A stretch of DNA of 40,824 nucleotides from Candidatus Yanofskyibacteriota bacterium (GTDB lineage: Bacteria > Patescibacteriota > Minisyncoccia > 2-02-FULL-40-12 > GWA2-44-9), in NCBI GenBank assembly GCA_016185505.1, contig JACPNL010000028.1, positions 1 to 40,824 on the forward strand. The letters run 5' to 3'. Numbering within the stretch: position 1 is the first letter of the stretch; every line of letters starts with the position of its first letter. Below, in pieces: positions 1 to 40,824 of this stretch. Both the position numbers and the translations under genes were made by a program. Below the pieces are notes generated by a model that saw only the letters and a program-made list of their open reading frames with translations, searched no databases and was not told where the DNA came from.

Positions 1-179
1 AGGCCAATTTTTTTCAACGATTGGCTCATAGAATATTTGCGTAGTATAGATAGTGCGACGACCTCGCACTTTTTAATTTCTCTTTTTCCGACTTTTCCGT
101 GCTGTGTCCCGCACTGTGCTTCGTCAGGTGCCGTACGGTACCTGGCTTCGCTCTGGTGCCGGGGTTTCTGCGGTGTGTT

Positions 180-209
180 TTGACATGTTGATAGCGGGTA
201 TGCTATACT
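180..209 (+). promoter_or_regulatory. Strong sigma70-type promoter
   Basis: A perfect -35 box TTGACA (180-185) is followed after 18 nt by TATACT (204-209). The predicted transcription start, about 215-217, lies at the base of a 17-bp stem, so the promoter most likely drives the structured RNA candidate that follows. No ORF starts nearby. Confidence 0.7.
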
Positions 210-211
210 GG

Positions 212-435
212 TAGCAAGGGATGACAAATCCGCTATGAGCGAGACGTTCGTGGCTCCGAAGAGCTCCTATTTTGGGGGCTTTTCTATTTTTAATAATACT
301 GATAATATCTGCTTCGTGGACGAGGGCCGAGTCCGAGCGATTCTCGGGAGCGGATTTGTCATCCCGCTCTTAGGGGTTTGACTCCCCCTCGGTCCACACT
401 CAAAAAGCCGTGATTATTTTGTCAGGGCTTTTTGA
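212..435 (+). ncRNA. Candidate structured non-coding RNA, family not recognised
   Basis: Between a strong promoter and an intrinsic terminator lies about 220 nt without a credible ORF. Bases 218-234 pair perfectly with 349-365 (17 bp). A second helix, 316-326 with 386-397 (one bulge), crosses the first, so the two would form a pseudoknot or be alternative folds. A T-arm-like hairpin (GGGG, loop TTTGACT, CCCC) sits at 373-387. The 3' part is tRNA-like in layout, but its anticodon arm does not close on a 7-nt loop. I found no tmRNA tag, SRP core or RNase P P4 motif. It could be a 6S-like RNA, another regulatory RNA, or simply one more foldback repeat. Confidence 0.4.
401..434 (+). terminator. 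Intrinsic terminator of the RNA candidate
   Basis: AAAAAGCC (402-409) pairs with GGCTTTTT (426-433) around a 16-nt loop; the second arm itself supplies a five-T run. It closes the transcript predicted from the promoter at 180. Confidence 0.55.
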
Positions 436-574
436 TTGTAAATTCAGATGCTACTTATCAACAAAATGCCGTCTTGATTTAGAAAAAATATTTTTTTAGA
501 ATGAAATCAGTAATGAGGATGAGCTTTAAAACTCAAATGCTCACTTAACTGACTCCCGCCTTTGAGCGGGTTTA

Positions 575-839
575 AGTCAGACATTGTGCTCATTTTATCT
601 TTTTAGCGGAGCGGATTTTAGTCAGATCCGAGGCGTGAGGACGCAGATGTAGATATTCTACTTCAAGGACGAGCAACGAAGGAGCTGGCTAAAATCAGTC
701 CGCCCTACGGGAAGCAAACCAGCGGGCATCTCCTTTGTCACTCCTCCTCGGCGTAGACTTCTACGCCTTTGTCGTCGGTTTCGCGGATATGCCTCGCTGG
801 TTTGCTTCTAAAATGATAAAATGAGTACAATGTCTGACT
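575..839. repeat. Large two-arm foldback element
   Basis: Bases 575-599 are complementary to 815-839 (25 nt, one G.T pair). Inside lie two large arms. Arm one joins a GCGGATTTTAG-type strand near 610 to its complement near 688-703. Arm two joins 711-729 to 789-808 (one bulge) and contains the small hairpin GGCGTAGACTTCTACGCC. The 265-bp unit has no supported gene. Confidence 0.7.
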
Positions 840-851
840 CACTTCTCTTAT

Positions 852-889
852 GGGTCAAAATACTGCCCTTGAGGGCAGTATTTTGACCC
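852..889. repeat. Perfect 17-bp hairpin with TTGA loop
   Basis: 852-868 pairs perfectly with 873-889 around TTGA. There is no T-run after it, so it is not an ordinary intrinsic terminator. It lies about 40 bp upstream of nrdJ and matches in size, but not sequence, the hairpins at 17363-17400 and 40666-40704. Confidence 0.75.
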
Positions 890-930
890 TAATATTCGTA
901 TATTAGTATTTAATTCGTAATTCGTAGATT

Positions 931-3900
931 ATGAACGAAACCCAACCACAACCAAACTTACAGCCAAGTCTGGGCGAAGTTATAAATTCAAGTATCGGAA
1001 TCAAGTGGCCGCGTCTTTTTGGTACAGGACATCCTTATGATTCAATCAAGTGGGAGAAAAGAACGGCCAAAATAGTCAAAGGAGACGGGACAACGGTCTT
1101 CGAACAGAAAGACGTTGAGGTTCCCTCGTTCTGGACCCAGACCGCTACCGATATAGTCGCTTCCAAATATTTTCGAGGCAAGTTGGATTCTCCCGATAGA
1201 GAGACGAGTGTGAAACAAATGATAGACAGGGTTGCCAAGACAATAGGCGAGTGGGGGATGAAAGACGGATATTTTGAGACCATCGGCGATTGCGATAATT
1301 TCACAAAAGATCTGACGTGGCTCCTAGTTAATCAGCAGACGGCGTTTAACAGTCCGGTGTGGTTTAATGTCGGGGTCTACGAAAAACCGCAGGCGAGCGC
1401 GTGTTATATCCTTGCCGTTGAAGATAATATGCAATCAATTTTGGACTGGTATCGCGATGAGGGTTGGATATTCAAATTCGGTTCGGGTTCAGGAATTAAT
1501 TTATCCAAATTAAGATCTTCCAAAGAGCCGTTATCCAAAGGCGGATATTCTTCGGGGCCGGTGTCTTTTATGAAAGGCGCTGATGGCGTTGCTAATTCCA
1601 TTCGCTCCGGCGGAACTACGAGACGCGCCGCCAAGATGGTGGTATTAAATGTTGATCATCCAGATGTCAGAGAATTTATTTCTTCTAAAAAAATAATTGA
1701 AGATATGACCAAAGCGCTTGCTCGGGAAGGGTTTAAGGATTCTATCGCGGCTGACTTGTTTGACCCCTATACACTTCTGCCGTATCAAAACGCAAATAAT
1801 TCAGTTAGAGTTACCGACGCTTTTATGAGAGCGGTTGAGGCGGACGGATATTGGGACTTAAAAGCAATAACGAACGGCGAGACCATTGAAACAGTAAAGG
1901 CAAAAGAGTTGTTAAGACACATGGCTGACGCGGCCTGGCATTCGGCAGATCCGGGTATTCAATACGATACAACTTTTAATGAATGGCATACTTGTCCTAA
2001 CGCGGGAAGAATTAATGCCACCAATCCGTGTTCAGAATATGCACATTTAGACAACTCGGCCTGTAATCTCGCATCGCTTAATTTAATGAAATTTTTAAGA
2101 GAAGGCGGTAGATTTGACGTCGAGTCATTCAAAAAAGCGGTTGATACGATGATATTGGCACAGGATATTTTAGTTGACCGCGCTTCTTATCCGACAGAGA
2201 AAATAACCGTTAACGCTCACGCCTATCGTCAGCTTGGACTGGGTTATGCCAATCTTGGTTCGCTTCTGATGACTTTGGGTATGCCATACGATTCTAACGA
2301 AGGAAGGATATTGTCCGGACAGATAACTTCTTTGATGTGCGGAGAGGCATACAGGATGTCGGCGGTGATAGCTAGCCACAAAGGGCCGTTTGCCGGTTAT
2401 TATAACGATAAAGAAGGAATGCTTGGCGTTCTTGTTAAACATCGCGACGCGGGAGATAAATTACTTGAGAATTCTAAGCAGTACAACATGGGCGACAAAG
2501 AGTTAGAAACAGCCGCGCGTCTTGTGTGGCACGAAACAAAAGAATTAGCCGACGAATACGGAGTGAAGAATTCGCAAGTTACAGTTTTGGCGCCAACCGG
2601 ATGTCTGGTGGGGGATAGCTTGATTCTAACCGACAGAGGGCTTGTAAGATTACAAGGGTTGGGTGACCCGGACGGAAAGAAGTGGCAACCACTTGATATA
2701 AAAGTGGCAACTGATGAAGGACCTTGCTGCGCAACAAAATTTTTTGTAAACGGTGTCGAACCGATCGTTTCTATTACAACAAGTCGAGGATATAGAATTA
2801 AGGGCACTACGACTCACAGAATTCGGGTTGTGAACAACGAAGGCAAATGGCAATGGCGAAGATTTTCTGACTTAAAAAACGGCGACCGTGTTCCCATGAT
2901 GCTCGGCGGAGTAATAAGTGAACCTAAAAATGTTTCTTTACCTCCTTTGCCGGATGCCTACTGGACATCTGATCATAAGACATCTGTTCCCAGAAACATG
3001 ACTCCCGATCTTGCTGAAATTGTCGGATATTTTATGGGGGACGGATCCCTCCATTCCAGAGGTTTACGTTTTTGTGTAACAAACGGAGATTATGATGTTA
3101 TTGAACGATTGACAGATCTCGGCCGTAAACTTTTTGGGTTAGAGGCGAAGATTTCCTTAAGGCAAGGTTATACTGAAGTTGCTTTGCATTCGGTTCGACT
3201 TACTTTATGGTGGGAGGCTTGTGGATTTACAAAACGGCCGCCAAGAACCAATCATTGGGGTAAGGGTTATGAAGGACATATTCCCGACGCGGTTTTATAT
3301 TCAAATGATCCAGTTGTTTATCGAGCATTTATCAGGGGATTATTTGAAGCCGATGGTACCGCGAATCATGGTTATGTTGCCTGGTCCACTGTTTCCGAAC
3401 AATTTGCGCGGGATATTCAAACGCTTTTGTTGGCTCTTGGTTTCGTAACTACTCATAAAATCGATCCGCCCTATTTTGGTAAACTGGGAACTAATGCATC
3501 CCATGTAATTCGGCTTCTTAACGTGAATATGGGCACTCGCTTTCTTAAAGAAATAGGTTTTATATCTAATCGCAAAAAAACCGCGCTTGAAGTGGGCGGT
3601 TATCCTCAAGCCGCCAGATTTGATCTCATTCCCGTAGATAGAGCAACGGTAGACAGATTAGCGCCAAGTAACGATAATCTAAGAAAAACATTACTACTAT
3701 CTCTTTCTCGGCATGGCATGGTCACTAGGCGTTCTGCTGAGGTTTTATACGAACGTACCCGTGATCCGGAATTAACTCATGTGCTGGGGTATTTTTATGA
3801 TGAAATATCAGTTGTTGAACTTGGTGAGGAGGAAATGACCTACGATATTTCTGTGCCTTCTAATGTAACTTATGTCGCAAATGGTTTCGTAAGCCATAAT

Positions 3901-5124
3901 ACTATTTCATTTCTTATGGACTGCGATACAACCGGTATAGAGCCGGAACTTGCGCTGGTTAAATACAAGAAGCTGGTCGGCGGAGGAACGCTTAAATTAG
4001 TTAACAATCAAGTACCAATCGCGTTAAGGCGGCTGGGGTATCTTAATGAGGAGGTGGATGCGATATCCGAATATATACTTGAAAAAGAAACAATAGAAGG
4101 AGCGCCGTACCTGAAAGAAGAACATTTGCCGATATTTGATTGTTCGTTCAAATCAACCAACGGCGCAAGAAGCATCAGTTATATGGGTCATATCCGGATG
4201 ATGGCTGCAGCCCAACCGTTTATCTCGGGAGCAATTAGCAAAACTGTCAACCTTCCCAGCGACGCGACGGTAGAAGACATTGAAGATGTATTTTTCCAGG
4301 GCTGGCGGTTGGGGCTCAAGGCGTTGGCGGTTTATCGAGACGGATGCAAGTCGATTCAGCCGCTTAATACGTCAAACAAAGACCAACAACCTACAACTGA
4401 CAACCAACAACTGATTGAGAAGATTAATGGTTATACCAGGATTAAACTTCCCGACGAACGGCCGTCAGTTACCCATAAGTTCTCTGTCGGCGGATTCGAG
4501 AGCTATCTCACGGTCGGATTTTATCCTGATACGGGTAAGCCGGGCGAAACCTTCATTACCACAGCAAAAGAAGGCAGTACTATTTCGGGATTGTTTGACA
4601 CTATCGCCACACTGTTTTCAATGTGTCTCCAGTCGGGCATACCGCTTAAAACCCTCGTCAGAAAGTTTAAGGACATGAGGTTCGAACCGTCGGGTTTTAC
4701 GAACAACCCAGATATTCCGACAGCCAAATCGGTCGTTGATTACGTTTGCAGATATATTGGTATGAAATACTTAAGTCCCGAGGACAGGGAAGAAATATTT
4801 GGCGTCCCGTTGTCTGATATTGAACCGCAACTTGTTGACCCCGCACTTGTCGGCAAAGGCGGGGTCGAGAAGCAGTCTCACAGTGACAAAATATTAGCCG
4901 AGTTAGTTTCATCCTCGACGATAAGAACGGAGGGAATCGGGGCAAAGGAACAAAGTATTGCTCAACGCGTGGGCAATTTCGGCACTGGGACGGCGGGCAA
5001 CGGAAAAGCAAAATCTTTTAACGCCGACGCTCCTCTTTGCAATAACTGCGGGACGATAATGATCCACGCCGGGTCGTGCTACTCGTGCCCTAACTGCTTC
5101 GCGACGACGGGAGTTTGTAACTAA
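931..5124 (+). CDS. nrdJ: Adenosylcobalamin-dependent (class II) ribonucleotide reductase with intein
   Basis: Reduces ribonucleotides to deoxyribonucleotides in the cytoplasm by thiyl-radical chemistry with adenosylcobalamin. The 1397-residue product is 964 residues without its intein, a normal NrdJ size. Visible family features: PVWFNVGV (142 on), Cys158 and Cys378 as the likely redox pair, and NPCSE with Cys367 as the expected thiyl-radical residue and Glu369 nearby; the Cys367-Cys378 spacing of 11 fits class II enzymes. The C-terminal tail has five cysteines (CNNCG, CYSCPNC...VC), as in enzymes that relay electrons from thioredoxin. The intein occupies residues 558-990, inside the APTG/TISFLMDCDTTG motif. 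A low-complexity linker (about 1146-1162) and a palindromic insertion near residue 1303 lie outside the core. No Shine-Dalgarno site is evident. Confidence 0.97.
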   Translation: MNETQPQPNLQPSLGEVINSSIGIKWPRLFGTGHPYDSIKWEKRTAKIVKGDGTTVFEQKDVEVPSFWTQTATDIVASKYFRGKLDSPDRETSVKQMIDRVAKTIGEWGMKDGYFETIGDCDNFTKDLTWLLVNQQTAFNSPVWFNVGVYEKPQASACYILAVEDNMQSILDWYRDEGWIFKFGSGSGINLSKLRSSKEPLSKGGYSSGPVSFMKGADGVANSIRSGGTTRRAAKMVVLNVDHPDVREFISSKKIIEDMTKALAREGFKDSIAADLFDPYTLLPYQNANNSVRVTDAFMRAVEADGYWDLKAITNGETIETVKAKELLRHMADAAWHSADPGIQYDTTFNEWHTCPNAGRINATNPCSEYAHLDNSACNLASLNLMKFLREGGRFDVESFKKAVDTMILAQDILVDRASYPTEKITVNAHAYRQLGLGYANLGSLLMTLGMPYDSNEGRILSGQITSLMCGEAYRMSAVIASHKGPFAGYYNDKEGMLGVLVKHRDAGDKLLENSKQYNMGDKELETAARLVWHETKELADEYGVKNSQVTVLAPTGCLVGDSLILTDRGLVRLQGLGDPDGKKWQPLDIKVATDEGPCCATKFFVNGVEPIVSITTSRGYRIKGTTTHRIRVVNNEGKWQWRRFSDLKNGDRVPMMLGGVISEPKNVSLPPLPDAYWTSDHKTSVPRNMTPDLAEIVGYFMGDGSLHSRGLRFCVTNGDYDVIERLTDLGRKLFGLEAKISLRQGYTEVALHSVRLTLWWEACGFTKRPPRTNHWGKGYEGHIPDAVLYSNDPVVYRAFIRGLFEADGTANHGYVAWSTVSEQFARDIQTLLLALGFVTTHKIDPPYFGKLGTNASHVIRLLNVNMGTRFLKEIGFISNRKKTALEVGGYPQAARFDLIPVDRATVDRLAPSNDNLRKTLLLSLSRHGMVTRRSAEVLYERTRDPELTHVLGYFYDEISVVELGEEEMTYDISVPSNVTYVANGFVSHNTISFLMDCDTTGIEPELALVKYKKLVGGGTLKLVNNQVPIALRRLGYLNEEVDAISEYILEKETIEGAPYLKEEHLPIFDCSFKSTNGARSISYMGHIRMMAAAQPFISGAISKTVNLPSDATVEDIEDVFFQGWRLGLKALAVYRDGCKSIQPLNTSNKDQQPTTDNQQLIEKINGYTRIKLPDERPSVTHKFSVGGFESYLTVGFYPDTGKPGETFITTAKEGSTISGLFDTIATLFSMCLQSGIPLKTLVRKFKDMRFEPSGFTNNPDIPTAKSVVDYVCRYIGMKYLSPEDREEIFGVPLSDIEPQLVDPALVGKGGVEKQSHSDKILAELVSSSTIRTEGIGAKEQSIAQRVGNFGTGTAGNGKAKSFNADAPLCNNCGTIMIHAGSCYSCPNCFATTGVCN
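2602..3900 (+). mobile_element. Intein with LAGLIDADG homing endonuclease in NrdJ
   Basis: The 433-residue intein (558-990) begins with Cys558 in a block-A-like CLVGDSLILTDRG and ends VSHN, followed by extein Thr991. Block B is visible as GTTTHRIRV. Two dodecapeptide-like motifs, IVGYFMGDG (697-705) with Asp704 and FIRGLFEADG (800-809) with Asp808, mark a LAGLIDADG endonuclease whose acidic residues look intact. The insertion site lies between APTG and T(I)SFLMDCDTTG, next to the active site, as is typical of inteins. Excision would restore an uninterrupted reductase. Whether it still splices and cuts DNA cannot be read from sequence, but nothing essential is visibly missing. Confidence 0.95.
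4837..4866 (+). repeat. In-frame palindrome within nrdJ
   Basis: GACCCCGC (4837-4844) pairs with GCGGGGTC (4859-4866), encoding roughly DPALVGKGGV near residue 1303 in the variable C-terminal region. It resembles other in-frame CCCCG...CGGGG palindromes in this window. Confidence 0.6.
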
Positions 5125-5140
5125 GTAACAAAGTAACTAA

Positions 5141-5165
5141 GCAATTAGGTAATTGCCCTTTTTAT
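5141..5165 (+). terminator. Probable terminator of nrdJ
   Basis: GCAATT-aggt-AATTGC followed by CCCTTTTT, 17 bp after the nrdJ stop. The stem is short (6 bp), so strength is uncertain. Confidence 0.45.
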
Positions 5166-5246
5166 AAATACGCACGATATTGCGCGTATTTACACAATTT
5201 ATAGAAAACCGATTAACCAGTCGGCGAGATGTCCTTTTTTCGTTCG

Positions 5247-5280
5247 GTCTCAATTTTCTCCGTACGAGGAAAATTGAGAC
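5247..5280. repeat. 12-bp perfect hairpin in the nrdJ-5387 gap
   Basis: GTCTCAATTTTC (5247-5258) pairs with GAAAATTGAGAC (5269-5280). The surrounding gap, 5166-5386, has weaker outer complementarity (for example CACAAT near 5194 and ATTGTG near 5340) and no supported gene. Confidence 0.5.
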
Positions 5281-5386
5281 AACCGCGCTTGTTTTTGGGC
5301 CAAATAAAAATGCCGACCTCCTATTTGCTTTTTAACCGGATTGTGTTAAAAGGACTTTAGGTTTTTGAAAATTTGGCGGTGATGTA

Positions 5387-5590
5387 ATGGGCTGGGTAGG
5401 AAATGTTTTTTTGATTATCGGGTTATGGTTGATTGGTTATAGAGACAGAAAAGCTTTTGTTTTTAGTGTTATAGGCGAGTTAATCTGGGTTTTTTATTCT
5501 ATCCAAAGAGAGATGTATGATCTCGCGTTCATATGCGTAATTTTTGGAGTACTTGCTATGCGTAATTGGTATTTATGGGGCAAGAAATAA
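5387..5590 (+). CDS. Small membrane protein, tandem paralogue 1
   Basis: A 67-residue protein that is almost entirely hydrophobic, with about two to three membrane spans and a basic end (RNWYLWGKK). It aligns along its length with the next protein: both have a GW/NW start, a mid-protein GYRDRKAFVF or GNRGKFGFIL turn, an acidic loop (MYDLAFI or IEDFALAL) and a terminal RNW motif. I do not recognise the family; the layout loosely recalls the repeat unit of small PnuC- or YgjV-like membrane proteins. The start at 5387 follows a GGCGGTGATGTA leader with only a weak ribosome site. Confidence 0.7.
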   Translation: MGWVGNVFLIIGLWLIGYRDRKAFVFSVIGELIWVFYSIQREMYDLAFICVIFGVLAMRNWYLWGKK

Positions 5591-5591
5591 C

Positions 5592-5858
5592 ATGAACTGG
5601 TTCGCTTTTTTGTTTGTGACGGTTGGAAACATATTAGTTGGGAATAGAGGCAAATTTGGTTTTATACTGATAGCTTTTGGAAGCGTATTGTGGACTGTAA
5701 TAGGTTTTAAGATCGAAGATTTTGCTCTTGCTTTAGTAAATATCTTTGGCATTATAATTATGACTAGAAACTGGCGTAAATGGAAAATGGAAGAAAAATA
5801 CTGGCATTCCATGTTTTTGCCAGAGTATCGAATAAGATGGTGGCAAATTTGGAGATAG
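5592..5858 (+). CDS. Small membrane protein, tandem paralogue 2
   Basis: An 89-residue membrane protein starting one base after the stop of the preceding paralogue, so the two are almost certainly co-translated. The first 65 residues match the neighbour position for position in hydrophobicity and in several identities; the extra C-terminal tail (KMEEKYWHS...RWWQIWR) is aromatic and basic and probably lies at the membrane face. An upstream in-frame ATG at 5544 would overlap the first gene and is less likely. The pair may form a two-subunit membrane complex; function is unknown. Confidence 0.65.
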   Translation: MNWFAFLFVTVGNILVGNRGKFGFILIAFGSVLWTVIGFKIEDFALALVNIFGIIIMTRNWRKWKMEEKYWHSMFLPEYRIRWWQIWR

Positions 5859-5890
5859 TCCCGAGCGCGGTCGAGGGACTTTTTTGTTTT
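5857..5890 (+). terminator. Intrinsic terminator after the membrane pair
   Basis: AGTCCC (5857-5862) pairs with GGGACT (5875-5880), followed by a T-rich tail. The stem overlaps the last bases of the TAG stop codon, an economical arrangement. Confidence 0.75.
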
Positions 5891-5915
5891 TTAGAATTTT
5901 GATAGGGTTTTAAGC

Positions 5916-7340
5916 ATGCATAAATCGCAAGTTTTTTTCTGGTCATTGGCCAGTTTCCTCATCGGGATTTTTGTTGCTTCTGTTTTTAGCGTCGGACAGG
6001 TTTTTATTTATGTCGGGCTGATAGCGGCTATCGGATTTATAGCGGTATTCGGTTATCAGAAAAGTTTTAATCAAAAAGGAATGTTGGCGGGGTTTCTTGG
6101 AGTTGCTTTTTTGTTCGGAATAGCGCGATTTAATTCGGTGAATTTAAGGCAAGACGTTCTGGATATTTTTGTTGACCTGAAAGCCAGTAGAAAAGGCGTT
6201 GAAGTTGTCGTTAACGGTTATGTCGACGACGAGCCGATTATTAAAGGAAGCAAGGCGGAAGTGGTTTTGCGGGCCAAAGAACTGATAGCGGGGGACAGAA
6301 CTGTTAGAGTAGATGATAAGATAATGATAACTGCCAACAGTTTTCCGAGATTTAATTACGGCGACGTTGTTTCGGTAAAAGGCGATTTACGCAAACCGGA
6401 GAATCTAACTGACTTTGACTATGTTACTTATCTGAAAAAAGAAAATATAAGAACGACCATGTTTTACCCAACTATTAGAGATGAGAAGTGGGAGGTGAGA
6501 AGTGAGAACATCGGATTTTTTGAGAAAACTAAGATCAGTTTGTATAAAAAAATATTCTTAGTTAAAAAAAGTTTTGAATCGGCGGTCTCAAGATCGATAT
6601 CCGAGCCGAACGCGGCATTTATAAACGGGATTTTGCTGGGCTCTAGACAAAATATACCCGATTCTTTAACGGAAGCATTTAACAAAACAGGTACGACCCA
6701 TATCTTGGCGATATCGGGATATAATATCATGATCATTTCGTGGGCGGTGTTGGCGGGACTGATATATTTCTTTAAAAGACGAACAGCTTTTTGGCTCTCG
6801 GTCGCGATGATTATTTTGTTTACCATTCTGACCGGCGCCTCCTCGTCCGTGGTCAGAGCGGCGACGATGGGTCTATTGCTTTTATTTGCTAACGGTTACG
6901 GCCGGCTTTATAATCCCAAAAATTCTATAATTCTCGCCGGAGCGGCAATGGTCTGGTGGAATCCTTTTGCTCTTATTTTTGACATCGGTTTTCAGCTTTC
7001 TTTTGCGGCGGTTCTGGGGCTGATTTATTTATATCCGCGAATTGACAGCAGATTTAAAAAAATACCAAAACTGGGAAATCTGAAAGAGATTACTCTCATG
7101 ACACTTTCAGCACAGATTGCGGTTGCGCCATTGCTTATCTATTATTTCAAAAATTTCTCGCCGGTTTCACTGCCGACAAACATATTGATTCTGCCGTTTA
7201 TCCCGGTTGCAATGTTTTTAGGATTCATTACCGGCCTAAGCGGGACGCTTCTTCCTGTTCTGGGCCAGATAATTGGCTGGTTTGCTTGGGCGGTAACGGC
7301 ATATCAGATAGCCGTGGTCAGAATATTATCCGGATTTTAG
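5916..7340 (+). CDS. comEC: ComEC/Rec2 competence channel, membrane half only
   Basis: ComEC passes single-stranded DNA across the inner membrane during natural transformation. This 474-residue protein has N-terminal membrane spans (about 1-65), a soluble OB-like region (about 65-200; VVVNGYVDDEPIIKGSKAEV) and the polytopic competence domain (about 220-474) with the characteristic NGILLGSRQNIPDSL and GTTHILAISGYN stretches. It ends at the last membrane helices and lacks the C-terminal metallo-beta-lactamase domain of full-length ComEC (about 700-800 residues). A secreted lactamase-fold protein with the matching DVGQGDA and GHHGSK motifs is encoded separately at 9607-10518, so the function may be split over two genes. 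Confidence 0.9.
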   Translation: MHKSQVFFWSLASFLIGIFVASVFSVGQVFIYVGLIAAIGFIAVFGYQKSFNQKGMLAGFLGVAFLFGIARFNSVNLRQDVLDIFVDLKASRKGVEVVVNGYVDDEPIIKGSKAEVVLRAKELIAGDRTVRVDDKIMITANSFPRFNYGDVVSVKGDLRKPENLTDFDYVTYLKKENIRTTMFYPTIRDEKWEVRSENIGFFEKTKISLYKKIFLVKKSFESAVSRSISEPNAAFINGILLGSRQNIPDSLTEAFNKTGTTHILAISGYNIMIISWAVLAGLIYFFKRRTAFWLSVAMIILFTILTGASSSVVRAATMGLLLLFANGYGRLYNPKNSIILAGAAMVWWNPFALIFDIGFQLSFAAVLGLIYLYPRIDSRFKKIPKLGNLKEITLMTLSAQIAVAPLLIYYFKNFSPVSLPTNILILPFIPVAMFLGFITGLSGTLLPVLGQIIGWFAWAVTAYQIAVVRILSGF

Positions 7341-7406
7341 CTGTTTTATTTTTGTCCGGATCTATGGTATCACAAAACTATCCGTTCTTTTACCAAAAAG
7401 GCAAGC

Positions 7407-8294
7407 ATGGATTCAAATGGCTTGTGGCGGTTATTTGATGTCATTTGCTGCAATTTGTTCGGTCCATCTTTTGTCGGGGCATGCGGCGTCAAAGAAGTTC
7501 TTTGGAAAGGGAAGCAATTGAGAAGGGCGGGTTTTGAAGTGACCTATAATCTCTTGGGTGAACATGTTACTAACCCGGGCGCGGTAGATGCTGCTCTTGT
7601 CGCGACAGCGGAATTAATTCACAGTATTCAGCCGGAGAATTCGGGCAATGTTTCCTGTAAACCGACGCTTTACGGTCTTTGTGTGTCAAAAGAAACCTTT
7701 CGTGAAAACATACGCAAGCTTGCCGACATTGCCATCCAAAAAGGAGTTGAGATTGAAATTGATGCGGAAAGTTCCAGATATATTCCAGACACATTTGAAA
7801 TTTTTTCTTCTCTTTGCCGGACGGGGTATAGTCCGGTACTTCGTCAAGCGGTTCAATCCCACCTGAAAGATATTTTTCTCCTGATGGATGAATATAAATT
7901 GTGGGATAAGAATTTGAGGATAGTGAAAGGCACGGGTGTCTATGACGAAAACGAATCGGTAGCCGTAGAAAGCGACAAAGAATTTATCGGCGCGAAGTAT
8001 CTTGAGATAATGGATCGGAATATCGGGAACGGCAAGAAACCTTTTGTTGCGACCGTCAGAGACCGCAAATTGGCCGAATTGATAATTCGCGCTGCTCAAA
8101 AAGGCCAATTCGAGTTTCAGATGCTTTACGGTCCTTTGGGGCGAAAATTGAGCAAAAATTTGGTTCGGCGAGGATATCCGGTCAGAATTTACATGCCTTT
8201 TTCCGATACCTGGTGTCCTGACGCTTGGAAGCCGTTTGGCTTGAGAAGGATGCAAATGATGCGTCGCCTGATGTTGTCAGCTATTATGGCATAA
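7407..8294 (+). CDS. Proline dehydrogenase (PRODH domain protein)
   Basis: Likely oxidises proline to pyrroline-5-carboxylate with FAD. The 295-residue protein is a single TIM-barrel PRODH domain. Visible signatures in order: LGEHVT (about 51-56), SCKPTLYGL, EIDAESSRYIPDT (Asp-Glu motif about 118), RIVKGTGVYDENE, FVATVRDRKLAELI, FEFQMLYGPLG and the terminal YPVRIYMPFSDTWCPD motif. No pyrroline-5-carboxylate dehydrogenase domain or gene is nearby, unusual for proline catabolism, so the true substrate or role may differ. It follows comEC by 66 bp and ends in its own terminator. Confidence 0.85.
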   Translation: MDSNGLWRLFDVICCNLFGPSFVGACGVKEVLWKGKQLRRAGFEVTYNLLGEHVTNPGAVDAALVATAELIHSIQPENSGNVSCKPTLYGLCVSKETFRENIRKLADIAIQKGVEIEIDAESSRYIPDTFEIFSSLCRTGYSPVLRQAVQSHLKDIFLLMDEYKLWDKNLRIVKGTGVYDENESVAVESDKEFIGAKYLEIMDRNIGNGKKPFVATVRDRKLAELIIRAAQKGQFEFQMLYGPLGRKLSKNLVRRGYPVRIYMPFSDTWCPDAWKPFGLRRMQMMRRLMLSAIMA

Positions 8295-8296
8295 TT

Positions 8297-8325
8297 GCCG
8301 GGCGCTTGCTCGGTTTTTGTTTTTG
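8297..8325 (+). terminator. Intrinsic terminator after the PRODH gene
   Basis: CCGGG-cgcttg-CTCGG (one G.T pair) followed by TTTTTGTTTTTG, directly after the stop codon. Confidence 0.7.
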
Positions 8326-8358
8326 TGAAATTATAATACGGGATTATCGCTCGTTAAC

Positions 8359-9012
8359 ATGAAAGGACAAGCTGTGACGCGGTCTATTCTGGCTATTTTG
8401 TCGGTCGTTATTGTCTTAGCGTTGTGGAGCTGTAGAAGTATTCCGAGAACTCCAACCGTTCCTCCCACAACTCCCACGCCGGGAGGTGCCTATAATCCTC
8501 CTTCAGTTCCCGAGGGTTTATCCAGAGCTGATGTCATAAAAGAAACCAATCGCTATCGCAGAGCTAATGGGCTTAATCCTCTGATTGAAAATCAGCAGCT
8601 AAACTCTGCGGCTGACTTTAAGGTTAGAGACATGTTTGCTCGACAGTATTCTGGTCATTATGCTCCGGACGGTACTTCAAGAGTTAAAGAAGTGTTGGCA
8701 AGATTTGGCTATAGATACGCAATTGCAGGCGAAAACATAGTCAAGGGTAATTTTAGAAATTCTGCCGACGTATTATTAAGTTGGATGGGAGCCCCGGGCC
8801 ATAGAGCGAATATCTTAAAAGTAAATTTTAAGGACATAGGCGTTGCTACGGGTTACAGCGCTTTAGATGGTATGGAGGTAATGCTTTCTGTTCAGATATT
8901 TGGTACTACTGTTACAGATTGGCAGAAGTTATATTTATATACCTCAATCTTAGATTACGGATTAGAACGGAGGGGACAATGGCGGGACCGCTTGAACTTC
9001 TTTGCTCGTTAA
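8359..9012 (+). CDS. CAP/SCP-domain lipoprotein or secreted protein
   Basis: A 217-residue exported protein of the CAP (CRISP/antigen 5/PR-1) superfamily. Residues 1-27 form a signal sequence ending LALWSC; Cys27 could be lipidated, though Trp at -2 makes the lipobox atypical. A Pro/Thr-rich linker precedes the CAP domain (about 55-190), which keeps the cavity residues in SGHYAPDG, AGENIV and GHRANIL. Bacterial CAP proteins act in the envelope or outside the cell; substrates are mostly unknown. A TATAAT at 8331-8336 may be its -10 box. Its last 34 bases overlap a mini-ORF. Confidence 0.85.
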   Translation: MKGQAVTRSILAILSVVIVLALWSCRSIPRTPTVPPTTPTPGGAYNPPSVPEGLSRADVIKETNRYRRANGLNPLIENQQLNSAADFKVRDMFARQYSGHYAPDGTSRVKEVLARFGYRYAIAGENIVKGNFRNSADVLLSWMGAPGHRANILKVNFKDIGVATGYSALDGMEVMLSVQIFGTTVTDWQKLYLYTSILDYGLERRGQWRDRLNFFAR

Positions 9013-9053
9013 TAATTATTGCTCTGGGTTTTTGGTACCTGCTTAAAAAATAA
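8979..9053 (+). CDS. 24-residue membrane mini-protein
   Basis: ATG at 8979 is preceded by GGAGGGG, one of the best Shine-Dalgarno sites in the window. The product has a short polar start (MAGPLEL), one hydrophobic span (LLCSLIIIALGFWYLL) and a KK end. It overlaps the 3' end of the CAP gene in another frame and ends at the base of a terminator. The combination of ribosome site, membrane span, basic end and terminator argues for a real gene. No family recognised. Confidence 0.5.
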   Translation: MAGPLELLCSLIIIALGFWYLLKK

Positions 9054-9080
9054 AGGGGCCTCAATTGAGACCCTTATTTT
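9053..9080. terminator. Bidirectional terminator between convergent mini-ORFs
   Basis: AAGGG and CCCTT flank the palindrome CTCAATTGAG. The plus strand then reads TTATTTT and the minus strand TTTATTTTTT, so it can stop transcription from both sides. This fits the plus-strand mini-ORF ending at 9053 and the minus-strand one ending at 9079. Confidence 0.7.
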
Positions 9081-9165
9081 ACTTAGTCAATTTTTTAAAC
9101 AGCTGATCAATTAAAATGAATAGAGGGATAACAAAGACAATTAATACCAGGATTAATCCTTTCAT
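9079..9165 (-). CDS. 28-residue membrane mini-protein (minus strand)
   Basis: Reads MKGLILVLIVFVIPL, then FILIDQLFKKLTK: one 19-residue hydrophobic span with a basic tail, the usual shape of bacterial membrane microproteins. The ribosome site is modest (ACAGGCG upstream). It faces the mini-ORF at 8979 across a two-way terminator, which raises the odds that both are real, but 28 residues can arise by chance. Confidence 0.35.
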   Translation of the reverse strand: MKGLILVLIVFVIPLFILIDQLFKKLTK

Positions 9166-9290
9166 TTGCGCCTGTCACGTCTGTGGAAAAATACTTTTTA
9201 ATTATATATGAACTAGCCAGAAATGCTAGGGCTTGCTTTTTGTCAAAATTTGTGGTAAATAATTCATACTGCCACGGAAAGGAGCTGCTG

Positions 9291-9506
9291 ATGGTCAAAT
9301 GTGTTCAGCCCAACGCGCCCTGGGTGAAATGCTGTATCTGTAAAAAGAGAATCAAAACTTGTGAAAGGAAAAAACCAGTGGGCAAACTCAACGATTATAC
9401 CTGTCCTGTTCATGATGAAGGTTGCCAACTTCAGAATGGCAAGTGGGTTTGTTCTTTTATGCATTGGGAAATTGCCATCAAAAAGTATTATGGCACGGTG
9501 GTCTAG
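9291..9506 (+). CDS. Cysteine-rich 71-residue protein
   Basis: The start at 9291 is chosen because AAAGGAG lies 6 nt upstream; a longer in-frame reading from 9183 has no such site. The product MVKCVQPNAPWVKCCICKK... has CCxxC, a lone Cys in KTCERK, CPVHDEGC and VCSF, suggesting a small zinc-binding or disulphide protein. Family not recognised. Terminator hairpins follow it, so it looks monocistronic. Confidence 0.6.
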   Translation: MVKCVQPNAPWVKCCICKKRIKTCERKKPVGKLNDYTCPVHDEGCQLQNGKWVCSFMHWEIAIKKYYGTVV

Positions 9507-9580
9507 GCCGAGTTTATCTCGGCCAAGCACCAGTCGGTGCCCGACTAGTCCCGTATAGAATTGTACGGGGCTTTTCTTTT
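9506..9580 (+). terminator. Tandem hairpins ending in an intrinsic terminator
   Basis: First GGCCGAG-tttat-CTCGGCC (9506-9524), then CACC-agtc-GGTG, then AGTCCCGT (9547-9554) paired with ACGGGGCT (9565-9572, one G.T) and TTTTCTTTT. Only the last has a U-tract. Confidence 0.65.
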
Positions 9581-9606
9581 ACTCAACTTTTTGTTAGAAA
9601 AGTTTA

Positions 9607-10518
9607 ATGCAATCCAAAAAATTAAAACTAATTCACCTCGGCATTCTTCTCTGTCTCTCTGTCTTCGCGTTCTCCACTCATTCCGCTGCTCAACAAAAAG
9701 ACGGCCTGCTCAAAATATATTTCTTCGATGTTGGGCAGGGGGATGCGATATTTATTGAGGCGCCGAATGGGAATCAGGTTTTGATTGATGGCGGGCCAGA
9801 TAATATGGTTGTTCAGAAATTGGGGGAAACAATGCCGTTTTACGATAAAGACATTGATTTGGTTGTTATGACGCATTCTGACGCGGACCATGTTACCGGA
9901 TTGATAGAAGTTCTGAAAAGATACGAGGTGGAAAGTATTGTTTATTCAAATATCGTTCGCGATTCCGCTCTGTATGGCGCTTGGCAGGAAGCAGTTGGCG
10001 AAGAGGATGCAAATATCGCTGACCCCGTGTCGGGGAAAGTAATTGATTTAGGGAGTGGTGTGACGCTGACGATAGTTCACCCTGCCGAATCGCTAGCTAG
10101 CCAAAAGATGGAAAAGACAAATAACGACTCGGTTGTTTTAACGCTCAAATACGGTGAAATGGAGGTCTTGCTGGCCGGAGATATTGAGGCCAAAGCAGAA
10201 AGACAGATTATATTAAATAGCAACCTTGTGGAGGGCGCTCCTCCACAAGGCCTTAATGCTGATATTCTGAAGGTCGGTCACCATGGTTCAAAAACATCTA
10301 CGACCGGAGAATTCTTGTACGAGGTTTCGCCGCAGGTTGCGATTATACAGGTTGGGGCAAAAAACAGATATGGCCACCCGACACAGGAAGTTTTGAAACG
10401 GCTGGAAGATTATGGTATAAGATATTATCGTACTGATACTGACGGCGATATCAAGGTTGTCAGCGACGGAGAAAATTATCAAATTATCACCGCCAACTCA
10501 AATCTATTGATATTTTGA
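9607..10518 (+). CDS. Secreted ComEC-like metallo-beta-lactamase-fold protein
   Basis: A 303-residue exported hydrolase-fold protein matching the C-terminal domain of ComEC. Residues 1-29 are a signal peptide (hydrophobic core, then STHSAAQQ). Family motifs: FFDVGQGDAIFIEAP, LIDGGPDN, metal-site THSDADH (89-95), LLAGDIE and KVGHHGSKTST, then VGAKNRYGHP. In ComEC this domain is thought to process incoming DNA outside the membrane. Here it is a separate gene 2.3 kb downstream of the membrane half, an arrangement consistent with a split ComEC, although stand-alone homologues also exist. A palindromic insertion adds VEGAPPQ just before the GHHGSK segment. Confidence 0.85.
   Translation: MQSKKLKLIHLGILLCLSVFAFSTHSAAQQKDGLLKIYFFDVGQGDAIFIEAPNGNQVLIDGGPDNMVVQKLGETMPFYDKDIDLVVMTHSDADHVTGLIEVLKRYEVESIVYSNIVRDSALYGAWQEAVGEEDANIADPVSGKVIDLGSGVTLTIVHPAESLASQKMEKTNNDSVVLTLKYGEMEVLLAGDIEAKAERQIILNSNLVEGAPPQGLNADILKVGHHGSKTSTTGEFLYEVSPQVAIIQVGAKNRYGHPTQEVLKRLEDYGIRYYRTDTDGDIKVVSDGENYQIITANSNLLIF
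10224..10250 (+). repeat. In-frame palindrome in the ComEC-like gene
   Basis: An 11-bp perfect stem (10224-10234 with 10240-10250, loop GCGCT), read as VEGAPPQ. A 23-nt stretch here is identical to one in map (37565-37587), in the same frame, although the genes are unrelated. Confidence 0.8.
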
Positions 10519-10572
10519 TATATCAATAGATTTCAGGAGTTTACATTTGGAGCCGGAGTCAATAATTACTAA

Positions 10573-10651
10573 TTTTATGATACTATCCCTAAGCCCCGCC
10601 AAGGCGGGGCCGGGATCCCGGCCGAAGGCCTAGGGATGATATATCATAAAA
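10573..10651. repeat. Three-arm cloverleaf-like foldback before ndk
   Basis: Outer strand TTTTATGATA (10573-10582) pairs with TATCATAAAA (10642-10651), then ATCCCTA with TAGGGAT. Inside are three consecutive arms: GCCCCGCC-aa-GGCGGGGC (10593-10610), CGGGATCCCG (10611-10620) and GGCC-gaa-GGCC (10620-10630). The middle arm is centred on GGATCC, as in the elements at 17493, 38187 and 40460. Confidence 0.8.
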
Positions 10652-10659
10652 AATAAAAT

Positions 10660-11133
10660 ATGCCGCATAAAATACAAAAAACATTAGTGATCTTAAAACC
10701 CGACACTATTCATCGGGGAATAGTCGGGGAGATATTGGATAGATTTGAACAGAAAGGAATTAAAATAGTCGGTACTAAAATGCTCAAGATGACCGACCTG
10801 CTTTTGGATAAACATTATGCCCAACATAAAGGAAAGCACTTCTTGCCCAATCTTAAAAAATTTATGAAATCACTGCCGGTGATTCTGGTAGTTCTTGAGG
10901 GCTTGGATGTTGTTCGCGTAGTAAGAACCATGTGCGGGCCGACTGACGGCAAAAACGCGCCACCGGGCACGATAAGAGGGGATTACAGTATGTCTACATC
11001 GGCTACAATAATTCACGCCTCCGAGGACCTGAAAGCGGCAAAAAAAGAAATAAGTATATTTTTTAAAAAATCAGAAATTTTCGGTTATAGACGTCCAGAT
11101 ATCCACTTCTTTTACGCCGAGGATGAGTTATAA
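10660..11133 (+). CDS. ndk: Nucleoside diphosphate kinase
   Basis: Transfers the gamma-phosphate of ATP to nucleoside diphosphates through a phosphohistidine. The 157-residue protein has the normal fold order: TLVILKPD at the N-terminus, PGTIRGDYS, then ATIIHASED with the catalytic His119. It is slightly longer than usual (about 140-150), with an insertion around the GKHFLPNLKKF segment and a short tail. The start abuts the cloverleaf-like foldback with no clear ribosome site. Placement with nrdJ in the same region is compatible with dNTP supply, but they are not one operon. Confidence 0.95.
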   Translation: MPHKIQKTLVILKPDTIHRGIVGEILDRFEQKGIKIVGTKMLKMTDLLLDKHYAQHKGKHFLPNLKKFMKSLPVILVVLEGLDVVRVVRTMCGPTDGKNAPPGTIRGDYSMSTSATIIHASEDLKAAKKEISIFFKKSEIFGYRRPDIHFFYAEDEL

Positions 11134-11201
11134 TTAAGTTAGGCCTTTCCCTTGTTTCCAAGCTTTAGGACAAATTATTTTGTTAGGGATTCTTACATGA
11201 T

Positions 11202-11307
11202 GGCAACCCCGTGGGGTTGCCCTGCGGAAACCCACTTTGCAAAACGCTGAAGACTTTGAGATAAAGGAGGGCTTTAATAAAACATGGACACGCTGTGTCC
11301 GTGTTTT
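11202..11307. other. Two hairpins in the ndk-antitoxin gap
   Basis: GGCAACCCC-gt-GGGGTTGCC (11202-11221) and a 13-bp stem 11279-11291/11295-11307 (one G.T) with a short T-run. The second could end ndk transcription. The rest of 11134-11371 shows no supported gene. Confidence 0.5.
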
Positions 11308-11371
11308 GTTGGTAAGAAGGATAATGTCTTAGCGAATGACGGAAGGGTTCTTCGTTTATGTGGATAGGTTA

Positions 11372-11401
11372 TTGTACATGCTGGCTACGCAATGCTATAA
11401 T
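11372..11401 (+). promoter_or_regulatory. Promoter of the Panacea toxin-antitoxin operon
   Basis: TTGTAC (11372-11377), an 18-nt spacer and a perfect TATAAT (11396-11401) with an extended TG at 11393. Transcription would start about 11408, only a few bases before the ATG at 11414, giving a nearly leaderless message. This supports 11414 rather than 11336 as the start. Confidence 0.7.
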
Positions 11402-11413
11402 AGACATATCAAT

Positions 11414-11917
11414 ATGGTTGTTATAAAAAGCCCAGAAATTAACGAGCGCCTGTATAGAAACGCCGTTTTATACTTTATTAAATACTGCAATAATCAGTAT
11501 TTACACGAAACCAAGCTTAATAAGCTGTTATACTATCTTGATTTTATTTCCTTCCGTGATTATAAGAAACCGGTTACTGGAGATGTTTATATTCACCAGC
11601 AATATGGGCCAGTTCCATCTCGTGTAGATGAAATTCTTGCTTCTCTAAAAAAGGAAGGAATAATTGACACAAAGGCCGTTGCTTATAAGGACGGGGAACT
11701 AATTCAGTTTGAACTTAAGAATGGGGACAATGTTGATGAAAATGTCTTCTCGACAGAACAGAAAGAACTCCTAAAAAAGATTTGTGACGAATTTGGCAAC
11801 TGGCCAACAGAGAAAATTGTAGCCCAAACGCATCTTGAAGCTCCTTGGTTCTATTCAAAGCCTTACGAAATCGTTGACTACGCGTATTCACGCGATATAG
11901 ATTTATTCCAGAAATAA
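11414..11917 (+). CDS. Panacea (SocA-like, DUF4065) antitoxin
   Basis: A 167-residue protein with the Panacea/SocA-like domain: ETKLNKLLYYLDFISF (about 31-46), a V-IHQQYGPVPSRVDEIL segment and the terminal THLEAPWFYS motif. Panacea domains are known antitoxins that neutralise many unrelated toxins. The next gene starts 10 bp after its stop and encodes a small toxin-like protein, making a two-gene module under one strong promoter. The start at 11414 is chosen from promoter position; the longer in-frame reading begins upstream of the promoter. Confidence 0.85.
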   Translation: MVVIKSPEINERLYRNAVLYFIKYCNNQYLHETKLNKLLYYLDFISFRDYKKPVTGDVYIHQQYGPVPSRVDEILASLKKEGIIDTKAVAYKDGELIQFELKNGDNVDENVFSTEQKELLKKICDEFGNWPTEKIVAQTHLEAPWFYSKPYEIVDYAYSRDIDLFQK

Positions 11918-11927
11918 TTTCTCGTTT

Positions 11928-12320
11928 ATGGCTTGGATATACGTTGAACGAGAAAATTTTATACGCATGTGTGATAAGATTGATGTCTCGGAAATTGTTC
12001 ACGAAGCCATCAAGGTCTGGGCTCCTGGAGTAAGTCGGTTTGAGCTTTCTCGTCAGAAACTTGTATATCGTTCGCCCCAAAATAGATATGAAGCATGGGC
12101 TGCTGGTATTCCAAATCCTGACAGTAATAAGGGGAAGAGCGGGGGTTATAGGGTGGTTTACTTCCTTGATTTAACAGAGAAAACTATAAATTTAGATTTT
12201 ATAGAGGAGCGTAAGAACCTAGGATTTAAGGATGATGGCTCCAAAGACAAGCAAAGATATAATGAATATGTAACAGAGCTTAAGAAATACTTAAAGAAGT
12301 TGGATGAACAAATTTATTAA
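11928..12320 (+). CDS. Probable toxin partner, RelE/HigB-like
   Basis: A 130-residue protein with a GKSGGYRVVYFLDLTEKTI segment (about 71-89), typical of the central strands of RelE/ParE-type mRNA interferases and related phage-associated toxins, followed by a Lys/Glu-rich helical tail. Position directly after a Panacea antitoxin supports a toxin role. Catalytic residues of RelE toxins are poorly conserved, so activity cannot be assigned. It ends in a perfect terminator. Confidence 0.65.
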   Translation: MAWIYVERENFIRMCDKIDVSEIVHEAIKVWAPGVSRFELSRQKLVYRSPQNRYEAWAAGIPNPDSNKGKSGGYRVVYFLDLTEKTINLDFIEERKNLGFKDDGSKDKQRYNEYVTELKKYLKKLDEQIY

Positions 12321-12348
12321 AAACACGCCAGTCAACTGGCGTGTTTTT
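12319..12348. terminator. Perfect bidirectional terminator
   Basis: 13-bp stem (12319-12331 with 12336-12348), loop TCAA, with A- and T-runs at its base. It serves the toxin gene and could also stop the convergent gene ending at 12384. Confidence 0.85.
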
Positions 12349-12383
12349 ACTCATACCGGCGGAACTGATGTGTTACTTAAATC

Positions 12384-12938
12384 TTAATCTAAGTATTGCT
12401 CAAATGGAAAGGTGTGTTTGTACTCCTTTTTAAAAAATGCGAATTTCGGGTGCATTCGATATTTTTTAGCCAGAATGGAATAAAAATAAATGGACGGTTC
12501 AACAATTGCTAACAAACCAAAGGGAGCAACAAGGGAAATAGTTGCCAACACAATCACGCCCTTGAAAAAGAGAAAGACTGCTGTACCAAAACCGACCAAA
12601 TACAAAGTCCAGCTATGCAGGACGGTAAGATAAAGTATATATACTAAATTCTTTTTATAAAAATACCAATTAAGCAAACCAATCGCTACGTTAACTCCAA
12701 GGGGAATGCCGATGATCAGGTTCCAAGATAATGGTACGACCACAACAGACCATATTGCTGTAATTACGAAAGCGTAGAGCATTACATTCCCTGGAAGCTG
12801 AAACCAAAGTTCAACTTCCTGTTTTTCTTCCGCCGTTAGATAAGAGTTATTGAGCGAATATACATTTGCATTTGCGCGAGCGGCGGCTTTTCTCATGATC
12901 TCTTGCTTAATTTCTTCCGTTGTTTGAGTCTTGGACAT
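12384..12938 (-). CDS. Integral membrane protein of unknown function
   Basis: A 184-residue protein with a charged N-terminal helix (MSKTQTTEEIKQE...) and about four membrane spans between residues 50 and 155, ending in a basic/aromatic cytoplasmic tail (KKYRMHPKFAFF). The longer in-frame reading to 13043 runs through the tRNA-Pro gene, so the ATG at 12938 is preferred. It lies downstream of rpmB and the tRNA on the same strand. I do not recognise the family. Confidence 0.7.
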   Translation of the reverse strand: MSKTQTTEEIKQEIMRKAAARANANVYSLNNSYLTAEEKQEVELWFQLPGNVMLYAFVITAIWSVVVVPLSWNLIIGIPLGVNVAIGLLNWYFYKKNLVYILYLTVLHSWTLYLVGFGTAVFLFFKGVIVLATISLVAPFGLLAIVEPSIYFYSILAKKYRMHPKFAFFKKEYKHTFPFEQYLD

Positions 12939-12985
12939 AAAGTTATTTTTCTTGTCTACCTTCTTTTTTGTTCTCCTCAAACATG

Positions 12986-13056
12986 TCGGGATGCCGGGGC
13001 TTGAACCCGGTTTGCCGGACCCCCAGCCCGGCGTAATACCCATATACTACATCCCG
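12986..13056 (-). tRNA. tRNA-Pro(GGG)
   Basis: Complete cloverleaf on the minus strand: acceptor CGGGATG/CATCCCG with the C1-G72 pair typical of bacterial tRNA-Pro; anticodon stem CCGGG/TCCGG around CTGGGGG (anticodon GGG); T-arm CCGGG-TTCAAGC-CCCGG; discriminator A. CCA is not encoded. The D-loop is short. It sits 3 bp from the rpmB stop codon. Confidence 0.93.
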
Positions 13057-13059
13057 GGG

Positions 13060-13263
13060 CTACTTTACTTTGTGAAGAGTTTTTATACAGTCGGTACAAA
13101 TTTTGATCCTCCGCCAGCCGGCGGATGCCGTCTTGTCAGGAATTTTAGCCCACTGAAGATTGGGTTTCTGGCGGTAAACTTTTGTCGGATTATAATGGCC
13201 TCGCAATAATTTGCGCTTTACCGCTCTCACTGGTTTTTTACCGCATTGGGGACAACGAGTCAT
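13060..13263 (-). CDS. rpmB: Ribosomal protein bL28
   Basis: A 67-residue large-subunit protein. CPQCGKKP near the start and the KPNLQW segment are L28 signatures; a second CTDC follows, so it may bind zinc. A short GC palindrome (CCGCCAGCCGGCGG, 13111-13124 on the plus strand) encodes the ASAGWRR stretch and may be a small insertion. Upstream on the minus strand lies a family-A spacer. Confidence 0.92.
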   Translation of the reverse strand: MTRCPQCGKKPVRAVKRKLLRGHYNPTKVYRQKPNLQWAKIPDKTASAGWRRIKICTDCIKTLHKVK

Positions 13264-13405
13264 AAATATATTAAAAATTAAATATTAAATATCAAAAACA
13301 CAAATCAAATATTAAAGATTTTCTTGAATTCTTGCCTTACCTTTGCTGTTATTTTTGATTTTTAATATGTATCTTTGATTTTTGATGTTTGATTTTTTAT
13401 TTGTC
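13264..13405. repeat. Family-A spacer, inverted copy
   Basis: Minus-strand version of the AT-rich self-complementary spacer found between many ribosomal genes here: the TTAAATATTAAATATCAAAAAC side faces rpmB and the TTTTGATTTTTAATATGTA side faces the protease gene. As in the plus-strand copies, the same edge lies next to the start codon of the ribosomal gene. Confidence 0.8.
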
Positions 13406-13440
13406 ATTATATCCTATCCTTGTTATTATTTCAAGCAGTA

Positions 13441-14046
13441 ATGGAATTCCGACTCTTTCTATATTTCATAATCATCCTTTCCGCCGTGTTTCATGAGTTT
13501 CTTCACGCTTGGACGGCTGACCAACTGGGGGATCCGACCGCAAAGCTACTGGGGCGGTTGACCCTGAATCCGTTAAAGCATATGGACTTGTTTGGAACGG
13601 TACTGTTGCCTTTGTTTTTGCTTTTCACGGTGGGAGGGTTTATCGGATATGCCAAACCGGTGCCATATAATCCTCTTAATTTAAGAGATAGGAAATATGG
13701 CGATACGAAAGTTGCTTTCGCGGGTCCGGCCGGGAATTTCTTGCTGGCCGTATTATTTGCTCCGCTTGTCAGGTTCGCGCCGCTTGAGGGGGCGTTTGTG
13801 CTGGCGATAACTTGGATAATATACATAAACATATTTCTTGGACTGTTCAATCTTATTCCTATTCCTCCGTTGGACGGTTCTAAATTACTGATGAATTTAT
13901 TTCCGCGTTCCCGTTTCGCGCTCATGCAGTTTTCTTTTGTAGGCGTGTTTCTCGCCATTATGTTTGCGATAATATTCCTGCCCGGCCTTGCTTCTCTCAT
14001 ATATTACGGCCTAACCGGCCAAGCGTTCCTGCCGGTGAGATTCTAA
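13441..14046 (+). CDS. Site-2-protease-family (M50) membrane metalloprotease
   Basis: A 201-residue intramembrane zinc protease of the minimal S2P class. HEFLH (about 19-23) is the HExxH zinc motif in the first helix; the third ligand is in LFNLIPIPPLDGSKLL (about 141-156). Four to six membrane spans, no PDZ domain. Start ATG 13441 is preferred to an in-frame TTG at 13420. Substrate unknown; neighbours are unrelated. Confidence 0.88.
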   Translation: MEFRLFLYFIIILSAVFHEFLHAWTADQLGDPTAKLLGRLTLNPLKHMDLFGTVLLPLFLLFTVGGFIGYAKPVPYNPLNLRDRKYGDTKVAFAGPAGNFLLAVLFAPLVRFAPLEGAFVLAITWIIYINIFLGLFNLIPIPPLDGSKLLMNLFPRSRFALMQFSFVGVFLAIMFAIIFLPGLASLIYYGLTGQAFLPVRF

Positions 14047-14064
14047 GCGCGGCAATTTCTAAAC

Positions 14065-14093
14065 TTGAAAGTAAATTTGGTCTTTGTTAAAAT
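14065..14093 (+). promoter_or_regulatory. Promoter of hicBA
   Basis: TTGAAA (14065-14070), 17-nt spacer, TAAAAT (14088-14093); start about 14100, six bases before hicB, so nearly leaderless. Confidence 0.6.
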
Positions 14094-14105
14094 TAAAGCA
14101 CAATT

Positions 14106-14357
14106 ATGGCTAAGAAAATTTTGGAAATAAAAACAATATGTGGCTCATTTAAGTGCGTCTTTGAGCCGGAGCCGGATATGGGAGGATATATGATCACTGT
14201 TCCTCAAAGACCAGATGTCGTTTCTTGGGGCAAAACAATGGCTCACGCCAAAAAGATGGCCAAGGAAGCTATCGAGTGTTCAATTGAAGGAGATATAATT
14301 ATCGCCGCCGAAAAAAGAGGAGAGATTTCTATCATAAGATCGCGGGCTGTTTTATGA
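14106..14357 (+). CDS. hicB: HicB-family antitoxin
   Basis: An 83-residue partial-RNase-H-fold antitoxin: [38 protein letters not shown] is the HicB core. It lacks a C-terminal DNA-binding domain, so it is the short form. Its TGA overlaps the hicA ATG (ATGA), giving translational coupling, with antitoxin first. The product should bind and block HicA. Confidence 0.88.
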
Positions 14358-14575
14358 GCATTCTCCCGATACCCTCTGCTCGCGAAGTGCTTCGTCGGTT
14401 GATTCGTTTTGGTTTTCGGATCGTCAATTATAAAGGTAGTCACGTAAAACTCTTTAATTCTGTTAGCGGTAGGCGCACAGAAGTTCCGATGCACCCGGGT
14501 GATTTGGGGCGGAAGTTAACTGGTAAAATTCTCAAACAAGCCGGAATTAAAATTGGCGACTTTTTAAAGTTATAG
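14354..14575 (+). CDS. hicA: HicA-family toxin (mRNA interferase)
   Basis: A 73-residue double-stranded-RNA-binding-fold toxin. GSHVKLFN (about 29-36) carries the catalytic His, and [22 protein letters not shown] is the conserved C-terminal half. Both the active-site His and normal length are kept, so it looks functional. Confidence 0.9.
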
Positions 14576-14579
14576 TAAA

Positions 14580-14897
14580 ATGGCAAGCATTGTTTATGTA
14601 TTTCTGGGACTGTTTGTCGGAGTGGGACTGGTTTTGATTTTTTCGCATTCGGCCCGCGAGAAGGTTGTCGGCATCTGTGAAGTCGCTTTTAGCCGGTCGG
14701 CGAAAAAGAACGCTAACAAAGAAAAAATTCTCGAACTTTTGAAAGAAAAGGACGAAATGAGTAATTCAGAGATACGCGAGGCGCTGGGGGTTTCCAGAAA
14801 TACAGTTGGGCGATATCTAGATGAGTTAGAACGAGAGAGTAAGGTCGAACAAGTCGGCGTTGTTGGTCAAAATGTCCGCTACCGGCTTATACAATGA
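14580..14897 (+). CDS. Membrane-anchored winged-helix regulator
   Basis: A 105-residue protein with one N-terminal membrane span (about 3-22, GLFVGVGLVLIF) and a C-terminal winged helix-turn-helix (about 45-103: MSNSEIREALGVSRNTVGRY, wing VEQVGVVGQNVRYRL). A DNA-binding domain tethered to the membrane suggests signal-linked transcription control. Its TGA abuts the ATG of the next gene, so it and the kinase-like gene form an operon and probably a functional pair. Confidence 0.75.
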   Translation: MASIVYVFLGLFVGVGLVLIFSHSAREKVVGICEVAFSRSAKKNANKEKILELLKEKDEMSNSEIREALGVSRNTVGRYLDELERESKVEQVGVVGQNVRYRLIQ

Positions 14898-15796
14898 ATG
14901 CCCCAATCGACTGGTGCATTCATAAATTCATTCTCATATTCTCAAGAATATGAGAATGAATTTATTGACGATTTTTTTGAAGATTTATATAATTATAAAA
15001 TAAAGATGGCAGAAACTTTAGAACAAAGCAGACAGGAGGCGTTTATTGAAACATCCCCTAAAAGAAGGCTAGAATCGCCGCCTGAAATAAGAAGTCCCAA
15101 GGAGGAGGTTTTGGCTTCCCGTGAAAAACTTTCATCCAAAAAGATCGGCCGAGGGGTTACGGATTCTTCTTTCGTTGAACTTAAAGACGACGGCAAAGGG
15201 GTCTTTAAAACATCGGGGTATCCAAACGAGCGGGCGGCTTATCTGATTGACCGTTTTTTGGGGATTAACCTGACCCCCCCACAACTATTAGGGACTTAGA
15301 CGGGGAGATTGGCAGTATGCAGGAGTTTATACCTGACGCAGAGATGTTTTATGAAATAGAGGATCGGGTGGCGGGAGGTAGTTTTAGGGAAAAGTACAGA
15401 GAAGAATTTATGAAAATGTGGGTGTTTGACCTTATAATCGGCAATGTAGACAGGCACGGAGGCAACTTTTTGTTTAGCGGCGATGTTTTGTACGCGATTG
15501 ATCACGGCCACAGTTTAAGCTATAACGACAAGGAATTTTTTAAAGCGATAAGTATCCGTACTGGTCAGCGTGGTTTTTTTGGAGAAGAAATACCAGCTGG
15601 TTTAGTTCAGAGCATTCAAAAATTTTTAGAAAATCTTGAATATCAGCAAATTCTGGAGGACTTGCTGGAAGAAATAATCGACAAAGAATTTGCGGTTGCT
15701 TGCCTGAAAAGGATCAGGTTCATAGGAGACATGATAGTTAAAAATGGTAAAATAGACAGACCCACCGGTTCGAGTTTTCATTATGAAATACGTTAA
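14898..15796 (+). pseudogene. PI3/4-kinase-like protein, split by a frameshift at a C7 run
   Basis: Two readings make one protein. Part 1 (14898-15299) has GRGVTDSSFVELKDDGKGVF(K) and NERAAYLIDRFLGINLTPP, the N-lobe; part 2 continues in another frame as TTIRDLDGEIGSMQEFIPDAE, IIGNVDRHGGNFLF (catalytic loop) and LYAIDHGHSL (metal motif). The switch falls at seven C residues (15274-15280); eight would restore one frame. This may be inactivation, phase variation, ribosomal slippage or a sequencing error. A 44-nt palindrome near the 5' end encodes INSFSYSQEYENEF. Bacterial PI3/4-kinase-like proteins often act on protein or small-molecule targets; the target here is unknown. Confidence 0.75.
14922..14965. 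repeat. 44-nt near-perfect palindrome inside the kinase-like gene
   Basis: 21 bp on each side of a CA loop (14922-14942 with 14945-14965). AT-rich, unlike the GC-rich in-frame palindromes elsewhere. It lies 24 bp after the annotated start, so an internal start at 15006 (ATG) is also possible, with the hairpin as a regulatory or transcription-ending structure. Confidence 0.8.
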
Positions 15797-16043
15797 TATT
15801 TACAAACTTCAAAATGACGGGGAGCAGAGAATTATCGCAACTTGTCGCTTGGACGATAGCGGTATGGTAATTTGCGAAGGCGATAAAGCGTTTACGGAAA
15901 ATCTCGTGAAAGACGGTATTCTTGACTATGGCAACCTTGGAACAAGAAACAAACTTTTCCCAAGGGACGGGATCAAGTTTCTGGAGAATTTGAAGCACGC
16001 TTTTAAGTCGGGTTATTTGGTGGCTACGGATGTTCAAGAGTAA
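15783..16043 (+). CDS. Small protein overlapping the kinase-like gene
   Basis: An 86-residue soluble protein, MKYVNIYKLQNDGEQRI..., rich in charged residues with a VICEGDKAFTENLVKDGI stretch. It overlaps the 3' end of the kinase-like gene by 14 bp in another frame, so it is translationally coupled and probably a partner or substrate. Family not recognised. An ACCCAGC...GGCTGGGT hairpin follows the stop codon. Confidence 0.65.
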   Translation: MKYVNIYKLQNDGEQRIIATCRLDDSGMVICEGDKAFTENLVKDGILDYGNLGTRNKLFPRDGIKFLENLKHAFKSGYLVATDVQE

Positions 16044-16088
16044 ACCCAGCTCTTTGACCGCGGGGCATTCCAAGGGGCTGGGTAAAAA

Positions 16089-16118
16089 TTGACACAACAC
16101 TTGTTTTTTTGCTACACT
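16089..16118 (+). promoter_or_regulatory. Promoter of the str operon
   Basis: TTGACA (16089-16094), 18-nt spacer, TACACT (16113-16118). It lies about 105 bp upstream of rpsL and is the only good promoter seen before the str genes. Confidence 0.7.
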
Positions 16119-16121
16119 ACA

Positions 16122-16150
16122 CAAGACCTGCGAGGTCTTGTTTTGTTGCC
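16122..16150 (+). promoter_or_regulatory. Leader hairpin with T-tail, possible attenuator
   Basis: CAAGACC-tgcga-GGTCTTG (16122-16140) followed by TTTTGTTG, at the predicted 5' end of the str transcript. It has terminator form but lies between promoter and rpsL, so it may attenuate transcription or protect the 5' end. Confidence 0.45.
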
Positions 16151-16223
16151 CAATGACTAACGTCTAACGACTAATGTCTAATGTTTATAACCTTAGACCT
16201 TAGACTTTCGACTTTCGACTAAC

Positions 16224-16634
16224 ATTCCCACGTTTCGTCAATTATTAAAAAATCCAAGAAAAACCGCCAGGGCGAAAACAAAGTCGCCGGCTTTGGCTCG
16301 AGGATTTAATGTGTTAAAGAACAAGCCGTCTTATTATTCGGCTCCTTTCAAAAGAGGCGTTGCAATAAGGGTTGGAACGATGACTCCGAAAAAACCAAAT
16401 TCGGCTTTGAGAAAATTTGCTCGCGTCCGGCTTACTAACGGCATGGAAGTAACTGCTTATATACCCGGCATTGGACACAATCTCCAAGAACACTCCGTAG
16501 TTGTTCTACGGGGAGGAAGGGTCAAGGATTTGCCGGGAGTCAGATATCATATAGTGCGGGGAGTGCTTGATTCCGGGGGAGTGGAAGGAAGGCGGCAACA
16601 AAGGTCAAAATATGGCGCCAAACGTCCTAAATAA
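16224..16634 (+). CDS. rpsL: Ribosomal protein uS12, apparent ATT start
   Basis: Small-subunit decoding-centre protein. The conserved N-terminus reads (I/M)[23 protein letters not shown] and continues in one frame into [30 protein letters not shown] and [14 protein letters not shown], 136 residues in all, normal for S12. S12 proteins begin Met-Pro-Thr, and here the matching codon is ATT at 16224. No ATG, GTG or TTG lies in frame between it and the TAG at 16194. A start at TTG 16293 would delete the conserved N-terminal 23 residues. Either ATT is used as in infC, or the G was lost or misread. Confidence 0.88.
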
Positions 16635-16767
16635 AAAATCAAACATAAAAAATCAAAAATACATATTAAAAATCAAAGATGACAACGAAGGTAAGGCAAG
16701 AATTCAAGAAACTTTTTAATCTTTGATTTGTGTTTTTGATATTTGATATTTAATTTTTGATATAACC
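16635..16767. repeat. Family-A spacer (rpsL-rpsG)
   Basis: AT-rich self-complementary spacer: 5' side with ATCAAACATAAAAAATCAAAAA and TTAAAAATCAAAGATGACA, 3' side ending TTTGATATTTAATTTTTGAT near the rpsG ATG. No Shine-Dalgarno motif. Confidence 0.85.
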
Positions 16768-17235
16768 ATGCGTAGGCCTGTAAAAAAACGAGCAGTTATT
16801 GATCCGGATGTTAAATATTCGGATGTTTTGGTTGCTAAATTTATAAATAAAATAATGAGAGACGGAAAACAGTCAATCGCGAGAAAAATAGTATATACAG
16901 CTCTTGAACTTTCGGAAAAACAAACCAAAAAACCGGCGCTGGAAGTATTTAAGAAAGCGATGGATAATGTTTCTCCGGCGGTTGAGTTGCGGTCAAAGAG
17001 AGTCGGTGGGGCCAACTATCAGGTTCCGGTAGAAGTCAGGCCGGAAAGGCGAATCGCGCTTGCCATTAGATGGATAGTGGATTCAGCGAGGTCTCAAAAA
17101 GGTAAACCGATGGCTGAAAAATTAGCCGGGGAATTTGTGAATGCATTTAACAATACCGGAGGCGCGATTAAGAAGAGGCAGGATGTGCAGAGAATGGCAG
17201 AGGCCAATAAGGCCTTCGCCCATTTTTCGTGGTAA
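16768..17235 (+). CDS. rpsG: Ribosomal protein uS7
   Basis: Small-subunit head protein that nucleates 3'-domain assembly. The 155-residue sequence has normal length and the family segments RRPVKKR, KFINKIMRDGKQSIARKIVY, LELRSKRVGG-like VELRSKRVGGANYQVPVEV and a C-terminal RMAEANKAFAHFSW. Starts at the edge of a family-A spacer. Confidence 0.97.
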   Translation: MRRPVKKRAVIDPDVKYSDVLVAKFINKIMRDGKQSIARKIVYTALELSEKQTKKPALEVFKKAMDNVSPAVELRSKRVGGANYQVPVEVRPERRIALAIRWIVDSARSQKGKPMAEKLAGEFVNAFNNTGGAIKKRQDVQRMAEANKAFAHFSW

Positions 17236-17435
17236 CGAAAAATGGGCAATTGACCTAATTTCTAATTGCTCTAATTATTCTAAATAAATCACAATGTCTA
17301 ATACTCAAATGACCAAAGAATACTTTTAGGCATTAGGTTATTAGGATTTCTTTAGGTCAACTCCGACGTTATCAGTCGGAGGGCCGACTGATAACGTCGG
17401 CCTTAGGTCAATTAGAATAATTAGGTTAATTTTTC
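17236..17435. repeat. Family-B spacer containing a perfect 17-bp hairpin
   Basis: Edges read ACCTAATTTCTAATTGCTC and the complementary GGTCAATTAGAATAATTAGG, the family-B pattern. Inserted within it, 17363-17379 pairs perfectly with 17384-17400 around AGGG (17 bp, 4-nt loop). The hairpin interrupts a TTTAGGTCAA unit that recurs on its far side as TTAGGTCAAT. Confidence 0.8.
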
Positions 17436-17492
17436 ATGTCCGACTATCCTATCCAAAAAATTAGAAACTTCGGAGTAATAGCCCACATTGAC
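17436..17492 (+). pseudogene. Orphan duplicate of the fusA 5' end
   Basis: ATG at 17436 opens 19 codons, MSDYPIQKIRNFGVIAHID, matching the start of the intact EF-G (MADYPINKIRNFGVIAHID) at 17 of 19 residues, but with different synonymous codons at most positions. It stops exactly where the foldback at 17493 begins, just before the GKTT of the P-loop. Bases after the foldback (GGGAAAGACAAAT) could be a degraded continuation of that P-loop. Reading on through the foldback gives a meaningless 59-residue ORF. It looks like a remnant of an older or foreign fusA. Confidence 0.8.
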
Positions 17493-17580
17493 GTCCCGAT
17501 TTTCTTCGCGCAAAGCGCGACTAGAAAATCGAGGATCCTCGATTTTGTAACCAAATCAGAGATTTGGACAAAATCGGGAC
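17493..17580. repeat. Cloverleaf-like foldback with GTCCCGATT termini
   Basis: An 11-bp perfect outer stem (17493-17503 with 17570-17580) encloses three arms: TCGCGC-aaa-GCGCGA (17506-17520), a 22-bp perfect palindrome centred on GGATCC (17525-17546) and CCAAATC-aga-GATTTGG (17551-17567). It abuts the fusA remnant and lies 16 bp before the intact fusA start. Confidence 0.88.
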
Positions 17581-17596
17581 GGGAAAGACAAATATT

Positions 17597-19693
17597 ATGG
17601 CAGATTATCCGATAAACAAAATCAGGAATTTTGGAGTGATTGCCCATATCGACGCAGGCAAAACGACAACCTCGGAGAGGATTCTTTTTTATACCGGAAT
17701 TTCTCATAAAATAGGCGAAGTTCATGAAGGCGAGGCGATAATGGACTGGATGGAGCAGGAGAGGGAGAGGGGTATTACCATTACCGCAGCGGCAACGACT
17801 GCTTACTGGGCTCCAGGCGATTCCAAAGAAGATAAATACAAACTCAACATAATAGACACTCCCGGACATATTGATTTTACCATTGAGGTCAAACGTTCTC
17901 TACGTGTTTTGGACGGAGCAGTTGTTGTCTTTGACGGCGTTGCCGGCGTGGAACCGCAATCGGAGACAAATTGGCGATATGCCGATGACTATAAAGTGCC
18001 CAGAATTTGTTTCATAAGTAAGCTTGACCGTTTGGGCGCCTCTTTTGAGCGTTCTTTTCAGTCAATTCTCGGACGGCTTTCGCCCTTTGCCGTTAAATTG
18101 CAAATACCGGACGGCCATGAGGACCAATTTAAGGGTATTGTTGATCTTTTAACCATGGAATATGTAACTTTTGAAGGCGCCAAAGGAGAGAAAGTTGTAA
18201 AAGGACCGCTCCCGGAGCATATGAAAGCTGAAGCCGAAAAAGAAAGGGCAATTACTATTGAAAAAATAGTGGAACAAGACGACCGGGCAATGGCGGAATA
18301 TCTTGAAGGAAAAGAGATTGGCGTGGATAAACTTCGAGATATCTTAAGGAAAGCAACCATAGAAAATAAAATTTTCCCTGTTTTCTGCGGTTCCGCTTTG
18401 AAAAATAAAGGCGTTCAGCTTGTTTTAGATGCTGTAGTGTATTATCTGCCGTCGCCTTTGGATATTCCGCCTGCCATGGGGATTTTTACCAAAACAGGAG
18501 AAGAAAAACCGGTTCCGGCAGATGAAAACGCTCCTTTTGCCGCTTTAGCGTTCAAGACCGCGACTGATCCTTTTGTCGGCTCTTTAACTTTCTTCAGAGT
18601 TTATTCAGGCAAGATTGCTTCAGGTTCTTATGTTTTGAATACAAGAAGCGGCCAGCAAGAACGGATAAGCCGTATTGTCCGACTTCACGCCAACCAAAGA
18701 GAAGAGGTCAAGGAAATATACGCGGGCAATATTGCCGCGACTGTCGGTTTGAAAGACACTAAAACAGGGGATACGCTGTGTGATCCTGCTAATCCGGTGA
18801 TTTTAGAAGGCATTGAAGTTCCGGAGCCGGTCATTTCCTTGAGAGTTGAACCGAAGACCAAAGCCGATCAGGAGAAAATGGGCATTGCTTTGAGGAAACT
18901 CTCTGACGAAGATCCGACTTTCAGAATTAAAACTGACACAGAAACTGCAGAGATGATCATATCCGGAATGGGAGAACTCCACTTGGAAATTATCGTTGAC
19001 AGAATGAGAAGAGAATTCGGGGTTGGCGTGAATGTCGGCCGCCCTCAAGTTGCCTATAAAGAAACCATCACCAACACAGCAGAAGCCGAAGGTAAATATA
19101 TCCGCCAGTCAGGGGGCCGTGGCCAGTACGGCCATGTCTGGATTAGGGTTGAACCGCTTGAGCGCAGCGCCGGTTTTGAATTTGTTAATGCTATCAGAGG
19201 GGGCGTGATCCCTGAAGAGTTTATTAACCCTTCCGAAAAAGGCGTACGCGAGGCCTTGGACAAAGGAGTTGTTGCCGGTTTTCCTATAGTTGATATAAAA
19301 GCCACGCTTTACGATGGTTCTTATCACGAAGTTGATTCTTCAGAGATCGCTTTTAAAATAGCCGCGTCAACCGCAATGCAAGAAGCCACCAGACGAGCAA
19401 AACCGATACTGCTTGAACCGATAATGAAGGTGGAGATAATAATGCCTGATAATTTTCTGGGAGAAGTCACCGGTGACTTGGCATCAAGGCGCGGTCAGAT
19501 ATTAAGCATAAATGACAGGAGCCCCTTGAATTTGAAGGTTGTTGACTCGCGTGTGCCGCTGTCGGAAATGTTTGGATATGCCACATCTGTGCGGTCCTTG
19601 ACCGAAGGCCGGGGGACGTTTAATATGGAGTTCAGCAGATATGAAGTTGTGCCGCAGAATATTGCGGAATTGATAAAAGAGGGTAAGAAATAA
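17597..19693 (+). CDS. fusA: Elongation factor G
   Basis: Ribosomal translocase GTPase, 698 residues, full length. G-domain motifs: AHIDAGKTT (P-loop), RGITITAAA, DTPGHIDF, and G4 read as ISKLDR, where the usual Asn of NKxD is Ser. Domain II-V landmarks: FVGSLTFFRVYSGK, GMGELHLEII, GGRGQYGHVWI, MFGYATSVRSLTEGRG. The ATG at 17597 matches the family start; longer in-frame reading from 17564 runs through foldback sequence. Spacing between its start and the upstream remnant suggests this copy replaced or duplicated an earlier 5' end. Confidence 0.97.
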   Translation: MADYPINKIRNFGVIAHIDAGKTTTSERILFYTGISHKIGEVHEGEAIMDWMEQERERGITITAAATTAYWAPGDSKEDKYKLNIIDTPGHIDFTIEVKRSLRVLDGAVVVFDGVAGVEPQSETNWRYADDYKVPRICFISKLDRLGASFERSFQSILGRLSPFAVKLQIPDGHEDQFKGIVDLLTMEYVTFEGAKGEKVVKGPLPEHMKAEAEKERAITIEKIVEQDDRAMAEYLEGKEIGVDKLRDILRKATIENKIFPVFCGSALKNKGVQLVLDAVVYYLPSPLDIPPAMGIFTKTGEEKPVPADENAPFAALAFKTATDPFVGSLTFFRVYSGKIASGSYVLNTRSGQQERISRIVRLHANQREEVKEIYAGNIAATVGLKDTKTGDTLCDPANPVILEGIEVPEPVISLRVEPKTKADQEKMGIALRKLSDEDPTFRIKTDTETAEMIISGMGELHLEIIVDRMRREFGVGVNVGRPQVAYKETITNTAEAEGKYIRQSGGRGQYGHVWIRVEPLERSAGFEFVNAIRGGVIPEEFINPSEKGVREALDKGVVAGFPIVDIKATLYDGSYHEVDSSEIAFKIAASTAMQEATRRAKPILLEPIMKVEIIMPDNFLGEVTGDLASRRGQILSINDRSPLNLKVVDSRVPLSEMFGYATSVRSLTEGRGTFNMEFSRYEVVPQNIAELIKEGKK

Positions 19694-19812
19694 GGTTTGT
19701 TCGAAATGATGGAAATGTTGGAGATGATGAAAATGATCAATTCCAACAACTCGAACAAGCGAAGCCAAGTCTGACTTGGCGAAGCGATCCATCAATTCCA
19801 ACAACTATTAAT
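19694..19812. repeat. Family-D spacer (fusA-19813 gene)
   Basis: Bases 19731-19803 are 73 nt identical, except one base, to 21511-21583 after tuf. The unit contains GCCAAGTCTGACTTGGC and partly complementary GGAATG/CATTCC-like flanks (TTGGAGATGATGA and TCAATTCCAA). Confidence 0.9.
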
Positions 19813-20148
19813 GTGGATACCAACGAACTAAAAAAACTACTGAAAGGTTCAACCGCCGTTTTGATATTGGAAGATGGCGAACCGTCGTTCGTAATACTCG
19901 GCTATGACGCGTACAAAAGCCTTTTATCCGACCAAGAAAAGGAAATTAAAATTAATCATCCCGCTGAAGCTCAACCGAGACCGGCCGAGAACGAGAGACA
20001 AATTTCTAACGGTGTAGAGAATAAATTCCAACATCGCATAGGCGAGAAAGAGGCGGAGATGTTGGAGAAGATAAACAAACAGATACTTGCCCTTAAAGGT
20101 GATATAGAGAAGGAAGAAAAGGGCGCAGAGATATCCGCAGTTGACTAA
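19813..20148 (+). CDS. Hypothetical protein between fusA and tuf, weakly Phd-like
   Basis: A 111-residue protein starting at GTG 19813. The N-terminal part LKKLLKGSTAVLILEDGEPSFV(I)LGYDAYKSLL resembles the strand-helix core of Phd/YefM antitoxins (a 'value-from-neighbour, GxPxxVLxxYxxY' pattern). The rest is a charged linker and a Lys/Glu-rich coiled-coil helix (about 75-103). No toxin gene is beside it. It may be a co-opted or orphan antitoxin fold; confidence in a function is low, in a real gene good. Confidence 0.6.
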   Translation: MDTNELKKLLKGSTAVLILEDGEPSFVILGYDAYKSLLSDQEKEIKINHPAEAQPRPAENERQISNGVENKFQHRIGEKEAEMLEKINKQILALKGDIEKEEKGAEISAVD

Positions 20149-20272
20149 AATAGCGGTTTGGATTAGAATAGATATTACTATAAAAATTAAATAAGCGACC
20201 AAGAAACAAGCGACAAGCGACCAAGAAAACTACTTGATCCCCGTTCCTTGTTGCTTGTCTCTAGATCAAAAA

Positions 20273-21475
20273 ATGGCGGGAAAATTTGAAAGAACAAAGC
20301 CGCACATGAATGTCGGCACAATCGGTCACGTTGACCACGGTAAAACCACTCTAACAGCGGCTATTTTACATACAGCCAACCTGTTTTCTGACGAGGGTTA
20401 CAGCGCTAGGGTTGAAGCAGTCGATCAGATTGACAATGCTCCAGAGGAGAAAGCGAGAGGAATCACTATCGCTCTGCACCACTCCGAATACGAGACGCCA
20501 AAAAGGCATTATGCTCACGTTGACGCTCCCGGTCACCAGGATTATATCAAAAATATGATTACCGGCGCCGCGCAGAGGGACGGAGCCGTATTGGTTGTTG
20601 CCGCTACCGACGGTCCAATGCCCCAGACAAGAGAGCACATTCTTTTGGCGAGGCAAGTGGGTTTGCCATCGTTGATAGTATTTTTGAACAAGGTTGACCA
20701 GGTTGATGATCCTGAAATGCTGGACTTGGTTGAGGCGGAAATAAGAGAACTCTTGAGCAAGTATCAATACGACGGAGAAAAAACACCCGTTATACGCGGT
20801 TCAGGACTAAAGACCTTAGAAGCGAAGACAAAGGATGACGCGGCCGCTAAACCGGTCAAAGAACTGCTTGATGCTCTCGATACTTATTTTGCCGACCCGG
20901 TTCGCGAGACCGACAAGCCATTTCTTATGCCTATCGAGGATATCTTCTCTATTGAAGGACGAGGGACTGTTGTCACAGGAAGGATTGAAAGAGGAAAAGT
21001 TAAATTAAATGAAGAAGTTGAGATAGTTGGCATCAAACCGACGTCTAAGACAGTTGTTACCGGCATAGAAATGTTCAATAAACAGCTTGATGAAGGTATG
21101 GCTGGGGATAATGCCGGTCTCTTGCTTAGAGGTACTAAAAAAGAGGATATCGAGCGAGGGCAGGTTCTTGCCAAACCCGGCTCCATAACTCCTCATACCG
21201 AATTTGAAGCCGAGATATATGTTTTGACTAAAGAAGAGGGCGGCAGACACACCCCGTTCTTCAAGGGCTATAAACCGCAGTTCTATTTCCGAACAACGGA
21301 CGTAACCGGAGAGGTAATGCTACCGGAGGGCACGGAGATGGTAATGCCCGGCGACACCATTAATTTGAAAGTTAAGCTTATTGCTCCTATTGCTATGGAA
21401 GAAAAGCAGAGGTTTGCTATCCGAGAGGGAGGTAAAACCGTCGGCGCAGGGGTAGTAACGAAGGTGACGGCTTAA
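20273..21475 (+). CDS. tuf: Elongation factor Tu
   Basis: Delivers aminoacyl-tRNA to the ribosome. 400 residues, full length: [64 protein letters not shown], then [20 protein letters not shown] and C-terminal [13 protein letters not shown]. The ATG at 20273 matches the family start; an upstream in-frame TTG at 20234 adds an unrelated 13 residues. The preceding gap (20185-20265) holds a partly self-complementary CAAGCGACAAG/CTTGTTGCTTG repeat. Confidence 0.98.
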
Positions 21476-21611
21476 ACAGTTTGAAATGTTGGAAGTGTTC
21501 GAAATGTTCGAAATGATCAACTCCAACAACTCGAACAAGCGAAGCCAAGTCTGACTTGGCGAAGCGATCCATCAATTCCAACAGTTTTACAAATAGTTCT
21601 TTACTAAGAAA
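21476..21611. repeat. Family-D spacer (tuf-rpsJ)
   Basis: Second copy of the fusA-downstream unit (21511-21583, 72 of 73 nt identical), with GAAATGTTCGAAATG lead-in. Such identity between neighbouring intergenic regions points to recent copying or gene conversion. Confidence 0.9.
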
Positions 21612-21938
21612 ATGGCCAAGAAAACAGAACAAAATAATCAAAAAATAAGAATAAAGTTGCGGGCTTACGATAACAAGATAATTGACAAGTCAGCCCAGCA
21701 GATAGTCGATACTATTGAAAGATATGGAGGAAAGCCCGTTGGGCCGGTGCCTTTGCCTACGGAGATACATAAGTATACGGTCAATAGGTCTGCCTTTATA
21801 GATAAGACCTCCCGCGAGCAATTCGAAATGCGAACCCACAAAAGGATAATCGACATAACATCGCCAACGCCTAAAATAATAGACGCTTTGATGAATCTGA
21901 ATTTACCATCCGGAGTGGATATTGAGGTGAAGATGTGA
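21612..21938 (+). CDS. rpsJ: Ribosomal protein uS10
   Basis: Small-subunit head protein and partner of NusB in antitermination. 108 residues: [64 protein letters not shown], all typical. First gene of the S10 cluster; followed 15 bp later by a toxin-antitoxin pair instead of rplC. Confidence 0.97.
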
Positions 21939-21953
21939 TAATATAAGATTATT

Positions 21954-22163
21954 ATGGATACGATAACTATTCCCAAAAGAATAACTAAAAATGACGATTT
22001 GGTGGTTGTGCCTCGCAGAGAATACGAGAGGGTGTTGCGTTTTTGGGAGTCGGCCGAAAGAATTACAGCACGACAAAAAAAGGCGATACACAAGGGTTTT
22101 CACGAAATAACGCAAGGTAAATTTTTTACCTCAAAGCAAGTAAAGCATGAGTTGGGAATATAA
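21954..22163 (+). CDS. Probable antitoxin of a RelE/ParE-type pair
   Basis: A 69-residue protein, MDTITIPKRITKNDDLVVVPRREYERVLRF..., with an N-terminal AbrB/Phd-like beta segment and a helical, toxin-binding C-terminal half. Overlaps the toxin ORF by 17 bp. Placement inside the S10 operon means it may be co-transcribed with ribosomal genes. Confidence 0.75.
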   Translation: MDTITIPKRITKNDDLVVVPRREYERVLRFWESAERITARQKKAIHKGFHEITQGKFFTSKQVKHELGI

Positions 22164-22398
22164 GTTGTCGCATAAAGCGCTAAAGAATCTGAAGAGATTT
22201 CCAAGAAAAGATCAGGTACGAATTTATGAAGTACTTGGGGCGATGAAAGAAAATCCTTTTTCTGGCGATTTGAAACCAATTCAAGACGAGGAAAATCTTT
22301 GGCGGCGGAGAGTCGGAGCGTATAGAATATATTTCCAGCCGTTGTATAAAAAACAAATGTTGGATATTCCAGAAATTGAGCGCAGACAAAGTCATTAA
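22147..22398 (+). CDS. RelE/ParE-family toxin
   Basis: An 83-residue toxin-like protein: YKLSHKALKNLKRFPRKDQVRIYEVL, then LWRRRVGAYRIYFQ and a terminal LDIPEIERRQSH, the usual order of RelE/ParE toxins. The reading resumes after the stop (TAA then NRTG-like codons), so the C-terminus may have been slightly truncated, but the core strands are intact. Start ATG 22147 lies inside the antitoxin gene. Confidence 0.8.
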   Translation: MSWEYKLSHKALKNLKRFPRKDQVRIYEVLGAMKENPFSGDLKPIQDEENLWRRRVGAYRIYFQPLYKKQMLDIPEIERRQSH

Positions 22399-22438
22399 AA
22401 TCGAACAGGCGTTAAATATAAAAAGTTAACTTAAAACC

Positions 22439-22630
22439 ATGGAACAAGAACCAAAAATTGAAAGCAAGTTAAGTTTGAAACTACAAGAAGTTCATAATTA
22501 CATTGAGCAATTGATTCGAGAAAATAATGCCCAAATTTCAGTAGGAAGAGTAACAGAGGAGCAAACACAAAATAAAGAACTAAAGTATTTAAAAACCTTA
22601 GTAGAACAGAGTCAGGAGTTAACAAAATAA
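22439..22630 (+). CDS. Short coiled-coil hypothetical protein
   Basis: A 63-residue, highly charged, helical protein (MEQEPKIESKLSLKLQEVHNYI...) with leucines at heptad-like spacing. Forty bases after the toxin. No family recognised; may belong to the toxin-antitoxin insertion. Confidence 0.5.
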   Translation: MEQEPKIESKLSLKLQEVHNYIEQLIRENNAQISVGRVTEEQTQNKELKYLKTLVEQSQELTK

Positions 22631-22948
22631 ATTACCCCCTTACTTCTCGCCTTAGTTCGGTCGAGCTTACTAGGACGAGAGATTAAGGTAGTAATTCTGT
22701 AGTAGAGATTCCGAATGCCTTTGGCATAAAGAAATCGAAATTACACTACGGGACAAGTGCCGAGATGGAATTAATCCAGCAACGAGTAGCTACTAAGCTG
22801 CTTGTCTGGTTTCTAAAAATTCATTATCGGTATGATGCCTTAATTATTTAGCAAGTGGTTTTAATTCATATTAAACCCAATCAGTAACAAGCAGAAAGTT
22901 TTAGCGTGAGTTAAATCCAGCTAGAACTGGGTTTTTTGTTGGAATTTA
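22631..22948 (+). other. Structured non-coding stretch before rplC, possible RNA leader
   Basis: No supported ORF. Local stems include TCTCGCCTTAGT pairing with ACTAGGACGAGA near 22646-22684, an outer GACAAG/CTTGTC pair around CAGC...GCTG (about 22753-22808) with the palindrome AGTAGCTACT at its tip, and a terminator-like CCAG-ctagaa-CTGG-GTTTTTT (22917-22936). It could be a small RNA with its own terminator, or a ribosomal leader; no known family recognised. Confidence 0.4.
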
Positions 22949-23036
22949 CTACAAATTACAAATTTACCAAATATACAAATCTACAAATAAATAAAATTCG
23001 TAGATTCGTACATTCGAGAAGATTCGTAATTAGTAG
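22949..23036. repeat. Family-C spacer before rplC
   Basis: 88-nt unit with CTACAAATTACAAATTTACC on the 5' side and complementary ATTCGTAATTAGTAG on the 3' side. Almost identical to 25856-25943 and related to 27712-27803 and 34291-34353. Confidence 0.9.
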
Positions 23037-23042
23037 GAGGAT

Positions 23043-23654
23043 ATGAAGTTTATCCTAGGAAAAAAATTAGGAATGTCCCAGATATTTAACGAGGATGGCG
23101 CCGTAATACCTGTTACGGTCATTGAAGCGGAGCCGAATGTTGTTACCCAGGTAAAGACGAAGGACAAAGACGGGTACGAAGCAGTGCAAGTCAAAAGTCA
23201 AAAGTCAAAAGGTAAAAATCAGAAGAAAGAATTCAAAATCGACCAACAACCAACAACCAACAACCAACAACCAAATGTTGGGGACAAAATTGACGTATCA
23301 GTTTTTTCTGAAGGCGATATTGTAAAAGTCAGCGGAGTGTCGAAAGGAAAGGGTTTTGCCGGCGTGATGAAGAGGCATAATTTTTCAGGGATGCCTTTTA
23401 GCCACGGACATCATCATGTTGCCAGACACGGCGGTTCTATCGGGCAGAGATTTCCCCAGCATACTTTGAAAGGCATGAGAATGGCGGGGCGTATGGGCGG
23501 CGTGAAAGCAACTACGCGAGGATTGAAAGTTGTAAAAGTCGACGCGGAGAATAATCTGATCGCGGTTAAGGGCGCAGTGCCGGGGAATAAGGGAGGACTG
23601 CTTGCGATACAATCACAAGATAAATCAAATATTAAAAATCAAAAATCAAAATGA
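23043..23654 (+). CDS. rplC: Ribosomal protein uL3, with repeat-derived linker and tail
   Basis: Early-assembly large-subunit protein, 203 residues. Core motifs: ILGKKLGMSQIFNEDG, KGKGFAGVMKRHNF, HGHHHVARHGGSIGQRFPQ, GMRMAGRMGG. It has a real Shine-Dalgarno site (TAGGAGG, 5 nt from ATG), rare in this cluster. Between beta strands, residues 51-78 form a Lys/Gln/Asn-rich insertion (DQQPTTNNQQP at 67-77) encoded by a CAACAAC tandem repeat. The C-terminal DKSNIKNQKSK is encoded by the edge of the family-A spacer, so the gene has run into the repeat. Confidence 0.96.
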   Translation: MKFILGKKLGMSQIFNEDGAVIPVTVIEAEPNVVTQVKTKDKDGYEAVQVKSQKSKGKNQKKEFKIDQQPTTNNQQPNVGDKIDVSVFSEGDIVKVSGVSKGKGFAGVMKRHNFSGMPFSHGHHHVARHGGSIGQRFPQHTLKGMRMAGRMGGVKATTRGLKVVKVDAENNLIAVKGAVPGNKGGLLAIQSQDKSNIKNQKSK

Positions 23655-23721
23655 CAAATCAAAATTCAAAAATTTTTTATTTTTAATCTGTGTTTTTGGT
23701 ATTTGATATTTAATTTTTAAT
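23616..23721. repeat. Family-A spacer (rplC-rplD), overlapping the rplC tail
   Basis: Starts inside rplC (AAATCAAATATTAAAAATC) and ends TTTGATATTTAATTTTTAAT at the rplD ATG. A shorter version without the GATGACAG core. Confidence 0.85.
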
Positions 23722-24351
23722 ATGGAAGTTGTTTTATACAATCAAAGCGCCGAGAACATAGGAAATGTCGAACTGCCTGACTCTGTGTTTGCCGTTCCTT
23801 CAAACAACGACCTGCTCCATCAGGTTGTCTCATCGTTGATGGCCAACAAGAGACAGGTCATAGCTCATGCCAAAACAAGGTCGGAGGTTCGAGGCGGCGG
23901 CAAAAAGCCCTGGCGGCAAAAGGGCACAGGCAGGTCAAGACACGGGTCCATACGGTCACCCATATGGAAAGGCGGAGGAGTGACATTCGGTCCGACAAAA
24001 GAAGTTAATTTTAAGAAAAAGATCGGAAAAAAGACGGCACGCAAAGCGCTACTTGTCGCATTGAGCGAGAAGGCAAGAAGCAACGGTATTGTTGTTGTTG
24101 ATGAAATAAAATTGAACGGCCCCAAAACAAAAGAAGCTGCCAACATCCTTAAATCATTTAATAATAATTTAAACAGAACGGGGAGTATGCTAATAATAAC
24201 TCCCTCAACGGATAAGGACTTGTACAGAGCAACAAAGAATATACAGAAAGTAGGAGTGATCGAGGCGAGGAACCTGAATACTTTGGAGATTCTTTCGCAC
24301 AAAAATATAATGATTTTCAAGGATGTTTTGGGCGTATTGGTTAATAAATAA
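23722..24351 (+). CDS. rplD: Ribosomal protein uL4
   Basis: Large-subunit exit-tunnel protein and, in many bacteria, S10-operon autoregulator. 209 residues: MEVVLYNQ, AKTRSEVRGGGKKPWRQKGTGRSRHGS, SPIWKGGGVTFGP, and the C-terminal Rossmann-like part ending VLGVLVNK. Confidence 0.97.
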   Translation: MEVVLYNQSAENIGNVELPDSVFAVPSNNDLLHQVVSSLMANKRQVIAHAKTRSEVRGGGKKPWRQKGTGRSRHGSIRSPIWKGGGVTFGPTKEVNFKKKIGKKTARKALLVALSEKARSNGIVVVDEIKLNGPKTKEAANILKSFNNNLNRTGSMLIITPSTDKDLYRATKNIQKVGVIEARNLNTLEILSHKNIMIFKDVLGVLVNK

Positions 24352-24484
24352 AAAACCAAAAATCAAAATGCAAAAATACATATTAAAAATCAAAGATGAC
24401 AGCGAAGATAGGGCAAGAATCCAAGAAACTTTTTAATCTTTGATTTGTGTTTTTGATATTTGATATTTAATTTTTAATATAAAC
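24352..24484. repeat. Family-A spacer (rplD-rplW)
   Basis: Full-length copy with TGCAAAAATACATATTAAAA, ATCAAAGATGACAG core and 3' side TTTAATCTTTGATTTGTGTT, very similar to 26302-26435. Confidence 0.88.
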
Positions 24485-24886
24485 ATGAAATTGGGGATTT
24501 TTAGAAAAGACAATAAAAAAGAAAAGAGTGAGACTCCGAAAGAATTCGGTGAGGTTGGCGCGGAGAAAACTGGTGAAGACAACTCTCAACATATCGATAT
24601 GTCGAAATTTCGAAATTTCGAGTATGGTGTTTTGAAGGGTTTTTATGTAAGTGAAAAGGCCTCGGGACTTGCTTCATTCAACCAGTATGTTTTTAAGGTG
24701 TTTGATAACGCGACAAAGAATGAGGTCAAAAAAGAGGTTGAAAAAAATTTTAGTGTTAAGGTCAAGGGAATCAAAGTAGTAAATTTACCGAGGAAAAGCA
24801 GGACCGTGGGCCGCCATAAGGGTTTTAAGCGGGGGGTTAAGAAAGCAGTCGTAGTATTAGAGAAAGGATACGACATAAAACAATGA
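24485..24886 (+). CDS. rplW: Ribosomal protein uL23, N-terminally extended
   Basis: Large-subunit protein at the exit tunnel and SRP/trigger-factor dock. 133 residues with a charged N-terminal extension of about 48. The core runs GVLKGFYVSEKASGLASFNQYVFKV to VNLPRKSRTVGRHKGFKRGVKKAVVVL. The short repeat TCGAAATTTCGAAATTTCGA (24602-24621) encodes the SKFRNFE junction. Confidence 0.94.
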   Translation: MKLGIFRKDNKKEKSETPKEFGEVGAEKTGEDNSQHIDMSKFRNFEYGVLKGFYVSEKASGLASFNQYVFKVFDNATKNEVKKEVEKNFSVKVKGIKVVNLPRKSRTVGRHKGFKRGVKKAVVVLEKGYDIKQ

Positions 24887-25028
24887 AATTATTCTAATTA
24901 TACTAATTAACCTAATTATTCTAAATAATGTCCAATGTCCAATTCCCGAATGTTCCAAAAAATTTAGTCATTAGGTTATTGGGATTTATTTAGGTCAATT
25001 AGAATAATTAGAGCAATTAGGTTAATTT
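24887..25028. repeat. Family-B spacer (rplW-rplB)
   Basis: 5' side AATTATTCTAATTATACTAA, TTAACCTAATTATTCTAAAT; 3' side TTTAGGTCAATTAGAATAAT and AGAGCAATTAGGTTAATTTA next to the rplB ATG: self-complementary ends. Confidence 0.88.
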
Positions 25029-25853
25029 ATGAAAAACTATAGCCCCACAACTCCATCCAGGAGACATATGACGGGATACGATTTTAGTCGGTTATCAAAA
25101 ACCGGGCTGTTAAAGTCGGCCACGAAAGGGCTCAAAAGATCTTGGGGGAGGAACAATAAGGGCAGAGTAACTGCTAAATACCGGGGCGGAGGCGCCAAGA
25201 GATCATATAGAGAGATTGATTTCAAGCAGAACAAGTTGAATGTTCCCGGCGGGGTATTTTCAATAGAATATGATCCGAACAGAACGACCAGAATAGCAAG
25301 AATAAACTATGCCGACGGCGAAAGAAGGTATGTTTTGGCTCCCCAAGACCTGAAAGTTGGAGATGAGATAATTACAGCCGAAAAGTCGCCGTTGCGGCCC
25401 GGAAACAGAATGAAGTTAAAGAACATACCCCAAGGTTCAATTGTCCACAATGTTGAGTTACGACCTGGTCAGGGCGGCAAGCTAATAAGATCTGCTGGCA
25501 GCGGGGCGACGGTGCTTGCTAGCGAGGGTGGTTATGTCCAGTTAGTTATGCCTTCATCGGAGACGAGGATAATATCTGGAGAAAGTTATGCTTCAATAGG
25601 GCAACTGTCCAATATGGAGCACAGCTCGATTGTATTAGGTAAGGCCGGGAGGACAAGATGGTTGGGCAGGAGACCTAAAGTCAGAGGCACGGCGATGAAT
25701 CCGGTAGACCATCCCTACGGCGGAGGAGAAGGCCGGCAGGGCCGGGGAACAAGAAGGCCCAAGACGGCCCAGGGTAAGATAACCGGCGGACGGAAGACAA
25801 GGAACAAGAAAAAGAAATCGAATAAATTCATTGTGCGCAGACGAACAAAATAA
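25029..25853 (+). CDS. rplB: Ribosomal protein uL2
   Basis: Large-subunit protein needed for peptidyl transfer and subunit joining. 274 residues, normal length: [70 protein letters not shown], then the signature [17 protein letters not shown]. Confidence 0.98.
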
Positions 25854-25855
25854 AA

Positions 25856-25943
25856 CTACAAATTACAAATTTACCAAATATACAAATCTACAAATAAATA
25901 AAATTCGTAGATTCGTACATTCGAGAAGATTCGTAATTTGTAG
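25856..25943. repeat. Family-C spacer (rplB-rpsS)
   Basis: 88-nt unit, essentially identical to 22949-23036 upstream of rplC. Palindromic ends CTACAAATTACAAAT and ATTCGTAATTTGTAG. Confidence 0.92.
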
Positions 25944-25956
25944 GAAAACGAGCGAT

Positions 25957-26301
25957 ATGTCGCGAAGTTTAAAAAAAGGTCCATATGTTGACGAAAGATT
26001 GCTGAAAAAGATCAGCAACTTAAAGGCGGGCGATAAAACCATAATCAAGACCTGGTCGCGAGCTTGTACGATAGTTCCGGAGATGATAGGTTTTACGTTC
26101 GGCGTACACAACGGCAGAGTGCATATTCCAGTGTTCATTACTGAAGACATGGTCGGACATAAGCTGGGAGAGTTCGCTTCTACCAGGAAATTCGTAAGGC
26201 ACGGAGGCAAAATGCAGAAAGAGCAGGAAGCGGCGCAAAGACAGAAAGAGATAGATGCGGCACAAGCAGCGAAGGCAGCACCAGAGGAAGCCAAGAAATA
26301 A
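25957..26301 (+). CDS. rpsS: Ribosomal protein uS19
   Basis: Small-subunit head protein. 114 residues, about 20 longer than usual because of an Ala/Glu/Lys-rich C-terminal tail ([20 protein letters not shown]). Core: [54 protein letters not shown]. An in-frame reading from 25831 runs through rplB and the spacer and is rejected. Confidence 0.96.
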
Positions 26302-26435
26302 AAAATTAAAAATCAAAATGCAAAAATACATATTAAAAATCAAAGATGACAGAAAAGATAGAGCAAAAATTTAAAAAGCTTTTTAATCTTTGGTTTGTAT
26401 TTTTAATGTTTGATATTTAATTTTTGATATAAGAT
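26302..26435. repeat. Family-A spacer (rpsS-rplV)
   Basis: Close copy of 24352-24484, differing mainly in the loop (GATGACAGAAAAGATAGAGC) and near the rplV start. Confidence 0.88.
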
Positions 26436-26969
26436 ATGGCACAAGTCACGGCAAAACTGAATAACTTGCGATTAGCTCCTCGAAAAGTTAGGGCTGTGGT
26501 TAATTTGATAAAAGGCAAGAACGTCCTTGATGCTCTCGCCCAGCTGGAAGCGCTGGTTAAGCGTTCCGGTTCGTCTGTTGCCAAACTATTGAGGTCGGCC
26601 ATAGCCAATGCCGAAAATAACAATAATATGGTAAAGGAGAACTTGTATGTCAAAAGCATTAATGTTGACGAAGGTGTTAAATTAAAAAGATTCAAACCGA
26701 AGGGTTTCGGGAGGGTCTCACCGATAGAAAAGAAAACAAGCCGCATAAGATTGGTACTGGCGGAAAAGGTGGCCGGACTAAAGAGAACGCCGGCTGAAAA
26801 AAAGATCAAAGAAAAGACGATTGAACAAACACAGACGCCAGACAGACAAGAGGTAAAAAAGCCCCTTGACTTGGCTCGGGGCAAGCCGGAAGTTAAGACA
26901 GAGTTAGGTCGGAAAGAAGGAGTATTAAAGGGATTAGGCAGAAGAATGTTTCAAAGGAAATCAATTTAA
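26436..26969 (+). CDS. rplV: Ribosomal protein uL22, C-terminally extended
   Basis: Large-subunit exit-tunnel protein. 177 residues; core (about 1-112) has LRLAPRKVRAVVNLIKGKNV and GFGRVSPIEKKTSRIRLVL. The extra 65 residues are Lys/Glu-rich, and part (PLDLARGKP) is encoded by a GCCCC...GGGGC inverted repeat at 26861-26882. Confidence 0.95.
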   Translation: MAQVTAKLNNLRLAPRKVRAVVNLIKGKNVLDALAQLEALVKRSGSSVAKLLRSAIANAENNNNMVKENLYVKSINVDEGVKLKRFKPKGFGRVSPIEKKTSRIRLVLAEKVAGLKRTPAEKKIKEKTIEQTQTPDRQEVKKPLDLARGKPEVKTELGRKEGVLKGLGRRMFQRKSI

Positions 26970-27075
26970 GACCGCCGATAAGTCGCTGATAGGTACGCCG
27001 ATACGACGCTGAAAATTCAGCGATAGGTCAGCGTAATAATCAGCGTTAATTCAGCGGTAGTGAGCGTAGCGAAAC
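26970..27075. repeat. Family-E spacer (rplV-rpsC)
   Basis: Tandem, partly self-complementary CGCTGATAGG/ATTCAGCG/AATCAGCG units, including CGCTGAAAATTCAGCG. Unrelated in sequence to families A-D but similar in design and position. Confidence 0.75.
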
Positions 27076-27711
27076 ATGGGGCAGAAAATATCACCAACAT
27101 CATTGAGAGTAGGTATAAATAAGGATTGGGCATCCCGCTGGTTTGGGCACAAGAAATATGTGGGTTATTTGAAGGACGATGTTGCTGTGAGGGATTTTCT
27201 TAATAAGAAATTAAAGAATATGGCTGTTGACAGAATAGAGATTGAAAGAGGGACTGATGCGTTGAACGTATTAATATTTACCGCAAGGCCGGGTTTGATA
27301 ATCGGAAGAGGCGGCACTGGAGCGGAAGACCTGAAACTATCGCTCCGTAATCTTCTTAAGAGAAAAGTAGGGATTAGGATAGAGATACAGGAAATAAAGA
27401 GTCCGGAGGCATCGGCATCCATAATGGCCGAATCGATAGTTGATCAGATAGAGAAAAGAATACCCTTCAGAAGAGTGATAAAACAGACGCTTTCAAAAAT
27501 CATGGCAAACAAAGACGTAAAGGGAGCTAAGATACAAATCGGTGGTCGTTTGGATGGAGCCGAGATTGCAAGATCAGAACATCTTGAAGAAGGGAGTTTA
27601 CCCCTCCAGACGTTAAGAGCTGACATTGATTTTGCGAGAGCAACCGCGACAACGACTTATGGCACGATCGGGATTAAGGTTTGGATATATAAGGGAGAAA
27701 AATTTGATTAA
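27076..27711 (+). CDS. rpsC: Ribosomal protein uS3
   Basis: Small-subunit mRNA-entry protein. 211 residues: [20 protein letters not shown] domain with [41 protein letters not shown] and [15 protein letters not shown]. Confidence 0.98.
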
Positions 27712-27803
27712 CTACGAATTACAAATAATCACAAATATACAAATCTACAAATAAATAAAATTCGTAGATTAGTACATTCGTAAAGATTCGTAATTTGTAG
27801 TAG
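27712..27803. repeat. Family-C spacer (rpsC-rplP)
   Basis: Diverged family-C copy: CTACGAATTACAAATAATC on the 5' side and AGATTCGTAATTTGTAG on the 3' side, same centre (ACAAATAAATAAAATTCGTA) as the other copies. Confidence 0.88.
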
Positions 27804-27806
27804 ATA

Positions 27807-28211
27807 ATGTTGCAACCATCACGAGTAAAACATACGAAAGTCCACAAGGGCAAATTAAAGGGGCGTACTTCCAGGGGCGCGGAGTTAAGTTTTGGAACTT
27901 TTGGATTGAAGGCCGAAGAGTCGTCATGGCTTAAGTCAAATCAGCTTGAATCAGCCCGAAAGGTTATGGCCAGATTCATTCAAAGAGGAGGCAAGATATG
28001 GATCAGAGTTTTTCCGGATAAACCTCGAACTGCCAAAAGCGCCGAAGTTGGGATGGGCGGAGGCAGAGGCGCCTTATCGCATTTTGTGGTTCCGGTCGAA
28101 GCGGGGAGAGTGGTATTCGAAATAGATGGTTTGTTGGAAGACCAGGCCAGGGAAGCGTTGCGTTTGGCCGCGCACAAATTGCCGATAAAGACACGCATCG
28201 TAAAACGATAA
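27807..28211 (+). CDS. rplP: Ribosomal protein uL16
   Basis: Large-subunit protein near the A site. 134 residues: MLQPSRVKHTKVHKGKLKG, SFGTFGLKAEE, RGGKIWIRVFPDKP, MGGGRGALSHFVVPVEAGRV, AHKLPIKTRIVKR. Normal length and motifs. Confidence 0.97.
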   Translation: MLQPSRVKHTKVHKGKLKGRTSRGAELSFGTFGLKAEESSWLKSNQLESARKVMARFIQRGGKIWIRVFPDKPRTAKSAEVGMGGGRGALSHFVVPVEAGRVVFEIDGLLEDQAREALRLAAHKLPIKTRIVKR

Positions 28212-28295
28212 ATCAAATATCAAACATCAAAAATCAAAATGACAAATCAAAATTCAAAAATTTTTAATCTCTGATCTGTATTTTTGATTTATATT
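28212..28295. repeat. Family-A spacer, short form (rplP-rpmC)
   Basis: AAATCAAATATCAAACATC on the 5' side and TTTTTAATCTCTGATCTG, TTTTTGATTTATATT on the 3' side; about 85 nt, lacking the central core. Confidence 0.78.
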
Positions 28296-28490
28296 ATGAA
28301 ACCAGCCGATTTACAAAACAAAACCCCGAACGAATTGACGAATTTGCTTCAAGAGCATAAAACAAAACTGGCCAAGTTGAGTTTTGAGCTGGAAGCCAAT
28401 ACATTAAAGGATACGAGCCAAGTTAAAAAAACCAAGAAAGAGATAGCAAGGATTTTAACTGTTTTAAGAAAAAGTGAGAGTAGAGTGTAG
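28296..28490 (+). CDS. rpmC: Ribosomal protein uL29
   Basis: Large-subunit two-helix protein at the tunnel exit. 64 residues from ATG 28296: MKPADLQNKTPNELTNLLQ, LAKLSFELEANTLKDTSQVKKTKKEIARILTVL with the last part typical. An upstream TTG at 28284 is spacer sequence. Confidence 0.93.
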   Translation: MKPADLQNKTPNELTNLLQEHKTKLAKLSFELEANTLKDTSQVKKTKKEIARILTVLRKSESRV

Positions 28491-28548
28491 AAAGTAGAAT
28501 GTAGTTAAAACAAAAACAACATTCCACATTCCACATTCCACATTCAAA
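28491..28548. repeat. Short tandem spacer (rpmC-rpsQ)
   Basis: AGTAGAATGTAG on one side and tandem CATTCCACATTCCA on the other: another sequence-unrelated, weakly self-complementary junction spacer. Confidence 0.6.
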
Positions 28549-28782
28549 TTGTCTCGAATATTAAAAGGAACGGTCGTATCAGACAAAATGCAGAAAACTG
28601 TGGTAGTTGAGGTTTCGCGGATGCAAAAACACTCGAAGTATAAAAAATATTATAGTGTGACCCAGAAGTTCAAAGCGCATGACGAAGAAGGCCGGTACCA
28701 CACGGGAGACAAGGTTTTAATAAAGGAAACAAAACCGATATCGAAAGAAAAAAGATGGATAGTGATTGGCAAGAGCCAATAA
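28549..28782 (+). CDS. rpsQ: Ribosomal protein uS17, TTG start
   Basis: Small-subunit primary rRNA-binding protein. 77 residues: [53 protein letters not shown]. The only start consistent with the family N-terminus is TTG at 28549, right at the end of the CATTCCA spacer, with no ribosome site. Confidence 0.94.
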
Positions 28783-29049
28783 ATTGACCTAATTATACTA
28801 ATTAACCTAATTATTCTAAACAAATCCCAATGCCCAAAATCATCAAAACACAAAACACAGGAACCAAAGCACAAATAAAACACAAACTACCGAAAACACA
28901 AAACCCAAACCCGTCGTTTCGTTGTTTGTGCTTTAAAGATGTTTGTGTTTTTGGCCTTTATTTGTGTTTTGTGTAATTTGTGCTTTTCAAGCTATTGGGA
29001 TTTATTTAGGTCAATTAGAGCAATTAGAATAATTAGAAATTTATAAAAT
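28783..29049. repeat. Nested family-B spacer (rpsQ-rplN)
   Basis: Outer family-B ends (ACCTAATTATACTAATTAAC and TTTAGGTCAATTAGAGCAAT) enclose a second inverted pair rich in ACAAAACACAGG/CACAAATAAAACACAAA and its complement TTTGTGTTTTTGGCC/TTTATTTGTGTTTTGTG. A spacer inside a spacer; 267 nt in all, no gene. Confidence 0.82.
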
Positions 29050-29415
29050 ATGCTTCAATTAAGGTCAATAGTAAGTGTGGCAGATAACAGCGGGGCTAAA
29101 AAGGTTGGCGTGTTTAAGGTACTTGGAGGGTCAAAGAAAAGGTATGCTCGCATAGGAGACATTGTTGTTGTGTCGGTAAAAGTTGCCGAACCGAGAAAAG
29201 CCGTTAAGAAAAAAGAAGTGTTAAGAGCGGTTGTAGTCAGACAGAGACAGCCGTTCAGGAGAAAAGACGGTACTTATATTAGATTTGACGAGAATGCGGT
29301 TGTTATATTGGATGGCACTGAACCCAAAGGCGGAAGAATATTTGGGCCGATACCAAGAGAGATTAAGGAACGCGGTTTCAGCACGATTGCCTCACTAGCT
29401 GAAGAGGTAGTGTAA
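29050..29415 (+). CDS. rplN: Ribosomal protein uL14
   Basis: Large-subunit protein at the subunit interface. 121 residues: MLQLRSIVSVADNSGAKKVGV, YARIGDIVVVSVK, RDGTYIRFDENAVV-like KDGTYIRFDENAVVIL, GPIPREIKERGFSTIASLA. Normal. Confidence 0.98.
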   Translation: MLQLRSIVSVADNSGAKKVGVFKVLGGSKKRYARIGDIVVVSVKVAEPRKAVKKKEVLRAVVVRQRQPFRRKDGTYIRFDENAVVILDGTEPKGGRIFGPIPREIKERGFSTIASLAEEVV

Positions 29416-29738
29416 AAATATATTATTTAATAGATAATCATGCTTAAAAATTATTCTAATTTCTAATTAACCTAATTATTCTAAATAACCCCCCCAATTC
29501 TTTAAATTTCCAATTTCCAAGTAAACAATTTACAAACAAATTTAAATTTCCAAATATTTAATTTCTAGACCTGTTTAAAAATTTGAATAATTTGAAAATT
29601 GTTTGGAAATTAAGAAGTTTGGAACTTGGAAATTAAACAGTAAGTCATTGGGATTTATTTAGGTCAATTAGAATAATTAGAGCAATTAGGTTAATTTATA
29701 TAACGAACAAACTAAGATAACCAAAATATTTCACTTTT
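29416..29738. repeat. Nested family-B spacer (rplN-rplX)
   Basis: Family-B ends (AATTCTAATTTCTAATTAAC-like start; TTTAGGTCAATTAGAATAAT end) enclose an inner pair of TTTAAATTTCCAATTTCC and GGAAATTAAGAAGTTTGG, CTTGGAAATTAAAC strands. At 323 nt this is the longest ribosomal spacer in the window; no ORF. Confidence 0.8.
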
Positions 29739-30098
29739 ATGAAAATTAAGAAAAATGACCAAGTTCAGATGTTGTCTGGTAAAGACCGTGGGAAGGCCGG
29801 GAAGGTTTCGGTTGTTTTACCTGCCCGCCGAAGTCTTGACGAAGGCGGGCCGGGCGTCGGAAAAGTCGTTGTGGAGGGTCTGAATCTTATAAAGAGACAT
29901 GTTCGCGCCCGAAAGCAAGGGCAAAAGGGCCAGATTATTTCAAAAGAAAGACCGGTTTCCGCTTCAAGCGTTGCTTTAGTATGCAAATCCTGCGGAAAGC
30001 CGACGAGGATAGGATATAGGGTTGACCCCGACGCTTCTGTCGGGGCGGGTGGAAAAAACAAAGTTAGAGTGTGTAAGAAATGCAAGAGGGAAATATAG
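29739..30098 (+). CDS. rplX: Ribosomal protein uL24 with two palindromic insertions
   Basis: Early-assembly large-subunit protein. 119 residues: MKIKKNDQVQMLSGKDRGKAGKV (KOW motif), VVVEGLNLIKRHVRARKQGQ, VCKSCGKPTRIGYRV and VRVCKKCKREI (two CxxC). ARRSLDEGGPGV (from about residue 29) is encoded by a CCCGCC...GGCGGG palindrome, and PDASVGAGG (from about 97) by a CCCCGAC...GTCGGGG palindrome; both sit at loops where the family usually has short turns. Confidence 0.95.
   Translation: MKIKKNDQVQMLSGKDRGKAGKVSVVLPARRSLDEGGPGVGKVVVEGLNLIKRHVRARKQGQKGQIISKERPVSASSVALVCKSCGKPTRIGYRVDPDASVGAGGKNKVRVCKKCKREI
29823..29850 (+). repeat. In-frame palindrome 1 in rplX
   Basis: GCCCGCC (29823-29829) pairs with GGCGGGC (29844-29850); the centre reads GAAGTCTTGACGAA, the CCGCCGAAG...GAAGGCGG type of small repeat. 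Confidence 0.7.
30026..30045 (+). repeat. In-frame palindrome 2 in rplX
   Basis: CCCCGAC (30026-30032), loop GCTTCT, GTCGGGG (30039-30045). The same arm sequence occurs in map at 37785-37804. Confidence 0.75.
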
Positions 30099-30143
30099 AA
30101 ATTAAGAAATTGAGTAATTGAGAGATTTGAAACATAAAAGCCA

Positions 30144-30425
30144 CTATGAAGAGTGGCGAGGTTTGCGGATAATCCAATATGTGGCCAGTAAAAGGGCACA
30201 AAGCCAAGAAAACAATAAAAGAAAAGCAGGATAGCCCACTATCGGATCTGGCAGAATATCAGCCGAGATCAAAACACTTCCGGTTAGGATCATTGGCCAG
30301 GTAAGATAAAAAACAATTATTTTATCAAGCGAATTCAGTCTGGTTAAGTCAGTAGCATGCATGACAAGGACGGGAAGCCAAGAATAAACAGCAATGAATA
30401 TCACAAACTTTTTAAGGCGACCCAT
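30144..30425 (-). CDS. Opposite-strand membrane protein inside the spc cluster
   Basis: A 93-residue protein, MGRLKKFVIFIAVYSWLPVL..., with three membrane spans (about 6-24, 34-55, 62-85) and a basic tail. ATG 30425 is chosen because AAAGGA lies about 9 nt upstream, a clear ribosome site; an upstream in-frame ATG lacks one. It is divergent from rplE across 56 bp. An inserted gene here splits the spc operon between rplX and rplE. Family not recognised. Confidence 0.72.
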   Translation of the reverse strand: MGRLKKFVIFIAVYSWLPVLVMHATDLTRLNSLDKIIVFYLTWPMILTGSVLISADILPDPIVGYPAFLLLFSWLCALLLATYWIIRKPRHSS

Positions 30426-30436
30426 GCTTATTTCCT

Positions 30437-30465
30437 TTGTCAAAAAACAAATCTTGTGATAGAAT
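30437..30465 (+). promoter_or_regulatory. Promoter restarting the spc cluster at rplE
   Basis: TTGTCA (30437-30442), 17-nt spacer, TAGAAT (30460-30465); start about 30472, 10 bases before the rplE ATG. Needed because the preceding gene is on the other strand. Confidence 0.65.
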
Positions 30466-30481
30466 AACAAACCGTTCATAT

Positions 30482-31060
30482 ATGTCAAGGTTATTAGAAC
30501 AATATAGAAAGAAAGTCATTCCTGCCCTGCAGAAAGAGTTTGGCATTAAGAACGTAATGGCTGTTCCGAAAGTTGAAAAAGTTGTGGTCAATGTCGGGAT
30601 AGGGAAAATAGCAAAAGAGGATAAGGTTGTAGAAAGAATAGCAAAAGACCTAGCCAAACTTACTGGCCAGAAGCCGGTATTTCGAAAAGCCAAGAGATCC
30701 ATAGCCAGTTTTAAGGTAAGAGAAGGGGTGAATATTGGTTTGATGGCAACTTTGCGGGGGAAAAGAATGTATGATTTTATGGACAGGTTAATATCCATCG
30801 CTCTGCCACGATCCAAAGATTTCAGGGGGATAGATACAAAAAACTTTGACAAGAACGGCAACCTGAATTTAGGGATAAGGGAGTCAAGTATTTTCCCGGA
30901 AATTACCTATGAGACGTTGAAAGATGTATTCAGCTTAGAGGTGACAGTGGTGACCACGGCGAAAGACCCCGCAAAATCACCTTTAGGTGATCGCGGGGCA
31001 GGCAAACAAAAAGGGATAGCGTTATTGCGCTTGATGGGATTCCCCATTAAGAAAATGTAA
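30482..31060 (+). CDS. rplE: Ribosomal protein uL5 with palindromic insertion
   Basis: Large-subunit central-protuberance protein that binds 5S rRNA. 192 residues: NVMAVPKVEKVVVNVGIG, GQKPVFRKAKRSIASFKVREG, LPRSKDFRGID, NGNLNLGIRESSIFPEI. After VTVVTTAKD the protein reads PAKSPLGDRGAGKQKG before the normal ALLRLMGFPI end; the extra stretch matches a nested palindrome (30967-30998). Confidence 0.96.
   Translation: MSRLLEQYRKKVIPALQKEFGIKNVMAVPKVEKVVVNVGIGKIAKEDKVVERIAKDLAKLTGQKPVFRKAKRSIASFKVREGVNIGLMATLRGKRMYDFMDRLISIALPRSKDFRGIDTKNFDKNGNLNLGIRESSIFPEITYETLKDVFSLEVTVVTTAKDPAKSPLGDRGAGKQKGIALLRLMGFPIKKM
30967..30998 (+). repeat. In-frame nested palindrome in rplE
   Basis: CCCCGC (30967-30972) pairs with GCGGGG (30993-30998) and, inside, ATCACC with GGTGAT (30976-30981/30986-30991, loop TTTA). 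Confidence 0.8.
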
Positions 31061-31178
31061 AATGCAAATATCAAAATGAAAAATGACAATTCAAAATGTA
31101 AAAATAATCAGAAATCAGAAAATTTTAAATTTTACATTGTAATTTTACACTTTGATTTTTAAATTTTAAATTTGAAAC
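31061..31178. repeat. Family-A-like spacer (rplE-rpsN)
   Basis: Variant built from AAAATGCAAATATCAAAATG, TGACAATTCAAAATGTAAAA and complementary TTTTAAATTTTACATTG, TTTACACTTTGATTTTTAAA. Same architecture, diverged sequence. Confidence 0.7.
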
Positions 31179-31364
31179 GTGGCTAAACAAAGCACAATCG
31201 CCCGATCAAGAAAGAAACCAAAATTTTCCACACGCGTCGTGTTAAGATGTTTTATGTGCGGAAGAAAAGGCGGATATATGAGGGAGTTCGGTCTTTGCAG
31301 AATTCACTTTAGAGAACTGGCTAGTAAAGGAGAATTGCCGGGAGTCAAAAAAAGCAGCTGGTAA
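31179..31364 (+). CDS. rpsN: Ribosomal protein uS14, short zinc form with one His ligand
   Basis: Small-subunit head protein. 61 residues, GTG start. [20 protein letters not shown] has Cys-x2-Cys and then Cys-x2-His where zinc-type S14 normally has Cys-x2-Cys, so the fourth ligand is probably His. The C-terminal [18 protein letters not shown] is canonical. Confidence 0.96.
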
Positions 31365-31471
31365 ATTAAATATTAAATACCAAAAATCAAAATGACAAAT
31401 CAAAATTCAAAAATTTTTAATCTTTAATCTGTGTTTTTGATATTTAATTTTTAATTTTTGATTTAATTCTT
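31365..31471. repeat. Family-A spacer (rpsN-rpsH)
   Basis: AAATTAAATATTAAATACC, AATGACAAATCAAAATTC on the 5' side; TTTTTAATCTTTAATCTG, TTTGATATTTAATTTTT on the 3' side. Confidence 0.82.
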
Positions 31472-31870
31472 ATGTATCCAATAGGTGATATGTTAACAAT
31501 GATAACGAATGCCCAAGCGGTGAACAAAGAGTCCGTTACTTTGCTGTTCTCTAAAATGAAGTTTGATATTGCTAACGTTTTGAAAACTAGCGGTTATTTG
31601 GCCGGAGTGGAAAGAAAAAAAAGAAAAGCGAAAAAATCCGAGCAGGAATTCATATTCGCCACCCTAAAATACGATGAGCACGGACCGGCTATAAATGGCG
31701 TCAAACTGATAAGCCGCCCGTCGAGAAAGATGTATGTCAAAGCCAACCAGATCAAGCCGGTGAGGTCGGGACACGGGATGTCGGTCATCTCAACACCTAA
31801 AGGGGTAATGAGTTCTAAAGAAGCCAGGAAACAGAAGTTGGGAGGGGAGATACTTTTCGAGGTGTGGTAA
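31472..31870 (+). CDS. rpsH: Ribosomal protein uS8
   Basis: Small-subunit central-domain protein. 132 residues: MYPIGDMLTMITNAQAVNKE, VLKTSGYLAGVER, RPSRKMYVKANQIKPV, GMSVISTPKGVMSSKEARK, GGEILFEVW. Normal. Confidence 0.97.
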   Translation: MYPIGDMLTMITNAQAVNKESVTLLFSKMKFDIANVLKTSGYLAGVERKKRKAKKSEQEFIFATLKYDEHGPAINGVKLISRPSRKMYVKANQIKPVRSGHGMSVISTPKGVMSSKEARKQKLGGEILFEVW

Positions 31871-32007
31871 ATTAAAAATCAAAAATCAAAATGCAAAAAT
31901 ACATATTAAAAATCAAAAATGACAGCGAAAGCAAAACGGTCATTCAAAAAATTTTTAATCTTTGATTTGTGTTTTTAATATTTGATATTTAATTTTTGAT
32001 ATAAAAT
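31871..32007. repeat. Family-A spacer (rpsH-rplF)
   Basis: Full copy with inner hairpin AATGAC...GTCATT (loop with GCGAAAGCAAAACG). Nearly identical to the copies at 32551-32659 and 33050-33179. Confidence 0.92.
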
Positions 32008-32550
32008 ATGTCCAAGATAGGCAAAAAACCAATTGAAATTCCTGCGGGCGTTGATGTAAAGATAGAAGCCGGCGCCATATTCGTTAAAGGCCCGAAAGGA
32101 GAGCTGAAAAAACCCCTGACGGAAGGGGTGAATGTCATTGTTGACGGCAATTTTGTTAAACTAACCCCTGTGGAGGGCAATAAAGACAATATTGCCAAGT
32201 GGGGTTTGCAGAGAGCGTTAATAGCGAATATGATCATTGGAATTACCGAGGGTTTTGAGAAGGTGTTGGAATTCCAGGGGGTCGGTTATAAAGCGAATGT
32301 TAAGGGCAAGGATCTTGAGCTGAACTTGGGATATTCGCACTCCGTAATCATTCCGGGCGTTGAGGGGATAACTTTTGGCGTAGAAAAGAACTCGATTAAG
32401 ATAGCGGGACCAGACAACGAATTAGTCGGCAAGATAGCGGCAGACACAAGAAGAAAGCGCCTTCCCGAACCCTACAAAGGCAGCGGCATACGGTACAAAG
32501 ACGAAATTATTAAAAGAAAAGCCGGCAAAAAAGCAGTAGCGGCCGGATAA
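32008..32550 (+). CDS. rplF: Ribosomal protein uL6
   Basis: Large-subunit factor-binding-site protein. 180 residues: MSKIGKKPIEIPAGVDVKIE, VKGPKGELKK, NMIIGITEGFEKVLEFQGVG, NLGYSHSVIIPG, RKRLPEPYKGSGIRYKDEII. Normal. Confidence 0.98.
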   Translation: MSKIGKKPIEIPAGVDVKIEAGAIFVKGPKGELKKPLTEGVNVIVDGNFVKLTPVEGNKDNIAKWGLQRALIANMIIGITEGFEKVLEFQGVGYKANVKGKDLELNLGYSHSVIIPGVEGITFGVEKNSIKIAGPDNELVGKIAADTRRKRLPEPYKGSGIRYKDEIIKRKAGKKAVAAG

Positions 32551-32659
32551 AGATAAATAAAAAATCAAAAATCAAAAATGACAGCGAAAGCAAAACGGTC
32601 ATTCAAAAAATTTTTAATCTTTGATTTGTGTTTTTAATATTTGATATTTAATTTTTGAT
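32551..32659. repeat. Family-A spacer (rplF-rplR)
   Basis: Shares the long run from AAAAATGACAGCGAAAGC to the TTTTTGATATG start with the neighbouring copies; lacks the TGCAAAAATACATATT segment. Confidence 0.92.
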
Positions 32660-33049
32660 ATGAATATCAACAAAAACAAAAAGTTGCATAGAATTTCAAG
32701 ACATAAACGCGTACGCGCCAATATAATGGGCACTAAAGAGAGGCCTCGTGTTTCTGTTTTCAAAAGCAACAGACATGTTTTTGTTCAATTCATAGACGAT
32801 AATTCAAGGCAAACTGTCGTTAGTGGCAAGGTTGTGTCTAGTGGTAAAAGCAAGATCAAAGGAGGGTACGGGTCTGTACCCTCCAAAGGATCAAAAACAG
32901 AAAAAGCAATGAAGATAGGAGAAATGCTTGCCGAGAAAGCAAAAGAAGCGGGGATTAAAGAAGTTATTTTTGATCGAGGCGGTTTCAAGTATCATGGCCG
33001 GATCAAAGCTGTCGCGGATGGTTTAAGAAAAGGCGGGATTAAACTCTAA
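32660..33049 (+). CDS. rplR: Ribosomal protein uL18 with palindromic insertion
   Basis: Large-subunit 5S rRNA-binding protein. 129 residues: KKLHRISRHKRVRANIMGT, RPRVSVFKSNRHVFVQFIDD, then a GGYGSVPSKGS stretch encoded by a 9-bp palindrome, and VIFDRGGFKYHGRIKAVADGLRKGG at the end. The insertion lies in the loop where L18 usually reads only a few Lys/Gly residues. Confidence 0.96.
   Translation: MNINKNKKLHRISRHKRVRANIMGTKERPRVSVFKSNRHVFVQFIDDNSRQTVVSGKVVSSGKSKIKGGYGSVPSKGSKTEKAMKIGEMLAEKAKEAGIKEVIFDRGGFKYHGRIKAVADGLRKGGIKL
32861..32884 (+). repeat. In-frame palindrome in rplR
   Basis: GGAGGGTAC (32861-32869), loop GGGTCT, GTACCCTCC (32876-32884), followed by AAAGGA. Confidence 0.8.
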
Positions 33050-33179
33050 ATAAAAAATCAAAAATCAAAATGCAAAAATACGTATTAAAAATCAAAAATG
33101 ACAGCGAAAGCAAAACGGTCATTCAAAAAATTTTTAATCTTTGATTTGTGTTTTTGATATTTGATATTTAATTTTTGAT
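33050..33179. repeat. Family-A spacer (rplR-rpsE)
   Basis: Full copy, differing from 31871-32007 by few bases (TACGTATT instead of TACATATT; GTTTTTGATATT instead of GTTTTTAATATT). Ends TTTTTGATATG, the last three being the rpsE start. Confidence 0.92.
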
Positions 33180-33773
33180 ATGGATTTTAGTAATAACAAA
33201 CCAAACCAAAAAGACAATCGTGGCGGTAATGAAAACCGTGGAAGTTTCCGCGGGCCTAGAAGGGGCGGTGGTTTTGGCGCGGACAAAAAATCCGAGTACG
33301 AACAAAAAGTTTTAGACATAGCAAGAGTGACTAGGGTGACCAAAGGCGGGAAGAGATTCAGTTTTAGGGCGACCATTGCCATAGGCGACGGCAAGGGCAA
33401 GATCGGACTTGGTATGGCAAAAGGAAAGGATGTCGCCCAGTCCATACAGAAAGCGTTTAATAAAGCCAAGAAGCATATGCTCACGGTGCCTTTGGTAGGC
33501 GGCACCATTCCTTATCACGTTGAGGCCAAATTCAATAGCGCGAAAGTCATATTGAAACCGTCCAAGGGCGGAGTTAAAGCCGGTGGGCCGGTCAGGGTAG
33601 TGGCAAAACTTGCAGGCATCACCAGCTTGACGGGGAAGCTTATTAGCAGAACGAATAATAAGATAAATATAGCGAAAGCAACCCTTGAAGCCCTCTCTAA
33701 ATTAAAAATTAAAAATCAAAATGCAAAAATACATATTAAAAATCAAAAAGAGACGGGGTCAGAAAATCTTTAA
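33180..33773 (+). CDS. rpsE: Ribosomal protein uS5 with repeat-derived tail
   Basis: Small-subunit fidelity protein. 197 residues: Gly/Asn-rich N-terminal extension (about 1-37), then VTRVTKGGKRFSFRATIAIGD, GKIGLGMAKGKDVAQSI, GGTIPYHVEAKF and the C-terminal domain. The last 22 residues (KLKIKNQNAKIHIKNQKET...) are encoded by the 5' side of the family-A spacer. No rpmD follows, as is known for CPR bacteria. Confidence 0.96.
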   Translation: MDFSNNKPNQKDNRGGNENRGSFRGPRRGGGFGADKKSEYEQKVLDIARVTRVTKGGKRFSFRATIAIGDGKGKIGLGMAKGKDVAQSIQKAFNKAKKHMLTVPLVGGTIPYHVEAKFNSAKVILKPSKGGVKAGGPVRVVAKLAGITSLTGKLISRTNNKINIAKATLEALSKLKIKNQNAKIHIKNQKETGSENL

Positions 33774-33815
33774 TCTTTGATTTGTGTTTTTGATATTTGA
33801 TATTTAATTTTTGAT
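33700..33815. repeat. Family-A spacer overlapping the rpsE 3' end
   Basis: Starts at ATTAAAAATTAAAAATC inside rpsE and ends TTTAATTTTTGATATG at rplO. The stop codon falls in the middle of the repeat rather than before it. Confidence 0.88.
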
Positions 33816-34289
33816 ATGAATCTAAGTAATCTACAACCAAATACTCCCCGCAAATCTGGCAAACGTGTTGGTCGTGGAGGCAAACGCGGTACATACTCCG
33901 GCAAAGGCCAGAAGGGTCAAAAATCCAGGGCCGGAGCCGGTATCAAGCCGGGTTTTCGGGGTGGAGACAATAGGATTTGGCAATTGTTCCCGAAACAGAG
34001 AGGCGCTTCTAAAAAACCGGGCGGTAAGGGCAAATATCCCAAGCATAGATTCTATCAGTTAAGGCACGACAAGCCTCCAGTTGTTAACATAAAAGAGTTC
34101 AATAGGTTCAACGATGGGGAAACGGTGAATTCCAAGATGCTTTTTGAAAAAGGGATACTGAATAGAGCAGAAAAGGAAGTCAAGATACTTGGAGATGGAG
34201 AACTGGACAGGAAGCTTGTGTTTGAAGGGTTTAGCTTGTCAAAGTCGGCGAGAGATAAGATAATAAAAGCCGGCGGAACCGTAAAATAA
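33816..34289 (+). CDS. rplO: Ribosomal protein uL15
   Basis: Large-subunit late-assembly protein. 157 residues: MNLSNLQPNTPRKSGKRVGR, GKGQKGQKSRAGAGIKPGFRGG, RGASKKPGGKGKY-type basic arm, and a C-terminal domain ending SLSKSARDKIIKAGGTVK. Confidence 0.96.
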   Translation: MNLSNLQPNTPRKSGKRVGRGGKRGTYSGKGQKGQKSRAGAGIKPGFRGGDNRIWQLFPKQRGASKKPGGKGKYPKHRFYQLRHDKPPVVNIKEFNRFNDGETVNSKMLFEKGILNRAEKEVKILGDGELDRKLVFEGFSLSKSARDKIIKAGGTVK

Positions 34290-34290
34290 T

Positions 34291-34353
34291 CTACGAAATA
34301 CGAATCTTTTACGAATATACGAATTCGTAAATTAGTAAGCAATTCGTAATTAG
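34291..34353. repeat. Family-C-like spacer (rplO-secY)
   Basis: CTACGAAATACGAATC on the 5' side, CAATTCGTAATTAG on the 3' side and TACGAATTCGTA in the centre; a shorter relative of the rplC/rpsS/rplP spacers. The bases just before nrdJ (898-930) carry the same AATTCGTAATTCGTAG motif. Confidence 0.75.
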
Positions 34354-34361
34354 CAGATGGT

Positions 34362-35621
34362 ATGAATAAGTTATTACAAATCTTCAAACGTCCTGACTTA
34401 CGCAACCGCGTACTATTTATATTGGCCATTTTGGTTGTCTTCCGTTTGGTTTCCAATATTCCTATTCCTGCTGTCGATGCTTCTCAACTTAAAGAGTTCT
34501 TCGCTCAGAACCAGTTCTTCGGACTGATAAGTACTTTCACCGGCGGTTCTCTGGCGGCGCTTTCTATCGGCATGCTCGGACTCGGACCCTACATCACTGC
34601 TTCAATAATAATGCAGCTTCTCACGATGATATTCCCGTCACTGGAGCAGATGTACAAATACGAAGGCGAAATGGGGAGAATGAAATTTAATCAATATTCT
34701 CGTTTACTGACCGTACCGTTGGCCGCTTTGCAGGGATATGGATTCTTGGTTCTCTTGTCTCGGCAGGGAGTTATAGGCAGTTTAACTATGATGGAGTGGG
34801 TAAGCGCGATATCAGTAATTATTGCCGGCAGCGTGTTTTTAATGTGGCTCGGAGAACTGATAACAGAAAAAAATCTTGGCAACGGTGTCTCCCTTCTTAT
34901 ATTGGCGGGCATAGTTGCCGGTTTTCCAAACGCGTTAAGGCAGACACTCTTCACCTATGATTCTTCTCAGATTTTTACTTACGCGGGTTTCGTTATCGTA
35001 TCCCTTGCCGTTATAGTAGGCGTTGTTTATATCACCGAAGCCCAGAGGAATATTCCGATAAATTATGCCAGGCGCGTCAGGGGGATGAAAGTATACGGCG
35101 GTGTTTCCACTTATCTTCCGATGAGAGTAAATAACGCCGGGGTTATTCCTATAATTTTCGCGTTATCAATTTTGTTGTTCCCGGGAATGATAGCGAATTT
35201 CTTGTCTAGTTCTAACGTCGCTTTTATCGCGAATATGGCAACATTTGTGAATAGTTTCCTGCAATCTCATGGCTGGTACTCTTTCTTTTATTTCACTCTG
35301 GTTATTTTGTTCACCTATTTCTATACTGCCGTGACTTTTGATCCCAAATCAATATCGGAGAACATACAAAAGCAGGGAGGATATATTCCGGGTATAAGGC
35401 CAGGGCCGATGACAGCGCAATTTCTTGGCTATCTTTTGAACAGAGTCACGTTGGTTGGCGCGTTATTTTTAGGCATTATCGCCATAATGCCCAACATTGT
35501 TCAGGGTTTTACTGGTATCACCGCGTTTACCGTCGGCGGCACATCCATACTTATCGTTGTGTCGGTGGCGCTGGAAATTATGAAGCAGGTGGACGCGCAA
35601 CTAAGTATGTATGAGTATTAG
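34362..35621 (+). CDS. secY: Protein translocase channel SecY
   Basis: Central pore of the Sec translocon. 419 residues with ten predicted spans; landmarks: [27 protein letters not shown], plug/TM2 region GGSLAALSIGMLGLGPYITASI, QYSRLLT, GNGVSLLILAGIVAG, GGVSTYLPMRVNNAGVIPIIFA and GGYIPGIRPGPMTAQFL. Last gene of the spc block. Confidence 0.98.
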   Translation: MNKLLQIFKRPDLRNRVLFILAILVVFRLVSNIPIPAVDASQLKEFFAQNQFFGLISTFTGGSLAALSIGMLGLGPYITASIIMQLLTMIFPSLEQMYKYEGEMGRMKFNQYSRLLTVPLAALQGYGFLVLLSRQGVIGSLTMMEWVSAISVIIAGSVFLMWLGELITEKNLGNGVSLLILAGIVAGFPNALRQTLFTYDSSQIFTYAGFVIVSLAVIVGVVYITEAQRNIPINYARRVRGMKVYGGVSTYLPMRVNNAGVIPIIFALSILLFPGMIANFLSSSNVAFIANMATFVNSFLQSHGWYSFFYFTLVILFTYFYTAVTFDPKSISENIQKQGGYIPGIRPGPMTAQFLGYLLNRVTLVGALFLGIIAIMPNIVQGFTGITAFTVGGTSILIVVSVALEIMKQVDAQLSMYEY

Positions 35622-35670
35622 TCGCTCAACCCCACCCCCCATTTGCCGGCCTGTTGTCCTTGTTCTCTTG

Positions 35671-35825
35671 GCCGACTTCAACTAACCGTCTTTTAGGAAC
35701 CAGAATATTTTTGCTCCGGCGGCAAAAATTTCTTCTCCCTCGTCCCGATTGCTCCCGCCAAGGCGGGAGACCAAGCCAATCGGGACTGCGGGTCGTTCCC
35801 AAAAGACAGATTAGTTAAAGCCGAC
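35671..35825. repeat. Nested foldback containing a GTCCCGATT element
   Basis: Outer strands 35671-35700 and 35795-35825 are complementary with few mismatches. Inside are a TATTTTTGC/GCAAAAAT hairpin (about 35705-35730) and the sub-element 35742-35786: GTCCCGATTG/CAATCGGGAC around CTCCCGCC-aa-GGCGGGAG. The rest of the secY-36052 gap (35622-35670, 35826-36051) shows no gene; an ATGCGCCAGTCGGATGGCGTA-like hairpin lies near 35927. Confidence 0.8.
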
Positions 35826-36051
35826 CTACATCCGTGATATCTGCCAAAAACAGAAGGCGACTTGTTTTAGTTGCGAGGACGGGGTCTCGCTCCTCGTTGT
35901 TTATTACTCCTGCTTTACTTGAATGCGCCAGTCGGATGGCGTATTCAGAGGGGCTTTAAATGGCCATTTTTGAAACCTTGCATTTTTGTGTGGATGTGAC
36001 ATAATTAATTATACGAATTTTCAAGAAACGGCTACTTCACAAGGAGGTTGA

Positions 36052-36546
36052 ATGCGTATTGGAGTGGTTGCTCTGTCGTTTGCGTTGCGGGCTAGACAGG
36101 AACCCAATCCCTGCAACGTGAAACTCGCCCGGGAAACCGAGCGGGTTGTGGCTCTACTACGAGCCGAGGACCACTATGTTTCGGTGGTCTCGCAATGGGA
36201 GATTGCGTTGGCTCTGAAGTGCCGCGTGGGTCATGTGGTGCGGAGACATCGGGATGGCCTGAGTTATCTCGATTCAAACGAAGTCATGATTCAGGCGAAA
36301 GAATACTTCGATCGTTTTATCAAAGTGGACGAGGTGGTCATCGTGGCCAATCCATTCATTCATCTCCAGGGTGCACGCTCCAAGGCCAAGAGGTTTGGCC
36401 TGAAGGTTCGAAAGATGCTCATCCGCCGGATCGGCTTCGACAAGAAGTCGGATCAGTGGCAGACGAGGGGACCTGTGCGAGCATTCGTCTACACAGTTGG
36501 CAGGGTGCTTTTCGGCCTATTCGGCCAGAAGCGCGTCGCAAGCTAA
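36052..36546 (+). CDS. YdcF/ElyC-like (DUF218-type) protein, tentative; GC-richer than its neighbours
   Basis: A 164-residue protein with a strong ribosome site (AAGGAGG, 6 nt before ATG). The middle, LDSNEVMIQAKEYFDRFIKVDEVVIVANPFIHLQGARSKA, follows the DUF218 layout (S-N-T/E helix, then a strand ending in a P-x-H-x-x-RA motif), and the C-terminal KKSDQWQTRGPVRAF resembles the same family's end. The usual N-terminal DxxxVLGG motif is not obvious. Codons favour G/C third positions, unlike flanking genes, and it sits between secY and adk, normally adjacent: probably acquired. Function uncertain. Confidence 0.5.
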   Translation: MRIGVVALSFALRARQEPNPCNVKLARETERVVALLRAEDHYVSVVSQWEIALALKCRVGHVVRRHRDGLSYLDSNEVMIQAKEYFDRFIKVDEVVIVANPFIHLQGARSKAKRFGLKVRKMLIRRIGFDKKSDQWQTRGPVRAFVYTVGRVLFGLFGQKRVAS

Positions 36547-36562
36547 TGCGCTGGAGCTAAGT

Positions 36563-36627
36563 CGTTGGTGTCTCATCGCGAGACACCAACGGCTTGCCCT
36601 GAGTCCATCGAAGGGCTTTTTGTTTTT
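36563..36627 (+). terminator. Long hairpin plus intrinsic terminator
   Basis: CGTTGGTGTCTC (36563-36574) pairs with GAGACACCAACG (36580-36591); then GCCCT (36596-36600) pairs with AGGGC (36612-36616), followed by TTTTTGTTTTT. The second has a GAGTCCATCGA centre like the small repeat inside the gene at 39677. Confidence 0.75.
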
Positions 36628-36652
36628 AAAAAATTTTGATATCGTTTAATCA

Positions 36653-37237
36653 ATGAACAATAACAAACCGGTTAACTTAATATTTTTTGGTAGGTCGGGG
36701 TCAGGAAAGGGAACACAGGCGGAACTTTTAGCCAAGCATCTTGGCAATACGCTCCACGTTGCTACGGGAGATTTAATGCGTGATTTGTCAAAACAAGACA
36801 CAGACGCCGGAAGAAGGATTAAAAAAGTTCTGGATGAAGGTGGACTGCCTTTTGATGCAATGGCCACAACGCTTTGGATGCACAAAATGGCCTATACACT
36901 TAAAGATGACCAAAATCTTATTTGCGACGGATTTCCCAGAAGGTCGGATGAGGCGCGGGATTTATTTGAGTTTTTAACGTGGCTTGAAAGGATAGACAAC
37001 GCCAAGGCCTTGGTTATAGAAATAAGCCGAGAAGAAGCAATGAAACGTTTGTTATTAAGAGCCAGACATGATGACGATAAAGATGCCATAAGCAAACGGC
37101 TTGACTGGTATGAGGACAGAGTCGTGCCGGCGATAAATTTTTTTAAGGGAAAAGGTCTCGTTGTTGAAATTAACGGCGAACAGCCAATAGAAAAAGTGTT
37201 TGAGGATATTCTAGAAAAATTAAATGAGCAAAATTAA
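36653..37237 (+). CDS. adk: Adenylate kinase, short-lid type
   Basis: Interconverts ATP, AMP and ADP. 194 residues: P-loop GRSGSGKGTQ (13-22), ATGDLMR, ICDGFPRRSDEA, then RLLLRARHDDDKDAISKRLDWYED. The lid between RLLLRAR and KRL is short with no zinc cysteines. Its 3' end overlaps map by 14 bp. Confidence 0.96.
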   Translation: MNNNKPVNLIFFGRSGSGKGTQAELLAKHLGNTLHVATGDLMRDLSKQDTDAGRRIKKVLDEGGLPFDAMATTLWMHKMAYTLKDDQNLICDGFPRRSDEARDLFEFLTWLERIDNAKALVIEISREEAMKRLLLRARHDDDKDAISKRLDWYEDRVVPAINFFKGKGLVVEINGEQPIEKVFEDILEKLNEQN

Positions 37238-37997
37238 AACAGAAAAAGAAATAGAGACAATGAAAGAGGGCGGTAAAGTCCTGGCGGAGATACTGAAAAA
37301 GTTAGCCGAGTCGGTAAAGCCGGGGATTACTACTAACGATTTAGAGAAGCTCGCGAGGGAGCTTGTTTTGTCTTTTGGGGTTAAGCCATCGTTTTTGGGA
37401 TATGACGGATATCCGGCGGCTTTGTGTACTTCGGTCAATGATGAGATAGTTCACGGTGTGCCGTCGGACAGGGTCTTGAAAGACGGTGATGTTTTGAAGT
37501 TGGATATGGGCGTTCTGCATAAAGGTTTTCACACTGATTCGGCGATAACCGTTATTGTTGGAAATGTGGAGGGCGCTCCTCCACAAGCTGTGAAACTTAT
37601 CAACGTGACGAAAGAAGTGTTGAAAATTGGCATATCAAAAGCAAGAATTGGAAATACTTTGGGCGATATCGGTTCGGCGATACAGGAGTATGTGGAAAGT
37701 AGTGGGTTGAATGTGGTAAGGGATTTAGTTGGACACGGTATTGGGCGGGAACTTCACGAACCACCGCAGGTTTTGAATTATTTACCCCGACCGCAGCGTC
37801 GGGGCGGCCATTATGAGGGAGAAGAACTTAAAGCCGGGATGGTCATAGCCATTGAGCCGATGGTTGTCGCCGGCGATTGGAAAATTAAGAACAGCAAGGA
37901 CGGTTTTGGCTTTGTTACAAAAGATGGCGGCCTCGCTGCCCATTTTGAGCATACGGTGGCTATCACTGGTAAAGGACCTATTATATTGACGGAATAA
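37224..37997 (+). CDS. map: Methionine aminopeptidase type I with two palindromic insertions
   Basis: Removes initiator Met. 257 residues. Metal ligands visible: LDMGV, HTDSA, GHGIGRELHE, IAIEPMV, HFEHTVAI. Two stretches are encoded by palindromes: VEGAPPQ after ITVIVGN (37565-37585) and PRPQRRGGH after the GRELHEPPQVLNY motif (37785-37804). Both fall at surface turns between conserved motifs, so activity is plausible. ATG lies inside adk, giving coupling. Confidence 0.96.
   Translation: MSKIKTEKEIETMKEGGKVLAEILKKLAESVKPGITTNDLEKLARELVLSFGVKPSFLGYDGYPAALCTSVNDEIVHGVPSDRVLKDGDVLKLDMGVLHKGFHTDSAITVIVGNVEGAPPQAVKLINVTKEVLKIGISKARIGNTLGDIGSAIQEYVESSGLNVVRDLVGHGIGRELHEPPQVLNYLPRPQRRGGHYEGEELKAGMVIAIEPMVVAGDWKIKNSKDGFGFVTKDGGLAAHFEHTVAITGKGPIILTE
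37565..37587 (+). repeat. In-frame palindrome 1 in map, shared with the ComEC-like gene
   Basis: TGTGGAGG, loop GCGCT, CCTCCACA, then AG: 23 nt identical to part of 10224-10250 and read in the same frame as VEGAPPQ. Confidence 0.85.
37785..37804 (+). repeat. In-frame palindrome 2 in map
   Basis: CCCCGAC, loop CGCAGC, GTCGGGG; arms identical to those of the rplX palindrome at 30026-30045. Confidence 0.75.
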
Positions 37998-38011
37998 ATG
38001 ATATAATGACC

Positions 38012-38273
38012 ATTAGACCTGTTGCTTATTAATTTTCGTAACGAAAGTCCCAAATTTTGAGACGCTCGGAGAAGGTTCACGGTGCTTTAGCCCGGGAATC
38101 TCTGTAGAAGTTATTGAAATTTTTAAGGAATAGTTGATGCTATTTCGAGAAAATTTCAATAATCTTATGGCCAAAATTTGGGACTTGTCCCGATTGCGAA
38201 GCAACCGAGGATCCTCGATATTTGCATAGCAAATATCGGGACAGTAGAAAGGTTATTAAGCAACAGGTCTAAT
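38012..38273. repeat. Large nested foldback between map and the 38277 gene
   Basis: Outer stem 38012-38028/38257-38273 (17 bp perfect). Inside: TTTCG-taa-CGAAA; a 15-bp perfect stem 38045-38059/38172-38186 that itself encloses a 13-bp perfect stem 38111-38123/38150-38162; and a three-arm GTCCCGAT element (38187-38242) with TTGC-gaa-GCAA, CGAGGATCCTCG and ATATTTGC-ata-GCAAATAT. The right edge ends 3 bp before the next ATG. A TATAAT lies at 38002. Confidence 0.85.
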
Positions 38274-38276
38274 AAT

Positions 38277-38477
38277 ATGGTTTGGGATTATGATAAAACT
38301 GAATACGATAAACAAGCTCAAGCTGACCCGAAATGGTATTTAGAACGACTTATTAACTACGGTTTGGGGGAAGTAAAAATTGATCGCGAGTTATTAAAAA
38401 AATACTTAGCCGAGCTTAATATTCCCGACGACCGACGGGCGTTTTTAGAGCTTTTAATATGGAACAAGAAGTATTAA
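38277..38477 (+). CDS. 66-residue hypothetical protein
   Basis: MVWDYDKTEYDKQAQADPKW... followed by YLERLINYGLGEVKIDRELL: acidic N-terminus, then two helices. ATG 38277 immediately follows the foldback. Overlaps the next (frameshifted) gene by 19 bp, suggesting a two-gene unit. The pattern (short helical protein plus a second small protein) resembles small accessory modules, but I do not recognise the family. Confidence 0.6.
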   Translation: MVWDYDKTEYDKQAQADPKWYLERLINYGLGEVKIDRELLKKYLAELNIPDDRRAFLELLIWNKKY

Positions 38478-38636
38478 AAGAATGGCAGAAGAAGTCCATT
38501 AACCATAGGCAGTTCTTTTTCCAAAGCAAGAAAAATAGAGGCATTGCCCAAAATGATAAAACCCCTCATCGTAGAGGAGCTAAAGGACTTTTTTGACGTG
38601 GAGTCCAAAAAGTTATCATCGAAGATATTTAATTAA
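38459..38636 (+). pseudogene. Small partner gene, frameshifted
   Basis: Begins MEQEVLKEWQKKSINHRQFFF and, after a one-base frame change near 38518-38525, continues as KARKIEALPKMIKPLIVEEL and DFFDVESKKLSSKIFN to a TAA at 38634. Removing one C from TTTTTCCAAAG gives one smooth 58-residue helical protein; as written, frame 1 stops at 38596. Either a recent mutation or a read error. Confidence 0.55.
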
Positions 38637-38658
38637 AATAAATTGGTATAATAAAATC

Positions 38659-38829
38659 ATGACCGAAGCCAACAAAAAAGCTCAAAGAAAGCAAGACGAG
38701 ATTTTTAGAGAGATGTCGGCTGACAAAAAACTAGAGCTCGGCTCTAAATTATGGTTATTAGCCAAAGAGCTTACTAAGGGGAGGAGGATTCGAACTCTCG
38801 TTAGATTTAGAAGCCAAAAAATGAGATGA
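38659..38829 (+). CDS. Small hypothetical protein with foldback-derived end
   Basis: MTEANKKAQRKQDEIFREMS and ADKKLELGSKLWLLAKELTK form a helical, charged 40-residue core; the last 16 residues (GRRIRTLVRFRSQKMR) are encoded by the left arm of the foldback beginning at 38778. The natural C-terminus was probably lost or replaced. Precedes a nucleotidyltransferase-like gene, with the foldback between them. Confidence 0.55.
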   Translation: MTEANKKAQRKQDEIFREMSADKKLELGSKLWLLAKELTKGRRIRTLVRFRSQKMR

Positions 38830-39099
38830 CTCCTCAAATATAATGCTATTGGCATTATATTTGAGGAGCTTGCTTTGCGAGATTTTAGAGGAAGCTTATC
38901 AGTGAGAAACGATAAGTTGACGATAAAATCTCGCAAAGGCATCCATTTTTTGGCTTCCCTGCGGGCGGGGCAATTTGGCTTATTTTCAGCGTTGTTTGTC
39001 GTCAACGATACTGTTTCAACCGTATCGCTTCCTCCTCTCGCCTTGAAAATAAGCCAAATTGCCTCCGCTAAATCAACGATAGTTCGAATTCTCCTCCCC
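38778..39099. repeat. 322-bp multi-arm foldback with tRNA 3'-end-like termini
   Basis: Outer arms 38778-38809 and 39069-39099 are complementary (few mismatches) and, read outward, resemble a tRNA T-arm and acceptor strand (GTTCGAATCCTCCTCCCC). Inside: AAGCCAAAAAATG stem (38811-38823/38944-38956) enclosing a 17-bp perfect hairpin (38830-38846/38852-38868) and a 14-bp perfect stem (38874-38887/38924-38937); then a 20-bp perfect stem 38969-38988/39044-39063. No credible ORF within. Confidence 0.88.
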
Positions 39100-39115
39100 A
39101 AGAATAAACCGAACC

Positions 39116-39667
39116 ATGGAATTAATAGACCCGAGACAATTACTGGTAAAAGTCGCTAAGGTTTTGGACGATCTGAATATTCCATATGTTGTTACCGGAG
39201 GAATGGCCGTCACGATTTGGGGGCGTGTCAGGTTTACGGCTGATATTGACATGGTAATAGAACTTAAGACAAATGATATTGATATTTTGGCCTCGGAACT
39301 TTTGAAGCTAAGCGAATTTGGGTATGTGGACAAAGACGCAATGCGAGAAGCGTTGGCAAACCAGGGAGAATTTAATTTTATAGAAGGTAATTCTGGGATC
39401 AAGGTTGATTTTTGGGCTAAATCCCAAATCCCCGAATTAAATAGACGTGTAGCCAAAGACGTCTTGGAGCAAAGAGTTTATTTCATTTCTCCCGAAGACT
39501 TGATTTTAAGCAAATTGAGATGGTATAAAATCAGTCCTTCAAGTCGGCATATTGAAGATGTAGCGTCGGTGTTAAAAATCTCCGGCGAAATTCTAGATAG
39601 AAAATATTTATCAGAACAATCCCGGAGACAAGAAACGTGGGACGAGCTGGACAAATTATTAAATTAA
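39116..39667 (+). CDS. Nucleotidyltransferase-like protein (AbiEii/DUF6036 type)
   Basis: A 183-residue protein with the nucleotidyltransferase-fold start IPYVVTGGMAVTIWGRVRFTADIDMVIEL: GG followed by a D-x-D pair (TADID), then VDFW with a third acidic residue. The C-terminal FISPEDLILSKLRWYKISPSSRHIEDVASVL is typical of AbiEii/DUF6036 proteins, some of which are toxins that modify tRNA or other targets. The small gene at 38659 may have been its partner. Confidence 0.75.
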   Translation: MELIDPRQLLVKVAKVLDDLNIPYVVTGGMAVTIWGRVRFTADIDMVIELKTNDIDILASELLKLSEFGYVDKDAMREALANQGEFNFIEGNSGIKVDFWAKSQIPELNRRVAKDVLEQRVYFISPEDLILSKLRWYKISPSSRHIEDVASVLKISGEILDRKYLSEQSRRQETWDELDKLLN

Positions 39668-39676
39668 AATTGATTA

Positions 39677-40477
39677 ATGGATAACCAACAATCACAGCAA
39701 CTGAATAATCAGGAACAAGAATTTCAGTCCGCTTCGCCTCAAGGCGGGCCATTGCAAGCACACCAACCTGACAAAAAGATTTGGATTTATGTTTTAGTAG
39801 GCCTTGTCATCGCCGGCGGAGCATATGGGTTTTATGTCTGGCAAAAAGGAGGATTATTTCCAGCTTTGCCAACGCCGGATTCGACAAGCTCACCGCAAGC
39901 GACCGCCAACCCTACCCTGAACGAAGTCGAAGGGTGGCAAACCTATCGTAATGAAGAGTATGGGTTTGAGCTTAGGTATCCGGGGGATTTTTCTTACCGA
40001 GAATCATCTCCAGAATTTACCTCTTTTGATAAAAGCGAGAAGATTTCTGGTCAATGTGATTCGGGGATAGGATATCCAAGATGCGGTATTAACGATGGGA
40101 TATTAAAGAGGACAGACTACCCTGATGTAAATAAAATAGTAGAGATTATACCATTAAGTTCAGATGCCAAACTCTCAGAAACAGAGAAGGTTTTACTTGG
40201 AAATAATTATTTTACAAAAGTTAAACGAATTTCTTCCTGGGGTACTGACCTATTTTATTTCCTTGATGATAAAGGTGATAAAGGATTAATTTATAGTTTT
40301 TTTGTATTAGATAGCTATGAAACAATAGCAGATCAAATCCTCTCCACGTTTAGGTTTTTGGAACCGGAGGTTTGTATACAAGTCATCACACCGGCCCGCA
40401 ATCCGCAAACCGGCGAAGTGCGTGATTTTCCAACTCCCTGCGATGTGCCGGAAGGGTGGTCCCGATTATCCCCATAG
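39677..40477 (+). CDS. Membrane-anchored extracytoplasmic protein
   Basis: A 266-residue protein: Gln/Asn-rich cytoplasmic start (1-33), one membrane span (about 36-56, IYVLVGLVIAGGAYGFYVW), a Pro/Ser/Thr linker, then a domain beginning WQTYRNEEYGFELRYPGDF, the PsbP-like start common in CPR surface proteins, and a Cys-containing tail (CIQVITPARNPQTGEVRDF...CDVPEGW). Part of the linker (NPTLNEVEG) is encoded by a small ACCCT...AGGGT inverted repeat (39914-39935). The last residues SRLSP come from the adjoining foldback. Confidence 0.75.
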   Translation: MDNQQSQQLNNQEQEFQSASPQGGPLQAHQPDKKIWIYVLVGLVIAGGAYGFYVWQKGGLFPALPTPDSTSSPQATANPTLNEVEGWQTYRNEEYGFELRYPGDFSYRESSPEFTSFDKSEKISGQCDSGIGYPRCGINDGILKRTDYPDVNKIVEIIPLSSDAKLSETEKVLLGNNYFTKVKRISSWGTDLFYFLDDKGDKGLIYSFFVLDSYETIADQILSTFRFLEPEVCIQVITPARNPQTGEVRDFPTPCDVPEGWSRLSP

Positions 40478-40574
40478 GAACTATGGTTGGATAATCGAGG
40501 ATCCTCGATTTTGCTCCGATTGCTTTGCAATCGAGAGTCCTTGATTCCTTTGGAATCGGGATACAAAATCGGGA
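40460..40574. repeat. Four-arm foldback with TCCCGATT termini
   Basis: Outer TCCCGATT/AATCGGGA (40460-40467/40567-40574). Arms: GATTATCC/GGATAATC with tip CCATAG-gaa-CTATGG (40464-40496), a GGATCC-centred palindrome (40493-40510), CGATTGC-ttt-GCAATCG (40517-40533) and GATTCC-ttt-GGAATC (40543-40557). Overlaps the 3' end of the preceding gene. Confidence 0.85.
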
Positions 40575-40605
40575 GAAACGATATAAAACCAACCTTTTGA
40601 CCCTG

Positions 40606-40704
40606 AACGGCTCAATAGGAATTCCCATTGAGCCGTTGATTTCTCTATGTTTAAAATTTATGACCCCTGTGGATAAACGACTTCGCAAGTCGTTTATCCA
40701 CAGG
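40606..40704. repeat. Two hairpins near the window end
   Basis: 40606-40637 is an almost perfect palindrome (AACGGCTCAAT...ATTGAGCCGTT); 40666-40683 pairs perfectly with 40687-40704 (18 bp, loop CGC). Neither is followed by a T-run. The remainder of 40478-40720 shows no gene. Confidence 0.75.
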
Positions 40705-40720
40705 CATATTAACGGGGGGT

Positions 40721-40749
40721 TTGACAGCAAATAAGCCTTCTGATAAACT
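40721..40749 (+). promoter_or_regulatory. Promoter at window end
   Basis: TTGACA (40721-40726), 17-nt spacer, TAAACT (40744-40749). Start about 40756. Only a 12-codon reading frame (ATG 40759) follows before the window ends, so the transcribed gene or RNA lies beyond it. Confidence 0.65.
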
Positions 40750-40824
40750 TACGAACACATGATTAAGTTAATACAAACATATCCAACAAGCGGCTAAAAC
40801 GTCTATTTTTTGTGCGTATCGACA

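Follow-up and report, generated by a model that had tools for sequence, protein, structure and literature searches.

In the genome G000, from an uncultured ultra-small bacterium, an 86-bp palindromic element, here called E, splits codons 1–23 of an older start of fusA, and a complete fusA start lies within 17 bp after the element, encoding the same amino acids in other codons. The window analysed, 40,824 nt in length, is the entire contig G000:C26 of a 681-kb genome that is 95% complete. The arrangement recurs, with 17 places found in 10 Patescibacteria genomes from 5 families. At each, a gene end or tRNA is present twice, once interrupted by E and once complete, the complete copy lying next to E or in one of its arms. 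Our preferred reading, to which we give a probability of about 55%, is that E breaks a gene near its end, that a second (usually foreign, orthologous) copy restores the gene, and that the divergence between the two copies blocks loss of E by recombination.

Short palindromic repeats are usually thought to persist only where they are harmless. E is found within tRNAs and essential genes, in some cases at one identical base in distantly related genomes, and the part that it destroys is present a second time alongside. It therefore presents a testable case of palindromic DNA driving orthologue replacement of essential gene ends in streamlined genomes; the split sites would be dated-looking scars left by recombination between species of Patescibacteria, and would offer a natural counterpart to engineered cleave-and-rescue systems.

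An older fusA start ahead of the intact gene

The region around the split start is organized as follows (window coordinates).

16768–17235, + strand: rpsG (S7), the next gene upstream in the str operon (ORF; tblastn matches to relatives)
17257–17434, no strand: AT-rich foldback repeat, other than E, between rpsG and the relic (repeat search)
17436–17493, + strand: left part of the relic, codons 1–19 and the first base of codon 20 of the older fusA (translation)
17494–17579, no strand: element E, 86 bp, TCCCGATTTT..AAAATCGAGGATCCTCGATTTT..AAAATCGGGA (39 cores in the genome, conserved two-hairpin structure)
17580–17590, + strand: right part of the relic, CGGGAAAGACA, the rest of codon 20 and codons 21–23 (A-G-K-T) (sequence; same-base feature in G296 and G211)
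17591–17596, + strand: six-base spacer AATATT, from the relic to the intact start codon (sequence)
17597–19693, + strand: intact fusA (EF-G, 698 aa), the restored gene (95% amino acid identity to G002, full length, no stops)

The peptide encoded by 17436–17492, MSDYPIQKIRNFGVIAHID, is identical at 17 of 19 residues to the N-terminus that intact fusA encodes from 17597 onwards. At the nucleotide level 42 of 57 positions are identical; of the 15 differences, 13 fall at third positions, and a different codon is used for 11 of the 17 residues in common. The sequence-only reading had taken these 19 codons for a genuine older fusA start and not a recent tandem copy, and both points hold, since the codon differences are too many for recent tandem duplication of the fusA start. 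Over its 23 codons, the relic shares 58 of 69 nucleotides with the fusA of two other genomes of the family (G019 and G024), against 50 of 69 with its own fusA; being nearer to the fusA starts of other genomes than to its own, it is an ordinary fusA allele rather than a recent copy.

The foldback at 17494 that the same reading had called is real (RNA fold z = −7.6), with a left hairpin at 17494–17535 and a right hairpin at 17538–17578. The relic had been thought to end there, which proved wrong: GACG, ending at 17493, joined to CGGGAAAGACA behind E reads D-A-G-K-T in frame and is followed by AATATT and the intact ATG. The bases after the foldback are thus the lost P-loop, as had been proposed. 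This continuation has about 7.5 specified bases, and we estimate its chance occurrence at roughly 3 × 10−5. Leaving out the 86 bp gives MSDYPIQKIRNFGVIAHIDAGKT, then six bases, then the ATG of intact fusA; the restored frame bears out the earlier suggestion that the foldback inserted into an older fusA start, and the insertion was made without target duplication.

The AT-rich foldback between rpsG and the relic (AATTGACCTAATT..) has arms at 17264–17283 and 17412–17431 and an inner 17-bp palindrome at 17363–17400. About 25–30 other places in the genome match its right arm alone, and in G030 (L039), a genome of another family, the fusA start directly adjoins a similar repeat.

E is a dispersed element with two hairpins

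That the foldback is a dispersed element, recurring at many genes and tRNAs, had escaped the sequence-only reading. Its core, ATCGAGGATCCTCGAT, has 39 matches in the 681-kb genome with at most two mismatches, and the reversed-pattern control has 0. Aligned copies share the layout TCCCGAT-hairpin-ATCGAGGATCCTCGAT-hairpin-ATCGGGA, each hairpin having 9 + 6 bp, a 2-nt bulge and mostly a 3-nt loop. Arm sequences vary while pairing is kept: the stems comprise 35 pairs, 17 of them with changes on both sides, and the hairpins are, on the strength of this alignment, maintained by compensatory change. The exact core is present at least once in 18 of 58 relatives, and E is much rarer in most relatives than in G000 (28 exact cores in G000, followed by 10 in G034 and 9 in G007). 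A search of Rfam gave no match above gathering score; the matches below threshold are chance ones, and a known RNA was rejected.

Two further copies lie in the window, at 38188–38241 and 40460–40574. The latter has an E-like element nested in its right arm and sits in the last codons of an ORF (..PEGW, then E, then ETI and the stop). In a genome of another family, a copy of E lies in the rpsG–fusA spacer, inside another foldback and without a fusA relic (L122, G031:C1 20168).

E splits other genes and tRNAs

The 17 places comprise fusA (3), the start of tpiA (4), the 3′ end of a nuclease-like gene (2), trxB (1), rplK (1) and tRNAs (6). In fusA, the split falls at an identical base (GAY-G followed by E) in three families, represented by G000, G296 and G211. 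A pattern search through 384 genomes of the class found E in the EF-G P-loop in these three only; in G296 and G211, which belong to two further families, the relic, E at the identical base and the P-loop codons behind E are again followed by a complete fusA start. The tpiA start is split at an identical base in four genomes (G000, G007, G031 and G238), the nuclease-like 3′ end at the same base in G000 and G007, and further coding cases were found in trxB of G021 and rplK of G027.

Within G000, comparison of the flanks of every E copy yielded two coding cases besides fusA, namely tpiA and the nuclease 3′ end (ENKYWLDKI on both sides). Against a null of 250 mismatched E flanks (mean 23, maximum 44), the fusA pair scored 92 and the other two pairs 53 and 42; the tpiA score alone lies within the null, but the tpiA relic continues across E and recurs elsewhere. 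We also scanned 320 kb of G000 (14 stretches and the window) for short direct repeats whose translations are similar and whose third codon positions differ. Two pairs were conspicuous, those of fusA and of the nuclease gene; in each the copies flank E, and the fusA pair was the strongest recoded short-range direct repeat. Other matches were weak or, in our reading, internal repeats of proteins; a reversed-sequence control gave three matches.

Three E copies of G000 lie inside tRNA genes, each with an intact tRNA in one arm. When E is left out, canonical tRNA-Lys(CTT) and tRNA-Glu(CTC) genes result, and their anticodons match those of the tRNAs held within E; the third case lies beside tRNA-Thr(CGT), and its old gene is not typable. 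The other genomes contribute tRNA-Thr(TGT) in G031, tRNA-Ser(GGA) in G011 and tRNA-Ala in G016. Omission of E again restores canonical genes for tRNA-Thr(TGT) and tRNA-Ser(GGA), whose anticodons equal those of the intact tRNAs in the E arms, and the old tRNA-Ala gene is reduced to its 5′ half. The anticodon inside E is therefore that of the interrupted tRNA in 4 of 4 typable pairs.

Restoring tRNA copies sit within an arm of E, and restoring copies of protein genes beside it. In all 17 cases E lies near the end of the relic, and one end of the complete copy coincides with the gene boundary, or falls within about 12 bases of it, in the clear cases. Such recurrence reflects a repeating evolutionary process, not a one-off accident. 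The split tRNA-Lys (L097, G000:C7, around 17969) has also been struck a second time, by a 51-bp foldback of a different family in its D-loop. One candidate gene duplicate, at L058, was rejected as two copies of tRNA-Glu.

Source of the restoring copy

Across the 125 codons of the 11 coding pairs, 109 residues are shared, and for 66 of them the two copies use different codons; differences at first, second and third codon positions number 20, 6 and 73. So few second-position changes fit poorly with a relic that drifted after self-duplication, for which far more would be expected. Judged from these pairs, most intact copies are synonymously diverged from the relic. The G238 tpiA pair is identical, and may be young or derived from a near relative.

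Two cases point to a donor. Over 75 nt, the tRNA-Lys held in E has 100% identity with the tRNA-Lys of G020, a genome of another genus, where the match sits behind tRNA-Arg and is thus syntenic with the G000 locus; the split tRNA-Lys is closest to the same-genus G002 (89%). In G007, codons 1–30 of tpiA match G016 best (0.82 nucleotide identity, against 0.68–0.71 for genus mates), and from codon 31 onwards the own-genus G024 is usually the best match, so that only the first ~30 codons of this gene look foreign. In these cases, the restoring piece appears short and foreign and the gene body native.

For fusA, comparison with relatives revealed neither the donor nor a clean breakpoint in identity along the gene. 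The proposal that the older fusA had been replaced by a diverged copy is retained for the 5′ end and not supported for the gene as a whole: the fusA body is native to the clade, and fusA, rpsL, rpsG and tuf all rank G002, G019 and G001 closest, which speaks against a swap of the whole of fusA for a distant allele. A candidate sharp mosaic breakpoint within fusA was likewise discarded, the drop in identity at codons 61–120 also being present between relatives, with a variable loop there.

Proposed mechanism and rival explanations

In the reading that we favour, E would be palindromic, REPIN-like and non-autonomous, and a presumed enzyme acting in trans would probably move it as single-stranded DNA. 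After an insertion into a tRNA or close to the end of an important gene, the line would survive only if a second copy restored the gene. That copy would usually be orthologous DNA of a related species, presumably acquired by natural transformation, and would be joined on one side by homologous recombination within the gene body and on the other, a few bases from E, by an illegitimate junction. Natural transformation is established in Saccharibacteria, members of the Patescibacteria, and conservation of com genes extends across the CPR (PMC10633639). Were the restoring copy identical to the relic, direct-repeat recombination would remove E; persisting cases would therefore be mostly diverged ones, which would explain the recoding.

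This mechanism has difficulties of its own. Insertion of E into fusA would be lethal before rescue, so rescue would have to be near-simultaneous, or E and the patch would have to arrive together. Repeated insertion at exactly the same base calls for a target specificity, of which we could define only a G before E. The placement of a replacement tRNA inside an arm of E is not fully explained by a patch beside E, nor by a single origin followed by spread. A more far-reaching proposal, which we regard as doubtful, is that E is a natural self-rescuing mobile element: its homing sites would be fixed bases within conserved parts of essential genes (the EF-G P-loop, the A-N-W-K motif of TIM and tRNA D-stems), where it would install or bring a recoded copy of the destroyed stretch. 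That copy would protect E from recombinational removal, and E would spread among Patescibacteria species by DNA uptake.

The main rival to insertion followed by rescue is a single origin at each site, after which E and the restoring copy spread between species by homologous recombination. The left crossover would fall in the recipient's own gene start, which would thereby become a fresh relic, and the right one within the body of the gene. We hold this to be unlikely on balance, although it accounts for the identical base in fusA (three families) and in tpiA (four genomes) without repeated targeting, as well as for native relics, foreign patches and undecayed relics, and it removes the lethal intermediate; in G011, moreover, E lies directly before tpiA without a relic. 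A shared history per site is nevertheless not visible: similarity between E copies is no greater for one site compared across genomes than for different sites, and the fusA E of G000 resembles the tpiA E of G000 and the rplK E of G027 at least as much as the fusA E of other families. Nesting of tRNA replacements in an E arm also fits spread poorly. Considerably less probable is a chance layering of events, in which a tandem relic remained from an incomplete allele replacement and E subsequently inserted into this DNA, free of constraint, the two events being causally unconnected. E is indeed common between genes, and homology-facilitated illegitimate recombination is known to form one junction by homology and the other illegitimately (PMC3240628). 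This explanation is already very unlikely given that no E-free recoded pair at a gene end was found in the 320 kb of G000 scanned, against 6 of 39 E copies of G000 sitting in a relic, and that the same base was struck in three families.

We attach even less weight to a functional leader, in which the remnant ORF and hairpins would regulate fusA in the manner of an attenuator with a leader peptide. A short ORF and a strong hairpin do precede the gene, with a similar layout before tpiA and trxB; conservation of such a leader is contradicted by the absence of the relic before fusA in 27 other genomes of the family and at 80 further fusA loci, the 3′-end and tRNA cases cannot be leaders, and the Rfam result described above gives no support. 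Scarcely credible, too, is an assembly chimera joining two strains at a repeat, which the sequence-only reading had named as a possible artefact at 17493 and which a metagenome-style, multi-contig genome with a repeated E might invite. It is at odds with the in-frame relic on the far side of E, with split tRNA halves that fit together once E is left out, and with the same junction in independent genomes, including two of other families; the other E copy closest to that in fusA, furthermore, is 96% identical over only 53 bp.

Comparison with known systems

E is REPIN-like and has traits in common with CGTC-tagged repeats and Rickettsia palindromic elements, and it does not fully match the defining features of any of them. 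In the openly accessible literature (subscription journals being outside this scope), we found no earlier description of a palindromic element tied to a restoring gene copy.

The CGTC-tagged palindromic repeats, which include RPE-4 and RPE-6 of Rickettsia and dRS3 of Neisseria, are listed from five phyla, Patescibacteria not among them (PMC3733652). Like these, E has a GTCCCG-like end, forms dimers, lacks a dedicated adjacent transposase and occurs in coding regions. It differs in its stem, which in the CGTC-tagged repeats is 8–9 bp with a loop of 4–5 and a CCA tail, and probably in its terminus: those repeats carry CGTC (or TGTC, CCTC) at the repeat end, whereas the bases before the TCCCGA of E vary among copies and, by excision analysis, belong to the target in split genes, so that E itself would lack the tag. 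Rickettsia palindromic elements are in-frame insertions in genes (Ogata et al. 2000, as reported in PMC10969869), and one E is likewise an in-frame insertion of 28 codons within an intact nuclease-like ORF (L110, 783–866). The Rickettsia elements lie predominantly in frame in protein genes, whereas most E copies are intergenic or gene-breaking; unlike the Rickettsia elements, E breaks the gene in the split cases and a second copy takes over.

With elements mobilized by HUH/Y1 enzymes (IS200/IS605-type), E shares the lack of target duplication and hairpin ends. Phages and ICEs integrate in tRNA genes or gene ends and restore the target with a recoded end. E resembles such integrative elements in that the target is interrupted and function is restored by a recoded end, but at ~86 bp it encodes nothing and has no identical att-like core at its flanks. 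The combination of one homologous and one illegitimate junction recalls homology-facilitated illegitimate recombination in transformation (PMC3240628), but no link of that process to a palindromic element, or to a single base within a gene, is known.

REPINs are short, non-autonomous inverted hairpin dimers present in tens of copies, with compensatory stem changes (PMC3116915). E, multicopy and dispersed, is likewise an inverted hairpin dimer with two-sided stem changes; REPINs are described as extragenic, however, whereas E often lies within genes and tRNAs, in association with a second gene copy. As in REPIN/REP systems with their RAYTs, G000 has two Y1 transposase genes of RAYT size, but E was found next to neither, each being flanked by palindromes of its own that differ from E. 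The second of these genes (L213, G000:C29, around 23604–23840) has palindromes CCTGTGGAGGGCGGCCCTCCACAGG at its flanks and adjoins the RNase P RNA gene, in which a suspected insertion proved to be the normal hairpin region of that RNA. The first (L214, G000:C3, around 20044–20301) lies between palindromes CCTGTGGATAAACGACTT..AAGTCGTTTATCCACAGG that contain a DnaA-box-like TTATCCACA. Seven E copies (for example, L048, L049 and L050) are inserted in the middle of this same palindrome.
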